Assembly: GCA_018401885.1 (NCBI GenBank)
Contig: JAGYKB010000001.1
Coordinates: 124,001 to 188,000 of the forward strand
Direction: 5' to 3'
Origin: Gammaproteobacteria bacterium
GTDB lineage: Bacteria > Pseudomonadota > Gammaproteobacteria > Pseudomonadales > Pseudohongiellaceae
DNA length: 64,000 nt
A program made the position numbers and the translations under genes. Each line of letters starts with the position of its first letter. Positions within the stretch are counted from its first letter, which is position 1. The notes beneath the pieces were generated by a model. The model was not told where the DNA came from. It searched no databases and worked only from the letters and a program-made list of their open reading frames with translations. Shown piece by piece: positions 1 through 64,000 of this stretch.

Positions 1-51
1 AAATAAACGCAATGATTTACGTGGATCGGGTTTATGTTTTTCATCACTCAT
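1..51 (-). CDS. bpt: Aspartate/glutamate leucyltransferase, N-terminal 17 codons (partial)
   Basis: Only the first 17 codons are present; the gene runs off the left edge. They read MSDEKHKPDPRKSLRLF. The ATG shares an ATGA overlap with the aat stop, so the two are translationally coupled. In many gammaproteobacteria the gene directly after aat is bpt/ate, the N-end-rule transferase that adds leucine to proteins with N-terminal Asp or Glu, and members commonly start with a short Met-Ser-Asp leader before a Leu-Arg-Phe-like stretch. The identification rests mainly on position and this short leader, so it is inferred rather than proven. Confidence 0.6.
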   Translation of the reverse strand, partial: MSDEKHKPDPRKSLRLF

Positions 52-797
52 AGCACGATCTTTTGAGACAGCGGGCCACTATTGGCTCTGGAATGGCCGA
101 GATCCTCATCGAGAGTCCAACGAGTTTGCTGTCTGCGCTGAGCGCATGAAACTGCAATGCGGGCTAGAAAGTCGCTGCGATGAATTTCTATTGCACCAAG
201 CGATTCCAGGTGCGGGTTGGCGACTTGACAATCAATCAGCGCAAAGCCCCATCGACGCAGCTGCTCCACAAGAATCGCGAGGGCTGCCTTTGATGCGTTA
301 CTCGCCTTCGAGAACATGGATTCTCCGAAAAACTGTGAGCCGATTGCCACACCGTAAAGCCCTCCAACGAGCTCGCCCTCCTGCCAAACCTCAACCGAGT
401 GAGCAAACCCGAGGTGATGAAGCCGCAGATAAGCACGCTGCATCTCATGGGTTATCCAAGTGCCGGTATCCTCGCTTCGCGGGGCTGCGCAGCTTGCAAT
501 AACTTGCTCAAAGCCACCGTCCAGGCTGAAATTAAACACGCCGCGCCGTAATAGCTTTCTTATACTTCTCGACGCCTCAAAAGACTCGATTTCGATAACC
601 ATTCTCGGGTCTGGCGACCACCAAAGAATCGGCTGATCGTCGTCAAACCAAGGAAAAACGCCCTGACTATAGGCGCTAAGAAGGATTTCTGGTCCGAGCT
701 GGCCGCCGGCACAGAGAAGTCCGTTTGGTTCGTCGAAGGCCTCAGAGGCCGGCGGGAATACGCCGCCGGTGTCTTCGAGCCAGGGCAATTGTTTCAT
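48..797 (-). CDS. aat: Leucyl/phenylalanyl-tRNA--protein transferase
   Basis: Transfers Leu or Phe from aminoacyl-tRNA to the N-terminal Lys or Arg of proteins, marking them for ClpAP degradation (cytoplasmic N-end rule pathway). The 249 aa length is normal. The family start is clear: a Trp-Leu near residue 6, then GGVFPPASEA, the GLLCAGGQL segment, the YSQGVFPWF loop and WWSPDPRMV. The GFAHSVEVW and GGLYGVAIG segments and GESMFSKASNASK of the acetyltransferase-like fold are intact. The ATG directly abuts the trxB stop, and its own TGA overlaps the next ATG (bpt), giving a tight trxB-aat-bpt operon. No lesion is seen. Confidence 0.95.
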   Translation of the reverse strand: MKQLPWLEDTGGVFPPASEAFDEPNGLLCAGGQLGPEILLSAYSQGVFPWFDDDQPILWWSPDPRMVIEIESFEASRSIRKLLRRGVFNFSLDGGFEQVIASCAAPRSEDTGTWITHEMQRAYLRLHHLGFAHSVEVWQEGELVGGLYGVAIGSQFFGESMFSKASNASKAALAILVEQLRRWGFALIDCQVANPHLESLGAIEIHRSDFLARIAVSCAQRRQQTRWTLDEDLGHSRANSGPLSQKIVL

Positions 798-1766
<969 letters not shown>

Positions 1767-1851
1767 TTAAATCAGAGTGGGTTAAGAGCGTATATTCTAC
1801 TCAATTTTGCAGCGAGGTAACCGTTAAACCTTACAGGTCGTACATATTGTC

Positions 1852-1863
1852 TAGTCTAGACTA
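1852..1863. repeat. 12-bp perfect palindrome between trxB and ftsK
   Basis: TAGTCTAGACTA is self-complementary and sits in the AT-rich divergent intergenic region, about 105 bp upstream of trxB and 75 bp upstream of ftsK. It could be an operator for either gene, but nothing else supports this. Confidence 0.3.
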
Positions 1864-1938
1864 ACTAATTAAGCTACAATTTGAATTAGATTATCTTTAT
1901 AAATTATTGAAAACAAATAAAATAGAACTCTAAAAGTT

Positions 1939-4281
1939 TTGAAGACTTCAAGTAAATCTGAATTGCAATCAACCGCGCATCCCGCCGTGGCGAGCCTGCT
2001 AGCGCGAGTAATAAGAGAAGGGCTGCTCATTGCTTACTCGTTAGCGGCAATGTTCCTTCTTATAGCCTTGCTCAGTCATTCCCCTAGCGACCCTAGCTGG
2101 ACGACTGGGGTTGGCGAGGACGCAGAAATTGCAAATGCCGTGGGTACTTCGGGGGCATGGGTGTCGGATGTTTTGCTGCAGGTGCTTGGGCTACTTGCCT
2201 ATGCTCTTCCGCTCTTTCTTCTCTACAAGGTTGCTCTTGCGCTTCGCGGTCCCGCGGCTGCGCAGAGCCTGCCTATAGTCTGGCCATTGGTTGCGCTCCG
2301 GTTTGGCGGTTTCGGACTCCTGCTGCTCTCTGCCTGCGGGCTCGCGGCTTTGCATGTTGAGGCGTCAAATACACTGCCCTCGGCGGGGGGTATCTTAGGC
2401 ACTCTCGTGCTCGACCTGACAGTGCCGGTGTTTGCCGATCTCGGGGCGACTCTGCTGCTCTTTGCTGTCTTTCTTTTTGGTCTCACAGTCACTGTCGAGA
2501 TTTCTTGGCTGGGCGTCATAGATCGGCTTGGTGAGTGGACGCTAACCGGCTACAGCCTATCAACTGAAAAGTTATCTGCATGGGCTAGGGCGCGAAAGCA
2601 ATCTGCTGAGACCAAGGAGCGGTTAACCGTTCGTAAAAAAGCAATTGATATTCATGTCGAAAAACAGAAGAAGCGAGTGCCTCCAACAATCAAGATCGAC
2701 CCACCAAAGCCTATAGAGCGCAGCAAGCGGGTGGAGCAAGAGAGGCAAGGGTCATTGTTTGCAGACATCGGCGCAGGTGAATTGCCGCAAATAGGTTTGC
2801 TTGACGCGTGGCAAGAAACAAACGAGTCGGGATTTTCTAAAGAATCTTTGGAGCTGATGTCACGATTGCTCGAAAGCAAGCTTAAAGACTTTGGTATCGA
2901 TATCGAGGTTACTGCGGTGAATCCCGGCCCTGTGATTACTCGCTTCGAAGTACAACCTGCACCAGGGATAAAGGTCAGTCGAATCAGTAATCTCGTTAAA
3001 GACCTTGCAAGATCGCTCGCCATCGTTTCAGTGCGAGTTGTGGAAGTAATTCCGGGCAAGACTGTAATCGGTATCGAGATCCCCAACGAAAAGCGCGAAA
3101 TCATTCAGCTTAGTCAAGTGTTATCCACGCCAGAGTTTGACAAAGCGAGCTCACCTCTGAGCATGGCTCTTGGTCATGACATCGGCGGCAAACCGGTTAT
3201 CGTAGATCTCGCAAAGATGCCCCATCTTCTAGTTGCGGGCACTACAGGCTCCGGTAAATCCGTAGGCATTAACGCCATGATCTTAAGCCTGCTCTTTAAG
3301 TCGGCGCCAGATCAGGTTCGCGTGATTATGATCGACCCAAAAATGCTCGAACTCTCTGTTTACGACGGAATACCGCATCTCCTCACGCCGGTTATTACAG
3401 ACATGAAGGATGCTGCCAATGGACTGCGCTGGTGTGTGGCTGAAATGGAGCGCCGCTATAAACTGATGTCTGCGCTGGGCGTTCGCAATCTCGCTGGCTA
3501 TAACAAAAAGGTAGTCGATGCGAAAAAGGCGGGTGCACCCATACTCGATCCGCTCTGGCGACATGATCCGATGTTGCTCGATGAAGAGCAGTCAGCGAGC
3601 GAACTTGAGGCGCTTCCGAGTATTGTGGTGATAGTCGACGAACTCGCCGATATGATGATGGTAGTTGGCAAAAAAGTTGAAGAGCTTATCGCTCGCATTG
3701 CGCAAAAAGCACGTGCTGCAGGTATTCACCTCGTGCTTGCGACGCAGCGGCCCTCGGTCGACGTGCTTACCGGTTTAATCAAGGCCAATATACCCACTCG
3801 CTTATCGTTTATGGTGCAGTCTAAGGTCGATTCGCGAACGATTTTAGGAGAAGGCGGGGCGGAGCAGTTATTAGGGCACGGTGATATGTTGTTCCTCCCG
3901 CCGGGTGGAGGCGTGCCCACGCGAGTTCACGGCGCATTTGTTAGTGACGATGAAGTGCACAGAGTGGTAGCAGACTGGAAGTCTCGTGCAAAGCCGGTTT
4001 ACATAGATTCGATAACCGCTGGTAGCGACGATCTTGACATGGGAGCGATGGGCGGAGTTAGTGGAGAATCTTCCGAGGAGGATGATTCGCTCTACGACGA
4101 GGCGGTCGCGTTTGTAACTGAAACCCGCAAGGCTTCCATTTCTTCAGTTCAGCGCAAGCTTCGAATTGGTTATAACCGGGCAGCCCGTATGATCGAGACA
4201 ATGGAGGCCGCAGGGGTTGTGTCGTCGATGGGAAGTAATGGTCAGCGTGAGGTTTTAGCGCCTCCGGCACCAAGAAACTAA
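1939..4281 (+). CDS. ftsK: DNA translocase FtsK
   Basis: Hexameric, membrane-anchored DNA pump that clears chromosome dimers at the division septum and activates XerCD. The N-terminus carries about four membrane segments (residues 25-190), followed by a short charged linker (to about 275) rather than the very long E. coli linker; the 780 aa length matches the shorter Pseudomonas-type proteins. The motor has Walker A GTTGSGKS at 434-441, Walker [13 protein letters not shown] near 560-570 and an ATQRPSVDV sensor. The C-terminal winged-helix gamma domain ([19 protein letters not shown]) reads KOPS sites. The start is TTG with no obvious strong ribosome site; no better start lies upstream. lolA follows 13 nt later. 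Confidence 0.95.
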
Positions 4282-4294
4282 GGTTGAATAGCAA

Positions 4295-4963
4295 ATGTCT
4301 TTAAAGTGCCTATTCAGAGTCAGCGTAGTTCGCGTGCTGTTGTTTCCGCTTTTATTGGGGTGGCTGACCAATGCTCAGGGCGCGCAGCAAACAGCGATTG
4401 AGTCGCTTAATGCGAACCTTGCGAGCATGGTGTCGTTAAGCGCTGATGTAGAGCAACTCATCGTTGAGGCTGATGGCGGAATTCTAGAAGAATCCTTGAT
4501 TCGGATGCTATTAAAACGTCCAGACGGTTTTTATTGGGAGACAGTGGAACCCTACGCTGAGCTTCTCGTGACTAACGGCGTTTGGCTATGGAATTATCAG
4601 CCAGATCTGGAGCAGGTGGTCATTGAGCCTTGGAATAAGGAGGAATCAGAGCTCGCTGCGCAGCTGCTAAGCGGCGACACCGGCGGGCTTTCCACGGAGT
4701 ATGAAATAGCGTCACTGGCTAGTGAATCGCTGGAGGTTAGCGAATTCGTCCTAACGCCTCGTGCCAGCACGAACATCAATCGCAGAGTTAGTTTGAGTTT
4801 CATCTCATCACGACTGGATAGCATTGTTGTCGAGGCGCGAAACGGACAGCGCACTGTCTGGCGCTTCGTTAACGTAGTATTAAATCCGCAGATTGAGGAC
4901 GAGGTTTTCCAGTTTGAAATACCTGAAGGCATCGAAGTGATTGAGAACAGCTATGTTCAGTAG
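4295..4963 (+). CDS. lolA: Outer-membrane lipoprotein carrier protein LolA
   Basis: Periplasmic chaperone that carries lipoproteins from LolCDE to LolB at the outer membrane. A signal peptide is visible (basic start, then VLLFPLLLGWL, cleavage probably after NAQGA near residue 29). The mature part has the family features SLSADVEQ, LLKRPDGFYWE, TNGVWLWNYQPDLEQVV and the C-terminal DEVFQFEIPEGIEVI. Length (222 aa) is typical. It follows ftsK by 13 nt, the usual ftsK-lolA arrangement. A second short reading frame starts inside its last codons (see 4953-5039). Confidence 0.93.
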   Translation: MSLKCLFRVSVVRVLLFPLLLGWLTNAQGAQQTAIESLNANLASMVSLSADVEQLIVEADGGILEESLIRMLLKRPDGFYWETVEPYAELLVTNGVWLWNYQPDLEQVVIEPWNKEESELAAQLLSGDTGGLSTEYEIASLASESLEVSEFVLTPRASTNINRRVSLSFISSRLDSIVVEARNGQRTVWRFVNVVLNPQIEDEVFQFEIPEGIEVIENSYVQ

Positions 4964-5039
4964 CTGGGTTAATTTTACCCCACTGCCTCTGCACAGCACG
5001 CCTGAGCAACCTCTTTACCAGATGAATTTTAGGTTATGA
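4953..5039 (+). other. Putative 28-codon ORF bridging lolA and crcB, possible rarA remnant
   Basis: An ATG inside the last codons of lolA opens a 28-codon frame whose TGA overlaps the crcB ATG as ATGA, so it would be translationally coupled at both ends. In the syntenic Pseudomonas-type order, rarA (replication-associated AAA ATPase) lies between lolA and serS. The internal TPLPLHSTPEQPLYQ loosely resembles the RarA N-terminal pattern TPLA..MRP..L..Y. It may be the residue of a deleted rarA, a small coupled peptide, or chance; no function is claimed. Confidence 0.3.
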
Positions 5040-5413
5040 ATGCTTTCTTCGCAGTCGCAATCGGAGGGGCGTTGGGGGCGTTGTCTCGCTATTCCTTCGC
5101 GCTTATCGCAGTCACTCTCGTCGATAATCGCTTGCCTTGGGCGACTCTTGGGGTAAATGTCGTGGGTTCGTTTTGCATCGGAATCGCGGCGATATTGATC
5201 GGCGACCGTCTTATCGAAGAGGAGATTTGGCGCCTTCTTCTGGTTGTCGGATTTCTTGGTTCATTTATGACATTTTCCGCATTCTCCTTAGAGACACTTC
5301 TGTTACTGCAGCAGGGCAATTACAATATCGCTCTGGCGTACGCGGTTGGCAGTATAACACTCTGTCTTGGCGCGGCTTTCGCCGGTATGCAGTTAGCGAA
5401 GGTTTTCGCATAG
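5036..5413 (+). CDS. crcB: Fluoride efflux channel CrcB/Fluc
   Basis: Small inner-membrane dual-topology fluoride channel. The 125 aa protein has four hydrophobic segments and the family signatures GGALGALSRY near the start, GVNVVGSFCIG near residue 40 and GFLGSFMTFSAFS near 75, which carry the pore Asn, Gly, Thr-Phe-Ser and Phe-box residues. No fluoride riboswitch is visible in the short leader. It lies 72 bp after lolA and 35 bp before serS, so it is probably expressed with its neighbours. Confidence 0.92.
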   Translation: MNAFFAVAIGGALGALSRYSFALIAVTLVDNRLPWATLGVNVVGSFCIGIAAILIGDRLIEEEIWRLLLVVGFLGSFMTFSAFSLETLLLLQQGNYNIALAYAVGSITLCLGAAFAGMQLAKVFA

Positions 5414-5439
5414 CTGAACGACTTTTTCTTTCCCTATAG

Positions 5440-6725
<1,286 letters not shown>

Positions 6726-6726
<1 letters not shown>

Positions 6727-8105
6727 TGGAGCGACTGCCGCTATTTTTCGATGTTAAGGGTAAACGCTGCGTTGTTGTTGGAGGTGGGGAAGTTGCGCTG
6801 CGGAAAGCGACGCTTCTAGCTCGAGCAGGAGCAAAACTTCATATAGTCGCTCCCGAGCTGGATGACGAAATGGCCTCTCTGTGCAAGCGCGAAGGGGCGT
6901 TTGTTTGCCCGATTGAGTTTCAGCCTTGCTGCCTCGCTTCGGCAACGCTTGTCATAGCGGCAACCGATTATCTAGATGTCAACACGGCGGTGAGTGATGC
7001 TGCAAAGGCACTATCAATTCCTGTTAATGTCGTTGATCAGCCGGCTCTTTGCACCTTCATCGTACCTGCTATCGTTGATCGTAGTCCGATTCTCGTTGCT
7101 ATTTCGAGCGGAGGAGCCTCACCAATACTTGCCAGATCTATTAAGCGACTTATCGAAACGCTTTTGCCTGCGCGCGTCGATAGGCTAGCGCTGCTTCTTC
7201 GACAGTTAAGAGACGCTATCAAGGGGAAAATCCGCGGCTTTGATGATCGGACTCGATTTTGGGAGAAAGTACTCGAAGGTGATATTCCAGAACTCGTCTA
7301 TGCGGGCAAAGAGGATGAGGCAAGAAAGCGGATACTGGACGAGGCGAAGAGGGCATCTGCCGCGCGAGGAGAGGTTTATCTCGTGGGAGCAGGGCCGGGT
7401 GATCCTGAGCTTTTGACGCTTAAAGCCCTCAGGCTCATGCACAAAGCCGATGTGGTGTTGTTTGATAGGTTGGTAAGCGAATCTATATTATTAAAATTAA
7501 GGCCCGATGCGGATAAAATTTTCGTCGGTAAGCAAAAATCAGATCACGCAGTCCCTCAAGAAACGATTAACGAAATGCTTGTACGCTTGGCGCGTGAGGG
7601 CAAAAAAGTGTTGCGGCTAAAAGGCGGCGATCCCTTTATTTTTGGCCGCGGCGGTGAAGAGATTGAGTCTCTTGCAGCAGCGGGAGTAGATTTTCAGGTT
7701 GTGCCCGGAATTACCGCTGCCTCCGGTTGTGCAACCTATGCGGGGATTCCTTTGACCCATAGGGACTACTCGCAGTCTGTGCGCTTTCTGACAGGGCATA
7801 TTAGAGAGGGAGGCGTGCCTTTGGATTGGGCGATGCTCGCAGGCGAACAGCAAACGCTAGCGTTCTACATGGGGCTCAGTGGCCTTCAAATAATCTGTGA
7901 TGAGCTACTTGCCCACGGGATGGATCCGTCTATGCCAGTTGCTGTTATCGAGCAGGGAACTACCCGTGAACAAAAAGTCAGTGTAGCCAACCTTGTTTCG
8001 ATCCGTGAGCAAATTCTCGTTGACGAAATTAAGCCCCCGACGCTGATTATTGTCGGTCGTGTGGTGTCGTTACGTGAAAAGCTTGATTGGTTTCGCGCGC
8101 CCTAG
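6726..8105 (+). CDS. cysG: Siroheme synthase CysG (dehydrogenase/ferrochelatase plus methyltransferase)
   Basis: Trifunctional enzyme turning uroporphyrinogen III into siroheme for sulfite and nitrite reductases. The N-terminal NAD-binding dehydrogenase/ferrochelatase module (about 1-150) has VVVGGGEVALRKATLL and the SSGGASPILAR phosphoserine-type loop. The C-terminal SAM-dependent uroporphyrinogen methyltransferase (about 215-457) has VYLVGAGPGDPELLTLKA, GGDPFIFGRGGEE and VVPGITAASG. The 459 aa length equals the fused enterobacterial enzyme. The start is GTG, overlapping the serS stop as TAGTG. It ends 3 bp from the convergent tusE stop, with no terminator between. Confidence 0.96.
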
Positions 8106-8108
8106 GAT

Positions 8109-8462
8109 TTAGAGGCAATTCTCAGGTTTGGGTAGCCCCGCAACCTTTGCGGCAGTTTTGGCAGGGCTGCCACCAAATAAACTCATTAAATATCGGCTTT
8201 GTCCTTTATCAGCGCCAAGCTCTCGCCTGACGAGGCTCACCAGAGCGCGATTGGCTGGTGCTATTTGGTGGGATTGATAAAACGCGCGTAGCATATGTAT
8301 CACCTCCCACTGCGCCTCTTCGAGTTTAATGTTTTCGTTCCCGGCGAGAAGAGTAGCTACTGACTCATCCCAATCGGATAAGTGTTTGAGAAAACCCTCC
8401 GCGTCAAGGCTGAGGTTTCTATCCGCCAACTGTTCGTGCGAGGTGTCTGTGGGACTAGTCAT
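8109..8462 (-). CDS. tusE: Sulfurtransferase TusE (DsrC family)
   Basis: Last carrier of the Tus sulfur relay, passing persulfide from TusD to MnmA for 2-thiouridine at tRNA position 34. The protein is about 117 aa and ends PKPENCL, with the single conserved penultimate Cys. It has no second upstream Cys, which marks it as TusE rather than the sulfite-reductase partner DsrC. The family WEVIHMLRAFY and LMSLFGGSPAK segments are present. The ATG at 8462 is preferred; an in-frame TTG four codons upstream overlaps tusB. Last gene of tusDCBE, convergent with cysG. Confidence 0.93.
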   Translation of the reverse strand: MTSPTDTSHEQLADRNLSLDAEGFLKHLSDWDESVATLLAGNENIKLEEAQWEVIHMLRAFYQSHQIAPANRALVSLVRRELGADKGQSRYLMSLFGGSPAKTAAKVAGLPKPENCL

Positions 8463-8464
8463 GC

Positions 8465-8755
8465 TTAATACCAACTCACACTCCGCGGCAGTCGAGCGCT
8501 AAGCGCGACAAACCCTCGCGTGTCCACGGTCTGCATACCCTCGAGTATATCGATGCCGCGGGCGGCGAGGTCTTCTTCCAGAAAATAGCATTCCAGATGA
8601 TTGAATCTGGGAGCAGATGAAGGTGAGAATTCGGTGCGGGCAAAATAAATGCCGTCCTCGATAAAAATGAGCACATCGCCTTCGTCTACGATGGCACTCA
8701 GCTCCGCTATGCTCGCTGAAGTGGGCGCTTTGGCAATAATGTGCAGGCTATTCAT
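8465..8755 (-). CDS. tusB: Sulfurtransferase complex subunit TusB (DsrH family)
   Basis: Non-catalytic subunit of the TusBCD hexamer that moves sulfur from TusA to TusE in tRNA thiolation. A 96 aa protein starting MNSLHIIAKAP, with GDVLIFIEDGIYFA as the hydrophobic core strand and loop. The start at 8755 is chosen because an AAGGA site lies 5 nt upstream; an in-frame TTG five codons earlier is less likely. Its stop is 2 nt before the tusE ATG, and it follows tusC by 32 nt. The family is weakly conserved; position between tusC and tusE is strong support. Confidence 0.9.
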   Translation of the reverse strand: MNSLHIIAKAPTSASIAELSAIVDEGDVLIFIEDGIYFARTEFSPSSAPRFNHLECYFLEEDLAARGIDILEGMQTVDTRGFVALSARLPRSVSWY

Positions 8756-8787
8756 GATCATCCTTGTCAAGCTTGTGCGCTTAGCGA

Positions 8788-9165
8788 CTACAGATTAATG
8801 ACATACGTGGACTCGGCTATCAACTGTTTGAGCGCGCAATCTTCGATCAAAAATGCTCTGCAGACGAGCTGGCTTTCAGTAAGTCCGCGACTGAGCAGAG
8901 AATCTCGATGCACAAAGACCTCACTTATTCCATAGAGTTCGAGGGTTTCTAGTGCCGCACCCAGGGGCTTGCTAGAAATCACCTTGGGGCTTTGTCCCGC
9001 GACGAGTTGAAATACGCCGTCTCCGATAAAAATATAGTTAAGCGATTTTTCGAATACCGCTGCGGCGAAGGCGATATCTAAAGTTTGTCGTGCGCCGTCG
9101 CTGCCATAGGGCGCGCGTCTGGCAATGAGGCTTATCGTCTGCTTGTTTGATATGTCGTTATCCAA
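8788..9165 (-). CDS. tusC: Sulfurtransferase complex subunit TusC (DsrF family)
   Basis: Second subunit of the TusBCD complex of the 2-thiouridine relay. The 125 aa protein shows the DsrE-fold pattern RRAPYGSDGARQTLDIAFAAAVFEKSL, split here only for description as the RRAPYG turn followed by an amphipathic helix, then YIFIGDGVFQLV and the LYGISEVFVH segment. It overlaps tusD by 8 nt and precedes tusB. No catalytic Cys is expected in this subunit. Confidence 0.92.
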   Translation of the reverse strand: MDNDISNKQTISLIARRAPYGSDGARQTLDIAFAAAVFEKSLNYIFIGDGVFQLVAGQSPKVISSKPLGAALETLELYGISEVFVHRDSLLSRGLTESQLVCRAFLIEDCALKQLIAESTYVINL

Positions 9166-9586
9166 AACTTAGCATCCTATCGGAATTGCTTAGGGCTTCG
9201 ATTAACTGTCCGAGACCGCCAATCTCACTGCTCGTGAAGCAGCTAGTCGCGTAAAGTTCGTGTCGCTGTGCTTCCGCAGTATCGACAATACCGCGGCGTA
9301 TCGCCGATGACACACAGACAACTGAAGATAAACCGTTTGCTTCAATCAACGCATGCCACGCGGCTGGAATATTTATTTCGTCCTGTGGCATTACAGTGAG
9401 ACTTGATGCGTTCAGTACGCCATCGCCATAGAAAAAGAGGCGTTCGATGTTGTGGCCCATCTGCAAAAGTGACTCAGCGAACCGCAGCGCCGACTTACTC
9501 GCTTGGCTTGATTGCGGCGCAGCGTTGATAAGCAGGGTATAGCGCAGCGCGCCAGGGGCTTTAGGAGTGTCAGCAAGGGAAGTCAT
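9158..9586 (-). CDS. tusD: Sulfurtransferase complex subunit TusD (DsrE family)
   Basis: Catalytic subunit of TusBCD: receives persulfide sulfur from TusA and hands it to TusE. The active-site Cys is at residue 91 in SVVCVSSAIRRGI, the family's C-x-x-A-x-x-R-G pattern. RLFFYGDGVLNAS forms the conserved strand-loop, and FTSSEIGGLGQL the C-terminal segment. The 142 aa length is slightly longer than E. coli because of a short N-terminal extension. First gene of tusDCBE; the yccA-side hairpin at 9656-9684 separates it from the upstream gene. Confidence 0.93.
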   Translation of the reverse strand: MTSLADTPKAPGALRYTLLINAAPQSSQASKSALRFAESLLQMGHNIERLFFYGDGVLNASSLTVMPQDEINIPAAWHALIEANGLSSVVCVSSAIRRGIVDTAEAQRHELYATSCFTSSEIGGLGQLIEALSNSDRMLSFG

Positions 9587-9655
9587 GGCGTAGAGTTTAG
9601 CCGTTGAAGAGCAACTAGGGAAACAGTCACGGACAATCGATTGCTAAGGAAGAAT

Positions 9656-9684
9656 AATCTGGGACCCGAGGAGGGTCCCAGATT
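9656..9684 (-). terminator. Intrinsic terminator after the Bax-inhibitor-like gene
   Basis: Perfect 12-bp stem: AATCTGGGACCC pairs with GGGTCCCAGATT around a 5-nt loop. On the minus strand it is followed by a T-rich tract (ATTATTCTT). It lies 22 bp past the stop of the gene ending at 9706 and before tusD, so it should end that transcript. The T tract is imperfect. Confidence 0.7.
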
Positions 9685-9705
9685 AATTTGAACTAGCAGT
9701 GCTCG

Positions 9706-10377
9706 CTATTCGCGGCCTGTAAGTGCGGCTATGAGGTTGAGTAGGTGAATGAATAAGTTGAAAATACTGAGATAGAGGCTGATCGTCGCCATGATGTAAT
9801 TTCGTTCGCCCCCGTTCACAATGCGACTTGTGTCATAAAGAATGAATCCTGACATAAGCATGATCACCGCACCCGAAATCGCCAAGCTCATTGCAGGAAT
9901 TTGCAAGAAAATATTGGCTATCATCGCAACAAGCATGACCATCATGCCGGTGGCGAGGAATCCGCCAAGAAAATTAAAATTTCTGCCCGTGGTTAAGGCA
10001 TAACCCGACAGAGACAAGAAAATCAGACCCGTTCCGCCAAGCGCTTGGGCAATTATTGCGGCGCCGTTCGAATAGACTGCGAGATAGACTGACAACATCG
10101 GGCCAAGACCGCCGCCCATGAGGCCCGCGAAAACAAAGACTGCCAAGATGCCTTTGCTCGATTCGGCAGTTGCTCTCACTACAAATGACATGACAAAGCC
10201 GCCGATGATCATTAGTAGACCAGCGCCTTGACCAAACCCCAATGCCATTGTGGCAACAGCACATAGGGCGCTGAAGAAAAGCGTCATAGAAAGTAGGGTA
10301 TAGGTATTACGAACGACTTTGTTTACCGAGGCGGCCTGCTGGTCGGCGCGGCTAACGTTTAGATTAAGCTCATTCAT
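9706..10377 (-). CDS. yccA: Bax inhibitor-1/YccA family membrane protein
   Basis: Inner-membrane protein of the BI-1 (UPF0005) family with about seven hydrophobic segments between residues 30 and 220. E. coli YccA is a substrate and modulator of the FtsH protease, and other family members behave as pH-sensitive calcium leak channels. Family features are the N-terminal NKVVRNTYTLLSMTLFFSAL, SGYALTTGRNFNFLGGFL and the C-terminal YDTSRIVNGGERNYIMATI with SLYLSIFNLF. The ATG at 10377 is preferred over an in-frame start 21 codons upstream because AGGAA lies 8 nt before it. It is monocistronic, with a hairpin terminator behind it, and is divergent from tRNA-Ser. Confidence 0.9.
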   Translation of the reverse strand: MNELNLNVSRADQQAASVNKVVRNTYTLLSMTLFFSALCAVATMALGFGQGAGLLMIIGGFVMSFVVRATAESSKGILAVFVFAGLMGGGLGPMLSVYLAVYSNGAAIIAQALGGTGLIFLSLSGYALTTGRNFNFLGGFLATGMMVMLVAMIANIFLQIPAMSLAISGAVIMLMSGFILYDTSRIVNGGERNYIMATISLYLSIFNLFIHLLNLIAALTGRE

Positions 10378-10537
10378 AGTGGTATTCCTGTAGTTGGTGC
10401 TTTGTGGACATTGCCAAGGATAATACGAAGACTGCGGCAATGCGGTCTTACCTGAATATCGACATCCTTGCTTTTAGTTATAGAGACAGTCTAGCAGAGT
10501 TTCAAGCAGAAAAGTCGCCATTGTCGGTATTCGCTAT

Positions 10538-10565
10538 TTGACTGCGAGTCATTTTGTAGTAGTAT
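10538..10565 (+). promoter_or_regulatory. Sigma-70 promoter of tRNA-Ser
   Basis: TTGACT (10538-10543) and TAGTAT (10560-10565) are separated by 16 bp. The expected start is near 10572, about 8 nt before the mature tRNA. The region after the -10 is GC-rich, as in stringently controlled stable-RNA promoters. Confidence 0.65.
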
Positions 10566-10579
10566 TTGCGCCGTGCTGC

Positions 10580-10669
10580 GGAGGGGTGGCAGAGTGGTTG
10601 AATGCACTGGTCTTGAAAACCAGCGAAGGTGAAAGCCTTCCGAGAGTTCGAATCTCTCCTCCTCCGCCA
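10580..10669 (+). tRNA. tRNA-Ser(UGA)
   Basis: A 90-nt class II tRNA. The acceptor GGAGGGG pairs with CTCCTCC (one G-U), followed by discriminator G and an encoded CCA. The anticodon stem CTGGT/ACCAG encloses a loop CTTGAAA with anticodon UGA, reading UCA and related Ser codons. The long variable arm (GCGAAGGTGAAAGCCTTC) is typical of serine tRNAs, and the T loop is TTCGAAT. Its location next to yccA and the tus genes is conserved in Pseudomonas-type genomes. Confidence 0.97.
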
Positions 10670-11058
10670 ATTATCTTCGCTTTACAGGCTTCGGCCCGAA
10701 TCTCAAACTAAACACACCCAAAAACATACCTACTATAAGTTACTGCTGATACTATCTAGCCCAGATCAAGCAGACACTTGGCGCTGCTCTTTACTTTCCT
10801 CGCAGCGGGATGGGTATTTTTGGCGTTCATGTTAATGGCCTCTAGAACTCTCATCGAGATGATACAGTAAGCGCTTGATCTGCATATCTAGGCTCTTTAT
10901 GTGGCGTTAATACCTGTATTGTAACCCCGCGAGTCAAGCAGACTCAGACCAACCAACCCCTACAAATGCTAAAAAATACCCCTATCGAGGAAGGCAAAGC
11001 GCATCTGAGCTTTCTTCCCAATTATGAATTTGCGCTCAAAAGGCAAAGGATACCCTGA
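10670..11058. other. Intergenic region after tRNA-Ser, no gene seen
   Basis: About 390 bp with no credible reading frame. No strong terminator follows the tRNA. The tract looks AT-richer and less ordered than its surroundings. An AGGA site near its right end serves the DUF167 gene at 11059. This is the left edge of a small patch that looks inserted behind the tRNA. Confidence 0.5.
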
Positions 11059-11325
11059 ATGCTTGATCTTTTTGATTATCAAAACCCGCCCGATACGCTA
11101 CGTGTCAAGGTCACCCCTAAGGCCAAGTCCGAAAGTATCAAAAAGCAAACAAGCGCTGATGGCACCGTTCTTTACAAAATTTATGTCACCGCAGCACCCG
11201 AAGATGGCAGGGCCAATGAAGCCGTGATTAAGCTTTTGTCTAAAGTTTTAGGTGTTGCTAAATCAAACCTAACCATCACGCATGGTCATACATCGCGCGA
11301 GAAAACTATCAAAATCAACTCATAA
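11059..11325 (+). CDS. DUF167 (YggU) family protein
   Basis: Small 88 aa protein of the YggU/DUF167 fold, for which no firm biochemical role is known to me. Family features are the opening LRVKVTPKAKSESI, then TAAPEDGRANEAVIKLLSKVLGV and a final HGHTSREKTIKI. In many bacteria the gene sits beside yggT/proC; here it stands alone behind tRNA-Ser and 18 bp before the YjdM gene. Its codon use looks more A-rich than neighbouring genes (by eye). An AGGA lies 9 nt before the ATG. Confidence 0.85.
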   Translation: MLDLFDYQNPPDTLRVKVTPKAKSESIKKQTSADGTVLYKIYVTAAPEDGRANEAVIKLLSKVLGVAKSNLTITHGHTSREKTIKINS

Positions 11326-11343
11326 AAAACCAAGGATATAGCC

Positions 11344-11691
11344 ATGAGTGAACTTCCATCCTGTCCCCAATGCCAATCAGCCTATGTCTATGAAGATGGT
11401 GGAATACTAATTTGCCCTGAATGTGCCTATGAATGGACGAAAGATTCAAGAGCTGATTCAGCAGATGTCAAAATCATTCGCGATACCAACGGTGCAGAAC
11501 TTAGGGATGGTGACACAGTGACCGTTATCAAGGATCTCAAATTTAGGGGCGGTGTTGTGAAGGTGGGTACCAAAGTTAAGTCAATCCGGCTTATACCCGA
11601 AGCCGCAGACGGCCATGACATTGATTGCAAAATCTCCGGCATCGGTCAAATGGGTCTGAAATCCGAGTTTGTGAAGAGGGTTTCGGAGTAG
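11344..11691 (+). CDS. yjdM: Zinc-ribbon protein YjdM (PhnA family)
   Basis: 115 aa protein named PhnA in older annotations although it is not part of the C-P lyase; its role is unclear. The N-terminus has a zinc ribbon with two Cys pairs (CPQCQ and CPEC), followed by the conserved core NGAELRDGDTVTVIKDL, KFRGGVVKVGTKVKSIRL and GQMGLKSEFVKR. Length and motif order match the family closely. It lies 18 bp after the DUF167 gene, probably in one transcript, and its frame continues after the stop into a decayed fragment (11692-12030). Confidence 0.92.
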   Translation: MSELPSCPQCQSAYVYEDGGILICPECAYEWTKDSRADSADVKIIRDTNGAELRDGDTVTVIKDLKFRGGVVKVGTKVKSIRLIPEAADGHDIDCKISGIGQMGLKSEFVKRVSE

Positions 11692-12030
11692 ATTCCTATT
11701 TCCAATGAATGTAAGCGGGATTCGAACCTTCAGTACCGAAGCAACACAAACCTTGATTTTCATCCTTTCGAGACTGGCGTTATTTTGCAGTTTGGTATTG
11801 GCAAAGAATTCCGAACGGTTTTTGAACATGCCGAGGAGGGCGTCCACCACATCGGCGAGCCTGCCAAAAAACGCAGCGAGGTCTATGAACGCGTCACGGT
11901 AGGTCGCGCCGGCATCCTCAATGAATTTGAATTCGGCCGCTTTACGCTAGCGCCTCAAGCGCATTGGGACTACTACCATAATGAGCCGTATTCGATCGTC
12001 TGCGGATTCTCCGCGGGCATTAATTTCTAG
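11692..12030 (+). pseudogene. C-terminal remnant of an outer-membrane beta-barrel protein
   Basis: Immediately after the YjdM stop the same frame stays open for about 112 codons but has no plausible ATG and no ribosome site. The predicted peptide ends with alternating hydrophobic strands (FEFGRFTLAPQAHWDYYH, then SIVCGFSAGINF) and a terminal Phe, the hallmark of outer-membrane barrel proteins recognised by BAM. This looks like the last strands of a barrel whose front part is missing. The stop overlaps the convergent prc stop by 4 nt. An unrecognised short protein starting at TTG 11785 is the alternative. Confidence 0.5.
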
Positions 12031-14273
12031 TATCTCGCGCTTAGATCTCCGTTACTCAGGTTGATAAAGTCTGCAAGAATCCGGCCGCTTTCGAGGAGAA
12101 GGGGGTCGGTTTCCTCTGGCTCTTCGGCTTCTTCATCGCCGTCAGCTTCTGCAATAGTGGCTGCTGATGCGCTCGACTCTGAGTCTTCTTTTATTGCAAT
12201 TTCTTGGTTCTCTGCTGATTCTTCAGTGGACGAAGAATCAGAATCCACTGCACGGGCAACCTCATCGCTATAGAGATCCTCCTCCTCGACCCATTCTTTC
12301 AGCTCTAGGCCTTTCAATTTACGCCTGAGGTTTTCCGCATCAAATTCTACCCGACGGACTCGCTCGCGATCTGCTTTAACGATTTCCTCGTTTAGCGGGA
12401 GCAATTCGCGTTCGCGCAGCTGCCTAGTCCTTTCGATCTGATCGATCATGTATTGAAAGTCGGGAGATTCTGCAGCCCTCGCCTCGTGAAGCTCACGCAG
12501 CTTTGGCAAGAAGGCTTGAACCGGGTGGTAGGTTCTAAATTCTACGGGTCTAACCGTGTCCCAAGGCAGCGCTCCATCCAAACTACTCTCGCCGATGTCA
12601 TCATAGGCATCATAAAAATCAGGGAAGGTGATGTCGGGTAGCACGCCGCGGTGCTGTGTGCTTTCTCCAGAAATCCGGTAAAACTTGGACCTCGTGAGTT
12701 TTACTTGGCCGAACGACATAGGGATGATCTCTTGCACTGTGCCTTTGCCAAACGTTTGCCCACCGAGCACTATGCCTCGTTGATAGTCTTGTATCGCGCC
12801 GGCGAAAATTTCTGACGCCGAGGCGCTTGTGCGATTGACGAGAACCGCGAGAGGGCCATCGTAGACGACCTCCGGGTCGCTATCACCGAACGATCGTGTA
12901 AAGCCATTGCGCAGGCCAGAGTAGCGGATCTGCACGGTTGGACCGGTATCTATGAAGAGGCCGACAAGCTGATTCGCTTCGCTCAAACTGCCGCCGCCAT
13001 CGTTGCGAAGATCGACGACCACGGCATCGACTTCCTCTTCTTTCAACTCTTCGAGAAGATTGCGAACGTCCCGTGTCGAGCTTTTGAAGTCTTCGTCGCC
13101 GCGCGCCGCGGCTTCAAAATCGAAGTAGAAAGTAGGAAGGCTGATGACGCCAATCTTGTAATCCTGATCGGCATAACTGAGTTCTATTACCTCCTTCTTC
13201 GCTGATTGGTCCTCGAGTTTTACGGTATCTCGCGTGATACTGATTGTCCTCGCGCTGCTCTCAGAGACTGCGTCGACAGGAATAACGCTCAGCCGCACCA
13301 CGGTGTCCTTCTCTCCGCGAATTTGTGCAACAACATCATCGAGACGCATGCCCACAACATCTTGAATCTCGCCGTCTACGCCCTGACCGATTCCTATGAT
13401 TCTGTCGCCTTCCTGCAGTTCGTTAGCACGCTCGGCGGGGCCTCCTTTAATCAGTTCAACGACCTTGGTGTATTCATCCTCTGTAGTGAGCTGTGCGCCG
13501 ATGCCTTGCAGCGAGAGCGATAGGCCCATGTTGAAGTTTTCAGAATCCCTCGGCGAAAAATAAGAGGTGTGCGGATCTACCGTCGCGGCGACGTTTGAAA
13601 GATAAGCTTGGAATACATCTTTGCCATTTGTTTTTAAAACTTGGCTGAGTTGATTGCGGTAGCGCTTGCTGAGCTTTTCGACTATTTCTTCTTCGTCATC
13701 ACCTGTGAGTCTAAGGCTTAGAACGCTGTTCTTTATTCGCTTTCGCCATATTTCATTGAGTTCCTCTTCGGTCGCCGCGAATGGCTCATCCTCTCTGTCT
13801 AACAACAAGTATTCTTCTACGGTGAAATCCATTTCTGGAACAGCGTTCTCGATTCGATTAATCGCGTAAATTAGTCTTTCAATAACTCGCTTGTGATAGA
13901 GATTATAGATTTCAAATCCGGGCTCTACATTCCCCGAGGAAAGACTGTTGTCGAGTGTGTAGCGATAGCGAGCAATCTTTTGAACGTCTTCGGCGAGAAA
14001 ATAGAGTTTGGAGCCATCGAGTGCATCTAAATATTTGTCAAATAACAATGATGAAAAATTATCGTCGATCTCGATCGAGGCGTAGTGTTTGGTTTCGAGT
14101 TGTTCGAGCAGTTCGATTGCAGTCTCGCCATAAACTGGCTCACTCACGAGTTCGCTATAGAGCGATTCTGCTTCGAGTAGTGAGTTAGGTTCTGTGACTT
14201 CGGAGGTCGCAACCTGTGCGAATCCAATGACGCCAAAGCCGAGCGCTAAAAGTGTTCGTGAGAAATTAGTCAT
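12027..14273 (-). CDS. prc: Tail-specific (C-terminal processing) protease Prc
   Basis: Periplasmic S41A serine protease that trims or degrades proteins from their C-termini and controls peptidoglycan hydrolases. A signal peptide is visible (residues 1-24). A PDZ domain spans about 245-340 (LQGIGAQL to RLSVIPV). The catalytic Ser-Lys dyad is S485 in RTSASASEIFAG and K510 in TFGKGTVQE, with the 25-residue spacing of the E. coli enzyme. The C-terminal domain is rich in Glu. At 748 aa it is somewhat longer than E. coli Prc because of an acidic Ser/Glu tail near 680-730. GGAGA precedes the ATG. Confidence 0.95.
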   Translation of the reverse strand: MTNFSRTLLALGFGVIGFAQVATSEVTEPNSLLEAESLYSELVSEPVYGETAIELLEQLETKHYASIEIDDNFSSLLFDKYLDALDGSKLYFLAEDVQKIARYRYTLDNSLSSGNVEPGFEIYNLYHKRVIERLIYAINRIENAVPEMDFTVEEYLLLDREDEPFAATEEELNEIWRKRIKNSVLSLRLTGDDEEEIVEKLSKRYRNQLSQVLKTNGKDVFQAYLSNVAATVDPHTSYFSPRDSENFNMGLSLSLQGIGAQLTTEDEYTKVVELIKGGPAERANELQEGDRIIGIGQGVDGEIQDVVGMRLDDVVAQIRGEKDTVVRLSVIPVDAVSESSARTISITRDTVKLEDQSAKKEVIELSYADQDYKIGVISLPTFYFDFEAAARGDEDFKSSTRDVRNLLEELKEEEVDAVVVDLRNDGGGSLSEANQLVGLFIDTGPTVQIRYSGLRNGFTRSFGDSDPEVVYDGPLAVLVNRTSASASEIFAGAIQDYQRGIVLGGQTFGKGTVQEIIPMSFGQVKLTRSKFYRISGESTQHRGVLPDITFPDFYDAYDDIGESSLDGALPWDTVRPVEFRTYHPVQAFLPKLRELHEARAAESPDFQYMIDQIERTRQLRERELLPLNEEIVKADRERVRRVEFDAENLRRKLKGLELKEWVEEEDLYSDEVARAVDSDSSSTEESAENQEIAIKEDSESSASAATIAEADGDEEAEEPEETDPLLLESGRILADFINLSNGDLSARY

Positions 14274-14579
14274 GATTCTCCAATGCTTCTGAATATCTAT
14301 CGAGTTGCTATAAACTTCACTGCTACCTTGTTCAAAAAACTGCGCACCTTTCGTGACCTCGGCTAATCTATCTTTCTAACTAGCTTTCTAGGAGTCTTAT
14401 TAGGCACTCAGAAGTTGATACGCCCCAGAAAGGCCGCTGGCTCAATACTCCTAATATTGTTACCTTGAGCGTAGGTCTCAAGACTAGAGGAAATTGAACT
14501 AATTTAGAAGTGAGCAGTGTGTGTTGCCTTTTTCCAGACAGAATTGGCAAGCGCGACGTTTTGAAGCGTTAGCTGAGCA
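14274..14579. other. Intergenic region between prc and the recombinase
   Basis: About 306 bp holding the prc promoter region on the minus strand and the 3' flank of the recombinase. A 7-bp repeat TAGGAGT/ACTCCTA brackets about 55 bp around 14390-14455. No coding sequence or clear terminator was recognised. Confidence 0.4.
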
Positions 14580-15797
14580 CTACTTGATAACTTTGGAGCG
14601 CGCTGACGCGTGCCTCTCGGCTCTCTCGACGTCAATGTATCGATCGGTAATCGCACTCGAACCATGCCCCGCATCGTCACGCACGTGCTCCCGGGGGCGG
14701 TGCTTTACATCCTCTGATATTCCCGTGTGCCGAAGCCAGTGAACTGTTGCGTCGGCAAGTCGCTCGGCATCGTCAACGAAGCCATCACGACGCATTGCTG
14801 CCGCAGCGCTATCGAAGCAACGCTGTACGATTGCTCGAATCTGTCGTGTGCTGCTAATTCCGCCTTTGCCGCGGGTTTTATGAACTAGGGGGGTTGATTC
14901 GCCCGTGGAGGGTAGCGGTGATAGGCCGCGAGATAATCTGTAGCGCTTGAGTGCCTCGAGCATGGCATCGCTGACAGAGACCTCGCGCTCCTTATTACCC
15001 TTGCCGACGGTTAAGAACCACCAGTTACCGTCGGTATCGGGTTGGAAATGTCCCATCTGAGGTTCCCAGCGGGGAGTAACTACCAGCTCGGAAATACGCA
15101 AATACATGGCGAAAAGAGCTTGCATGATGAAAAGCGAGCGTTCGTGCACCAGTGGGTCTTCGGCAGCCATTTTCTCCGCGCAGCCAATTGTATACTCCCA
15201 TTGCAACGGAGAGAGGCGCCTTATTTTATTTGCGCCTTGGTGTTTTCGTATAAATTTGCTTTTTTGCCGCAGTTGTCCGAGTGGGTTAGATTTAATATAT
15301 TCCTCTTGAATCAGATAGTTAAAGAAGCTACTTAAGACTCCAAGTAAAGATTGAAGCGAGGACTGGGAGAGGGCATATTCGCCTCCATTGCTCGCTGTCG
15401 AACTCGTATATGGACGCCACTCTGGGTTCGCTTTGCGCTCGCCCGACCCTAGGATAAAGCGTGCTTCGTTGCTCGCTGAGATCCATGTTATTGGGGGAGA
15501 GCGTGAGAAATCGATAAATTCCTCGATGTGATTGCGATCGATGGAGGTTATCGACTGCCGTTTAACGACCCAGCACCAGTGTAAAAAGTGCTCAATCTCG
15601 CGTCTGTAAGTGTTGAAAGTGTCAGGGCTGCCTCGATAGCTGTAAATAAATTCGCTGGCATACTGGTAATCTTCTACAGCGTTTTCTGGAGATTCAGCGT
15701 ATAGGTGATTTACTGAGGCGATTCTGTTCTTAAACGGGTTCTCCATTGCTTCGAGCGTATCGAAAAATGCGGGAGGGCATGAAGGTGTTTTTGCCAT
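14580..15797 (-). CDS. Tyrosine recombinase/integrase, orphan
   Basis: 405 aa site-specific recombinase of the lambda-integrase superfamily. An N-terminal SAM-like core-binding region (about 40-185) is followed by a complete catalytic domain: R234 in MYLRISEL, the beta-hairpin Lys in VGKGNKER (266 or 269), H353-x-x-R356 in HWLRHTG, H378 in GHGSS and nucleophile Y387 in DRYID. All catalytic residues are present, so it is probably active. There is no excisionase, phage or transposon gene nearby, and no tRNA is next to it. Its target is unknown; a perfect palindrome lies about 150 bp upstream (15945-15976). It might be a chromosomal recombinase or the remnant of an island. Confidence 0.9.
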   Translation of the reverse strand: MAKTPSCPPAFFDTLEAMENPFKNRIASVNHLYAESPENAVEDYQYASEFIYSYRGSPDTFNTYRREIEHFLHWCWVVKRQSITSIDRNHIEEFIDFSRSPPITWISASNEARFILGSGERKANPEWRPYTSSTASNGGEYALSQSSLQSLLGVLSSFFNYLIQEEYIKSNPLGQLRQKSKFIRKHQGANKIRRLSPLQWEYTIGCAEKMAAEDPLVHERSLFIMQALFAMYLRISELVVTPRWEPQMGHFQPDTDGNWWFLTVGKGNKEREVSVSDAMLEALKRYRLSRGLSPLPSTGESTPLVHKTRGKGGISSTRQIRAIVQRCFDSAAAAMRRDGFVDDAERLADATVHWLRHTGISEDVKHRPREHVRDDAGHGSSAITDRYIDVERAERHASARSKVIK

Positions 15798-15944
15798 AGT
15801 TCGTGGCTCAAGCGTGAGTAGAGTCTTAGCTAATTGCGTTAGGAGCCTTATATCTATCGGATTCTGGTAAGCTTTCTGAAGGGGTTGTCGGAAAGCGTTT
15901 TACCTTTCTAGACAAGAAGGATGGGTGTTCGGTATATTATTCTT

Positions 15945-15976
15945 CTAATTCCGGTAATCTTTATTACCGGAATTAG
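15945..15976. repeat. Perfect 14-bp inverted repeat with 4-nt spacer
   Basis: CTAATTCCGGTAAT is followed by CTTT and then ATTACCGGAATTAG, a perfect inverted repeat of 32 bp in all. No T tract follows on either strand, so it is not a typical terminator. Its size and symmetry suit a protein-binding or recombination site, and it lies upstream of the tyrosine recombinase gene. Confidence 0.8.
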
Positions 15977-16038
15977 TATTGTAGGTTGCTTTTGACGCAT
16001 TCCTCAAGACATTTAAGATAAACGTAAACAATTTACAC

Positions 16039-16056
16039 TCGATTATTCATAATCGA
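16039..16056. repeat. 8-bp palindrome upstream of alkB
   Basis: TCGATTAT and ATAATCGA flank a 2-nt spacer, a compact dyad 78 bp before the alkB ATG. This is the geometry of a dimeric repressor or activator site. No known box is recognised; it is not a LexA-type CTGT-N8-ACAG site. Confidence 0.45.
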
Positions 16057-16133
16057 TGCACGATTGAGGCGTGAATTTGTAGAGGCGACACAATGATTCG
16101 CGGGATAGACGAGTTTACGGGTTCAATAACCTA

Positions 16134-16847
16134 ATGCAGAATGATTTATTTGATGGGCCAACCGGCTCCGAAGCTGACACCCCCGTATTGTCAGAGCTAG
16201 TGCGCGAGATCTTATCTACACCAGCAAGCGTTGTTCACGCTCTGGGCGAAGATCTGATTATCGAATACCCGCACGCATTCGACCCATCGCTATCTTTAAA
16301 GGCTTTCGACGCGATCGATTTAACGACTCCATGGCGACAGGATGAAATCCGCATCGCGGGCCGAACAATTCCTGTCCCTCGGCTTCAGTGCTGGATGGGC
16401 GACGAACATTGTCGTTATGCCTATTCGAATATTTCTCTTCACCCTGTGCCTTGGACGCAAGAGATGGCCAGTATTCGTGATTTTGTTAACAAGGTTTCCG
16501 GCGCCGATTTTAACTGCGTGCTGATCAACAAATACCGATCGGGCGAAGACAGTGTGTCGTGGCACGCCGACGACGAGCCAGAGTTAGGCCCCTCGCCGCG
16601 AATAGCGTCATTAAGTTTAGGAGCTACGCGTCGATTTCAATTGAAGCGCAAGCCATCACTAGGGCTAACAGATACCGAACTTAGCGAAAGAGTTGTGATG
16701 AACTTGCGTAGCGGCAGCTTGCTTATTATGGAACCAGGCGTTCAAGAAAGCTGGGTGCATCAGATCGCCAAGACTAAGGTCCCAGTGGGAGTTCGCATCA
16801 ACCTTACCTTTAGAGTGATAGAAGGCGCTGTAAGTGGGAGCAGCTAA
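16134..16847 (+). CDS. alkB: AlkB-family Fe(II)/2-oxoglutarate dioxygenase
   Basis: Predicted oxidative demethylase for alkylated bases (1-methyladenine, 3-methylcytosine), closer in layout to the ALKBH2/3-type proteins than to E. coli AlkB. The iron ligands are H144 and D146 in SWHADDEPE and H209 in WVHQI; the 2-oxoglutarate Arg is in the RINLTFR motif (221-227). The family's FNCVLINKYRSGEDSV and SLSLGATRRFQL segments are present. The 237 aa length is typical. It is not beside ada. The next gene starts within or directly at its 3' end, so the two are co-transcribed. Confidence 0.9.
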   Translation: MQNDLFDGPTGSEADTPVLSELVREILSTPASVVHALGEDLIIEYPHAFDPSLSLKAFDAIDLTTPWRQDEIRIAGRTIPVPRLQCWMGDEHCRYAYSNISLHPVPWTQEMASIRDFVNKVSGADFNCVLINKYRSGEDSVSWHADDEPELGPSPRIASLSLGATRRFQLKRKPSLGLTDTELSERVVMNLRSGSLLIMEPGVQESWVHQIAKTKVPVGVRINLTFRVIEGAVSGSS

Positions 16848-16848
16848 G

Positions 16849-18018
16849 GTGGATGAGTTTGATATTGTCATTGTTGGCGGCGGCGTCGTAGGGCTGGCAG
16901 TCGCCTTTCAGCTTTCGAGGAACCCTGCGTATACGAATAAAAATATAGTTATCCTCGAGCGTGAAAAAAACTTTGGAATGCAGACGAGCAGTCGTAATAG
17001 CGAAGTCATCCATGCAGGTATTTATTACGACACCGAGAGTTTAAAAGCGGAACTTTGTTTAAAGGGACGGGAGTTGCTCTACGACTACTGCCTACGCTTC
17101 GAGATTCCACATGCAAGGATAGGTAAGCTCGTAGTTGCGCAGTCTGGCCAAGAATCAATACTCGAGGCGCTCGAGAAAAAAGCAATAGAAAACGGTGTGA
17201 ATAATCTCAAGATGATTGATCATGCGTTGCTTCAACGAATAGAACCAGCATTAGCGGCGAGTTCTGCCCTCTTCTCTCCCTCGACCGGTATTATCGATAG
17301 CCATTCGTATATGCAAAGCCTCCTTACAAATGCAGAGCAACAAGGCGTGATTTTTTCTCGTTCTACTAGTGTTGAATCGATCAAACTAGAGGATCAGGGC
17401 TTTCGCTTGTCTATCATTATCGACGATGGTCGCTTGAGACAGCCTTACGCGCTGAGAACTAAGATTCTAATAAACTGCGCAGGTCTAGGCGCTCTGAATT
17501 TGGCCGCTATGGCTTTTAGCGAACTCGAACTTAACGGTTTCGATTCGAGAATACAGCGGAGCCATGCACTCCCAGAACAGCTTTTTAGCAAAGGCAGTTA
17601 TTTCAATTACACGGGTAGAAATCCATTCACGCACCTCATTTATCCACTGCCAGACAGTGAGAATGACGCGCTCGGTATTCATGCCACGATCGATTTGAGC
17701 GGCGCGCTCAGATTTGGACCGGATGCTGAGTGGTATGAACACATTGATTATTCCGTAGACCCATCTAAGGCGGTTATTTTCGCACGGTCTGTGCAGCAGT
17801 ATTTTCCTACTCTCGATCCATCTAAGTTAAAGCCCGGCTATGCCGGTATACGAACGAAGTTAAAAACAGAAGGAGCACCTTCCGACTTTGTCATTCGAAA
17901 CGAAGATGAGGTAGGTTTGCCCCATTTAATCAATTTGTTTGGAATCGATTCACCCGGGCTAACTTCGAGCCTAGCCATAGCTGGCCGCGTAGAATCCTTG
18001 CTCGCCGAAACTACTTGA
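16849..18018 (+). CDS. FAD-dependent oxidoreductase, L-2-hydroxyglutarate oxidase-like
   Basis: DadA/L2HGDH-type flavoprotein of about 389 aa. The dinucleotide-binding motif DIVIVGGGVVGLAVAFQLS opens the protein. NSEVIHAGIYYD and the C-terminal PGYAGIRTKL plus a GIDSPGLTSSLAIA flavin segment are characteristic of the L-2-hydroxyglutarate oxidase/dehydrogenase group, which converts L-2-hydroxyglutarate to 2-oxoglutarate. Substrate is inferred from the family only. The GTG at 16849 is preferred because GGGAG precedes it by about 8 nt; an in-frame GTG five codons upstream overlaps alkB. Pairing with a 2-oxoglutarate-dependent dioxygenase is noteworthy. Its end overlaps the convergent holB by 8 nt. 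Confidence 0.85.
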   Translation: MDEFDIVIVGGGVVGLAVAFQLSRNPAYTNKNIVILEREKNFGMQTSSRNSEVIHAGIYYDTESLKAELCLKGRELLYDYCLRFEIPHARIGKLVVAQSGQESILEALEKKAIENGVNNLKMIDHALLQRIEPALAASSALFSPSTGIIDSHSYMQSLLTNAEQQGVIFSRSTSVESIKLEDQGFRLSIIIDDGRLRQPYALRTKILINCAGLGALNLAAMAFSELELNGFDSRIQRSHALPEQLFSKGSYFNYTGRNPFTHLIYPLPDSENDALGIHATIDLSGALRFGPDAEWYEHIDYSVDPSKAVIFARSVQQYFPTLDPSKLKPGYAGIRTKLKTEGAPSDFVIRNEDEVGLPHLINLFGIDSPGLTSSLAIAGRVESLLAETT

Positions 18019-19084
18019 GTGCTCGACTAGTCAGCCAACAAAGTGACCCTAAAAGAAGCTTGCTGTTCGGATTGGATGACGATTGAAGCTGTCGACGCGC
18101 TTTCTCGATTTCGTCGTAAAGGCGCACCAACCTGTTTCCAAACAGCGCCCTCCTCCTTGCGTTATAGTCCCCATCGCTTGTTTTTACTTGTTCCAGAAAT
18201 CGATCCCAGGCAGAACTGGGGGCAAGTCCGCCTAGGACGCCTGTATCGTTACTGCTGTCGTGCGACTCCGACGGGTTTACGAGCATAAGCTTTGCGCAGT
18301 GTGCAGTCGTGCTCAGGATATGCTCGATGGCTGTGATGGGTTCAGATTTTAATAAAGACGCTAAGAGATTATCGGGCGACGAATTGCCCGTTAAGCAGGC
18401 GATGAACTCATGCTCTAACGCTTGCCGAGTTGGTAAGCTTTCATCTAAAAGCATTTCCATCGCCAACAGAGGACTGCCCCCTGAGGCCTTTAGACAACTA
18501 GTTGCAAGCTGCTCATCAAATTCTCTCACCTTGAGTGCTCGCATCCATTCGAGACTCACTGCTAGTGAAGGGGTTGGGAGTGTTATGCGCTGACAGCGCG
18601 AACGTATCGTCGGGCTTAGCAAACCCAGCGAGTCGGTAACGAGAAAAAGATAGGTCGACTCATGGGGCTCTTCGAGCGTTTTCAACAATGCGTTAGACGC
18701 ACTGCTATTCATTTTATGCGCCTCGGCAAGCACGGCCACTCTGGCGCCGCCAGCATGGCTTGAAACGTGAACGTAGTCACTCAGTCTACGGATTTGGTCC
18801 ACAGTGAGTGCTTTGCCGGGCTCATTTGGAGCAAGGTAAAGGACATCAGGGTGGTTCGCGGTGACGTTTAACTTACAGCTTTTGCATTCACCGCAGGGGC
18901 CTTTTGTGCTTGGTCTCTCGCAAGTTAGAAACGAAGCGAATTCAAGCGCGAATTGTTTTTTACCTAGCCCTCTTGAACCGCTCAAGATATATGCGTGGGC
19001 GAGAGTGCTGCTTTTGTGGCTACGCTGAAACGATTCGAGCAAATCCTGTAGCCAAGGATACTCCCAGGCGACGACGTTATTCAC
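18011..19084 (-). CDS. holB: DNA polymerase III subunit delta'
   Basis: Clamp-loader subunit of the replicative polymerase. The AAA+ fold opens with [22 protein letters not shown], described here as the LAHAYI strand and the [11 protein letters not shown]-loop-like turn. The structural zinc Cys cluster ([16 protein letters not shown]) follows, then ALLKTLEEP (the SRC-side helix) and TIRSRCQRI. The 357 aa length is slightly above E. coli. The start is GTG, overlapping the tmk stop by 8 nt, as usual for mltG-tmk-holB. pilZ and tatD, which often follow in Pseudomonas, are absent; a convergent flavoprotein gene lies there instead. Confidence 0.94.
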
Positions 19085-19718
19085 CAGAAATCCCCAGATA
19101 AGTCAGTTTATTTAAGAGACTCATTTCGAGAGTTTGTTTGACTTGTTCGAGGGACTGACCTGCATCGATGACTAGGCAGCGCTCAGGGTTAGCCGCCGCA
19201 ATCGAAAGATAGGCCGCCCTCACCTTCGTAAAGAAAGCCTGTGCCTCATTTTCGAAACGATCTAGCTCTCCCCGTTCGCGAGCGCGTGCGAGCCCCACTT
19301 CGGGATCGAGGTCTAATATGATCGTAAGGTCTGGACGGAGCTCTCCTTGGACTAAATCTTGCAGAGCCTCGATAGAGGTTAACGACAGCCCACGCCCGCC
19401 GCCTTGATAAGCAAAAGTGGCATCGGTGAAACGGTCGCAGAGCACCCAAATCCCCCTGCTTAGCGCAGGCTGGATTACCTTCTCGAGATGCTCAGCGCGC
19501 GCGGCGAAGACGAGGAGAAGTTCGGTCAATTCACCCATAGATTCAATTTCAGGGTCTAGTAGTAGTTCGCGTATTTTTTCTGCGATAACAGTGCCGCCAG
19601 GTTCTCGGGTTCGGATGAAGTCAATGCCCTGCGCGGTCAGAAATGCTTCGATATTGGCGATATTAGTACTCTTGCCTACGCCCTCGACGCCTTCAATGGT
19701 AATAAATTTACCTTTCAC
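19077..19718 (-). CDS. tmk: Thymidylate kinase
   Basis: Phosphorylates dTMP to dTDP. The P-loop GVEGVGKST follows the KGKFITIE start, the DRF motif is [16 protein letters not shown], and [14 protein letters not shown] contributes to the nucleotide site. The LID region has [12 protein letters not shown]. The GTG at 19718 gives the usual [10 protein letters not shown] start and has GAGG about 6 nt upstream; an in-frame ATG at 19730 would add four residues. It overlaps mltG and holB, consistent with one transcript. Confidence 0.95.
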
Positions 19719-20811
19719 TGTTGTCCTCATCTATTGTATTTGCCTGCACCGCAGAATCATTTTGAGACTCTGGTATAGGCTCCGGTAGCGAGTCCGGTTG
19801 AGAGTCACCAAGCGCCGAACGGAAAATTGCCACGGCCGCATTGTGCTCTTCAAGTGTTCTTGAAAAAACATGACCGCCGTTCGAGTTCGAAACAAAGTAA
19901 TAGTAGTCGTGCAACTCCGGATTTAGTACCGCTTTGAGCGCCAAATCACTGACCAATGCGATAGGCGTAGGAGGAAGCCCATCAATTCGATAGGTGTTGT
20001 ACGGTGTTTCCTCTCGCAGCTGATCTCGGGTTAGTGTTCCAGTATAGCGGCCACCTAATCCATATATAGTCGTCGGATCTGATTGTAACCTCATGCCGGA
20101 ATTAATTCGGTTATAAAATACTCCAGCAATTTTGGCGCGCTCTGCTGCGAGCCCGGTTTCTTTTTCGACGATAGAGGCAAGTATTAGGGCCTCATAGGGT
20201 GTATCCAGAGGCAACCCCTGTGCTCTTCGTTCCCAGTAGGAGGCTAACTTATCGGAAAGCTGACTGTGCGCTCTCTTTAGTATCGCCAAGTCGGTATCGC
20301 CACGCGTATACCGAAAGGTATTGGCGTCGAATAGCCCCTCGGCACTGCCTGCGCCGTTTTGGACGAACGCGAGAAGCGCAGGGTCATCGACATCTCTCAA
20401 AGTTGGCATCAGTCCTGGACTCATTGCGAGGGCTTGTAGGCATTGACGGAGCGTCCACCCTTCAACTAGCGTAACCTGATAGGACTTTACATTTCCAGCA
20501 ACGAGATTGGCCAAGACTTCTATTGCAGAGGTTCGACGCGGAAACTCGTACTCGCCACTTTTTAACTGCGATCGATCACCCTTGAGCAATGCCAGTATCT
20601 CGAAGGCGAGTGTCGAGCGGATCACGCCGTTGTTTTTAAGGGTGGCTGCTACAGATTTAAAGGAGCTTCCCCGCGCTATCTCGAGCAGTAGCGGCTCATT
20701 TTGCGTAGAAGGAAATTCAGAGGGCGGCGATAGAAGATAGGCGAACGAGGCACTACTGAGCACAAAGCCCAATAATGCTGCAATCGCCAGCTGTCGCCAA
20801 TGCGAGCGCAA
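19708..20811 (-). CDS. mltG: Endolytic murein transglycosylase MltG
   Basis: Inner-membrane-anchored lytic transglycosylase that cuts nascent glycan chains and sets their length. One N-terminal membrane segment (residues 8-28) is followed by a LysM-like part ([16 protein letters not shown]) and the YceG catalytic domain with [10 protein letters not shown] carrying the catalytic Glu, QSDPTTIYG and [14 protein letters not shown] low-complexity Pro/Ser/Gln/Glu tail ends the 367 aa protein. The start is TTG with GAGG upstream, 11 nt after fabF. pabC, often found between fabF and mltG, is missing here. Confidence 0.94.
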
Positions 20812-20822
20812 TTAGCTGAGCC

Positions 20823-22064
20823 TCACGTGTACTGTGCAAAGATGAGGCTGCCGTTAGTGCCACCGAAGCCAAACGAGTTACTCAGCGCATATTTGAGTGT
20901 CGCATCGCGAGCGGTGTGTGGCACATAGTCTAGGTCGCAGCCTTCATCCGGCGTCTCTAAATTAATTGTTGGAGTGAGTATCTGGTGCTTGATGGAAAGG
21001 ATCGTAACGATAGCCTCCGCTGCGCCCGAGGCGCCAAGCAAGTGGCCGATCATCGATTTGGTCGAGCTCACCGCGAGAGACGCGGCGTGAGCCCCGAAGA
21101 CGCTTTTTATCGCCTGTGTCTCGGCGATGTCACCGGCGAGCGTCGAAGTCCCGTGCGCGTTGACATAATCAATCTGACGCGCGTCGAGTTCTGCGCTTAG
21201 CAATGCATTGCGCATACACAATGCAGCGCCACGACCGCCCTCAGGTGGTGATGTCATGTGGAATGCGTCGCCGCTCATTCCGAAGCCGACAAGTTCGGCG
21301 TAAATCGTCGCCCCTCTCGCTTTCGCATGCTCGAGTTCTTCCAGCATGATAGCCCCAGCACCGTCACTGAGCACGAATCCGTCGCGTTCTTTGTCCCAAG
21401 GTCTGCTCGCCCGGGCGGGATCGTCATTACGTGTGGAGAGCGCGCGGGCTGCACAGAATCCAGCGAGCCCCGTGGGCGATGTGGCCATCTCAGAGCCGCC
21501 TGCTAGCATAATGTCGGCCTGATTATTCTGTATCATATTGGCCGCCAGACCAATGTTATGTGTCCCCGTTGTACACGCTGTGGTGACTGCTATGTTGGGG
21601 CCTTGCAGATTGAAGCATATCGAAAGGTTGCCTGAAATCATGTTGGCAATCGAGCCAGGAACAAAAAATGGTGAGACTTTGCGCGGGCCTGACGAATCGA
21701 TTAACAATGCAGTCGCTTCGATCATATTAATGCCGCCGATTCCAGAGCCGACAGCAACGCCGAAACGCTCTGGGTTAAAATCTGCCTCGCCTAAGCCTGA
21801 ATCATCAAAAGCCTGCACCCCCGCAGCAATGCCGTAGTGCATAAAAACATCCATGCGCCGTGCATCTTTGGTTGGGATATAACGTTCGCAGTCGAAGTCT
21901 TTTATTGAACCGCCGAAATGGGTGGTAAAGTCGCTCGTGTCAATTTGTGTCAGAGTTGAAATCCCACTTTTGCCAGATTTCATTGCCTCCCACGAGGACT
22001 CCACATCGTTTCCGACTGGGCTCACGAGCCCAAGCCCTGTAACTACAACGCGTCTTTTACTCAT
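20823..22064 (-). CDS. fabF: 3-oxoacyl-[acyl-carrier-protein] synthase 2 (KAS II)
   Basis: Condensing enzyme that elongates acyl-ACP with malonyl-ACP, including the palmitoleate to vaccenate step. The catalytic Cys is C164 in [14 protein letters not shown], the two catalytic His lie in [11 protein letters not shown] and [11 protein letters not shown], and the C-terminal NSFGFGGTN glycine loop is intact. The 413 aa length is typical. It follows acpP with a 93-bp gap containing a hairpin (22101-22130). Confidence 0.97.
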
Positions 22065-22100
22065 CGGTTGGCTCCCAAAGTTGTAACATCAGAAACACAA

Positions 22101-22130
22101 AAGCTACTCAAGATTTCTCCGGAGTAGCTT
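22101..22130 (-). terminator. Partial terminator between acpP and fabF
   Basis: AAGCTACTC (22101-22109) pairs with GAGTAGCTT (22122-22130), a 9-bp stem with a 12-nt loop. On the minus strand the stem is followed by a short T run (CTTTTG). It sits between acpP and fabF, where a leaky terminator would give more acpP than fabF mRNA. Confidence 0.6.
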
Positions 22131-22157
22131 CGTGGACCTAAGTCGCTCGCGCGAAAC

Positions 22158-22391
22158 TTAGAGGTTGGCGTTGATGTAATCGACGGCCAATTGGACAGTA
22201 GTAATTTTTTCAGCTTCCTCGTCCGGAATTTCAGTCTCGAATTCTTCTTCAAGGGCCATAACCAGTTCGACAGTGTCTAGAGAATCTGCGCCTAGATCAT
22301 CAACGAAAGATGCCGTCGCTTTAACTTCGTCTTCTTTAACGCCTAGCTGTTCGCAGACGATCTTTTTTACACGCTCTTCGATGCTACTCAT
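22158..22391 (-). CDS. acpP: Acyl carrier protein
   Basis: Carries growing acyl chains on a phosphopantetheine arm. The 77 aa acidic protein has the modification site S37 in [19 protein letters not shown], here the standard DSL motif at the start of helix II. AGGAG lies 12 nt before the ATG. It is flanked by fabG and fabF in the conserved order. The long upstream region (22392-22717) suggests its own promoter, in keeping with the high demand for ACP. Confidence 0.98.
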
Positions 22392-22717
22392 ATTATATAT
22401 TAGCTCCTAAAACTGTCTCTTGTACGGTTTTTGATTGCCTTGACGGGGTTATCCCATGCAATTTCTTAGTGGCGATTATGGTGAAGCGTGCTTCGAGAAC
22501 TACCCGGTAACTGTTACCCAGAAGAGCCTCCGAACCTCGCCTTTTTTAGGGTTGCCCTGCTAAGCATTGAGCCAACCACCTAAATTGGAGTGCAAGTTTA
22601 CCCCTATTTTGAGTCGATGTAATGCCTAAATTTAAATTTACGCGCCGCCAGAAAATGTCCTAATAAACTCATGAAGTTAGCGAAAGCTTCGACACTCAGA
22701 ATTGCGTGTCAAGCGGT
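22392..22717. other. Intergenic region fabG-acpP
   Basis: 326 bp on the minus strand between fabG and acpP. It should contain an acpP promoter, but no convincing -35/-10 pair was recognised. No gene or strong hairpin was recognised. Confidence 0.4.
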
Positions 22718-23461
22718 CTAATTCATGTACATTCCGCCGTTGACTTGTAGCGTTTCTCCAGTGATGTACGCGCCTTTTTCTGATGCCAGAAAGCCTACTA
22801 CACTGGCGATCTCTTCGGGCTGGCCGAGTCTCGCTAGCGGAATCTGCGAGATCAACGCGGCGGCCTGGGCTTCCGGCAAGGCGTTAGTCATATCTGTTTC
22901 AATAAAGCCGGGGGCTACTGCATTGACTGTTATTCCACGAGAGCCAACTTCTTTTGCGAGTGCGCGAGTAAAACCCTCGACGCCAGCTTTCGATGCCGCA
23001 TAGTTTGTTTGCCCCGGATTTCCGCTTGCACCAACCACTGAACTGATATTGATTATTCTGCCCCAACGAGCCTTAGTCATTGCTTTGACACCGATTCTGC
23101 AAACCCTGAACATTGAACCAAGATTAGTATCGATCACAGAGGCCCACTCATCTCCTTTCATCCGCATTAAGAGGTTGTCAGCAGTAATCCCTGCATTGTT
23201 CACAATGACGGAAGGGGCATCATGATCTGCAAGAATCGCCGCGAAGAGTGTAGCTACTGAGTCGTCATTTGATACGTCGGCCGAAAACCCCTTTCCTTTT
23301 AAGCCCTCGGCTGCCAAATAATCCGAAATCGCAGCGGCGCCAGCATCGGTGGTGGCGGTTCCTATAACGAAGAAACCGGCTTGCGCGAGTTCCAGTGCGA
23401 TCGCTTTGCCTATACCGCGGCTCGCGCCTGTGACTAGTGCTGTTTTTGTAGTGTCTGTCAT
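22718..23461 (-). CDS. fabG: 3-oxoacyl-[acyl-carrier-protein] reductase
   Basis: NADPH-dependent short-chain dehydrogenase performing the first reduction of each fatty-acid cycle. The cofactor motif TGASRGIG lies at 11-18, the NNAGIT loop near 88-93, and the catalytic triad is S141, Y154 and K158 (NYAASKAG). The C-terminal GGMYMN is typical of FabG. Length 247 aa. It follows fabD by 48 nt in the plsX-fabD-fabG run. Confidence 0.97.
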   Translation of the reverse strand: MTDTTKTALVTGASRGIGKAIALELAQAGFFVIGTATTDAGAAAISDYLAAEGLKGKGFSADVSNDDSVATLFAAILADHDAPSVIVNNAGITADNLLMRMKGDEWASVIDTNLGSMFRVCRIGVKAMTKARWGRIINISSVVGASGNPGQTNYAASKAGVEGFTRALAKEVGSRGITVNAVAPGFIETDMTNALPEAQAAALISQIPLARLGQPEEIASVVGFLASEKGAYITGETLQVNGGMYMN

Positions 23462-23509
23462 GTGAAGTCCTTGAAGTATGTGCCGCAGGTCACTGATTTT
23501 GTGACCCGT

Positions 23510-24448
23510 TTATCGCGGGAATTGAGTGAGCGCTGTGTCAAAGTCGAGGGGGTCTTCTGAACCCATGCAGATCAGCTCGCTATCGATACGCTTAATTAGG
23601 CCGCAAAGCACCTTGCCTGGCCCACATTCGACTAGCTTCTGCACGCCAAAGTCAGCTATTACACGGACTGAATCGACCCATTGCACTGGCAAATAGAGCT
23701 GACTAATTAAATTCGCTTTGATCTGCTGTGGGTCCAAAACAATTTCTGCGGTTGAGTTTTGCACAACGGCGATTTTAGGTGTCGAAAAAGTGATGGCCTC
23801 AAGATCTAAAGCCAGCTCCTCTGCCGCAGGTCGCATTAACTCGCAATGAGAGGGAACGCTTACATTCAAAGGCAGCGCCCTCTTTGCTCCAGCCGCCTTA
23901 CAAGCCGACATAGCGCGCTCGACGGCATCTGCGTGCCCAGCGATGACTGTTTGCCCTTTTGAGTTAAAATTAGCGGGAGAGACTATCTCACCCTGCGCAG
24001 CTTCGTTGCAGGCAGTCACGATAGCCTCGTCATCCAGACCCACGATCGCTGCCATCTTGCCTGTGCCTGGTGGCACTGCGTTTTGCATGTAAAGTCCGCG
24101 CCTATTGACCAATCTTAGCGCGTCTTTAAGCGTTAGGGCCTCTGCGCACACCAAAGCGGAGTATTCCCCTAGACTATGGCCTGCAAGAATAGATGGCGTC
24201 TCTCCCCCAGCCTCTTGCCAGGCTTGCCAGATAGCGACCGACGCGGCAAGTAGCAGTGGCTGGGTAATATCTGTCCGATCAAGTACATTTTCGGAGTCTA
24301 TTTGCGCTATTTCCCAAGCGTCTCGCTGAAGCACTTCGGAGGCTACGTCGAACGTCGCTTTTATGCTGGGGTGTTTCTCGGATAGCTCGCTGAGCATACC
24401 GAGTTTTTGTGATCCTTGTCCGGGGAATACGAAGCCAAATGTACTCAT
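23510..24448 (-). CDS. fabD: Malonyl-CoA:ACP transacylase
   Basis: Loads malonyl groups onto ACP. The protein starts MSTFGFVFPGQGSQ with the conserved QGSQ; the active-site Ser is S92 in GHSLGEYSAL and the catalytic His lies in VPSHCELM near residue 200. The ATG at 24448 is chosen because AAGGAG lies 10 nt upstream and the 312 aa product matches the family. A longer in-frame extension of 47 codons would run into plsX and has no family support. It begins 16 nt after the plsX stop. Confidence 0.96.
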   Translation of the reverse strand: MSTFGFVFPGQGSQKLGMLSELSEKHPSIKATFDVASEVLQRDAWEIAQIDSENVLDRTDITQPLLLAASVAIWQAWQEAGGETPSILAGHSLGEYSALVCAEALTLKDALRLVNRRGLYMQNAVPPGTGKMAAIVGLDDEAIVTACNEAAQGEIVSPANFNSKGQTVIAGHADAVERAMSACKAAGAKRALPLNVSVPSHCELMRPAAEELALDLEAITFSTPKIAVVQNSTAEIVLDPQQIKANLISQLYLPVQWVDSVRVIADFGVQKLVECGPGKVLCGLIKRIDSELICMGSEDPLDFDTALTQFPR

Positions 24449-24464
24449 CACAAAATTCTCCTTA

Positions 24465-25460
24465 TTATCTGTCGGCTTTCGAGGCGACGCGGGCGATGGC
24501 TTCCTCAATGAGTGAGGGAATTTCATCGCGCTGTTCGTTAAAGGCTTGCTGTATGGCGCAGCTAAAGCCGAAAATGTCGGCATTGCCATGGCTTTTTACT
24601 ATATTACCCTGCAAGCCTAAGAGGGTTGCCCCATTAAATCGCTGTGGATCGAGGCGCGTGTAGACCTCTCTGACATCCGACTCCTCGGTTGATGCAAAGC
24701 TCCTAGAAAGCTGGCTAATGAAGGCATTCACGGCACCAGCGCTCGCCTTAATCATTACGTTGCCAACAAATCCGTCACAAACTATGACCTCGGCCTGACC
24801 CTCAAAAACAGAGTTTGCCTCAACGAAGCCGGTAAAATTGACCAGGCTTTGTGACTCGAGCAGTCTAGCAGAGTCTTGGATAATGGCTGTGCCCTTGTAG
24901 TCTTCCGCGCCAACATTGAGTAACGCGACCTTTGGATCTACGCCAAACTGCTTCCGCGCAAGCACAGCTCCCATTATAGCAAACTGTTCGAGCTGTCGCG
25001 GTGAACAGGCAAGATTAGCTCCCACGTCGAGCAAGAGCGCTTGGCTGCGAATATTTGGCAGTGTGGCGACAATCGCCGGCAGTTCGACCCCGACGACATT
25101 CTTAAGAAGGTGACGCCCCAGTAAGAGAAGCGCTCCGGTATTTCCTGCACTGACCACTGCAGAGGCTCGCCCCTGCTGATGGATTTCGACACAGCGATAG
25201 AGCGAGGTATCGTGACCTGAGCGCAATATGGTGGCGGGCTTTTCTGTGTCAAAGAAGGTATTAGGGGTGTGGACGATATCGTAGCGCCCAGAGAAGGCCT
25301 CGAGGGATGGAACAGAGGCGAGGATCTCCCGCTCGTCTCCAACCAAAATCACGGAAAGCAACGGATTTTGCTGAAGAGCGAGCAGAGTGGCGGCTACCGT
25401 CGTAGTAGGACCGCCCTCTCCTCCCATAGCATCAATGGCTATGCACTTACTCGAATTCAA
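24465..25460 (-). CDS. plsX: Phosphate acyltransferase PlsX
   Basis: Makes acyl-phosphate from acyl-ACP for PlsY, the first step of phospholipid synthesis. The protein opens with IAIDAMGGEGGP, the family's DAMGGD-like motif, and contains SAGNTGALLLLGR, LLDVGANLACSP and VCDGFVGNVMIK. The 331 aa length is normal. It starts with TTG only 2 nt after the rpmF stop, so translation probably depends on coupling to rpmF. It belongs to yceD-rpmF-plsX-fabD-fabG. Confidence 0.95.
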   Translation of the reverse strand: MNSSKCIAIDAMGGEGGPTTTVAATLLALQQNPLLSVILVGDEREILASVPSLEAFSGRYDIVHTPNTFFDTEKPATILRSGHDTSLYRCVEIHQQGRASAVVSAGNTGALLLLGRHLLKNVVGVELPAIVATLPNIRSQALLLDVGANLACSPRQLEQFAIMGAVLARKQFGVDPKVALLNVGAEDYKGTAIIQDSARLLESQSLVNFTGFVEANSVFEGQAEVIVCDGFVGNVMIKASAGAVNAFISQLSRSFASTEESDVREVYTRLDPQRFNGATLLGLQGNIVKSHGNADIFGFSCAIQQAFNEQRDEIPSLIEEAIARVASKADR

Positions 25461-25462
25461 AG

Positions 25463-25642
25463 CTACTCGGTGCCGAGATCCAGCACTTTTTTGCCTTTGT
25501 AGAAGCCATCAGCAGTGATGTGATGACGGCGATGTACTTCGCCTGTCGTTTTATCAGTAGACAGCGTTGGACCAGTGAGCGCATCGTGTGAACGGCGCTT
25601 GTCTCTGCGTGAACGCGTTACTTTGCTCTTTTGAACTGCCAT
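25463..25642 (-). CDS. rpmF: 50S ribosomal protein L32
   Basis: A 59 aa basic ribosomal protein translated from the ATG at 25642 to the TAG at 25463. It reads [20 protein letters not shown] at the start, the invariant L32 opening, and ends KKVLDLGTE. The middle has [20 protein letters not shown] lies 6 nt before the ATG. This is the non-zinc form: the usual Cys positions are replaced. It sits between yceD and plsX, the universal arrangement in gammaproteobacteria. Confidence 0.96.
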
Positions 25643-25690
25643 GTCTTTCTCCTAGTAAAATTCTGTATGCGCTAAATGAGCGCAATGCGA

Positions 25691-26218
25691 CTACTTCTTT
25701 AATTCTTTCAATATGGCGAAGGGATTCTGATCTCGCTCCGCACTAACTGCCTCATCAGCATTAGAGCTAGGGAGCTCTATCTGGCACTCGTTCTGGTCGT
25801 GATAGGCAGCTAGAGGCATCGCCAATAGGAGCTGTTCTTCCACTATGTTGGCAGGATCGAGTCTATATTCTGCTTCGATCCAGGGCTCGATCTCGCCGTC
25901 GAGTTTCGCCGCGGCCTCTTCATCTTGAACCAACGCTAGCCGTATGTCGTCCGCGAGCGTTAATTCTAAAGGTTTTAGGCAACGCTGGCAGGCAACCGAC
26001 ACCTGCGCTTCTACCGCTCCTTCGATCATTTTGCGACCACGGTCGCCGATCGAAAAGGTTAACTCGGCGCTTACCGAAAAATAACCCTCTACCAATAAAG
26101 CTTGAAGGCGATTAAATTTCTCGTTTGACAATTCACCTGCAAATTTTCCCTTCTGCGAGAACACCTTACGGGCATCAACGTAGTGGGGAAATGGTTCGAA
26201 AAGCGCGCTGTCATTCAT
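25691..26218 (-). CDS. yceD: YceD family (DUF177) 23S rRNA accumulation protein
   Basis: 175 aa protein of the DUF177/YceD family, linked in bacteria and plants to 23S rRNA accumulation. The CQRCLKPLEL Cys pair and the acidic C-terminus (NECQIELPSSNADEAVSAE, then NPFAILKELKK) are the family signature. It is the first gene of the fab/rpmF block and lies 48 nt before rpmF. About 100 bp separate it from rluC, likely with the operon promoter. Confidence 0.9.
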   Translation of the reverse strand: MNDSALFEPFPHYVDARKVFSQKGKFAGELSNEKFNRLQALLVEGYFSVSAELTFSIGDRGRKMIEGAVEAQVSVACQRCLKPLELTLADDIRLALVQDEEAAAKLDGEIEPWIEAEYRLDPANIVEEQLLLAMPLAAYHDQNECQIELPSSNADEAVSAERDQNPFAILKELKK

Positions 26219-26317
26219 AGGCGCGCAATAATAGGCGTCTCGGGGCCCGCTGTCAAAGGATTCCTGACAAAACTGGTGTATGACATGGGGACTATCTAAT
26301 TGTAAAACATCACGATT

Positions 26318-27340
26318 TTAGAGCGATTCGAGTAATAATGAGAAGTGCTTATTGATTGGAGCTGAAACTTCAATACGCTTGCCCTTCTTTGGATCATCAA
26401 ATGTAAGCTTTGCCGCGTGTAGGCAGAGGCTGGTGACTCTGCGTAGTGATGGGGCTATTTCTCGCGCGGTGTATTTATCGTCGCCCACTATTGGATGTCC
26501 CGTGTATTGACAATGCACTCTGATTTGGTGAGTGCGACCGGTTTCAGGTGCAGCGCGCACTAATGTGGCGTTCGCAAATCGCTGCTGCACAGTGAAACGC
26601 GTAAGCGCAGGCTTTCCGCTATCAGAAACTCGCACTATTCTCTCAGCATCACCCACGGCATCTTTGACTAAGCTAGCGTTAACCGTCGACACTGAGCTAG
26701 GCCAGGAACCATGAACCAAAGCAAAATACTCTTTGGACACAGTTTTCGCCCTAAATTGATCCTGTGCCGCTTTTAGGAAAAGCGCGTTTTTTGCAATCAA
26801 CAAGCAACCAGAGGTCTCACGATCCAGCCTGTGTACCAGCTCGGCTTGAGCCCACTGCGTTGATACCTGCCTGACGGCTTCGATAAGGCCGAGACGAATG
26901 CCCGTACCTCCGTGCACTGCCATGCCGCTAGGTTTATCGATCACGAGATAGTCCTCAGACTCTAACAGCACGAGATTTATCAGCCGTGCCTTCAGAGTCG
27001 AAGAAAGCTCTCCCGGCTCCTGAACGTTGGCGCCACTGTAAGGTGGAACTCTGACTTCATCACCAACTATGAGCTTGTGATCGGGTTTACAGCGTTTCTT
27101 GTTAATTCTTACATCGCCGCGTCTTATCATTCGATAAACATGGGTGCGTGGCACTCCTTTAAGTTCACGCATTAAGAAGTTGTCTACGCGTTGGCCAGAA
27201 TGCGCCGCACTTACTTTTACGTGCTGGACACCGCTACCCCCGTCGGATGTGCCGCGATCGCTCGATTCACGCACGACGGCGTTCGAGAGGAGTTTCTCCA
27301 CTTGATTATCGACTGCTGGGTCGCTCGGTAAATCTGTCAT
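26318..27340 (-). CDS. rluC: 23S rRNA pseudouridine synthase RluC
   Basis: RluA-family enzyme converting uridines 955, 2504 and 2580 (E. coli numbering) of 23S rRNA to pseudouridine. An S4 RNA-binding domain occupies about 50-96 (RVDNFLMRELKGVPRTHVYR). The catalytic Asp is D173 in HRLDRETSG. RTHQIRVHCQYTGHPIVGD follows as the conserved C-terminal core. Length 340 aa, slightly long because of a variable N-terminus. In Pseudomonas and enterobacteria rne is divergent from rluC; here argS is in that place. Confidence 0.93.
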   Translation of the reverse strand: MTDLPSDPAVDNQVEKLLSNAVVRESSDRGTSDGGSGVQHVKVSAAHSGQRVDNFLMRELKGVPRTHVYRMIRRGDVRINKKRCKPDHKLIVGDEVRVPPYSGANVQEPGELSSTLKARLINLVLLESEDYLVIDKPSGMAVHGGTGIRLGLIEAVRQVSTQWAQAELVHRLDRETSGCLLIAKNALFLKAAQDQFRAKTVSKEYFALVHGSWPSSVSTVNASLVKDAVGDAERIVRVSDSGKPALTRFTVQQRFANATLVRAAPETGRTHQIRVHCQYTGHPIVGDDKYTAREIAPSLRRVTSLCLHAAKLTFDDPKKGKRIEVSAPINKHFSLLLESL

Positions 27341-27499
27341 TGCGGCGTGTTCTCACCCTCTCAGACCGCACAGTTTACACGAAATATCAGCTTAGTTTGT
27401 TGTACAATTGCCGCTTAAGCGCCTCAATGCTATCGAGGCCTGCATGCGATTCCGCTGGACGGGTGTCGCACTCTCTCCATCCAGAAATAAGCGATACCA

Positions 27500-29239
27500 A
27501 TGCATACAATAAAACGCACGCTCACTGACTTCATCGGCGCAGAACTTATGGCCCTCACCGGCCTCGACGAGGTCAATCCCAATGTAATTACCGCCTCTAA
27601 ACCTGAATTCGGCGACTACCAAGCCAATGGCGTTATGGCATTAGCCAAGCGACTCGGACGCAATCCGCGCGAACTCGGCGCTGAACTACGGGCGCGGTTA
27701 GAGGCTGCCGACAACCCGCTGGTTGAGCGTTATGAGCTTGCGGGGCCAGGATTCATAAATATTCACCTCTCTGTCGAAGCGCTGCGTATGCGCGCGAATG
27801 CCCTATTGGAAAATCCGTCCTTACTGATATCGACGGCTGAATCTCCGCAGACTATCGTTGTCGATTACTCTTCGCCAAACCTGGCGAAGGAGATGCATGT
27901 AGGTCATCTCCGGGGCACTATCATCGGTGATAGCATCGCGCGCATTCTCGAGAGACAGGGCCATCGGGTTATCCGCCAAAATCATGTTGGCGACTGGGGC
28001 ACACAGTTCGGTATGTTGATTACTTTTATGCGCGAGTCTTCTGCCGAGGCGGGCCTCGCGCTCGCCGACCTTGAAGGGTTTTATCGAGCAGCGAAAAAAC
28101 GCTTTGATGAAGATAGTGAGTTTGCCGCACGCGCGCGCGAAAGCGTTGTGAAGCTGCAGAGTGGAGATCCGGAATACTTAGAGGCGTGGCGATCTTTCAT
28201 CGACACGTCGCTAACACATTGCCAGGCTGTCTACGATAAGCTCAATGTGACCTTATCGATGAACGATCTCAAAGCCGAAAGTTTTTATAATCCGCAGCTC
28301 GCGGGTGTCGTAACTCGCTTAGAAAATGCGGGACTTTTGCAAGAGTCAGATGGCGCATGGTGCGTATTCCTCGACGAGTTTGTGGGTAAAGACGGCGATC
28401 CGCTGCCTGTCATCATCCAAAAAACCGACGGAGGATTTCTCTACGCGACGACTGACTTAGCAGCCGTCGACTACCGCTGTCACGTTCTCAACGCCGATCG
28501 CTCACTCTATGTCGTTGATGCCCGCCAGTCGTTGCATTTTCAGCAGGTCTTCGCTGTCGCCGCTGCTGCAGGCTTCAGCGACTCAAGTATCAGCCTAGAG
28601 CACATTTCCTACGGCACTATGATGGGGAGCGATGGCAAGCCGTTTAAGACGCGCTCCGGTGATGTGGTAAAGCTCGTAGACTTACTCAACGAAGCGGTGT
28701 CTCGCGCGTATGAGCTAGTCAGCATGAAAAATCCAGACATCGAAGAGGCCGAGCGCAGGAAAATCGCTCAAGCTGTTGGCATCGCCTCGGTTAAGTACGC
28801 CGATCTGTCGAAAAATCGCACCAGTGATTATCTGTTTGACTGGTCCTCGATGCTTAGTTTTGAGGGTAACACCGCCCCCTACCTTATGTATGCCTATGCG
28901 AGAATAGCAACTCTTCTCGCGAAGCAAGGTCACAGCACCCAAACTGCGCGTCTACTACCAGCAGTCTCTTCGATGGCGCCTGAGGAGACAGCGCTTCTTC
29001 TTAAGGCGCTTCAATTAGCCGAGACAGTTGAAGCCGTCGCGCAGGACTGTTTCCCAAACACATTGAGTACCTATCTTTACGAATTAGCCGGTACTTTTAT
29101 GCGCTTTTATGAGGCCTGTCCCATCCAAGGTGCCGATGAAATAACGCGCGCGCAGAGACTGAGTCTTTGTGTTTTAGCGTCTGAAGCGCTTAAACAGGGA
29201 CTGAATCTCCTCGGGATTGAGACTCTCGAGCGGATGTAG
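27500..29239 (+). CDS. argS: Arginine--tRNA ligase
   Basis: Class I aminoacyl-tRNA synthetase for arginine. The N-terminal Add-1 domain (about 1-110) is followed by the HIGH-type motif KEMHVGHLRG at 130-139, GDWGTQFGML, and a MMGSDGKPFKTRSGD region that replaces KMSKS, as is usual for ArgRS. The C-terminal DALR anticodon-binding domain includes LYELAGTFMRFYEACPI. Length (579 aa) is normal. It is a single-gene unit, divergent from rluC and convergent with htpG, an unusual location for argS. Confidence 0.95.
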   Translation: MHTIKRTLTDFIGAELMALTGLDEVNPNVITASKPEFGDYQANGVMALAKRLGRNPRELGAELRARLEAADNPLVERYELAGPGFINIHLSVEALRMRANALLENPSLLISTAESPQTIVVDYSSPNLAKEMHVGHLRGTIIGDSIARILERQGHRVIRQNHVGDWGTQFGMLITFMRESSAEAGLALADLEGFYRAAKKRFDEDSEFAARARESVVKLQSGDPEYLEAWRSFIDTSLTHCQAVYDKLNVTLSMNDLKAESFYNPQLAGVVTRLENAGLLQESDGAWCVFLDEFVGKDGDPLPVIIQKTDGGFLYATTDLAAVDYRCHVLNADRSLYVVDARQSLHFQQVFAVAAAAGFSDSSISLEHISYGTMMGSDGKPFKTRSGDVVKLVDLLNEAVSRAYELVSMKNPDIEEAERRKIAQAVGIASVKYADLSKNRTSDYLFDWSSMLSFEGNTAPYLMYAYARIATLLAKQGHSTQTARLLPAVSSMAPEETALLLKALQLAETVEAVAQDCFPNTLSTYLYELAGTFMRFYEACPIQGADEITRAQRLSLCVLASEALKQGLNLLGIETLERM

Positions 29240-29327
29240 AAAGGGCTGCGTCCATATCTTCCATCCGCGGTCGAGCGACGCGGAGGGTAAAGAAATCGAC
29301 GCCGCCATCGAGAATAGCCGAGTGAGA

Positions 29328-31283
29328 CTAGCCGAGCGAAAGCAAAAGCTTATTCAGACGCGCAGAGAATTCAGCGGGATCGTCAAGTTGAGAACCCTCT
29401 GCGAGCGTTGCCTGTGCAAAGAGTATCTGTGCAATATCAGCAAAGCGCTCTTCGTCCTGCTCAGAATCCATTTTAGTGACGAGCAAATGCTCAGGATTCA
29501 ACTCGAATATTGGCTTTACCTCGGGAACCTCTTGCCCCGACGCCTCCATAATCTTTCTCATTTGAAGCCCCATATCATAATCGTCCACAGCGAGACAGGC
29601 GGGCGAGTCGGTAAGCCGGTGACTGAGTCGCACTGATTTTACCTTGCCTTCTAGAACGGCTGAAACTCGCGTAATGAGTCCTTCGAGTTTTTTCTCGACC
29701 TCTTCTTGCTCTTTCTTGTCAGCCTCGTCATCAAGTTTGCCAAGGTCTAACTCGCCCCGAGAGACATCTTGTAATTGCTTACCATCGAAGTCCCGGAGGT
29801 GACTAATCAACCATTCGTCTATCCTGTCACTAAGGAGCAGCACCTCGATGCCTTTTTTACGGAAGATTTCGAGATGCGGGCTGTTGCGAGCAGCTTTAGC
29901 CGATTCGGCGACCAAGAAATATATTTTCTCTTGCCCTTCCTTCATTCGGCCTACATATTCCTCCAAGCCTTGATCTTGAGCATCGTCTGCAGAATGAGTG
30001 CTGTTGAACAGTAGGAGTTTCGCAATGCGTTCTTTATTGGCGAAATCCTCGGCAGGCCCCTCTTTTAGTACCAAGCCGAACTCTTTCCAGAACTGCGCGT
30101 AGTCCTCCGGCTTGCTCTTCTTTAATTTCTCTAACATATCCAGCGCGCGCTTAGTCAGTGCAGAGCGCATGGAGTCGACAACGGGGTCCTGCTGAAGAAT
30201 TTCTCGTGACACATTTAGCGAGATGTCATTCGAATCGACCACCCCTTTAATAAATCGGAGATAAAGAGGAAGAAATTGCTCCGCTTCGTCCATGATGAAA
30301 ACGCGCTGCACATACAGCTTTAGGCCGCGTGCTGCATCTCGATTCCATAGATCATAGGGTGCTTGGCCGGGAATATAGAGCAAGCTTGTATATTCGAGTT
30401 TGCCCTCGACACGGTTATGGCTCCAGTTCAGTGGATCTTGGTAGTCGTGTGTGACGAGTTTATAAAATTCTTTGTACTCATTGTCCTTAATGTCTCTACG
30501 CGAGCGCGTCCAGAGTGCCTGCGCGGCATTGATGGCCTCATAGACTTTTACGGGTTTCGTGTCCGCGTTGCCATCAATAGTCGCCGCATCAGATTTTTCG
30601 TCTGACTCATTTTCCAAGGCGTGGTCTTCTTTTGTCATCAACACCGGAATAGACAGATGGTCCGCGTATTTTTTTACTACAGATCGAATTCGATATCCGT
30701 CAGCATAATCGGCTTCACCAGCTTTGAGATGTAATGTGATGACAGTCCCCGTTTCCGCTTTTTCGGCGCTTTCAATTGTGTAGTCTGCTTCGCCACTCGA
30801 GCGCCAGAGGGTCGCTGCTTGCGCCTCTGTGCCTGCTCTACGGGTGAGTACCTCTACTGTATCGGCGACAATAAACGCAGAATAAAAACCGACGCCGAAC
30901 TGACCGATCAACTGTGAGTCTTTCTTCTGATCACCGGTCAAACCCTTTAGGAATGCAGCGGTGCCCGACTTAGCAATCGTACCGAGATTGCTAATCACCT
31001 CATCACGACTCATGCCTATGCCTGTATCGGAGAGAGTAATCGTCTTTGCTTCCGCATCAAAATCGATGGTGACACTTGGCTGTGTGTTTGCGCTCAGAAG
31101 TTCAGGATTTGAAAGCGCCTCAAACCTGAGTTTATCGACTGCATCAGAGGCGTTTGAGATGAGCTCTCTTAAGAATATTTCTTTGTTGCTGTACAGCGAG
31201 TGGATCATCAGATGAAGCAATTGTTTAGCTTCAGTTTCAAAGCCCCGGGTCTCCGCTTGGGGCTTACTAGATGTCTTGGGCAT
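29328..31283 (-). CDS. htpG: Chaperone protein HtpG (Hsp90)
   Basis: Cytoplasmic Hsp90 homologue that remodels client proteins with DnaK. The GHKL ATPase domain has [16 protein letters not shown] (Bergerat Asn/Asp), DTGIGM and [12 protein letters not shown]. The middle domain has [21 protein letters not shown], in which the Arg contacts ATP. The 651 aa length is normal. GAGG lies 8 nt before the ATG. A consensus sigma-32 promoter lies upstream (31378-31403), so it is heat-inducible by inference. Confidence 0.96.
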
Positions 31284-31341
31284 GGTGTTACCTCGGTCTG
31301 TCTATCAAAAATCGTTGGGTAAGAGTTCGTTTTGATTGGGC

Positions 31342-31377
31342 AAAAAAAAGCCCGAACTCATACGTTTCGGGCTTTTT
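31342..31377 (-). terminator. Intrinsic terminator at the end of the TonB2 operon
   Basis: GCCCGAA (31350-31356) pairs with TTCGGGC (31366-31372) around a 9-nt loop. On the minus strand the hairpin is followed by eight T residues; on the plus strand by five. It ends the operon whose last gene stops at 31447. It lies immediately downstream of the htpG sigma-32 -10 box, so it also forms the first bases of the htpG transcript. Confidence 0.85.
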
Positions 31378-31403
31378 ATGGGGTCAGAGCTCTGAATTTC
31401 AAG
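31378..31403 (-). promoter_or_regulatory. Sigma-32 heat-shock promoter of htpG
   Basis: On the minus strand CTTGAA (31403-31398) and CCCCAT (31383-31378) are separated by 14 bp, matching the sigma-32 consensus CTTGAA-N13/14-CCCCATNT. The predicted start is near 31371, 88 nt before the htpG ATG. Confidence 0.8.
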
Positions 31404-31446
31404 CTCTGGGATATCGCCTGACTAGTTCATCTGTCTGGCTAGCCTG

Positions 31447-32808
31447 CTACTGCAGCGGTGGATAGCCTTGGTAGAAGTCAATTGCGTCGGCTTTACGCTG
31501 AGCGATGATGGAGTAGTACCCACGGCGACTTTCTATGAGCTTTAGGAAGTCCTGTGCTGACTTAGTCGAACGCTCATCCCCAGCCTCCGAAGCCTTTGAC
31601 GCTGCGTCCTTCGCTTCATCAAAAAGCCGCAATTCCAAAAGGGCACGCGCTAAAAACAAATACGTATCCGAATCGTCCTTAAGGTCACCTTTCTCGATCG
31701 CTGCCCTGAATGCCTCTGCTGCCTCCTCGTAATTATTCATTACATAGTGCAGATAGCCCAGCGTATCATAGGCGTTACCCGTTTCATCGAGTTCTGCAGC
31801 TTGTGTAGCTGGAATAACGGCTCTGTCGAGATCATTAGCGATAAGAAGCATTTGCGTAAACGTGATCATGTTATCAACGTTCGTCTCGATCACCTCGCTC
31901 TCCAGTCCTTCTTGGATGATCTTTGCGCCGCTATAGGGCACCTCTATTCCAGCAAGCGACTGTCCCAAGTTCAGGAAACGCGTCTCATCGTCAAGCAGCC
32001 CTTTAAGATAGTAAAGGTTAAGCGATTGAACCCGCCGCTCATCGTTTTCAAGAGTTGCATAAATCGCGCTTAGGTTCTGCCAGTCTGTCTTGTTATCGAA
32101 CTTAACAATCATGGTCTTGGTAAGATCCAGAGCACTCTCGAAGTCCTCTAGGGTGAAATACAAACCATTCAGATAGGCGTAATCATCACGCTCTACCGGC
32201 TCTCGGTCGTTAAACTTCATATCTAAGTAGCTTAGCCAGAAGTCACGCGCTGGCACATATTCCTCAAGCTGATAGTGAGCATAGGACAGACCACGGAACA
32301 CGACGCTGTCCTCCACTTCTGACAGATCTCGCCACTCTTCATAATAACGAATAGAGTTCCGCCAGTTCTCTTCTGCAGCATAGAGCTGTCCGAGTGATCG
32401 CAACGTTCTTAGACGCGTATCCGCGCGCAAAGTCTCGATTGTCAGAAGCTCTTCGAAGATCTTTACCGCTTCGACGTAGTTTTCGGTCGTTAGGTAGTAG
32501 TTGGTGTAGAAGTTAAGAACGGTAGACTTCTCGAAGTCATTCATCCGCTCATAACGACGCTCATAGAGCTCGTCGAGTGCGAGCTTAGCGCCTTCGAGAT
32601 CCGGCTCATCACCCTCATCTTCAGGCGACATCATCTCCTGAATTTCGGTGATAGCGCGCATGACCTGCGGGCCCAACGTGCCTGACGTACGTGCTTCAGG
32701 TGGCTTGCGAGGACCATCCTCTTCTTCAGCAGCGAAAGAAGCGAAGCTGAGTGGGGCGATGACGAAGAAAGCGACTAACGCACGTTTTAAAGTAAGTAGT
32801 TTCAACAT
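31447..32808 (-). CDS. TPR-repeat periplasmic protein of the TonB2 module
   Basis: 453 aa exported protein: signal peptide at 1-27 (ending SFASFAAEE) followed by helical tetratricopeptide-like repeats from about 60 to 430 (for example NYVEAVKIFEELL and AYDTLGYLHYVMNNYEEA). A TPR protein in the last position of ExbB-ExbD-TonB-TtpC clusters is known from Vibrio and other marine gammaproteobacteria; it is thought to assist energy transfer to outer-membrane receptors. It starts 2 nt after the tonB stop. No catalytic motif is seen. Confidence 0.85.
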   Translation of the reverse strand: MLKLLTLKRALVAFFVIAPLSFASFAAEEEDGPRKPPEARTSGTLGPQVMRAITEIQEMMSPEDEGDEPDLEGAKLALDELYERRYERMNDFEKSTVLNFYTNYYLTTENYVEAVKIFEELLTIETLRADTRLRTLRSLGQLYAAEENWRNSIRYYEEWRDLSEVEDSVVFRGLSYAHYQLEEYVPARDFWLSYLDMKFNDREPVERDDYAYLNGLYFTLEDFESALDLTKTMIVKFDNKTDWQNLSAIYATLENDERRVQSLNLYYLKGLLDDETRFLNLGQSLAGIEVPYSGAKIIQEGLESEVIETNVDNMITFTQMLLIANDLDRAVIPATQAAELDETGNAYDTLGYLHYVMNNYEEAAEAFRAAIEKGDLKDDSDTYLFLARALLELRLFDEAKDAASKASEAGDERSTKSAQDFLKLIESRRGYYSIIAQRKADAIDFYQGYPPLQ

Positions 32809-32810
32809 GA

Positions 32811-33422
32811 TTAATCCTCTAGCTCGTAGCGGAACAGATATTGCACGCCCGCAACTTCTACGCCTTGGCCATCAACGACTCGTGGCTGAAACTTGAATCG
32901 CGCAGCGGCGCGTTCAGACGAGCGATCGAAAATATTCGGTGGCTCTGCGTCGACAACAACAATCGTGTCTTCTACTACGTTGCCCAAACCATCAACTGTG
33001 AAGCTGACGAGACACCAGCCTTGAATACCTCGTTGTGCGGCTCTAGTTGGGTATTGTGGCGCAATAGCTACAAGCGGTAGGTAGTCACCATCGGTCGCGG
33101 AGATCGATGCATTGCTAAGCTCGAGACCCGTGTCGATCTGAACCTGTGACCGGTCAATATTAAGATCTGGTCCGTCAGAAATGGTTACCTGACGCTCAAC
33201 CTCTTCGACTATTTCAGTGACTTCTTCGATAAGTTCGGGCTTGTCGATTTCTTCGATAACCTCGAGCTCGATGTCCGGCATTGTTGAGTCGATGATTTTA
33301 ACCACGGTAAGCGGCTCATCTAATCCTTCGCCAGTCGCAATAAGCGCTTGCATGAAATAGAAAAGCCCCAGCGTTATCAACGCGGCCATCACCATGGATG
33401 CTGCCCATCTAACTATAATCAT
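32811..33422 (-). CDS. tonB: TonB family energy transducer (TonB2-type)
   Basis: Inner-membrane-anchored protein that transmits the ExbBD proton-motive signal to outer-membrane receptors. One N-terminal membrane helix (about 6-28), a linker, and a C-terminal TonB domain (about 110-203) with YPTRAAQRGIQGWCLVSFTV, FDRSSERAAARFKFQP and a final YLFRYELE. Unlike E. coli TonB the linker is not Pro/Lys-rich but acidic and Val/Ile-rich (DIELEVIEEIDKPELIEEV). Length 203 aa fits the short TonB2 class. It lies 3 nt downstream of exbD. Confidence 0.9.
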   Translation of the reverse strand: MIIVRWAASMVMAALITLGLFYFMQALIATGEGLDEPLTVVKIIDSTMPDIELEVIEEIDKPELIEEVTEIVEEVERQVTISDGPDLNIDRSQVQIDTGLELSNASISATDGDYLPLVAIAPQYPTRAAQRGIQGWCLVSFTVDGLGNVVEDTIVVVDAEPPNIFDRSSERAAARFKFQPRVVDGQGVEVAGVQYLFRYELED

Positions 33423-33425
33423 AGT

Positions 33426-33833
33426 CTAAGCCTCCGCTGAGATTGAAACGTCGTTAATATTGGCTTCACGAGCTGCCTTAAGAATAAGCATGATTTGCTC
33501 ATTGTTTGCACTCTCGTCACCCTGAATGATCACTGCTGAATTTGGCGCATCGGCTAGTCTTAGCTCGAATCGCGCACGAATAAAGCGGGGGTCAATCTGG
33601 TCGCCATCGATCCAGATATCGCCTTGCGGACCAACAGCGATCAGGATCATATCACCCGATGTATCATCAACCGTCGAGGCCTCTGGCTTGCTCACATCTA
33701 TACCCGCCTCAGTAACGAAAACTGAAGTTACGATGAAGAAAATGAGCAAAATGAAGACAACGTCGAGCATTGGGGTGAGATCGATCTCGCCCGCTTCTTC
33801 GTCATCCTTTCGCTTGCTTAAGCCTTGTTTCAT
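33426..33833 (-). CDS. exbD: Biopolymer transporter ExbD
   Basis: Stator subunit of the proton-driven ExbB-ExbD motor. The 135 aa protein has one N-terminal membrane helix whose proton-carrying Asp lies in LTPMLDVVFILLIFFIV, preceded by the conserved EIDLTPMLD, and a periplasmic domain (about 50-135) ending NDVSISAEA. It is separated from exbB by 132 bp, wider than other gaps in this operon, and is followed directly by tonB. Confidence 0.93.
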   Translation of the reverse strand: MKQGLSKRKDDEEAGEIDLTPMLDVVFILLIFFIVTSVFVTEAGIDVSKPEASTVDDTSGDMILIAVGPQGDIWIDGDQIDPRFIRARFELRLADAPNSAVIIQGDESANNEQIMLILKAAREANINDVSISAEA

Positions 33834-33965
33834 TGTTCTTTAGCCCTGTGTAACTCTATAAAGAGCATTGGTGCATGTTTTAAGAGAGCCACCCTTGTGC
33901 CACCCGTCGCCAATCAGACGAATTTAACATTATAGGGAGGCTCTTATCCAAGCCGCCTAGTCCAA

Positions 33966-34496
33966 CTAGTTGCTCAGCGGCAAGTGGTCTTCTAAGAGCT
34001 CCATGTCCCTGTCGACTTTTGCCTTTAAGTAGTTTGAAGCAAAAATCCCAGAGATCGCACCAACCATCCCAGCCATTGTTGGAATCGTTGCCTTAGATAC
34101 CCCGCCGGCCATCGATTTAGCATCGCCGCCGCCCGTTACCGCCATTACGAAAAACACTTCGATCATGCCTGTAACTGTCCCGATGAGCCCCAATAACGGG
34201 CAAATCGTGACAAGCACTTCGATAATGGGCAAGGTGTTACGCACGTCAAGCGAGATTTTCGAGATCATCATCGTGCGAATTTGATGCGCGCTCCACGACT
34301 TGGTGTCGCTGCGCGCATTCCACGCCGCTAACGTCGCCTTGACGTTAGCTTTGTGTGTAGTGTTGAGGTACCAGACACGTTCAAACACGAGTGACCACTT
34401 AACCAGAAGTAGCCAGGCTATGATCCATAGCACTGGCCCGCCTCTTAGCATGAAGCCATTTACCGCGTCGATTATGTCTAGAAATGCGAAATACAT
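33966..34496 (-). CDS. exbB: MotA/TolQ/ExbB proton-channel protein (ExbB2)
   Basis: Short ExbB of 176 aa with three membrane segments: one near 15-38 and two in the C-terminal channel domain, LPIIEVLVTICPLLGLIGTV and the stretch beginning TIPTMAGMVGAISG. The PLLGLIGTVTGMIEVF signature is diagnostic for the TolQ/ExbB channel. Position between TtpC and ExbD matches the TonB2 system of Vibrio. It starts 24 nt after the ttpC stop. Confidence 0.92.
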   Translation of the reverse strand: MYFAFLDIIDAVNGFMLRGGPVLWIIAWLLLVKWSLVFERVWYLNTTHKANVKATLAAWNARSDTKSWSAHQIRTMMISKISLDVRNTLPIIEVLVTICPLLGLIGTVTGMIEVFFVMAVTGGGDAKSMAGGVSKATIPTMAGMVGAISGIFASNYLKAKVDRDMELLEDHLPLSN

Positions 34497-34520
34497 ACTA
34501 TTTCCCCTTCTGGCGTCGAA

Positions 34521-35909
34521 TTAGCGAGCGGCTGCTTGCTGCTCTGCTTTCTGAGCGATCATACCTGTCGCTTGCTCTTCCAGAATGTGAATGATGTTAT
34601 CCGCACGACTCTTCACAACTGTGTGCATGAAGATCGTAGGAATCGCGACAACAATACCGAGTACTGTAGTCATCAGTGCTTGCGAGATACCTCCGGCCAT
34701 AATAGTCGGATCGCCTGCCCCGTAGACCGTAATCTGTTGGAACACCTGAATCATACCAGTTACCGTTCCTAGGAGACCGCCGAGTGGAGCGATTGTCGCA
34801 ATCATCTTGATCAATGTGAGCAAGCTTTCAAGCGCAGGGGTTTCTTGCAGAATAGCTTCGCCCAGCTTGAGCTCAAGCGTTTCCGTATCAGCGTTCGGGT
34901 TGTTATCTGCCACCATGAGGACACGACCAAGAGGGTTGTTCTTAGTAGGCGTGTTGCTCTTAAGCTGGCTACGCACTTTCGCAGAGGTCAATTCGAGCAT
35001 CAACAGGCGGTAGAATCCAAGGATGATGCCGATTACACCGACGCCGATAATGATAAAGCCGATAGTTCCAGAGTTGTTGCGAACTTGCTCTTCAACCGAA
35101 GGGAAGTTAACGAGGTTAGCCATCACCTGACCGCCCACACCACCAGTGGGGTCGATTCCAACCTTGGTGAAACCTGAAGTGGCGGACTCTAGATCACGTG
35201 CCATCCCAAGAATGCCAGCATCGGGTTGCTTAGGAAGAACCTGAAGATGGCCGATATCACCGGAGTAGCTTAGGTATTCGCCGTCTGAAATTGAGTTGAA
35301 AGAGCCTATGCGTGTAATCGAACGAGTGGCTGTCTCACCTGTAGGCAGAGCAACTTCACCTTGGTAACTAACAACGCGAGCGGATTCAGTCATTTCCTGC
35401 TGCATGAAATACCAGAAACGCTCGATTTCGCTAATGTCTAGCTGTTCGATTGTGCTGCCGGCTTTCGCGATGAAACCCTCGATATACTCACTGCGACCAG
35501 GGTATTGGGCACTAATGAGCGAGTTTTCGAAGTTGCTAAGGAAGTCACCTGCAACACCTTGCAGAGTTCCGAACAGTTCGTTCAGATCGCCTCGGCGATC
35601 GCGGAGTATCTCTCGCTTATCGCTGATAGTAATTTCATTCACTTCGAACTGATCGCTCAATTGCGCCTGGATGCGCTCCTGCTCCGTGATGCGCTCTTTT
35701 GTTGTCTCAAGAATCTGAGCTTGACGTGCGGCATTCTGCTCGAATTCTTGCAGACGTTCACGGTATTCAGCTGATTCAGACACTTGGTCGCTTTCTACCA
35801 GGTTCAACAGACCTGAGAGCGATGCCGCTTCTTGCGCGCCAGCTGAACTAGAAGCTGCCAGGAGTAAGGCAGATAGAGAAAAATTTAATAATTTAGATGT
35901 CATTTTCAC
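34521..35909 (-). CDS. ttpC: TtpC-like MotA/TolQ/ExbB protein with periplasmic coiled coil
   Basis: 462 aa component specific to TonB2-type systems. A signal sequence (1-25, ending SSSAGAQEA) is followed by a Glu/Gln-rich coiled coil (about 40-125), a periplasmic domain with GEYLSYSGDIGHLQVLPKQP, a membrane helix near 285 and a C-terminal ExbB-like channel domain with APLGGLLGTVTGMIQVF. In Vibrio, TtpC is required for TonB2 function and is thought to contact the system across the periplasm. It overlaps the DUF3450 gene by 4 nt. Confidence 0.9.
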   Translation of the reverse strand: MKMTSKLLNFSLSALLLAASSSAGAQEAASLSGLLNLVESDQVSESAEYRERLQEFEQNAARQAQILETTKERITEQERIQAQLSDQFEVNEITISDKREILRDRRGDLNELFGTLQGVAGDFLSNFENSLISAQYPGRSEYIEGFIAKAGSTIEQLDISEIERFWYFMQQEMTESARVVSYQGEVALPTGETATRSITRIGSFNSISDGEYLSYSGDIGHLQVLPKQPDAGILGMARDLESATSGFTKVGIDPTGGVGGQVMANLVNFPSVEEQVRNNSGTIGFIIIGVGVIGIILGFYRLLMLELTSAKVRSQLKSNTPTKNNPLGRVLMVADNNPNADTETLELKLGEAILQETPALESLLTLIKMIATIAPLGGLLGTVTGMIQVFQQITVYGAGDPTIMAGGISQALMTTVLGIVVAIPTIFMHTVVKSRADNIIHILEEQATGMIAQKAEQQAAAR

Positions 35910-36742
35910 TGTGCAGTCTCCGGTGCTAAAACTGGCAATTCGATAATTCGTGGCGCATCGAGTTGAGACGCGACGCGGATAGCTGATTGGATGGCGGTGC
36001 GGTAGTCACCAGCTGGTAACTCGACCCACTCGCGCGCGTTGTTATCCCAAGCACCGGTGACTTGCCTGTCGGTGGTTTGATACATCAGAGCAACGCGGCC
36101 TATGCGAGCAATATTAACATCGCGCTCAGCGCCATTGATCACGATAGTATCTGGGTAAGTTTCAGTTGTACGGCCGTAGCTGTTCTCTGTTTGATACATC
36201 ACGAGAACCTGGCGGAATTTTTCGGCGATTGACACATCAGGATTATCGATAGCTGCGCGTGCGAATGCGATTCGGTTCGCTCGCTCTTCGACATGGAATG
36301 GGTAATCCAGCGCGATGAATTGCTCGATGCTAGAAAGCATTTTGTTCATCAGGAGTGGAATTTCGCGCGTAACGATTTCAACGTTAGCAATCGACTGATC
36401 GAGTGACGCAATATTCTTCTCTTGGATAGAAATCGACTTACGGAAGCCGGCGTTCAATACCAGCAGAGCTTCGAGGTTATCGTTCTCACGCTTGAACTCC
36501 TCGTAAGAAGAGCTGGCTGCGTTTGCTAGTCTGCTAATCTCGACTTGAGCGGCGGCTGAATCCCTGTTCTTGCTACCAATCACGTCCATTGCTCTGTCGA
36601 GAATGCTGCTGTCGATCAGAATCGTTTCTACTGGGGCGCTGTTCTCAGCCGCGATCTCTGCCGCTTGAGTGATATTCACTACGCAGGTCGCTAACACTGC
36701 AAAAGCAGTCACACCCAGGTTAGTAATTCGACGGTTTTTCAT
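35906..36742 (-). CDS. DUF3450 periplasmic coiled-coil protein of the TonB2 module
   Basis: 278 aa exported protein with a signal peptide (about 1-27, ending ITQAAE), a long helical coiled coil (45-150) and a C-terminal globular part that includes RIGRVALMYQTTDRQ and WDNNAREWVELP. DUF3450 proteins occur as the first gene of ttpC-exbB-exbD-tonB clusters; the biochemical role is not established. AGGA precedes the ATG by about 7 nt. It is first in a six-gene operon with a 500-bp leader region. Confidence 0.88.
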   Translation of the reverse strand: MKNRRITNLGVTAFAVLATCVVNITQAAEIAAENSAPVETILIDSSILDRAMDVIGSKNRDSAAAQVEISRLANAASSSYEEFKRENDNLEALLVLNAGFRKSISIQEKNIASLDQSIANVEIVTREIPLLMNKMLSSIEQFIALDYPFHVEERANRIAFARAAIDNPDVSIAEKFRQVLVMYQTENSYGRTTETYPDTIVINGAERDVNIARIGRVALMYQTTDRQVTGAWDNNAREWVELPAGDYRTAIQSAIRVASQLDAPRIIELPVLAPETAQ

Positions 36743-37007
36743 GTGCCATCCTATTTATTGTTAACTCGATTTCTTGTGAATCGCCAAGCCGTAGGGCTTA
36801 GCTGGTAATTAAAGTTGCTCACCCTACGGTGCGAGCAGCTCGACGACCCCTCTAAAATTAAACTCATACTTCTCTACATGCGCGGCCACAGGTTGCGGCC
36901 GACAGTTGAAAAAGTATCAGATTCAACCAAATCTCGAAACCCTTCGTTATCTCTTCGGTAACTTAAAAGTCTTAAGATTTGACGTGCAATGCCTTCGAAC
37001 TCTCCGA

Positions 37008-37057
37008 AAGTTACCAAATTACTCACTTTCACAATAAAGTGAGTAGCAAAGTAACTT
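37008..37057. repeat. Two-tier inverted repeat in the TonB2 leader
   Basis: Outer arms AAGTTAC/GTAACTT (7 bp) and inner arms ACTCACTTT/AAAGTGAGT (9 bp) are nested with symmetric 6-nt interruptions and a 6-nt loop, giving a 50-nt stem-loop. Confidence 0.75.
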
Positions 37058-37085
37058 TGCTAGGAAAGTGGTCTGGAACATTACT

Positions 37086-37121
37086 GAGTCCCCGAAATTC
37101 GGTGCTCAGCGCCGAATTTCG
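37086..37121. repeat. Overlapping alternative hairpins in the TonB2 leader
   Basis: CGAAATTCGG (37093-37102) can pair with CCGAATTTCG (37112-37121). Alternatively, CCGAAATTCGG folds on itself inside a flanking CTGAG/CTCAG pair. The two folds use the same bases and exclude each other. Confidence 0.65.
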
Positions 37122-37250
37122 CGTAAAGACTAACACACTACAGAATCGTATTAGAACCTTTTGCTCGACAAAAAGTGTAGTAATAATCGATTGATTTTGG
37201 CACCTTTTTAGGACACGCACTTAGGGTTTTTTCGCTAGTTTGCTGACATG

Positions 37251-37276
37251 AAAAAAGGAGCCAAAGCTCCTTTTTT
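37251..37276 (-). terminator. Intrinsic terminator of the sdh-suc operon
   Basis: GGAGC and GCTCC flank a CAAA loop, with six A residues before and six T residues after, so it works on either strand. It lies 48 bp beyond the sucD stop and should end the long sdh-suc transcript. Confidence 0.85.
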
Positions 37277-37323
37277 CTGATAACTATTGTAAGTAAGTCT
37301 TATAATCCCGAATCCATACTCGC

Positions 37324-38196
37324 TTACCAGCCAGTCAATTCTTTTAGACCATTGCCGATTTCTGCAAGGCTTCTGACGGTCTTTACGCCTGCATCTTGCA
37401 GGGCTGCAAATTTGTCGTCCGCAGTACCTTTACCCCCTGAGATAATTGCTCCGGCATGACCCATACGCTTGCCTGGGGGCGCTGTAACACCTGCGATATA
37501 CGCAACCACGGGCTTGGTTACATTTTTCTTAATGTAGGCTGCGGCCTCTTCTTCCGCGGTGCCGCCGATTTCACCAATCATTACGATTGCTTCTGTCTTC
37601 GGGTCAGCTTGGAACATGGCGAGTATATCGATGAAATTTGATCCTGGAATAGGATCACCACCGATACCGACGCAAGAAGACTGGCCGAAACCGTAATCAG
37701 TTGTTTGTTTTACCGCTTCGTAAGTCAATGTGCCGGAACGAGACACAATACCGACTTTACCCGGTAGGTGGATGTGACCAGGCATAATGCCTATTTTACA
37801 TTCGCCTGGGGTAATTACTCCTGGGCAATTTGGACCGATCAGTCTAACGCCTAGTTGATCGCAGCGCTCTTTAGCCACCAACATATCGAGCGTTGGAATC
37901 CCTTCTGTAATGCAAACGATCAGTTTTATACCGGACTCGGCAGCTTCGAGTATCGAATCTTTGCAAAAAGGCGCTGGTACGTAAATCACTGAGGCATCTG
38001 CTTGAGTCGCTGCATAGGCCTCAGCAACTGTATTAAATACAGGTAGGCCTAAATGCGTTTGACCGCCCTTGCCTGGCGTAACTCCGCCGACCATCTGTGT
38101 GCCGTATTCGATCGCCTGCTCTGAGTGGAATGTACCCTGAGCGCCGGTAAAGCCTTGGCAAATTACTTTAGTGTTTTTGTCGATTAAAATACTCAT
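37324..38196 (-). CDS. sucD: Succinate--CoA ligase, alpha subunit
   Basis: Forms succinyl-CoA synthetase with SucC (substrate-level phosphorylation in the TCA cycle). The CoA-binding fold has [15 protein letters not shown]; the phosphohistidine lies in [14 protein letters not shown] near residue 247, and [19 protein letters not shown] is conserved. The 290 aa length is normal. It overlaps the sucC stop by one base and is the last gene before the terminator. Confidence 0.97.
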
Positions 38197-39362
38197 TACG
38201 CACCTCCTGCAGCTGCTACGACTTTTTCGGCAGCGTCGGTCAGACTCGTGGCCGCAATAATATTCAATCCGCTGTCGCTCAGAACTTGACGACCGAGCTC
38301 AGCATTATTCCCTTCAAGCCGGACGACTACAGGAACTTCGACTCCAACTTCGTGCACCGCGCCAATAATTCCTTCCGCTATGAGATCGCAGCGAACAATG
38401 CCCCCAAAGATATTCACTAAGACCGCCTTAACGTTGGTGTCCGAGAGAATGATCTTAAATGCCTCTGTCACGCGTTCTTTCGTCGCGCCCCCACCGACAT
38501 CGAGAAAATTCGCTGGACTACCGCCATGAAGTTGAACGATGTCCATGGTTCCCATAGCTAGACCGGCACCGTTCACCATGCAGCCAATATTGCCGTCGAG
38601 CGCGACATAGTTTAGCTCCCATTCTGCTGCATGCGCCTCGCGGGCATCCTCCTGTGAGGGATCGTGCATCTCTTTGAGTTTGGGCTGGCGATACATTGCA
38701 TTGCTGTCGATGTTAATCTTGCCATCCAGGCAGTGAAGGTTACCTTGGTCGGTAATAACCAGCGGATTAATTTCCAGCAGCGCTAAATCGAAGTCTTCGA
38801 ACAATTTTGCAAGGCCGAGAAACAGTTTAGTGAACTGCTTTACCTGATCGCTGTTCAGGCCGAGTCTAAAGGCTAAATCTCGCCCCTGGAACGGCTGAGC
38901 GCCAGTCATGGGATCTATGATTGCCTTAAGAATTTTTTCGGGCGTCTCTTCGGCAACCTTCTCAATTTCAACCCCGCCTTCGGTCGATGCCATAAAGACG
39001 ATGCGGCGCGTTGCACGATCGACGACTGCACCAAGGTAGAGTTCCTGGGCGATGTCAGTACAAGACTCAACAAGAATTTTACTTACCGGCTGACCGTTTG
39101 CATCTGTTTGATAGGTGACGAGGTTCTTGCCTAGCCACTCCTCGGCGAAAGACTGCGCTTCCGCAGGCGAATCAACCAAACGAACGCCGCCCGCTTTACC
39201 TCGGCCTCCGGCATGCACTTGTGCTTTAACAACCCATTTGTCACCGCCAATTTTCTCAGCAGCAGCTTTGGCGTCGGGTCCATTGTCGACAGCGATGCCG
39301 GTTGATACTGGAAGGCCGTATTCAGCAAACAGCTGCTTGGCCTGATATTCGTGAAGATTCAT
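38196..39362 (-). CDS. sucC: Succinate--CoA ligase, beta subunit
   Basis: Nucleotide- and succinate-binding subunit of succinyl-CoA synthetase. The ATP-grasp domain has [19 protein letters not shown] at the start and [16 protein letters not shown], the Mg site lies in LEINPLV, and the C-terminal part has [13 protein letters not shown] and [13 protein letters not shown]. The 388 aa length equals the E. coli protein. It lies 37 nt after lpdA. Confidence 0.97.
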
Positions 39363-39399
39363 CTAAACTCCGTTTTCTAAAGTGAACTGATTTCCTAGC

Positions 39400-40857
<1,458 letters not shown>

Positions 40858-40871
40858 CTAAATTATGTGAC

Positions 40872-42047
40872 TTAGATCTCGAGCAACAACCGTGTTGGAT
40901 CTTCGAGCAAATCCTTCACTGTGACCAAGAACTGAACAGCTTCCTTGCCATCGATCATGCGGTGATCGTAGGATAAAGCTAAGTACATCATCGGCAAGAC
41001 AACAACTTGACCGTCCACTGCCATCGGACGCTCTTGGATTTTGTGCATGCCAAGTATTGCAGTCTGAGGTGGGTTAAGAATCGGAGTGGACAAAAGCGAA
41101 CCGAAAACACCGCCGTTAGAAATCGTAAATGTGCCACCTGTCATATCTTCTATCGCGAGCTTGCCATCACGGGCCTTTTCACCGAAGTCTCTTATACCCT
41201 TTTCGATATGCGCAAGGCTCATCGTGTCAGAGTTACGTAGTACAGGAACAACTAAGCCTCGCGGTGATGAAACTGCCACACCGATATCCTGATAGCCATG
41301 GTAGACAATATCGGCACCGTCGAGAGACGCGTTGACTGCGGGATAGCGCTTGAGAGCTTCTGTGCAGGCGCGCACAAAGAAAGACATAAACCCAAGTCGT
41401 ACACCATCGTGCGCTTTTTCGAACTCTTGCTTATACCGATTGCGAATCTCCATTACCGGCGCCATGTTAACCTCGTTAAAGGTTGTGAGCATGGCGGTAG
41501 ATTGACTCGCGTGAAGCAGCCGCTCTGCTACTTTTGCTCGTAGACGACTCATAGGGACGCGCTCCTCGAGGCGCCCACTAGGCGAAGCAATCGGTGGCGC
41601 AGCGGGTGCATTTAGCGCTGATGCTACGTCTTCTTTTGTGATGCGTCCGGCCTTACCAGTACCAGCGATAGATGTCGCGTCGACATTGTTTTCGGCGATC
41701 ATCTTCTTTGCCGCCGGGCTGACAGGCGCGGAGGCCGCGACTGAGGCAGGTGCCGGTGCGGCGACGGGGACTGTTGACTCGATAACGCTGGAGCGGCTGC
41801 CGTAGCCTCGCCGGCAAATAACTATTCCTATTGCCTGGTTACTAACGATCGTGTCCCCAGTATTTTTAAGAATTTCCTGCAGAACACCATCCGTCGGAGA
41901 AACCACTTCGATGACGACTTTGTCGGTTTCGATATCAACCAGAAGCTCGTCGCGCGAAACGCTGTCGCCAACTTGCTTGTACCAAGTCGCAATAGTGCCA
42001 TCGGGAACCGACTCTGGAAGTGTTGGTGCTTTAATCTCAATAGTCAT
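40872..42047 (-). CDS. sucB: 2-oxoglutarate dehydrogenase E2, dihydrolipoyl succinyltransferase
   Basis: Core enzyme of the 2-oxoglutarate dehydrogenase complex. Lipoyl domain at 1-75, with the lipoylated Lys in [11 protein letters not shown]; a linker (76-110); the E3-binding domain with [20 protein letters not shown]; and the catalytic domain with [13 protein letters not shown] near the end. The 391 aa length is slightly short of E. coli. The start of the linker reads [15 protein letters not shown], unlike the Ala/Pro-rich linkers of the family; shifting the frame there yields [13 protein letters not shown] instead (see findings). All catalytic parts are intact. Confidence 0.95.
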
Positions 42048-42185
42048 GTCTAGTCCTTTTGAAGAACGGCCGCTTAGCAGCTCGATAATCTCACTTTTTA
42101 GTTCTTATCTTTTCTACGTATAAGCAAAAGTTTGTCGTGGTCTTACACGCTTTACCGATATTTCCAACTTGGTATCAAAAATCAG

Positions 42186-45038
42186 CTACTTCATCGCCTC
42201 GTCGAGGAATTTTTCTAATTGAGCGATATGTAAGGCCGGGTACCCTGCCGCAGCAGCAGCAGATGCCTCACGACCAGCATAGCCGAGCACAATGTTCGGG
42301 AAATGCTTTTTAATCGGTCTCTGGAAGTGGTGTTGACTCGAATACCAAGCGCCTTGATTTTTCGGCTCTTCCTGGCTCCAAGTAATTTTTTCTACATTTG
42401 GATAACGTAGCAGGCACGCTTCGTATTCTTTGGCAGGGAAAGGATAGAGCTGCTCTAATCGTATAATCGCAATGTCGGTGATTTCGCGCTTGCGTCTTTC
42501 GGCTAGCAAGTCGTAGTAAACCTTACCGGCACAGACAATAACTTTACGAACCTTCTCAGGCACGATCGTTTCGTCGATTTCGTCGATCACGACTTGGAAA
42601 CTTCCTTCAGCCATCTCCTCCAGAGTCGAAACCGTTTCCTTATGGCGAAGCAGACTCTTGGGAGACATTACTACCAGAGGCTTACGCATCGGACAGAGCA
42701 CTTGCTTGCGCAGCATGTGAAAGACCTGCGCCGAAGTCGTTGGTAAACAGACCTGAATATTGTGCTCCGCGCAAAGCTGTAAAAATCGCTCAAGTCGCGC
42801 TGAAGAGTGCTCGGGACCCTGTCCTTCATACCCATGAGGAAGCAGCATAGTTAGGCCGCAGAGTCGCTGCCACTTGTGCTCACCACTTGTGATGAACTGA
42901 TCGATGACTACCTGAGCGGAGTTTGCGAAGTCGCCGAACTGCGCTTCCCAAACTACCAATGCGTTCGGCGTAGTGGTCGCGAAGCCGTACTCGAACGCTA
43001 AGACCGCGACCTCCGATAAAAGAGAGTCATAAATGCGGAAAAGGCTTTGATCAGCAGAGATATGCTGAAGGGGCACGTGCGACGCGCCGGTCTTTTGATC
43101 ATGTAGCACAGCATGTCTGTGCGAGAAAGTGCCACGCCCTACATCTTGGCCAGTAATCCTGACCATGTTGCCACTAGTGAGAATGCTTGCGTACGCTAAA
43201 CTTTCCGCCATGCCCCAGTCGACCGGCAATTTGCCAGCAGCCATTTTCTTGCGGTCATCCATCACCTTGCCAACCTGACGTTGAAGGTTGAATGACTCCG
43301 GATACTCTGAAAGCTTTTTGGCCAGCCCCTTTAGGTTTGCGAGCGGAATCGATGTGTTATAAAACGAACTCCACTTATGTCCAATGTACGGACTCCAATC
43401 CACAAATAGTTCGATTGATGGCTCTTTAACCAAACTCTTAACTACGTGCTCGCCGTTATCGAGCGCGTCGCGATAAGTACTGTTAAGTAAATCGGCTTCT
43501 TCTTTTGTGATTACACCTTCGCTCGCCAAACGCTCTGCGTACAGCACTCGAGTTGATTTATGGCTTTTAATGACGGAGTACATCGCAGGCTGCGTTGCAG
43601 AAGGTTCATCCGTTTCATTATGGCCGCGTCGACGGTAGCAAATTAGATCGATAACGACGTCTTTTCTAAACTTATTCCGGAAATCTAGCGCGAGCTGAGT
43701 GACGAACAGCACCGCCTCGGGATCATCGGCGTTGACATGAAAAATTGGCGCTTGGACCATGCGCGCAACATCGGTGCAATACTCGGTTGATCGAGCATCA
43801 TCCTGTCGGCTGGTGGTAAAGCCGACCTGATTGTTCACAATTATATGGACGGTGCCACCCGTTCTGTAAGCGCGGGTCTGCGACATCTGGAATGTTTCCA
43901 TCACAACGCCTTGGCCTGCGAAGGCTGCATCGCCATGAATAATGATCGGCAAAACCTTCGATCCATCGGTGTCGCCGCGGCGAACCTGTCGTGCACGTAC
44001 TGATCCTTCGACAACTGGGGCAACGATCTCAAGATGCGATGGATTAAAGGCCAACGCCATATGGAGTTCACCACCTGCGGTCATAATGTTTGATGAGAAA
44101 CCTTGGTGGTACTTAACATCTCCAGAGCTTTTGTAAACCGCCCGACCCTCAAATTCATCGAATAGATCCGCTGGGTTTTTGCCGAGAAGATTAACGAGTA
44201 CATTAAGTCGACCGCGATGGGCCATGCCTAGCACGATTTCTTTCGTCCCGGCACTGCCAGCTCGTTGGACCAGTTCATCTAACGAAGGAATTAAACTTTC
44301 ACCCCCTTCTAAGCCGAAACGCTTGGTGCCCGGATATTTAGAGTCAAGGTGCTTCTCTAGCCCCTCCGCTGCGGTTAGTCGCTCGAGAAGGTGCGTCTTA
44401 ACATCAGGACCGAAGTTGGGAATACCGTCGTTACTCTCGATACGCTGCTGAATCCATTGCTTCTCTTCGAGGTTTACGATGTGCATGAACTCATAGCCGA
44501 CCGAGCTACAGTAAATGCGCTCGAGGTTTTCGACTATTTCACCTAAAGGTGCTTTGTCTTTACTAATAAACAGTGAGCCCGTCTGGAAAACCGTCGACCC
44601 GTCTAGAGATCCGAGACCATGGAACTCAAGTTCTAAATCGGCAACTCTCTCTCTATGCATTAGACCGAGTGGATCGAGCGCTGCCTTTTGGTGACCTCTT
44701 ACTCGGTACGAGCTGATCAGATGCATAACCTGAACCTGCTTGCTCTCATGCTCCGAGTTAACAATTGCGTCGTTGTTGAGAAGAGGCGTATAGCGGCTGC
44801 GCTTTCCAAGCGTTTTAAATTCCTGTTGGATCCGCGCGTGCGAAACATCGCCGTTGCCGTTGGCGGCTCCCGCAGGCAACGACGCGAAGAAACCAGACCA
44901 CTGCTCAGGAACGCTTGAGGGGTCTTCGAGAAAAGACTCATAGAGTGCTTCGACGTATTCGGCATTAGCGCCAGATAAGTGTCCACTATCCCATAGTTGC
45001 TGCATTGGGCTTGCCGACTTATCCTCAAATCCTTCCAT
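42186..45038 (-). CDS. sucA: 2-oxoglutarate dehydrogenase E1
   Basis: Thiamine-diphosphate-dependent decarboxylase starting the 2-oxoglutarate dehydrogenase reaction. The N-terminal E2-binding peptide (QQLWDSGHLSGANAEYVEAL) is present; the ThDP site has GMAHRGRLNVLVNLLGK and HGDAAFAGQGVV; the transketolase-like pyrimidine domain has HEPGEGSEHSS-type features here written GYEGQGPEHSSARLERFLQ. The 950 aa length is close to E. coli (933). AAGGATG lies just before the ATG. It lies 58 nt after sdhB, in a continuous run with sdhCDAB. Confidence 0.96.
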   Translation of the reverse strand: MEGFEDKSASPMQQLWDSGHLSGANAEYVEALYESFLEDPSSVPEQWSGFFASLPAGAANGNGDVSHARIQQEFKTLGKRSRYTPLLNNDAIVNSEHESKQVQVMHLISSYRVRGHQKAALDPLGLMHRERVADLELEFHGLGSLDGSTVFQTGSLFISKDKAPLGEIVENLERIYCSSVGYEFMHIVNLEEKQWIQQRIESNDGIPNFGPDVKTHLLERLTAAEGLEKHLDSKYPGTKRFGLEGGESLIPSLDELVQRAGSAGTKEIVLGMAHRGRLNVLVNLLGKNPADLFDEFEGRAVYKSSGDVKYHQGFSSNIMTAGGELHMALAFNPSHLEIVAPVVEGSVRARQVRRGDTDGSKVLPIIIHGDAAFAGQGVVMETFQMSQTRAYRTGGTVHIIVNNQVGFTTSRQDDARSTEYCTDVARMVQAPIFHVNADDPEAVLFVTQLALDFRNKFRKDVVIDLICYRRRGHNETDEPSATQPAMYSVIKSHKSTRVLYAERLASEGVITKEEADLLNSTYRDALDNGEHVVKSLVKEPSIELFVDWSPYIGHKWSSFYNTSIPLANLKGLAKKLSEYPESFNLQRQVGKVMDDRKKMAAGKLPVDWGMAESLAYASILTSGNMVRITGQDVGRGTFSHRHAVLHDQKTGASHVPLQHISADQSLFRIYDSLLSEVAVLAFEYGFATTTPNALVVWEAQFGDFANSAQVVIDQFITSGEHKWQRLCGLTMLLPHGYEGQGPEHSSARLERFLQLCAEHNIQVCLPTTSAQVFHMLRKQVLCPMRKPLVVMSPKSLLRHKETVSTLEEMAEGSFQVVIDEIDETIVPEKVRKVIVCAGKVYYDLLAERRKREITDIAIIRLEQLYPFPAKEYEACLLRYPNVEKITWSQEEPKNQGAWYSSQHHFQRPIKKHFPNIVLGYAGREASAAAAAGYPALHIAQLEKFLDEAMK

Positions 45039-45096
45039 TGGTTGTCATCCTTTTTGACAAACAGCGAGTGTTTTAACCTCGCCAGCAGGGACTAGC

Positions 45097-45804
45097 TTAC
45101 GCGCTCTGTTCGATCAGCATCGAGCGTATGTGACCGATGGCACGCGTAGGGTTCAACCCTTTCGGGCAAACCGCAACGCAGTTCATGATGCCGCGGCACC
45201 GGAAAACACTAAACGGATCTTCGAGTCCCGCCAAGCGCTCAGATGCTGCCGTATCGCGGCTATCGGCGAGAAAGCGGTACGCCTGCAGGAGTCCAGCAGG
45301 ACCAATAAACTTGTCTGGGTTCCACCAGAATGATGGGCAGCTCGTGGTACAGCAGGCGCAAAGAATGCACTCGTAGAGGCCGTCGAGTTTTGCACGATCT
45401 TCCGGACTCTGCAGGCGCTCAATGTTAGGCGCAGGCTCATTGTTCATCAGGTAAGGCTTCACCTTTTCGAACTGCTTATAAAAAATCGACATGTCGACTA
45501 CTAAGTCACGGACAACTGGCAAACCCGGAAGCGGTCGGAGAACTAGCTTTTTGCCGGGCTTAACAACAGACGACAGCGGTGTTATACAGGCTAGCCCGTT
45601 GGTGCCGTTGATGTTCATACCATCTGAGCCGCAAACTCCCTCGCGGCAGGACCTTCGGTAAGCGATCGTCGTGTCTTTCTCTTTCGCTAGATTAAGAACA
45701 TCAAGAACCATGAGGTCACGATCGGTGGGCACGTCGACTTCGATATCAACCATTGCTGGCTTAAGGTCTGTTTCTGGGTTGTAACGATAAATGCTAACTA
45801 ACAC
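45097..45804 (-). CDS. sdhB: Succinate dehydrogenase iron-sulfur subunit
   Basis: Electron-transfer subunit of complex II. The 2Fe-2S ligands lie in CREGVCGSDGMNINGTNGLAC region (described as CREGVCGSDG plus the later Cys), the 4Fe-4S ligands in CILCACCTTSCP, and the 3Fe-4S ligands in CRGIMNCVAVCPKGLNP. The 235 aa length is normal. The start is GTG with AAGGTGA about 5 nt upstream. The gap to sdhA (107 bp) is unusually long and carries repeats and a hairpin. Confidence 0.96.
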   Translation of the reverse strand: MLVSIYRYNPETDLKPAMVDIEVDVPTDRDLMVLDVLNLAKEKDTTIAYRRSCREGVCGSDGMNINGTNGLACITPLSSVVKPGKKLVLRPLPGLPVVRDLVVDMSIFYKQFEKVKPYLMNNEPAPNIERLQSPEDRAKLDGLYECILCACCTTSCPSFWWNPDKFIGPAGLLQAYRFLADSRDTAASERLAGLEDPFSVFRCRGIMNCVAVCPKGLNPTRAIGHIRSMLIEQSA

Positions 45805-45823
45805 GATTCACCTTGCTTCAAAC

Positions 45824-45856
45824 ATAGTTTGGAAATTGTTTGGTAATTGTTTGGTA
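45824..45856. repeat. Three 11-bp tandem repeats upstream of sdhB
   Basis: Units ATAGTTTGGAA, ATTGTTTGGTA and ATTGTTTGGTA follow each other in the sdhA-sdhB gap, 20-52 nt upstream of the sdhB GTG. Confidence 0.75.
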
Positions 45857-45872
45857 ACTGCGTTAAACCATC

Positions 45873-45894
45873 TGCCTAAACCAAAGTTTAGGCA
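45873..45894. repeat. Hairpin just after the sdhA stop
   Basis: TGCCTAAAC and GTTTAGGCA form a 9-bp stem around CAAA, 18 bp past the sdhA stop. No T run follows on the minus strand, so an mRNA-processing or stabilising stem is more likely than a terminator. Confidence 0.6.
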
Positions 45895-45911
45895 AAGTTC
45901 AAAGTCTTTAA

Positions 45912-47684
45912 CTAGTAAGTTCTTATCTTAGGTTCGAAGGTATCAACCGTCTTCGGCTTGAAGTTCACGGCACGCTTACCGACTCGCTTGTCTTCTGGGA
46001 AATACATCGAGTGGCACAGCCAGTTTTCGTCGTCACGCTCACGGAAATCATCACGTGCATGCGCCCCTCGGCTCTCGTCTCGAGCCTCAGCAGAGATGGC
46101 AGTAGCTTCTGCAACTTCAAATAGATTCTCAAGTTCCAGTGCTTCAATGCGAGCTGTATTAAACGCGTTGCTCTTATCGATGAGATGCACGTTTTTTATT
46201 CGTTCACGAAGTACTTCGAGCTTTTTAATGCCGTCCTGCATAAACTCACCTTTGCGGAACACACCGAAATAATTCTGCATTATTCCTTGGAGCTCAGCGC
46301 GGAGTTCGGCAACACTTTCACCCGAACTAGTTTCATTGAGACGATTTAAACGAGACATTGCCGCCTCTATGTCTGATTCGCTTGCCACGCGCTGTTCAAT
46401 GCCCGATGCGAGCTCCTGTTCGATGTGCTTGCCAGCCGCTCGACCAAATACAACGAGGTCGAGAAGACTGTTGCCACCAAGCCGATTGGCACCGTGCACA
46501 GACACACAGGCAGCCTCGCCTACCGCAAACAAGCCTGGGATTATCGCATCGGCACCACTAGCATCTTGCATAATGGCTTGGCCATTAACATTAGTCGGTA
46601 TGCCGCCCATCATGTAGTGGCAGGTTGGTACAACCGGAATAGGCTCTTTTACTGGGTCAACGTGCGCGAATGTGCGCGAAAGCTCCAAGATGCCTGGGAG
46701 TTTTTCATTGAGCACATCCTCACCTAGATGGTCGAGCTTGAGCATGACATGATCGCCCTTCGGACCACATCCGCGACCCTCTAAGATCTCTAAGACCATC
46801 GAACGAGCCACTACATCGCGACCCGCTAGGTCTTTTGCATTAGGCGCATAGCGCTCCATAAAACGCTCACCATCCTTGTTTATGAGATAACCGCCTTCAC
46901 CGCGACAACCCTCGGTTACCAGCGTTCCTGCGCCATAGATACCCGTCGGATGGAACTGCCACATCTCCATATCCTGAACTGGGAATCCTGCGCGCAACGC
47001 CATACCAACGCCGTCGCCAGTGTTAATCAATGCGTTGGTAGTTGACGCGTAGATACGCCCTGCTCCACCCGTGGCAAAAACAGTCGCCTTAGACTGGATT
47101 ACTACAGTTTCACCTGTTTCGATGCAAATCGCGATTACGCCAACTACTGCACCGTCTTGGTTCTTTATCAGGTCTGTTGCATACCATTCGTTCAGAAAAA
47201 CCGTATTATTCTTAATATTTCCCTGATAAAGCGTGTGTAACAGCGCGTGCCCTGTTCTATCGGCAGCCGCACTGGTACGCGCAGCTTGGCCGCCATTGCC
47301 GTAGTCTTTCGACTGCCCGCCAAAAGGCCGCTGATAAATTCGACCGCTCTCGGTGCGGGAGAAAGGAAGCCCCATATGCTCGAGTTCAAAAACAGTTTGA
47401 GGGCCTTCGCTGCACATATACTCAATTGCGTCTTGGTCTCCGATATAGTCAGAGCCCTTGACGGTGTCATACATGTGCCATCGCCAATCGTCATTAGGAT
47501 CGTCGCTTGCAATTGCACAGGTGATTCCACCCTGCGCAGAAACAGTATGAGATCGCGTAGGGAAAACCTTAGAAATAACCGCCGTTTTATAACCCGACTG
47601 AGCCAACTGCAAGGCCGCGCGCATGCCCGCACCGCCGCCACCTACGATTACTGCATCAAATGAAATTGTTCGTAATGCGCTCAT
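45912..47684 (-). CDS. sdhA: Succinate dehydrogenase flavoprotein subunit
   Basis: Catalytic subunit oxidising succinate to fumarate. The N-terminal FAD motif is [18 protein letters not shown]; the covalent FAD-His is H46 in [11 protein letters not shown]; the active site includes [21 protein letters not shown] and the Arg of [18 protein letters not shown]. The C-terminus ends [10 protein letters not shown]. The 590 aa length is normal. It starts directly at the sdhD stop. Confidence 0.97.
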
Positions 47685-48053
47685 CTAGCTTCCCCAAAAA
47701 ATCTGAATACCCCAAAGGAGGTAAACCGTTATCAACAATGCACAACCGAGTTGAAAGATCAGGCGAACAAACGTCGCAGCACTCCCCAGCTGCAAGCTAG
47801 TTAGATAATCTGTTGCGATGGTCCACATCCCAATCCACGCATGCCCGCAAAGAGCAAGTACTGACATCATGCTGAAGAGGCGAACTGCATTATTAGAGAA
47901 AATTCCGGACCACTGCTCGAAACTAAGTTCCGGATAGAGCACGAAAACACCGAAGATGAAAAGCGAGTAAGCCAAGAGAACGATCGCGCTCACACGTTGA
48001 ACCAACCAGTCAGAAAGGCCTGTTCGGCTGAAATTTGTCGCACTAGTTACCAT
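47685..48053 (-). CDS. sdhD: Succinate dehydrogenase membrane anchor subunit
   Basis: Hydrophobic anchor of complex II with three membrane helices in 122 aa (about 25-45, 58-80, 95-118). The family features LSDWLVQRVSAIVLLAY at the start and CGHAWIGMWTIATDYL near residue 68-83 (heme/quinone side) are present. It overlaps sdhC by 7 nt and abuts sdhA. Confidence 0.94.
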   Translation of the reverse strand: MVTSATNFSRTGLSDWLVQRVSAIVLLAYSLFIFGVFVLYPELSFEQWSGIFSNNAVRLFSMMSVLALCGHAWIGMWTIATDYLTSLQLGSAATFVRLIFQLGCALLITVYLLWGIQIFWGS

Positions 48054-48421
48054 ATCCAGACTCCAGCAATGACTATGAGTAGTGTTGATAGAATAAGTGT
48101 GATCCGGCTTCCAATGGCTGCGCCAGCGAGCGTTTCACCAATCCCCCAATCCATAATTAGGTGCTTTGTGCCAGCAACGAGGTGATAAAGCAGTCCGGAG
48201 ACGATTCCCCAAAGCACAAATTTACCCACTGGGGAGCCAACCAATTGCTGGGCTTTAACGAACCCTGCTTCTGATTCTAGCGACAGGCTGAGTAGGTAAA
48301 GTAGAATCGCAACTCCGACAAAAATAATTACACCCGTTATACGATGCGTTATGGAGAGAATCGCTGTTAGTGGGAATCGGATAGTGGTGAGATCGATATT
48401 TACTGGTCTAGTATCTTTCAC
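48047..48421 (-). CDS. sdhC: Succinate dehydrogenase cytochrome b556 subunit
   Basis: Heme b- and quinone-binding anchor of complex II, 124 aa with three membrane helices. The signature RPVNIDLTTIRFPLTAI opens the protein, ITHRITGVIIF carries the quinone-site Ser/Arg region, and the heme His lies in GLLYHLVAGTKHLIMDWG (H80, H87 conserved). The start is GTG with an AAAGG site 6 nt upstream. First gene of the sdhCDAB-sucABlpdAsucCD run, divergent from gltA. Confidence 0.95.
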   Translation of the reverse strand: MKDTRPVNIDLTTIRFPLTAILSITHRITGVIIFVGVAILLYLLSLSLESEAGFVKAQQLVGSPVGKFVLWGIVSGLLYHLVAGTKHLIMDWGIGETLAGAAIGSRITLILSTLLIVIAGVWIW

Positions 48422-48781
48422 GTTTAACCTTTCGAATTTCTTTTGATGGGGTGAAATGCCGCCTTTTTGCGCTCACTTGTCGCCAGTTACGTCCAACAGA
48501 CGGTTCGATGAGTGCCACTCCGATCAAACTGATTGAATTAATTAACAATTTCAACGTCACAAACGGCAGGAAGTATATTAGCGAGTGCCCACCAATACAA
48601 TAAAACTTGGCTCTCTCGATGCAATACCGACAATATATTGTCGTTATGCAATCATCCCTAGCATTTTGTGCTCCTCTACTACGCTACAACCCACGCAATC
48701 GTTTACCTCGAAGGTCAGTGCACACTGCACGTAGCGATCAGTAGATCGGCCGTAAGTGACAGTTCTGTAACGGCTAAATAT

Positions 48782-48811
48782 TTGACAAAACAAGGACTAA
48801 TTCCCTAGTAT
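48782..48811 (+). promoter_or_regulatory. Sigma-70 promoter of gltA
   Basis: TTGACA (48782-48787) and TAGTAT (48806-48811) with 18 bp between. The expected start near 48818 gives a leader of about 105 nt before the gltA ATG. Confidence 0.65.
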
Positions 48812-48856
48812 TGCCATCCCTGCGCCTATGCGTAGCGACACCCAAGAATTTCCGAT

Positions 48857-48891
48857 CAATGGCGAATATTTTCGAATAAGCCATTGTTTTT
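48857..48891 (+). terminator. Terminator-like hairpin in the gltA leader
   Basis: CAATGGC (48857-48863) pairs with GCCATTG (48880-48886) around a 16-nt loop and is followed by five T residues. It lies in the predicted gltA leader, 33 nt before the ATG. The stem is short and the loop large, so attenuation is only a possibility. Confidence 0.4.
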
Positions 48892-48923
48892 CCGAAAGAA
48901 CATAACCTCATCAGGAGTATGCC

Positions 48924-50195
48924 ATGAGCGCAAAAACCGCGAAGCTACAGATCGACGGAATCGACAAGGTCATCGAGCTACCAATATACGAAGGAACTAC
49001 AGGGCCTGATGTACTCGATGTGCGCGGATTAGTTAGCGAAGGCGTCTTTACTTACGATCCTGGTTTTGTCTCGACGGCGTCTTGCGAATCTGAAATAACT
49101 TTTATCGACGGCGGTAAAGGAGTACTTCTACACCGGGGATACCCGATAGAACAACTAGCGGAAAAAGCCACATTTCTCGAAACCTGCTTCTTACTTTTAA
49201 ATGGCGAATTACCAACTCCAGAGCAAAAGGCAAAATTTGAAAATACGATCCGTTACCACACAATGGTAGACGAACACATCCATCAATTCTTCAAAGGGTT
49301 TCCCAAAAACGCGCATCCGATGGCAATGTTAGTTGGTGTGGTTGGCGCGCTTTCCGCTTTCTACCATGATGATTTGGACATCGATGATCCGACTCACCGG
49401 AAACTCGCCGCACATCGACTCATCGCTAAGATGCCTACTCTCGCCGCAATGTGCTACAAACATAGTGTTGGTCAGCCCTTTATGTATCCTCAAAACAGCA
49501 TGGGTTTCGCAGAGAACTTCTTGCATATGATGTTTGGCACGCCCTGCGAGCCGCCAAACGTGAGCCCGACACTCGCTAAGGCTATGGACACTATTTTCCT
49601 GCTTCACGCTGACCATGAACAAAATGCATCGACATCTACAGTGCGTCTTGCGGGCTCTAGCGGCGCCAACCCCTATGCGTGTATTGCGTCTGGCATAGCA
49701 GCTCTTTGGGGCCCCTCTCACGGCGGCGCTAACGAGGCCGTCCTCGAAATGCTTTATGAAATTGGCGATGAATCGAAAATCGAAGAATATATTGCAAAGG
49801 CTAAAGACAAGAACGATCCGTTCAGGCTAATGGGATTCGGGCATCGGGTTTACAAAAACTTCGACCCACGCGCGACTGTTATGCGCAAGATATGTGACGA
49901 GGTACTCGATGAACTAGGTGTCGAAGACGACCCACTCTTCCGTATAGCGCGCAAGTTAGAAAAAATCGCGTTAGAAGATGAGTATTTCATTAGTAAGAAA
50001 CTCTATCCAAACGTTGATTTCTACTCAGGCATTATTCTCAAGGCGATTGGTATACCTACAAGCTTGTTCACTGTGATTTTCGCGACTGGGCGCACGCCTG
50101 GATGGATTGCTCACTGGGATGAAATGCTCAGTAATCCCTATAAGATCGGCAGGCCCCGACAGCTTTATAAGGGTCACACACCGCGCGATATCTAA
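48924..50195 (+). CDS. gltA: Citrate synthase (type II)
   Basis: Condenses acetyl-CoA and oxaloacetate, the entry step of the TCA cycle. Type II hexameric form by length (423 aa) and N-terminal beta domain ([17 protein letters not shown]). Active-site residues lie in [21 protein letters not shown] (catalytic His), [15 protein letters not shown] (His) and the C-terminal Asp/Arg region [18 protein letters not shown] lies 6 nt before the ATG. It is divergent from sdhCDAB-suc, the arrangement seen in Pseudomonas. Confidence 0.97.
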
Positions 50196-50209
50196 TCGAA
50201 CCTCGCCCC

Positions 50210-50238
50210 ACCCTACGCGCAAGTCTGGCGTAGGGTTT
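50210..50238 (+). terminator. Probable terminator of gltA
   Basis: ACCCTACGC (50210-50218) pairs with GCGTAGGGT (50228-50236) around a 9-nt loop, followed by a short TT tract. It starts 14 bp after the gltA stop. The T run is weak. Confidence 0.6.
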
Positions 50239-50328
50239 AGGTTGCAGGTTTAGTGAGAGGGTTTAGAGCGAACGACCGAAACCGAAGCCGAAAGAACTAT
50301 GAATCGAGAAACTTTCTTGAAGGTAATT

Positions 50329-50404
50329 TGGTGGAGCCTAGCGGGATCGAACCGCTGACCTCAACACTGCCAGTGTTGCGCTCTCCCAGCTGAGCTAAGG
50401 CCCC
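50329..50404 (-). tRNA. tRNA-Ala(GGC)
   Basis: A 76-nt tRNA on the minus strand with encoded CCA (50331-50329). The acceptor GGGGCCT pairs with AGGCTCC; the anticodon loop within CAACACTGGCAGTGTTG gives anticodon GGC, reading GCC and GCU; the T loop is TTCGATC. The D arm has AGCTCAGCTGGGAGAGC. Confidence 0.96.
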
Positions 50405-50439
50405 GAAAGCAAATCCAGCGTTGGATCTGAGGAGCGGGC

Positions 50440-50468
50440 ATTCTATGCAGATCAACACAGTGTGTCAA
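50440..50468 (-). promoter_or_regulatory. Sigma-70 promoter of tRNA-Ala
   Basis: On the minus strand TTGACA (50468-50463) and TAGAAT (50445-50440) are separated by 17 bp, close to consensus. The GC-rich discriminator (GCCCGCTCC) suits stringent control. The predicted leader before the tRNA is about 28 nt. Confidence 0.75.
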
Positions 50469-50544
50469 TTGCCATTAGCCCTTTCCCTCGGACTGGAGAC
50501 TCCGAATATACTCGATGGCATGCGCCAATAGATGTGCGCTCAAC

Positions 50545-52029
50545 CTAGCCTAGTTGAGCATATTCTTTTTCTAAATTCTTCGCCTGTTTCTTCGATATCC
50601 CACCTAAGACTTCAATGGCGGCGCGAAGTCGCGCACGCGCGAGATCGAGCCCGATTACGGCAATCGAATCGATAACCGAAAGTGAAACTGGCTGGCCGCT
50701 AATCGCGACGAAAAGTGGTGCTAGGAAATCCCGCACCTTTATATCGAGCGCCTTAGAGAGTGTCATAAGAGTCGATTCCACCTCATCGCGGCTCCACACG
50801 CTGACCGCTTCAAGCTTCCATAGGGCAAACTGCAATGCCTTGCAGGCGTCAGCTGGTGCGAGTTTGCAATGCGCGAAAGATTCAGGAGATATAGCTACAG
50901 GACCGCTAAAGAAATAGCTAATAAGAGGCGCGACATCGCTGAATTTTTCAACACGCTGTCTCAGTAGCGGAATGATAGGCGTAAGCCTACCGGAGTCCTG
51001 TGCCCAAGCTATCAGGCGCTCTTGAAAGTCTTTATCACTGCCCACCTCTCGCAAATATTTTCCGTTGAGCCAGTCGAGCTTCTCGGTATCAAAAACCGGT
51101 CCTCCGAGGCTCACCCTACCAATGTCGAATGCATTCTCCATTTCCGAGAGCGAGAATACCTCTTGTCCGTTGGGCATAGTCCAACCCATCATTCCCAGAT
51201 AATTAATAAGCGCCTCGGGCAAGTAACCCATATCACGATAATAGTTTATCGATGTGGGATTCTTTCTTTTGCTCAACTTGCTCTTGTCGGGATTGCGCAG
51301 GAGTGGCATATGACAGAATACAGGCGGAGTCCAATTGAAGTATTTATAAAGCAGAACATGTTTCGGAACAGAGTTTATCCACTCTTCACCGCGCACAACA
51401 TGGGTGATCTCCATTAGGTGATCATCAACAACATTCGCAAAGTGATATGTTGGCAGACCATCTGATTTCATGAGTACTTGCATATCAATCTGTGACCATG
51501 CAATCGACACTTCACCGCGTAGCATGTCATGGAACTCGCAGTTGCCCGAGTTCGGAACACGCATGCGGATTACATAGTCTTCGTGAGCGGCGAGCTTTGC
51601 GTCTATTTCCGCCTTTGAAAGGTTCGCGCAGTGCCCATCGTAACCTGGCTGCTGTTTTGCAGCCATTTGTGTCTTTCGCACCTCATCTAATCGCTCTGCA
51701 GAGCAAAAGCAATGAAAGGCATTGCCAGACTCCAGCAGCGTAGCGATATGTTCGGCATAAATAGCGCTGCGCTCGCTCTGTCGATAGGGACCAAAATCGC
51801 CACCTATACCCGGCCCTTCGTCCCACTCCAAGCCTAGCCATTGCAGCGAATTCAGTATGTCATGCTCGGATTGCGCTGTGGATCGCACCTGATCGGTATC
51901 TTCGATTCTGAGTATGAATTTACCGCCGTGCTGACGCGCAAAACACCGGTTGAATAGAGCGATATAGGCAGTGCCCACGTGAGGGTCACCGGTTGGTGAC
52001 GGTGCGATACGGGTGCGTACTTGAGTCAT
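50545..52029 (-). CDS. gltX: Glutamate--tRNA ligase
   Basis: Class I synthetase charging tRNA-Glu. The HIGH-type motif lies in APSPTGDPHVGTAYIALFN, FILRIEDTDQVRS follows, and the KMSKS-type motif is SKLSKRKNPTS. The C-terminal anticodon-binding domain ends VLGGISKKQAKNLEK. The 494 aa length is normal. A 7-bp palindrome GCTCAAC/GTTGAGC brackets its stop codon (50538-50559) but has no T run. It is preceded on the same strand by nothing close; dusA is divergent. Confidence 0.96.
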   Translation of the reverse strand: MTQVRTRIAPSPTGDPHVGTAYIALFNRCFARQHGGKFILRIEDTDQVRSTAQSEHDILNSLQWLGLEWDEGPGIGGDFGPYRQSERSAIYAEHIATLLESGNAFHCFCSAERLDEVRKTQMAAKQQPGYDGHCANLSKAEIDAKLAAHEDYVIRMRVPNSGNCEFHDMLRGEVSIAWSQIDMQVLMKSDGLPTYHFANVVDDHLMEITHVVRGEEWINSVPKHVLLYKYFNWTPPVFCHMPLLRNPDKSKLSKRKNPTSINYYRDMGYLPEALINYLGMMGWTMPNGQEVFSLSEMENAFDIGRVSLGGPVFDTEKLDWLNGKYLREVGSDKDFQERLIAWAQDSGRLTPIIPLLRQRVEKFSDVAPLISYFFSGPVAISPESFAHCKLAPADACKALQFALWKLEAVSVWSRDEVESTLMTLSKALDIKVRDFLAPLFVAISGQPVSLSVIDSIAVIGLDLARARLRAAIEVLGGISKKQAKNLEKEYAQLG

Positions 52030-52198
52030 GCGTTTTCTCTATTAGTGAAATTGGCCGTGAAAAAGACCGGCTACGTTTGATTATACTCGAACGCGTGAGC
52101 AGACTCACGCGAGAGGTTCGCTGCCTTGACATGAAAAACCTCTCTGTTTAAATACACCGCCAGCGCCCTTCGAGGCTACATTCGAGAATCCCTTAGTC

Positions 52199-53251
52199 AT
52201 GCCACAAGAAGACAGACAAAAAGACGACTGGAACTCTGTCGACCCCCACCGTTTTTGCGTTGCACCGATGATGGATTGGACGGATCGACATGACAGACGC
52301 TTCCTTCGTGAACTCAGCAAACGCGCCCTGCTCTACACCGAGATGGTGACAAGCGCGGCACTTGAGTTTGGCGATCGGGAAAATTTGCTTGCACATAGTC
52401 CCGAAGAATATCCAGTCGCTCTTCAATTAGGCGGTTCCGATCCTAGACAATTGCAATTTGCAGCGAAGCTGGGTGAAAAAGCGGGTTTCTGTGAGATAAA
52501 CCTAAATGTGGGCTGTCCGAGCGAACGAGTGAAATCTGGTTCGTTTGGCGCCTGTTTGATGGCAGAACCCGAGCTCGTCGCAGAGTGTGTAGACTCGATG
52601 CGTCAAAGCGTTAGTATTCCTGTCACCGTGAAATGTAGGATAGGCATAGACGATCAAGATAGCGAGGCTGAGCTACAAAACTTCATCGGTATCGTTGCCG
52701 ATGCAGGTTGCGACTTATTTATTGTGCATGCCCGCAAAGCAATTCTATCCGGCCTAAGCCCAAAACAAAATCGAGAGATACCCCCACTAGACTACGATCG
52801 AGTCTATCGACTAAAAAGCAGCTTCGAAAACCTGAGTATAATTATCAACGGCGGGATAATAGATCTAGCTAGTGCTGTTGAGCATCTGAACTACGTCGAT
52901 GGCGTGATGCTTGGACGAGAAGCCTATCAAAACCCGTTCATTCTAGCGGAAGTCGACGAGCGTTTTTTTGGTGCGCAGAAGAATGAGCTGACTCGTAAAC
53001 AAGCGCTCGTTAATTATTTGCCCTACGTCGATCAGCAAATAGCCGCTGGTGTTCCGCTTCAACACATTACGCGGCATTTATTGGGGCTTTTCAAAGGCGT
53101 CTATGGTGGCAAAGCCTTTCGTAGGCATCTTAGCCAGAACGCCTACAAACCAAATTCAGGTATCGACGTGTTAGAAGAAGCCATGCATCTGGTTGAAAAG
53201 CATATGCGAGATTGTGAACAAACTAATGAGGAAGTCAACGATCTATGTTAA
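52199..53251 (+). CDS. dusA: tRNA-dihydrouridine(20/20a) synthase DusA
   Basis: FMN enzyme reducing U20/U20a of the tRNA D loop. CVAPMMDWTDRHDRRFLREL is the N-terminal FMN-side signature, the catalytic Cys lies in NLNVGCPSERVKSGSFGACL, and ARKAILSGLSPKQNREIPPL is diagnostic of the DusA subgroup rather than DusB or DusC. FMN phosphate-binding residues lie in NGGIIDLAS and GVMLGREAYQNP. Length 350 aa, with about 15 extra N-terminal residues whose start is uncertain. It overlaps the TerB-like gene by 7 nt. Confidence 0.93.
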   Translation: MPQEDRQKDDWNSVDPHRFCVAPMMDWTDRHDRRFLRELSKRALLYTEMVTSAALEFGDRENLLAHSPEEYPVALQLGGSDPRQLQFAAKLGEKAGFCEINLNVGCPSERVKSGSFGACLMAEPELVAECVDSMRQSVSIPVTVKCRIGIDDQDSEAELQNFIGIVADAGCDLFIVHARKAILSGLSPKQNREIPPLDYDRVYRLKSSFENLSIIINGGIIDLASAVEHLNYVDGVMLGREAYQNPFILAEVDERFFGAQKNELTRKQALVNYLPYVDQQIAAGVPLQHITRHLLGLFKGVYGGKAFRRHLSQNAYKPNSGIDVLEEAMHLVEKHMRDCEQTNEEVNDLC

Positions 53252-53700
53252 GCAAATTAAAATCGCTGTTTCAGAGTTATGTCGATGCATCGGACACATC
53301 CGATAACCAGGATCCTTTGCAAGAAAACCTCATCGCTGCAATTCTAATGATCGAAGTGATGAAGAGTGATCACCACCTCGACGCTCGAGAAGAGCAGGAG
53401 CTCCTCACCGTGCTGGTAACGACGTTTGGGCTCGATGAAGCTTCCGCTGCGGAACTCCACGAATTAGCAGCGAATAAAGCAGAAGAGTCAACGTCACTTT
53501 TTGAGTTTACCGCCCAGATAAACGCCCATTTTAGCAAAGAGGCAAAGTTAACCTTGATTAAAAATATGTGGCGAATCGCCTTCGCCGATGGCGAGATCGA
53601 TAGATATGAAGACGGCGTTATCAGGCAGGTTAGCGAGCTGATTTATGTTTCTCATAGCGATTTTATTCGGATGAAGATTGAGGCAAGGGACCTAAGTTAG
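53245..53700 (+). CDS. TerB/DjlA-N-like protein
   Basis: 151 aa soluble all-helical protein of the TerB family (also the N-terminal domain of DjlA). The two repeats are ILMIEVMKSDHHLDAREEQEL and, after about 60 residues, NMWRIAFADGEIDRYEDGVI, with acidic metal-binding-like residues (DHHLD, DGEID). Family members occur with and without tellurite-resistance genes; none is nearby, so no role in tellurite resistance is claimed. It is coupled to dusA by overlap. Its stop lies in the first unit of a 12-bp tandem repeat. Confidence 0.85.
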   Translation: MLSKLKSLFQSYVDASDTSDNQDPLQENLIAAILMIEVMKSDHHLDAREEQELLTVLVTTFGLDEASAAELHELAANKAEESTSLFEFTAQINAHFSKEAKLTLIKNMWRIAFADGEIDRYEDGVIRQVSELIYVSHSDFIRMKIEARDLS

Positions 53701-53753
53701 TTAAAAAGTTAGTTGAAAACTTAGTTAAAAAGTTGGTTAAAAAGTTAGTTAGA
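53694..53753. repeat. Five 12-bp tandem repeats across two convergent stop codons
   Basis: Five 12-bp units near AAGTTAGTTAAA run without gaps from 53694 to 53753. The first unit holds the TerB stop (53698-53700) and the last holds the mlaA stop (53749-53751). Confidence 0.85.
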
Positions 53754-54489
53754 AATCCCCGAAAGGCTCATCGAGCATACCATCATTGATGAGATATTCT
53801 CGACGCTGTAAATAAGCTTCTCGTATAAAGAGGTAGCGATTACCCGTGATCAACTCGTCGAGTGCTAAAACGTCAGATCGGGAATCGGTTTCGTCAAGTA
53901 AAAACAACCCGAGTCTTAGCGATCGATCCTCGATCAGTTGAAGCGGGTTAAAGACAGTGTCTATTACCAAGCCAAACGAGTCTCTGACTGTGCTTGCACC
54001 GAAAACGGGAAGCATGACATAGGGGCCGGAGCCCAACCCCCATGCCGCCAACGTTTGGCCAAAGTCCTCTTCATTTTTTCGCAGCCCAACGCTGCTCGCA
54101 ACATCGAGAAAGCCTCCCACACCGACCGTACTGTTGACTAACAATCGACCGCTGTCTCCTGCTGCAGCTGCGAATTTTAACTGGAGAATATCGTTAGCAA
54201 GCACGTTGATATCATCAACGTTGCTAAAGAAATTACTGATGCCCTGCCTCATAAATCTCGGAAGAAACGTTGTATAGGCGAAGGCGGTAGGCTTTACAAC
54301 AAGCTGGTCAAAGTAATCATTCCACTTGAACACTGTGGTATTCGCCTCTCGCCAAGGATCGCTTGCCTGACTCGCAGCAACAGACGAGCATGACAATAGT
54401 GCCGCTGTCGTACAGGCAACTAATGCTCTCCGAAAGGGGATAGACCAACGAAAACTCCCCCCTAGGCTGTAAAAAAAGTGTAGCAACAT
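53749..54489 (-). CDS. mlaA: Outer-membrane lipoprotein MlaA (VacJ)
   Basis: Outer-membrane component of the Mla system that removes phospholipids from the outer leaflet. The lipobox Cys is C34 in AALLSCSS. The family core has NDYFDQLVVKPTAFAY, RQGISNFFSNVDDINVLAND and FGQTLAAWGLGSGPYVMLPV, plus TVRDSFGLVIDTV. The 246 aa length is typical. It lies alone here: mlaBCDEF are not in the window. It stops inside the tandem repeat and is followed by no clear terminator. Confidence 0.93.
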   Translation of the reverse strand: MLLHFFYSLGGSFRWSIPFRRALVACTTAALLSCSSVAASQASDPWREANTTVFKWNDYFDQLVVKPTAFAYTTFLPRFMRQGISNFFSNVDDINVLANDILQLKFAAAAGDSGRLLVNSTVGVGGFLDVASSVGLRKNEEDFGQTLAAWGLGSGPYVMLPVFGASTVRDSFGLVIDTVFNPLQLIEDRSLRLGLFLLDETDSRSDVLALDELITGNRYLFIREAYLQRREYLINDGMLDEPFGDF

Positions 54490-54518
54490 GCAATTCCCTT
54501 CACTTTGCTGCTGGATTG

Positions 54519-57500
54519 TCAGTGAATAATTCCCTTGGAGCCGCCCTTAATCGCCGAAAGCGCTTTCTCTATTCGTGTTGGCGAAACTGGGATCTTGGTT
54601 TTCAAGCTTTGAGCGAAGGCTGAGACTCGAAATTCCTCGAGCATCCACCTAATTTCCGCTAATCTAGGTGCAGAACTCATGGTAGGTCCTGCTGCTAACT
54701 CATTCTTAAGCTTCTCGAGCTGTACCGAATAGTTTGCCAAGAGCTCACTGTCACTCTTGTCCTTAGGGCCCATAAAGGGTGCTTTCGCCAGTCTCAACTC
54801 TATCGCACTTAGATAACGCGGGAATTCGCCAAGTCTTTCGATACCGGTCTCGACTATAAACCTAGGTGTGAACAGGCGATCTAGCTGGCTGTTTACATCG
54901 CTTAGCAAATACTCAGGCGCTGAGGATAACGCCGAAAGTCGATTCTTGATTGTGAGTCTAACCACGATTATACGCTCTAACAAAGAGATCAATCGATCAC
55001 CAAGGCCGACTACCTGCGACTTGACCTCTGCAGCCGCTCTTTCAAAACTCTGCCTGTCTCTAATAGTGTGCGTGTTGGTTAAAACGTAGGCATAACACGC
55101 CTCAACGCATTGCTCGACAAGATCGCCAGTGTTCACAGGGAACTTGAGAGCATTTTGTCTTACAAATCGGTCGCAATGTTTACGCAGCATGTTGCGCTGC
55201 TGAACGCTGCTAAGCATAGCAAGCTTTAACACTCCTCCCGCGTGCACTTCGCGCGCTATCTCTTCATCCGCAAACAGTTTTACTGACACACTGGCTCCCG
55301 CATCAACCAAACTGGGATAGCGCAAAAGCTTAATATTACCCTCGCCAACTTCAATGCTCTGGGGCAACTCGGTCTCTGGCATTGTTATGAGTCCTGACAC
55401 CTCAAGTGGATGACCAAGCGATTGTTGGGAATCGCTTGGTCTGGCATTAGCGTCGCTGTCTTTGCAAAACGCCTGCTTAAGCACAGCTAACGAACTGTCG
55501 ATTGCTAGCTGCTTTCCGGTGATATCAATCACGTACTTTAATCTTTAGGTGCGGCCGCAGCTCAATCGCTTCGAGCTGTTCGCGGTCGATCCTCAACCTC
55601 CTCAAATCGTAAATAGCAGCAATGAAAGAATCGAGAAAACCGATAGACCTCATGCTGAGATACGGTAATAGCTCATTTACGAATGCGTTAACGGGGATAA
55701 AATTTTTCCGCTGCGCTTTGGGAAGTCCTTCAGTAAGGCGGCCTGCTGCTGAAATAATCCCAGGCACCGACCAGTCCGATATCAGCCTGTGTTAATTGCG
55801 CTAACAGAGATACGGGAACATCAATAGTCGCGCCATCATGCTCCTTGCCGGGTTCGAATACATAGTCGATTTTCAGAGTGTTGCTCTGAATCGCCGCCGC
55901 GTCCGGAAAATTCGCAAAGCTAAAGTCATCACTCTGGTCAGCGAGAAGAACTTTCTCGCTGAGCTTCAAACAATCGCCTTTTCGGTCATTTATAGAGACA
56001 AGCCAGCTCTTTAACGTTTTGAGTGAGTTTACTTCCTCGGGGATTACCCGCTCAAAAAGTCAGTTGCGAATTCGTTCGCGAGGATATTTGGCCGCCTCAG
56101 CTTGTCTTCAAGTTTCTCCAGACGCTCGAGTAAGCGCTGATTGTAGTTAACGAACTCAATCTCGCTCGACATCTGCTGACCGACGAGCCCATGCCTTATA
56201 AAGAGCGATCTTGCAGCCGCCGGGTCGATAGGCGCGAACCGCACCAAGGCCCGTTCGACGAGAGTGAGCCCAAACAAATGCACCTTCTCGTAGGCCATGA
56301 TTTCCTGTCGCTTTCGAGTCCAATGAGGATCGAAGGACTCACGCTTAACTAGGTGCATGGCAACCTCTTCAACCCATTCGGGCTGAATTTTAGCCGCTTG
56401 TGTCGCGAAAACTTGTGATGTTTCTATTTGCTCACCTGTCATAATCCATTTTGTGTTCGTTCGAGCCAAAACGGAAGCGCCAAACAATGAGAATTTTTTG
56501 TTTCGCGTACCGACAAAACTGCGTTCATCTGTTTTTCTCGCTATTTGATTCAATGAACCTGCGATCAAGCTCTTATGAATACAGGCGTATTCTGCCTCCT
56601 CATCATTTACCCTAAACCCTAGGCCCTGACAGGCCAGCAATAGCTGTCGATGGACTTCTCTCCATTCCCGCATGCGCATAAAGGACAAGAATTGTTTTTT
56701 ACAGTATTTTCGCAGCACAGCCTGCGTTGTTCCCTGCCTCACTGCTTCATAAGCATCCCAAAGCTTCACTAACGACAAGAAATCTGAATCTACATGTTTG
56801 TATTCAGCCTGCCTTTCAATTGCGACCTGCTTATTCTCGCTGTTGTTTTCGCGCGGGTCTTGAATACTGAGACCGCTTACTATGATCAAAACTTCCCGCA
56901 AACAATTGAGTTTTTGGGACTCAAGAAGCATCCTTGCGTAGCGCGGGTCTATTGGTAGTGCAGCCATCTGCTGGCCAATTGAGGTTAAAGTCTTGCCCGC
57001 AGTGATGGCGTTAAGCTCGATCAGAAGTTTATGCCCTTCATTAATAGCTTTGGTTTCGGGCATTTCAATAAATGGAAAGTTTTCAACATCGCCCAGCTTA
57101 AGTTGCAGCATTTTTAGAATTACCGCAGCAAGATTGGTGCGCTGTATTTCAGGATCGGTATACAGTGGGCGCGAGTCGAAATCTTGCTCTGAATATAAGC
57201 GTATACAGATCCCGTTCGCGATACGCCCACATCGACCTTTGCGTTGATTCGCACTTGCCTGTGAGATGGCTTCGACCGGCAACCGTTGTACTTTGCTCTG
57301 CAGGCTGTAGCGACTAATCCTAGCGGTGCCCGTGTCGACGACGTAGTTAATCCCTGGAACGGTAATTGATGTTTCTGCGACATTCGTAGCAAGCACCACG
57401 CGCCGGGTCTGATGCGCGGAAAATATTCTCGCTTGCTCGGCATGCTGCAATCTACCGTACAACGGTAGGATCTCGAGATCACCGAGTTTTGCCTTACGCA

Positions 57501-58571
57501 AACTAGTTGCAGTGTCACGGATCTCTCGTTCTGTAGGCAGAAAGACGAGGATATCACCGGTGTTGATTCTATCGTGTTGCGGATTTTAACGGATGGCCGA
57601 GGCGATTGCTTCGGCTTGCGGTTCCTCGTTGCGCGAACCCTCTACCGGCTGCAGGACAGGCTTGTGAACCTCTATGGAAAGGTCCGGCCTTCGACCGACA
57701 CAATTGGTGCGTCACCAAAATGCGCTGAAAATTTCTCTAGATCTATCGTCGCTGAGGTAATGATAACTTTCAGATCGCTTCTTTTCCGAATAAGATCTCG
57801 AAGAAACCCAAGCAAAAAGTCAATATTGAGTGAACGCTCGTGCGCCTCGTCAATTATAATTGCTTCATATTTACTTAGGTAGCGATCAGCCTGTATCTCG
57901 GCTAAAAGAATACCGTCGGTCATCAGCTTTAGGAATGTTTCGGGTCCACTTCGATCGTCAAAGCGGACTTGTGAGCCCACGCCGCGACCAGCGATGGGGC
58001 CCAATTCGTCCATATCCGCGTCGCAACGGACAGTGCTGCGAGCCGTCGAGGTTGCGTGTGCCCGATCATTCCGCGCCGACCTAAACCCGCCTCTAAGCAA
58101 ATTTTTGGCAATTGGGTAGTCTTTCCTGAACCGGTGTCCCCTGCTACCACCACCACCTGGTGATTGCGTATAAGTTCAGCAATCTCACAAGCCTTAGCGC
58201 TGACCGGCAATTGCGCCGGATATGACTGGGTTTCTGGAATCAACTTAGCGCGAAGCTGGCATTTACGTGCCGACTTGGTCAGTTCTTCTAGGAGGCGCTG
58301 AGGCGCCTGTCGGGACTCTTTGCAAGAGGCTCTCTTGTGAGGGCGCCCCTACAGCAGGAGTCTCTAATGACGCTGCAAATTTGCGAACTTTTTTCTGCAG
58401 CCTATGAGCATCGCTAAGTTGCACAGATTCTAGAATCGACTCGAGGCTGTTGAGCAGTACTTTTTTAGCCTCGGCTTTGTTTCCGTCTACGTTTAAGTGC
58501 TTGAGGTCATCTGCGGCAGAATTCTGTTTAGAGCTGCGCGTCTTGGTCAGTGGAATAGCTTTGCCGTTCAA
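54519..58571 (-). pseudogene. hrpA: ATP-dependent RNA helicase HrpA, multiply frameshifted
   Basis: The whole DEAH-box helicase HrpA (about 1,300 aa) is recognisable in order: [93 protein letters not shown] and the C-terminal DUF3418 ending AEIRWMLEEFRVSAFAQSL. It cannot be read in one frame. By alignment with the remembered E. coli sequence there are six frameshifts (near 58320, 58013, 57672, 56054, 55771 and 55530) and one in-frame TAA (57588-57586). The probable start is TTG 58571 after AAGGGG, overlapping the end of fadD. The fadD-hrpA order matches Pseudomonas. Neighbours are intact. HrpA is non-essential in E. coli and is linked to mRNA processing and rescue of stalled ribosomes. Confidence 0.9.
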
Positions 58572-58584
58572 TCGCGTCTGCCCC

Positions 58585-60210
58585 TTAGTGTAATTCGCGG
58601 CGTAGAATTTTACCGATAATAGACTTCGGAAGGTCATCTACAAAAACGACTTCTTTGGGTACCTTATAGGAAGCTAGTCCTTGACGGCAATGCGCGATGA
58701 TCTCGTCAACGCTTGGTTTTTCGGCATCAATGACCACAAATAACTTAACCGCCTCTCCAGTTCGATCACTAGGTGCTGCAATGGCTGCACTTTCCAAGAC
58801 ACTCGGATGTCTGTTTACCCAATCTTCGATTTCATTCGGGAAAACATTAAATCCTGAAACTAAAATCATGTCTTTTTTTCTATCAACGATCCTGACATAG
58901 CCATCGGAATCTATCTCGGCGTAGTCGCCGCTTTTAAACCATCCATCGGGAGTAAAAGCCTCTCGTGTAGCCTGTTCTTGCTCCCAATAGCCATGCATTA
59001 CTTGAGGTCCCCTGATCCAAAGCTCGCCCCGCTCGCCTGGCAAGAGAATCTCCCCTGCTTCGTTCGCAGTGCATAGTTCCGTTTCAGGAAGCGCGAACCC
59101 TACGGTCCCAGCTATCACCTTACCGGGAACATTTACAGTTACCGCAGGTGAACATTCCGTAAGCCCATAGCCCTCCATGATCTCGCAGCCAGTTTTCTCG
59201 AGCCATTCTTCTGCAATCGACGAACTCATTGCCATGCCACCAGCGCCACAAAATTTCAAATGCTTCTTGTTGTATTTTAAAAATTTCGGGTGTCGCAAAA
59301 TAGCTGAATAAAGCGTATTTATTCCGACAAACCCGCTGACCTTATACCGCACGAGCGCTTTAATGAGGCCAGAAATATCTCTCGGATTTGTAATTAGCAC
59401 ACTGTGATTACCGGCGAATGGCATAGCGAAACAGTGCATCAAGAATGCATAGCTATGGTACAGGGGAAGTGGTGCAGCGACGCTCTCGCAGCGGTCATCC
59501 ATGGCTAACACCGACCTTGAACGAAACTGCATGAGGTTAGCAATTAAATTTGCGTGTGAGAGCATTGCGCCTTTAGCTACGCCTGTCGTGCCACCGGTGT
59601 ACAACAGGACAGCGGTATCATTACGATTGAGCTGTGGGGACACAAACGGTTTTGATGCATGCTTAAGCGTGTCTGCAAAACGCACAGCATTAGGTATTGA
59701 GTAGGGAGCAACCATTTTCTTTAGGTATTTGGCCACGAAATTGAGCATAAACCGTTTCGGCGCGGGCTGAAGATCGCCGAGTGAAGAAATAATGATTGTT
59801 TTTAGGCTTGTTCGTGCGCGAACAGAAGCAATCTTGGAAGCGAATGATTCAAGGGTGACAACCGCCACAGCACCGGAATCATTGAACTGATGCTCTAATT
59901 CCTTCTCTGTATAAAGCGGATTTGTACTAACAACTATTAGACCTGCACGGAGCGCGCCATAGAGAGCCACGGGGAACTGTAGGACATTGGGAAGCTGGAT
60001 TGCGATACGATCGCCTGGGTTGAGATCAGTCTCGTTTTGAAGATATTTAGCGAAACGCCAACTTAATTCATCGACTTCTTTGAACTGCATCGTTTTACCG
60101 AAGCAGCTAAACCCAGGCAATTCAGAATGAGTTAATAAGCAATAGTCGATTAGTTCCGGAAGTGACTGAAATTGCTGAGGGTCTAGATCTTGCTGCAGTT
60201 TCTCTACCAC
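58585..60210 (-). CDS. fadD: Long-chain-fatty-acid--CoA ligase
   Basis: Activates fatty acids to acyl-CoA via an acyl-adenylate, feeding beta-oxidation. The ATP/AMP motif is LLYTGGTTGVAKGAMLSHANL; the FACS signature is DGWFKSGDYAEIDSDGYVRI with VDRKKDMILVSGFNVFP; EGYGLTECSPAVTVN is conserved; the terminal SIIGKILRREL carries the catalytic Lys. The 541 aa length is a little shorter than E. coli FadD (561). The start is GTG after an ideal GGAGGAATT site. It precedes the broken hrpA on the same strand. Confidence 0.95.
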   Translation of the reverse strand: MVEKLQQDLDPQQFQSLPELIDYCLLTHSELPGFSCFGKTMQFKEVDELSWRFAKYLQNETDLNPGDRIAIQLPNVLQFPVALYGALRAGLIVVSTNPLYTEKELEHQFNDSGAVAVVTLESFASKIASVRARTSLKTIIISSLGDLQPAPKRFMLNFVAKYLKKMVAPYSIPNAVRFADTLKHASKPFVSPQLNRNDTAVLLYTGGTTGVAKGAMLSHANLIANLMQFRSRSVLAMDDRCESVAAPLPLYHSYAFLMHCFAMPFAGNHSVLITNPRDISGLIKALVRYKVSGFVGINTLYSAILRHPKFLKYNKKHLKFCGAGGMAMSSSIAEEWLEKTGCEIMEGYGLTECSPAVTVNVPGKVIAGTVGFALPETELCTANEAGEILLPGERGELWIRGPQVMHGYWEQEQATREAFTPDGWFKSGDYAEIDSDGYVRIVDRKKDMILVSGFNVFPNEIEDWVNRHPSVLESAAIAAPSDRTGEAVKLFVVIDAEKPSVDEIIAHCRQGLASYKVPKEVVFVDDLPKSIIGKILRRELH

Positions 60211-60255
60211 AATTCCTCCAGTGGAATTAGTCGTGCTTAATGCCTTTATCGTTCC

Positions 60256-61434
60256 TTACTTAGTGAGAAGTTTCATCGCTTCTTCGAGTCCTTTAACCGA
60301 TAGCGGATACATCTTATTGGCGGTGAGCTCTTTCGCAACTTCGATTGAATAACTGTGCTCCCAGTACTCTTTGGGCGTTGGATTAATCCACACGAGATGT
60401 TCGAAATGCTCACTTATGCGTTTAAACCAAGTTGCGCCAGCTTCCTCATTATAGTGCTCAATGCTGCCACCTACGTGTGTAATCTCGTAAGGTGCCATAG
60501 TCGCGTCGCCCACAAAAATCACTTTATAGTCTTTAGAAAACTTATTTATTATGTCAAAGGTGGAAGTCGTTTCTGCATGTCTCCGATGACTCTTGGTCCA
60601 GACAGATTCATAAATAAAATTATGAAAGTAAAAATATTTCAGATGCTTAAATTCCGTTCTCGCCGCCGAGAATAATTCTTCACAAAGTTTTACATGGGGA
60701 TCCATCGAACCACCAACATCGAAAAATATAAGCACTTTGACGGAATTGTGTCGCTCCGGGACCATCTTGATATCTAGCATGCCCGCGTTCTTGGCCGTCG
60801 ATGAAATGGTGTCTGATATATCCAGTTCTTCTGCTGCGCCGGTTCTTGCGAATTTTCGCAAGCGGCGTAGTGCCATCTTAATATTCCGCGTGCCAATCTC
60901 TACTGAGTCGTCAAGATCTCTGTAGTTACGTTTATCCCATACTTTGACGGCGCGAGAGTTACGACCGCTGTCTTGCCCAAGTCTTATACCTTCTGGATTG
61001 TATCCATGGGCACCGAAGGGTGATGTCCCGCCAGTGCCTATCCATTTGTTACCGCCCTGATGGCGCTTCTCTTGTTCTTGAAGACGCTTTTTAAACTCCT
61101 CCATCAGTTTCTCTAACCCGCCCAGCGCATCTATCTTTGCCTTCTCTTCATCGCTGAGCATAGACTCAAGCTCTTTTCGAAGCCATTCGCTGGGAATTTC
61201 GGCCATCGATAATTCATCAAGGGCTTCTATCTTTTCGAAATATTTAGAAAATGCGCGATCGAACTTGTCGAAATTTTTCTCGTCCTTTACAAAGCACATG
61301 CGCGAAAGAAGATAGAAATCATCGATGTTACCAAAGATAATGTTGCGCTTTAGGCATTCCAGAAGCGTGAAAAGCTCCGTAAAGGACACCGGTAAGCGTT
61401 CTTTACGGAGTGTCATAAAAAAATCTATCAGCAT
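60256..61434 (-). CDS. VWA domain-containing CoxE-like protein
   Basis: 392 aa protein: a helical N-terminal part (about 1-130), a Lys/Gln/Gly-rich middle and a C-terminal von Willebrand A domain starting at VKVLIFFDVGGSMDPH. The MIDAS loop reads D-V-G-G-S rather than the canonical D-x-S-x-S, with a later VGDATMAPYEIT segment. CoxE-like VWA proteins act with MoxR AAA ATPases, commonly in cofactor insertion or complex maturation. The ATG overlaps the MoxR-gene stop as TAATG. The target is unknown. Confidence 0.88.
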   Translation of the reverse strand: MLIDFFMTLRKERLPVSFTELFTLLECLKRNIIFGNIDDFYLLSRMCFVKDEKNFDKFDRAFSKYFEKIEALDELSMAEIPSEWLRKELESMLSDEEKAKIDALGGLEKLMEEFKKRLQEQEKRHQGGNKWIGTGGTSPFGAHGYNPEGIRLGQDSGRNSRAVKVWDKRNYRDLDDSVEIGTRNIKMALRRLRKFARTGAAEELDISDTISSTAKNAGMLDIKMVPERHNSVKVLIFFDVGGSMDPHVKLCEELFSAARTEFKHLKYFYFHNFIYESVWTKSHRRHAETTSTFDIINKFSKDYKVIFVGDATMAPYEITHVGGSIEHYNEEAGATWFKRISEHFEHLVWINPTPKEYWEHSYSIEVAKELTANKMYPLSVKGLEEAMKLLTK

Positions 61435-62276
61435 TAGCTTTTGGCTCGATGCATAAAAGCGAGTTTCTCTAGAAGATGAACATCCTGCTCATTCTTCAGC
61501 AGCGCACCGTAAAGAGGTGGAATAGCATTTTTGTTATCACGGTTCTTAAGAATATCCTCGGGTATATCATCCGCCATTAGCAATTTAAGCCAGTCAATTA
61601 GCTCTGATGTGGATGGCTTTTTCTTAAGACCTGGAATTTTTCGCACATCGAAGAAAACATCCATTGCTTGTCGAACAAGTTCTTTCTTGATTTCTGGGTA
61701 GTGAACATCGACAATTTTTTCCATCGTTTGTGAATTCGGAAATTCGATGTAGTGGAAGAAGCATCGGCGAAGAAATGCATCAGGAAGTTCTTTCTCGTTA
61801 TTACTCGTAATAATAACTATGGGCCTGGTCTTTGCTTTGACAAGCTTCTGAGTTTCATAAACAAAGAACTCCATTTTATCGAGTTCAAGCAGAAGATCAT
61901 TGGGGAATTCAATGTCAGCTTTGTCAATCTCATCGATTAGAAGGACAGATTGCTGCCCTGCCTCAAATGCCTCCCACATTTTCCCCTTCACGATGTAGTT
62001 AGAGATATCTTTGACCTTTTCATCGCCGAGCTGAGAGTCCCTTAATCGTGAAACCGCATCGTACTCATACAGGCCTTGCTGAGCTTTCGTAGTAGACTTC
62101 ACGTGCCATTGGATAAGAGGCATGCCCAGTGCCTCAGAGATCTGTTCGGCAAGCATTGTCTTACCTGTCCCGGGTTCACCCTTAATTAGAAGCGGTTTCT
62201 CCAGCGCAATAGCCGCATTGACAGCCAGTTGTAGTTCGTCTGTTGCGACGTATTTGTCTGTACCTGTAAAGTTCAT
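61434..62276 (-). CDS. MoxR-family AAA+ ATPase
   Basis: 280 aa AAA+ ATPase with Walker A GEPGTGKT at 33-40, Walker B VLLIDEIDKADIEFPNDLL, sensor TSNNEKELPDAFLRRCFFHY containing the Arg finger. MoxR proteins work with VWA partners as chaperone-like machines; the downstream gene (1-nt overlap) encodes such a partner. The pair stands alone upstream of fadD, with no obvious client enzyme such as a CO or methanol dehydrogenase nearby. Confidence 0.92.
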   Translation of the reverse strand: MNFTGTDKYVATDELQLAVNAAIALEKPLLIKGEPGTGKTMLAEQISEALGMPLIQWHVKSTTKAQQGLYEYDAVSRLRDSQLGDEKVKDISNYIVKGKMWEAFEAGQQSVLLIDEIDKADIEFPNDLLLELDKMEFFVYETQKLVKAKTRPIVIITSNNEKELPDAFLRRCFFHYIEFPNSQTMEKIVDVHYPEIKKELVRQAMDVFFDVRKIPGLKKKPSTSELIDWLKLLMADDIPEDILKNRDNKNAIPPLYGALLKNEQDVHLLEKLAFMHRAKS

Positions 62277-62431
62277 TCGTAACTCTCTCTTCTTTTTACT
62301 GAATCCATGCTCAATTTGGCGAATTTGGCCCGTAACATATTGTAAAATGGCTTAGCCACTAAATACAGTACGCGATATCGACCTCTATAGACTAGGCGCA
62401 AACTTTTCCGCTTTCATGGCGAGCTAGGGAC

Positions 62432-62773
62432 TCAGTTGCGTAGGCTAGGGGAACGGCCCTTACGATGGCGCGCCCAAACTAGGACTGCGACACCGCAACT
62501 TAATAAAAGACTGAGAAAAAGTGGTACAAAGGCGCGCGGCGCCGCTTCTACGCCAAGAGTAATCGTATCGAGTGCGAGCACCATGAGCGCTGGCGCAAGG
62601 TAGGAACCGTCCACGTGACTCACCCAGGGGGTAAAAATAAGCGCGATAGCGAGCGCTCGTATCATGTAAGTAAGCAATAAGATTCTTTTGAATTGAACTA
62701 GGCGCCAGAAGATAACGACAAAAAGCGTTGATGCGAGTAAGTAAACTAGCCAAAATAATCCATAATTTGCCAT
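62432..62773 (-). CDS. Small integral membrane protein, unknown
   Basis: Unrecognised 113 aa protein with about four hydrophobic segments (for example LFWLVYLLASTLFVVIFWRL, AIALIFTPWV and FVPLFLSLLLSCGVAVLVW) and a basic C-terminal tail RHRKGRSPSLRN, so it is probably an inner-membrane protein. The ATG at 62773 is preferred over an in-frame start 15 codons upstream because GGGAGGG lies just before it. It lies 32 bp after ycgN. No motif suggests a function. Confidence 0.75.
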   Translation of the reverse strand: MANYGLFWLVYLLASTLFVVIFWRLVQFKRILLLTYMIRALAIALIFTPWVSHVDGSYLAPALMVLALDTITLGVEAAPRAFVPLFLSLLLSCGVAVLVWARHRKGRSPSLRN

Positions 62774-62805
62774 ACACCCTCCCTGTACCGACTGCTTCGC
62801 GTACT

Positions 62806-63270
62806 CTACTCTACCCACCGGACTATATGTTCTTCATACCCATTGGGATGCACAAATTCTTCACTAATCGCTCGTCCCGCAAGCGCAATACCAGCCTCAA
62901 TCATCGCGTCTCGCGATCCAGAAACCAGTGGATGCCAATTTAAAAGTGGCTTGCCTTCGTGACGCAACCTGTAAGCGCACGTTGATGGCATCCAAGTTGC
63001 GGCGGCTATATCCATTTCCTTTACATTTAGGCAATCGGGTACGAGTTCGGTTCTAGTCTGATAGCAATCGCAGCCCCCAGTACTCTGGTCATGGTGTTTA
63101 CAGACTATACGAGTATGGAGGATCTCATCCGTTTCCTCATCCATCAGCTTCTTTAGACAACAGCGCCCGCATCCATCGCAGAGGCTCTCCCACTCCTCTT
63201 TGCTAAGTTGCGATAAGGGTTTGAGCCAAAACTCATTGGCGACTGCTTCGGAGTCGGTCATGTCTCTCAT
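62806..63270 (-). CDS. ycgN: YcgN family cysteine-cluster protein (UPF0260)
   Basis: 154 aa protein of the YkgJ/YcgN family with a metal-binding cysteine cluster: CDGCGRCC near residue 32-39, then CKHHDQSTGGCDCY and VPDCL. It is presumed to bind zinc or iron-sulfur; function not established. The C-terminal NWHPLVSGSRDAMIEAGI is family-specific. A second in-frame ATG three codons later could be the start. It lies 16 bp after rnd; ycgL, usually nearby in gammaproteobacteria, is absent. Confidence 0.9.
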   Translation of the reverse strand: MRDMTDSEAVANEFWLKPLSQLSKEEWESLCDGCGRCCLKKLMDEETDEILHTRIVCKHHDQSTGGCDCYQTRTELVPDCLNVKEMDIAAATWMPSTCAYRLRHEGKPLLNWHPLVSGSRDAMIEAGIALAGRAISEEFVHPNGYEEHIVRWVE

Positions 63271-63286
63271 GTGCTTTCATATCCCT

Positions 63287-64000
63287 TTAGTGAGCCGTTA
63301 ATACGCCTTCGAATCCAGCCTGCAGAAGATCTTTCTTCCATAACGATAGCTCCCGCGGCCAAGGGGACTGCGTCGGATTAGCATCAACCAGGTGGATAAA
63401 AGCGAGCAAATGGCGTTTGCGTGCAAGCACCTCGGGGGCAATACCATGCGCCTCAGCAGTAGATGCGACAACGGCCTGCAATTTCTTAAGCCGTTTCCGT
63501 AACTCTGGACTTAGGGGCGCCGAAAAAATAGCGCCGTCAAGTGTATCTGTGTAGTCACAAGCCACTGCTAGCTCGACGAATACCGATGCATAGCGCTTGA
63601 CAACGCTTGTATCGACTCGGCTGAGCGCGCCTTTCGCTATCATTGCTTGTTTTCCGGCAGCCCCCTCCCCAAACTCACTTTGCAATGCGAGACGGGTGGC
63701 TACCTCGACGAGATCGGTATCTTTTACGATCCAACTTTTGGGCTTATCCCGACGTCTTGCTTCTTTTTCACGCCAAATACATAGCGCCCTGAGCAGGATC
63801 AAGCCGCGTTCGTTGAGCCTCCATGCATTGCTCAGCGATTGATAAAGCGTCGACCAATTATCTTCTGACTCATAATCAATCGCAGCTTGAATCAAAGAGA
63901 GGCATTCGGCTTCGAACCAATCTGAGACATTCTTTTCCCGAAGCTCATATCGTAGCTGATTACGCAGTTCGATTAGATGCACGACGTCGATAGCAGCATA
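63287..64000 (-). CDS. rnd: Ribonuclease D, C-terminal part (partial)
   Basis: 3'-to-5' exoribonuclease acting on tRNA and other small RNAs. The frame is open to the right window edge; the visible 238 codons begin with YAAIDVVHLIELRNQLR, the last part of the DEDDy exonuclease domain with its conserved Tyr and Asp (Y-x-x-x-D). Two HRDC-like helical domains follow (for example LRALCIWREKEARRRDKP near the first). The N-terminal catalytic part (about 150 residues) lies beyond the window. Confidence 0.88.
   Translation of the reverse strand, partial: YAAIDVVHLIELRNQLRYELREKNVSDWFEAECLSLIQAAIDYESEDNWSTLYQSLSNAWRLNERGLILLRALCIWREKEARRRDKPKSWIVKDTDLVEVATRLALQSEFGEGAAGKQAMIAKGALSRVDTSVVKRYASVFVELAVACDYTDTLDGAIFSAPLSPELRKRLKKLQAVVASTAEAHGIAPEVLARKRHLLAFIHLVDANPTQSPWPRELSLWKKDLLQAGFEGVLTAH

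Follow-up and report, generated by a model that had tools for sequence, protein, structure and literature searches.

The hrpA gene (DEAH-box RNA helicase) in the window is broken as assembled, by six changes of frame and an in-frame stop codon (54519..58571, minus strand), and the same locus is found with an open frame on a small contig, C37, of the same assembly. We lean towards the reading that hrpA is intact in the sampled population, as seen on C37, and that the broken version reflects a local defect in the long contig, C1 (approximately 55529-58340), and not a lost gene. The window, the whole stretch of 64,000 nucleotides analysed here, is positions 124001-188000 of C1 (378,137 bp). The assembly, which appears to be a metagenome-assembled genome, has 2.62 Mb in 70 contigs, with a completeness of 99.63% and an estimated contamination of 0.15%.

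The broken hrpA gene of the window

When six pieces of the window hrpA were each searched alone, their matches to the HrpA profile (TIGR01967) followed one another along it, at positions 26-133, 132-244, 280-779, 786-878, 879-961, and 962-1282, and the longest piece alone scored 750.8 bits against the curated cut-off of 722.75. For a seventh piece, the N-terminal 124 aa, the search gave no family match. The pieces thus span the profile in order, as in HrpA, while the frame, unlike that of an intact HrpA, is broken at six places in addition to the stop. The original prediction had described a syntenic hrpA with its motifs in order across successive frames, six frame changes, and a TAA at 57588-57586. 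The frame walk, for which the intact hrpA ORFs of two relatives (G053 and G038) served as references, bears this out: the count is exact, the placements are right, and the TAA is present and in frame. The frames follow each other as -3, -1 (58318-58013), -3, -2 (from 57666), -1 (56059-55778), -2 (55776-55531), and -3, with changes at about 58318, 58013, 57672, 56064, 55777, and 55531. Chance is not in question for this broken frame.

The individual lesions, all given on the minus strand, differ in part from those proposed. At frame change 1 (58317..58345), correctly placed near 58320 by the original prediction, the window carries 13 bases more than G053 and G038, near 58325-58337. Frame changes 2 (58012..58013, relative to C37) and 6 (55529..55533, compared with C37) are the expected net losses of one and two bases, each with a substitution. 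At frame change 3 (57666..57675), the predicted net loss of one at 57672 is followed nine bases on by an in-frame loss of three (57666), which had been missed. The frame does change where a one-base loss in a T run had been suggested near 56054 (frame change 4, 56059..56069), but relative to C37 four bases are lost on balance, accompanied by four mismatches, and this is not a plain T-run slip. Likewise, the frame changes near 55771, where loss of a 5-bp unit had been suggested, but by a gain of one base at 55777 relative to C37 (frame change 5, in 55731..55777). The same stretch contains a rewritten block at 55753-55731 (net -3), which takes out an [ED][KR] pair that the relatives compared there possess. 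Another rewritten block (57565..57603, hereafter the 57603 block) has 14 mismatches and nine missing letters relative to C37 and includes the TAA. Neither block was in the original list.

From 58637 to 54519 the frame changes add up to a multiple of three. This would be in line with programmed frameshifting or recoding, by which a full-length HrpA would be read from C1, but a zero sum has a one-in-three chance. Moreover, there are six changes and a stop, those changes that can be compared are missing from C37, G053, and G038, and one rewritten block removes the [ED][KR] pair. The probability of such read-through is negligible.

An open version of the locus on contig C37

C37 (L001, 4,566 bp) was found by a family search of the organism's own genome, in which its hrpA scored 1464 bits over TIGR01967 positions 53-1282 with zero stops, while the matches on C1 (G000:C1) contain stops. 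It aligns end to end with window 58256-53713 (53713..58256, minus strand, 98.7% identity). Its hrpA frame runs without interruption from base 2 up to the stop codon (1,252 codons), and its mlaA shows no difference. The 5' end of the gene is missing at the contig start. The first ~105 codons are absent and frame change 1 is therefore outside the reach of C37, about 60-80 bases beyond it. When the own genome was searched with 9 kb around the hrpA locus, C1 and C37 only were found.

A pseudogene should have a frame broken as assembled, as the window hrpA has, and no intact version in the same assembly, but the hrpA of C37 is the same locus and is open. The original prediction had proposed that HrpA was lost, had named an unbroken version as the finding that would refute this, and had suggested a search for a second hrpA or hrpB. 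The open hrpA of C37 provides such an unbroken version in part, and the loss is unsupported for this assembly. In a search of the genome with the HrpB profile (TIGR01970), the hrpA places alone responded and none was above the cut-off. The genome holds one Smr-domain match, just above its cut-off. In the parts of the sources available, a role in rescuing stalled or collided ribosomes in E. coli is ascribed to HrpA, an RNA helicase (Campbell et al. 2025, cited in PMC13159725 and PMC11633108). Since an intact hrpA exists in the assembly, we draw no conclusion on a loss of ribosome rescue.

Two versions in one assembly, despite an estimated contamination of 0.15%, might also come from a gene duplication, with two hrpA-mlaA segments in one genome, the C1 copy decaying and the C37 copy intact elsewhere. 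However, C37 holds nothing beyond the C1 locus, a second location was not seen, and among the matches listed none of the 83 other genus genomes has two full-length hrpA matches. A duplication is thus very improbable.

When 28 own stretches (439,537 bases) were compared all against all at 80% identity or more, C37 and C1 were the sole near-duplicate pair. The three other matches were contig ends, and two of these overlap at 84-87% without gaps. Two more small contigs, compared with the whole own genome, were unique except for their ends. Among the few contigs tested, twin contigs are not the rule.

Differences between C1 and C37

Within hrpA, C1 and C37 differ at nine gap-bearing places, by 29 clustered mismatches, and by seven isolated SNPs. 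The lesions covered by C37 span 58013-55529, and identical runs inside this part reach 905, 589, 337, and 281 bp. Only one isolated SNP lies there, while the other six are at 54696..55452 (minus strand), where four of the six are synonymous and there are zero indels. Five of the seven SNPs are silent and two are conservative amino-acid changes (V to I and L to I), both assigned to the window side because C37 and three relatives agree. The mlaA genes are identical, and in the intergenic tail the two contigs differ by one SNP (53716) and a 12-bp unit. Together, the seven hrpA SNPs, the SNP at 53716, and the 12-bp unit show that two haplotypes are likely to be present.

Along the gene, the lesions are separated from the isolated SNPs. 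When six merged clusters were tested against the seven SNPs, an exact Mann-Whitney test gave p = 0.008; a Fisher test, with its threshold picked post hoc, gave p = 0.005. Lineage decay should mix both types of change, with substitutions outnumbering indels. At assumed indel:SNP ratios of 1:10 and 1:3, at least nine indel events given seven SNPs have p of ~6e-8 and 7e-4, respectively. Relative to C37, 23 letters are missing from C1 and one is extra, although letters are not independent; counted as gap-bearing places, the ratio is 8 to 1. Lesions and SNPs that lie apart, with only one isolated SNP among the lesions, would not be expected of a gene that decays site by site. The window hrpA is like an ordinary recent bacterial pseudogene in having frameshifts and a stop in a gene that is otherwise conserved and syntenic. 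Unlike in such a pseudogene, its indels and rewritten blocks outnumber the isolated substitutions, and lesions are not mixed with neutral substitutions (p = 0.008, from few events). Small deletions with conservation between them had led the original prediction to a recent loss. The pattern does fit such a loss, but a local defect accounts better for the scarcity of isolated SNPs between the lesions. The prediction had also taken the intact neighbours as an argument against sequence error. Both neighbours, fadD and mlaA, are open, but the argument is weak, as the error-like letters are confined to the stretch covered by C37 and ~80 bases more.

There is an intact twin contig, and the differences from it are clustered and separated from the isolated SNPs; we infer a bridging step in C1 with the following cause. 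C37 would be an independent rendering of the hrpA locus, left unplaced by the assembly as a duplicate. The assembler might have broken where closely related haplotypes meet (the SNPs and the 12-bp repeat-unit difference downstream), and the gap in C1 would have been closed by bridging or filling, with sequence that was poorly supported or came from mixed strains. This patch might have stayed uncorrected because the reads of the locus fit C37 better. Several points count against a local defect. Frame change 1 lies outside C37, and two likely haplotypes would permit a real broken haplotype. In addition, the tested rest of C1 is clean except for a peptidase gene and one unclear place, and a short-read graph assembler normally outputs only words seen in reads. 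The start of the 57603 block (see below) also resembles a homologous variant more than noise.

A real decayed allele would mean that one strain lost hrpA via several small, partly complex indels, and that C37 comes from a co-existing intact strain. The two likely haplotypes implied by the SNPs and the 12-bp unit are consistent with this, as are the five silent SNPs of seven, the V to I and L to I changes on the window side, and the confinement of the lesions to one gene with mlaA untouched. Nevertheless, the indels and rewritten blocks are too many for so few SNPs, and the two kinds of change are unmixed. We consider a decayed allele, the main alternative, possible but doubtful.

hrpA in related genomes

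C37 covers six of the lesion clusters, and at these G053 and G038 share its length, while G053 has nearly its letters too. A comparison with close relatives had been recommended in the original prediction, and it yields intact ORFs in both genomes. A third relative, G069, agrees with C37 at both lesion clusters that it covers. The protein identity to the C37 hrpA is 87% for G053 and 79% for G038, and dN/dS between C37 and G053 is 0.089. An hrpA match is present in 75 of the 84 genus genomes (own included) and in 46 of the 48 good assemblies. Among the matches listed, 64 of the 83 other genomes have one hrpA row of at least 1,100 residues, and eight such rows contain one stop. Judging from these sequences, hrpA has been under constraint. 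This wide distribution argues against a decayed allele, while genus drafts in which hrpA is multi-frame (G060 and G093) or truncated (G069) argue for it.

The genomic place of the gene is conserved, with the order fadD-hrpA-mlaA held in 10 of the 13 relative loci examined. The three exceptions are L137, in which the 5' part of hrpA is missing and fadD is absent, L140, which has no fadD match, and L190, in which the contig ends inside hrpA and mlaA is absent.

Two of the relative loci, L188:5119-8872 (G093:C10) and L190:3-2007 (G060:C55), have hrpA matches that span more than one reading frame, and a repeat search of the G093 and G060 assemblies found no intact second hrpA match. In L137:1-5388 (G069:C126), the last 492 hrpA codons abut genes that, judged by eye, resemble a phage replication module. 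No further hrpA match was found in the G069 assembly, and the junction would reflect either a chimeric contig or a phage inserted into hrpA.

Origin of the rewritten blocks

The 57603 block begins with five codons that translate to ASAIR, where C37 has ISAIK. Examined post hoc, these codons share 11 of 15 letters with G070, 10 of 15 with G038, and 8 of 15 with C37. When 34 distinct relatives were compared, the block was nearer to 7 and C37 nearer to 23, with 4 ties. Only 2 of 2000 shuffles of the block matched equally well, but this is a weak control since the block shares descent with hrpA. Instead of random error, the 57603 block may represent a homologous variant that came from another strain, and its first five codons seem to favour mixed strain sequence over plain read error. 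The result fits both a mixed-strain assembly patch and recombination in a real strain, but not plain read error, and we left the odds of the competing readings as before. We leave open whether the 57603 block could be a patch from a homologue of another species. Such a patch was also considered for the 55753-55731 block and is ruled out there, as the [ED][KR] pair of the relatives is missing.

A donor for the lesion letters of seven regions was sought inside the window, and no match of more than 13 bases was found. In the own genome, a 17-base part of 57565..57603 matched only itself at up to two mismatches. With 19 bases of this block and up to three mismatches, 31 of the 84 genus genomes (own included) had a match, which is about the level of the reversed control. 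The best foreign match had two mismatches, and its contig differs from the hrpA contig of that genome. This lack of a donor in the own genome, with genus matches at the control level, speaks against a decayed allele. One further reading, which we consider unlikely, is that hrpA is segregating in the population: a sister strain would keep the gene, and one strain would have lost it in a single burst of complex, clustered micro-rearrangements, with hardly any point mutation. This would call for a mutational process able to rewrite blocks of 10-40 bp inside a single gene. In a literature search on short-patch illegitimate recombination or microindels, the first phrase was absent among the matches listed. 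If the broken version is real, it would be a natural loss of HrpA in a genome in which no HrpB was found, and thus a natural test of dispensability.

Extent of the frame breaks in C1

Scans of codon composition failed to pick up the known hrpA lesions, and a test for frame breaks by homology to relatives replaced them. In this test, 247 ORFs from five relatives were compared with stretches of C1, and 154 matched at 45% identity or more. The matches cover the window from 16,242 on and C1:188001-248000, with zero in the window's first 16 kb and in C1:1-120000, and they merge to 85 places (89,608 bases), two of which are hrpA. A single frame over at least 85% of the ORF was found for 134 of the 154. 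The other 20 comprise five hrpA ORFs, two of one peptidase gene, six cut at a stretch edge, and seven that are partial or unclear. The only multiply broken gene found coincides with the only twin contig found.

Of the genes tested, only the peptidase gene, presumably of the M16/insulinase type, has a clear frame break besides hrpA. It is read in two frames at C1 ~241,523 (L173:11292-14254), outside the window, and its product is 977-988 aa in G071 and G070. One of the seven partial or unclear ORFs, of 205 aa and from G069, matches window 48050-48665 in two frames, upstream of 48472; it probably overruns the real gene start. The last ~120 residues of the ORF at L185:11277-12791 (G070:C37), the start of which we take to be dihydrolipoyl dehydrogenase, failed to align with the window ORF 39400-40848, and the L185 contig is possibly chimeric.

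Many bacterial pseudogene calls are assembly errors, according to the available part of Cooley and Wright (2024, PMC11017572). The window hrpA resembles the assembly-made pseudogenes described there in that it is broken in the assembly yet likely whole. As far as that part goes, their study treats public genomes in bulk, while our evidence is an unplaced twin contig in assembled sequence alone. We found no paper joining the hrpA helicase with a pseudogene. A gene that looks convincingly dead on a long contig, with healthy neighbours, may still live in the same dataset, and searching the small contigs of the same organism for a twin exposes such cases.

Genomic setting

The window hrpA is flanked downstream by mlaA (53749..54489, minus strand) and upstream by a fadD-type long-chain acyl-CoA ligase gene (58585..60210, minus strand), both identified by family matches. 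These two genes and dusA are open, with family matches that span nearly their whole length; dusA scored above its curated cut-off, and fadD and mlaA below theirs. A 950-aa protein of the window, which we take to be 2-oxoglutarate dehydrogenase E1, has its best matches in gammaproteobacteria, in Pseudomonadales and neighbours (Thalassolituus, Bacterioplanes, and Pseudomonas, 63-66%), and a partial match of 75% in a short UBA6173 contig.

Downstream of mlaA, at 53701-53746, there are 12-bp tandem units rich in AACTTTTTAAC, and the window has one unit more than C37. The gap-free contig-end overlaps at 84-87% are between L149:1-164 and L143:1-164 and between L150:2-166 and L175:3749-3913, which suggests strain variation at contig breaks.
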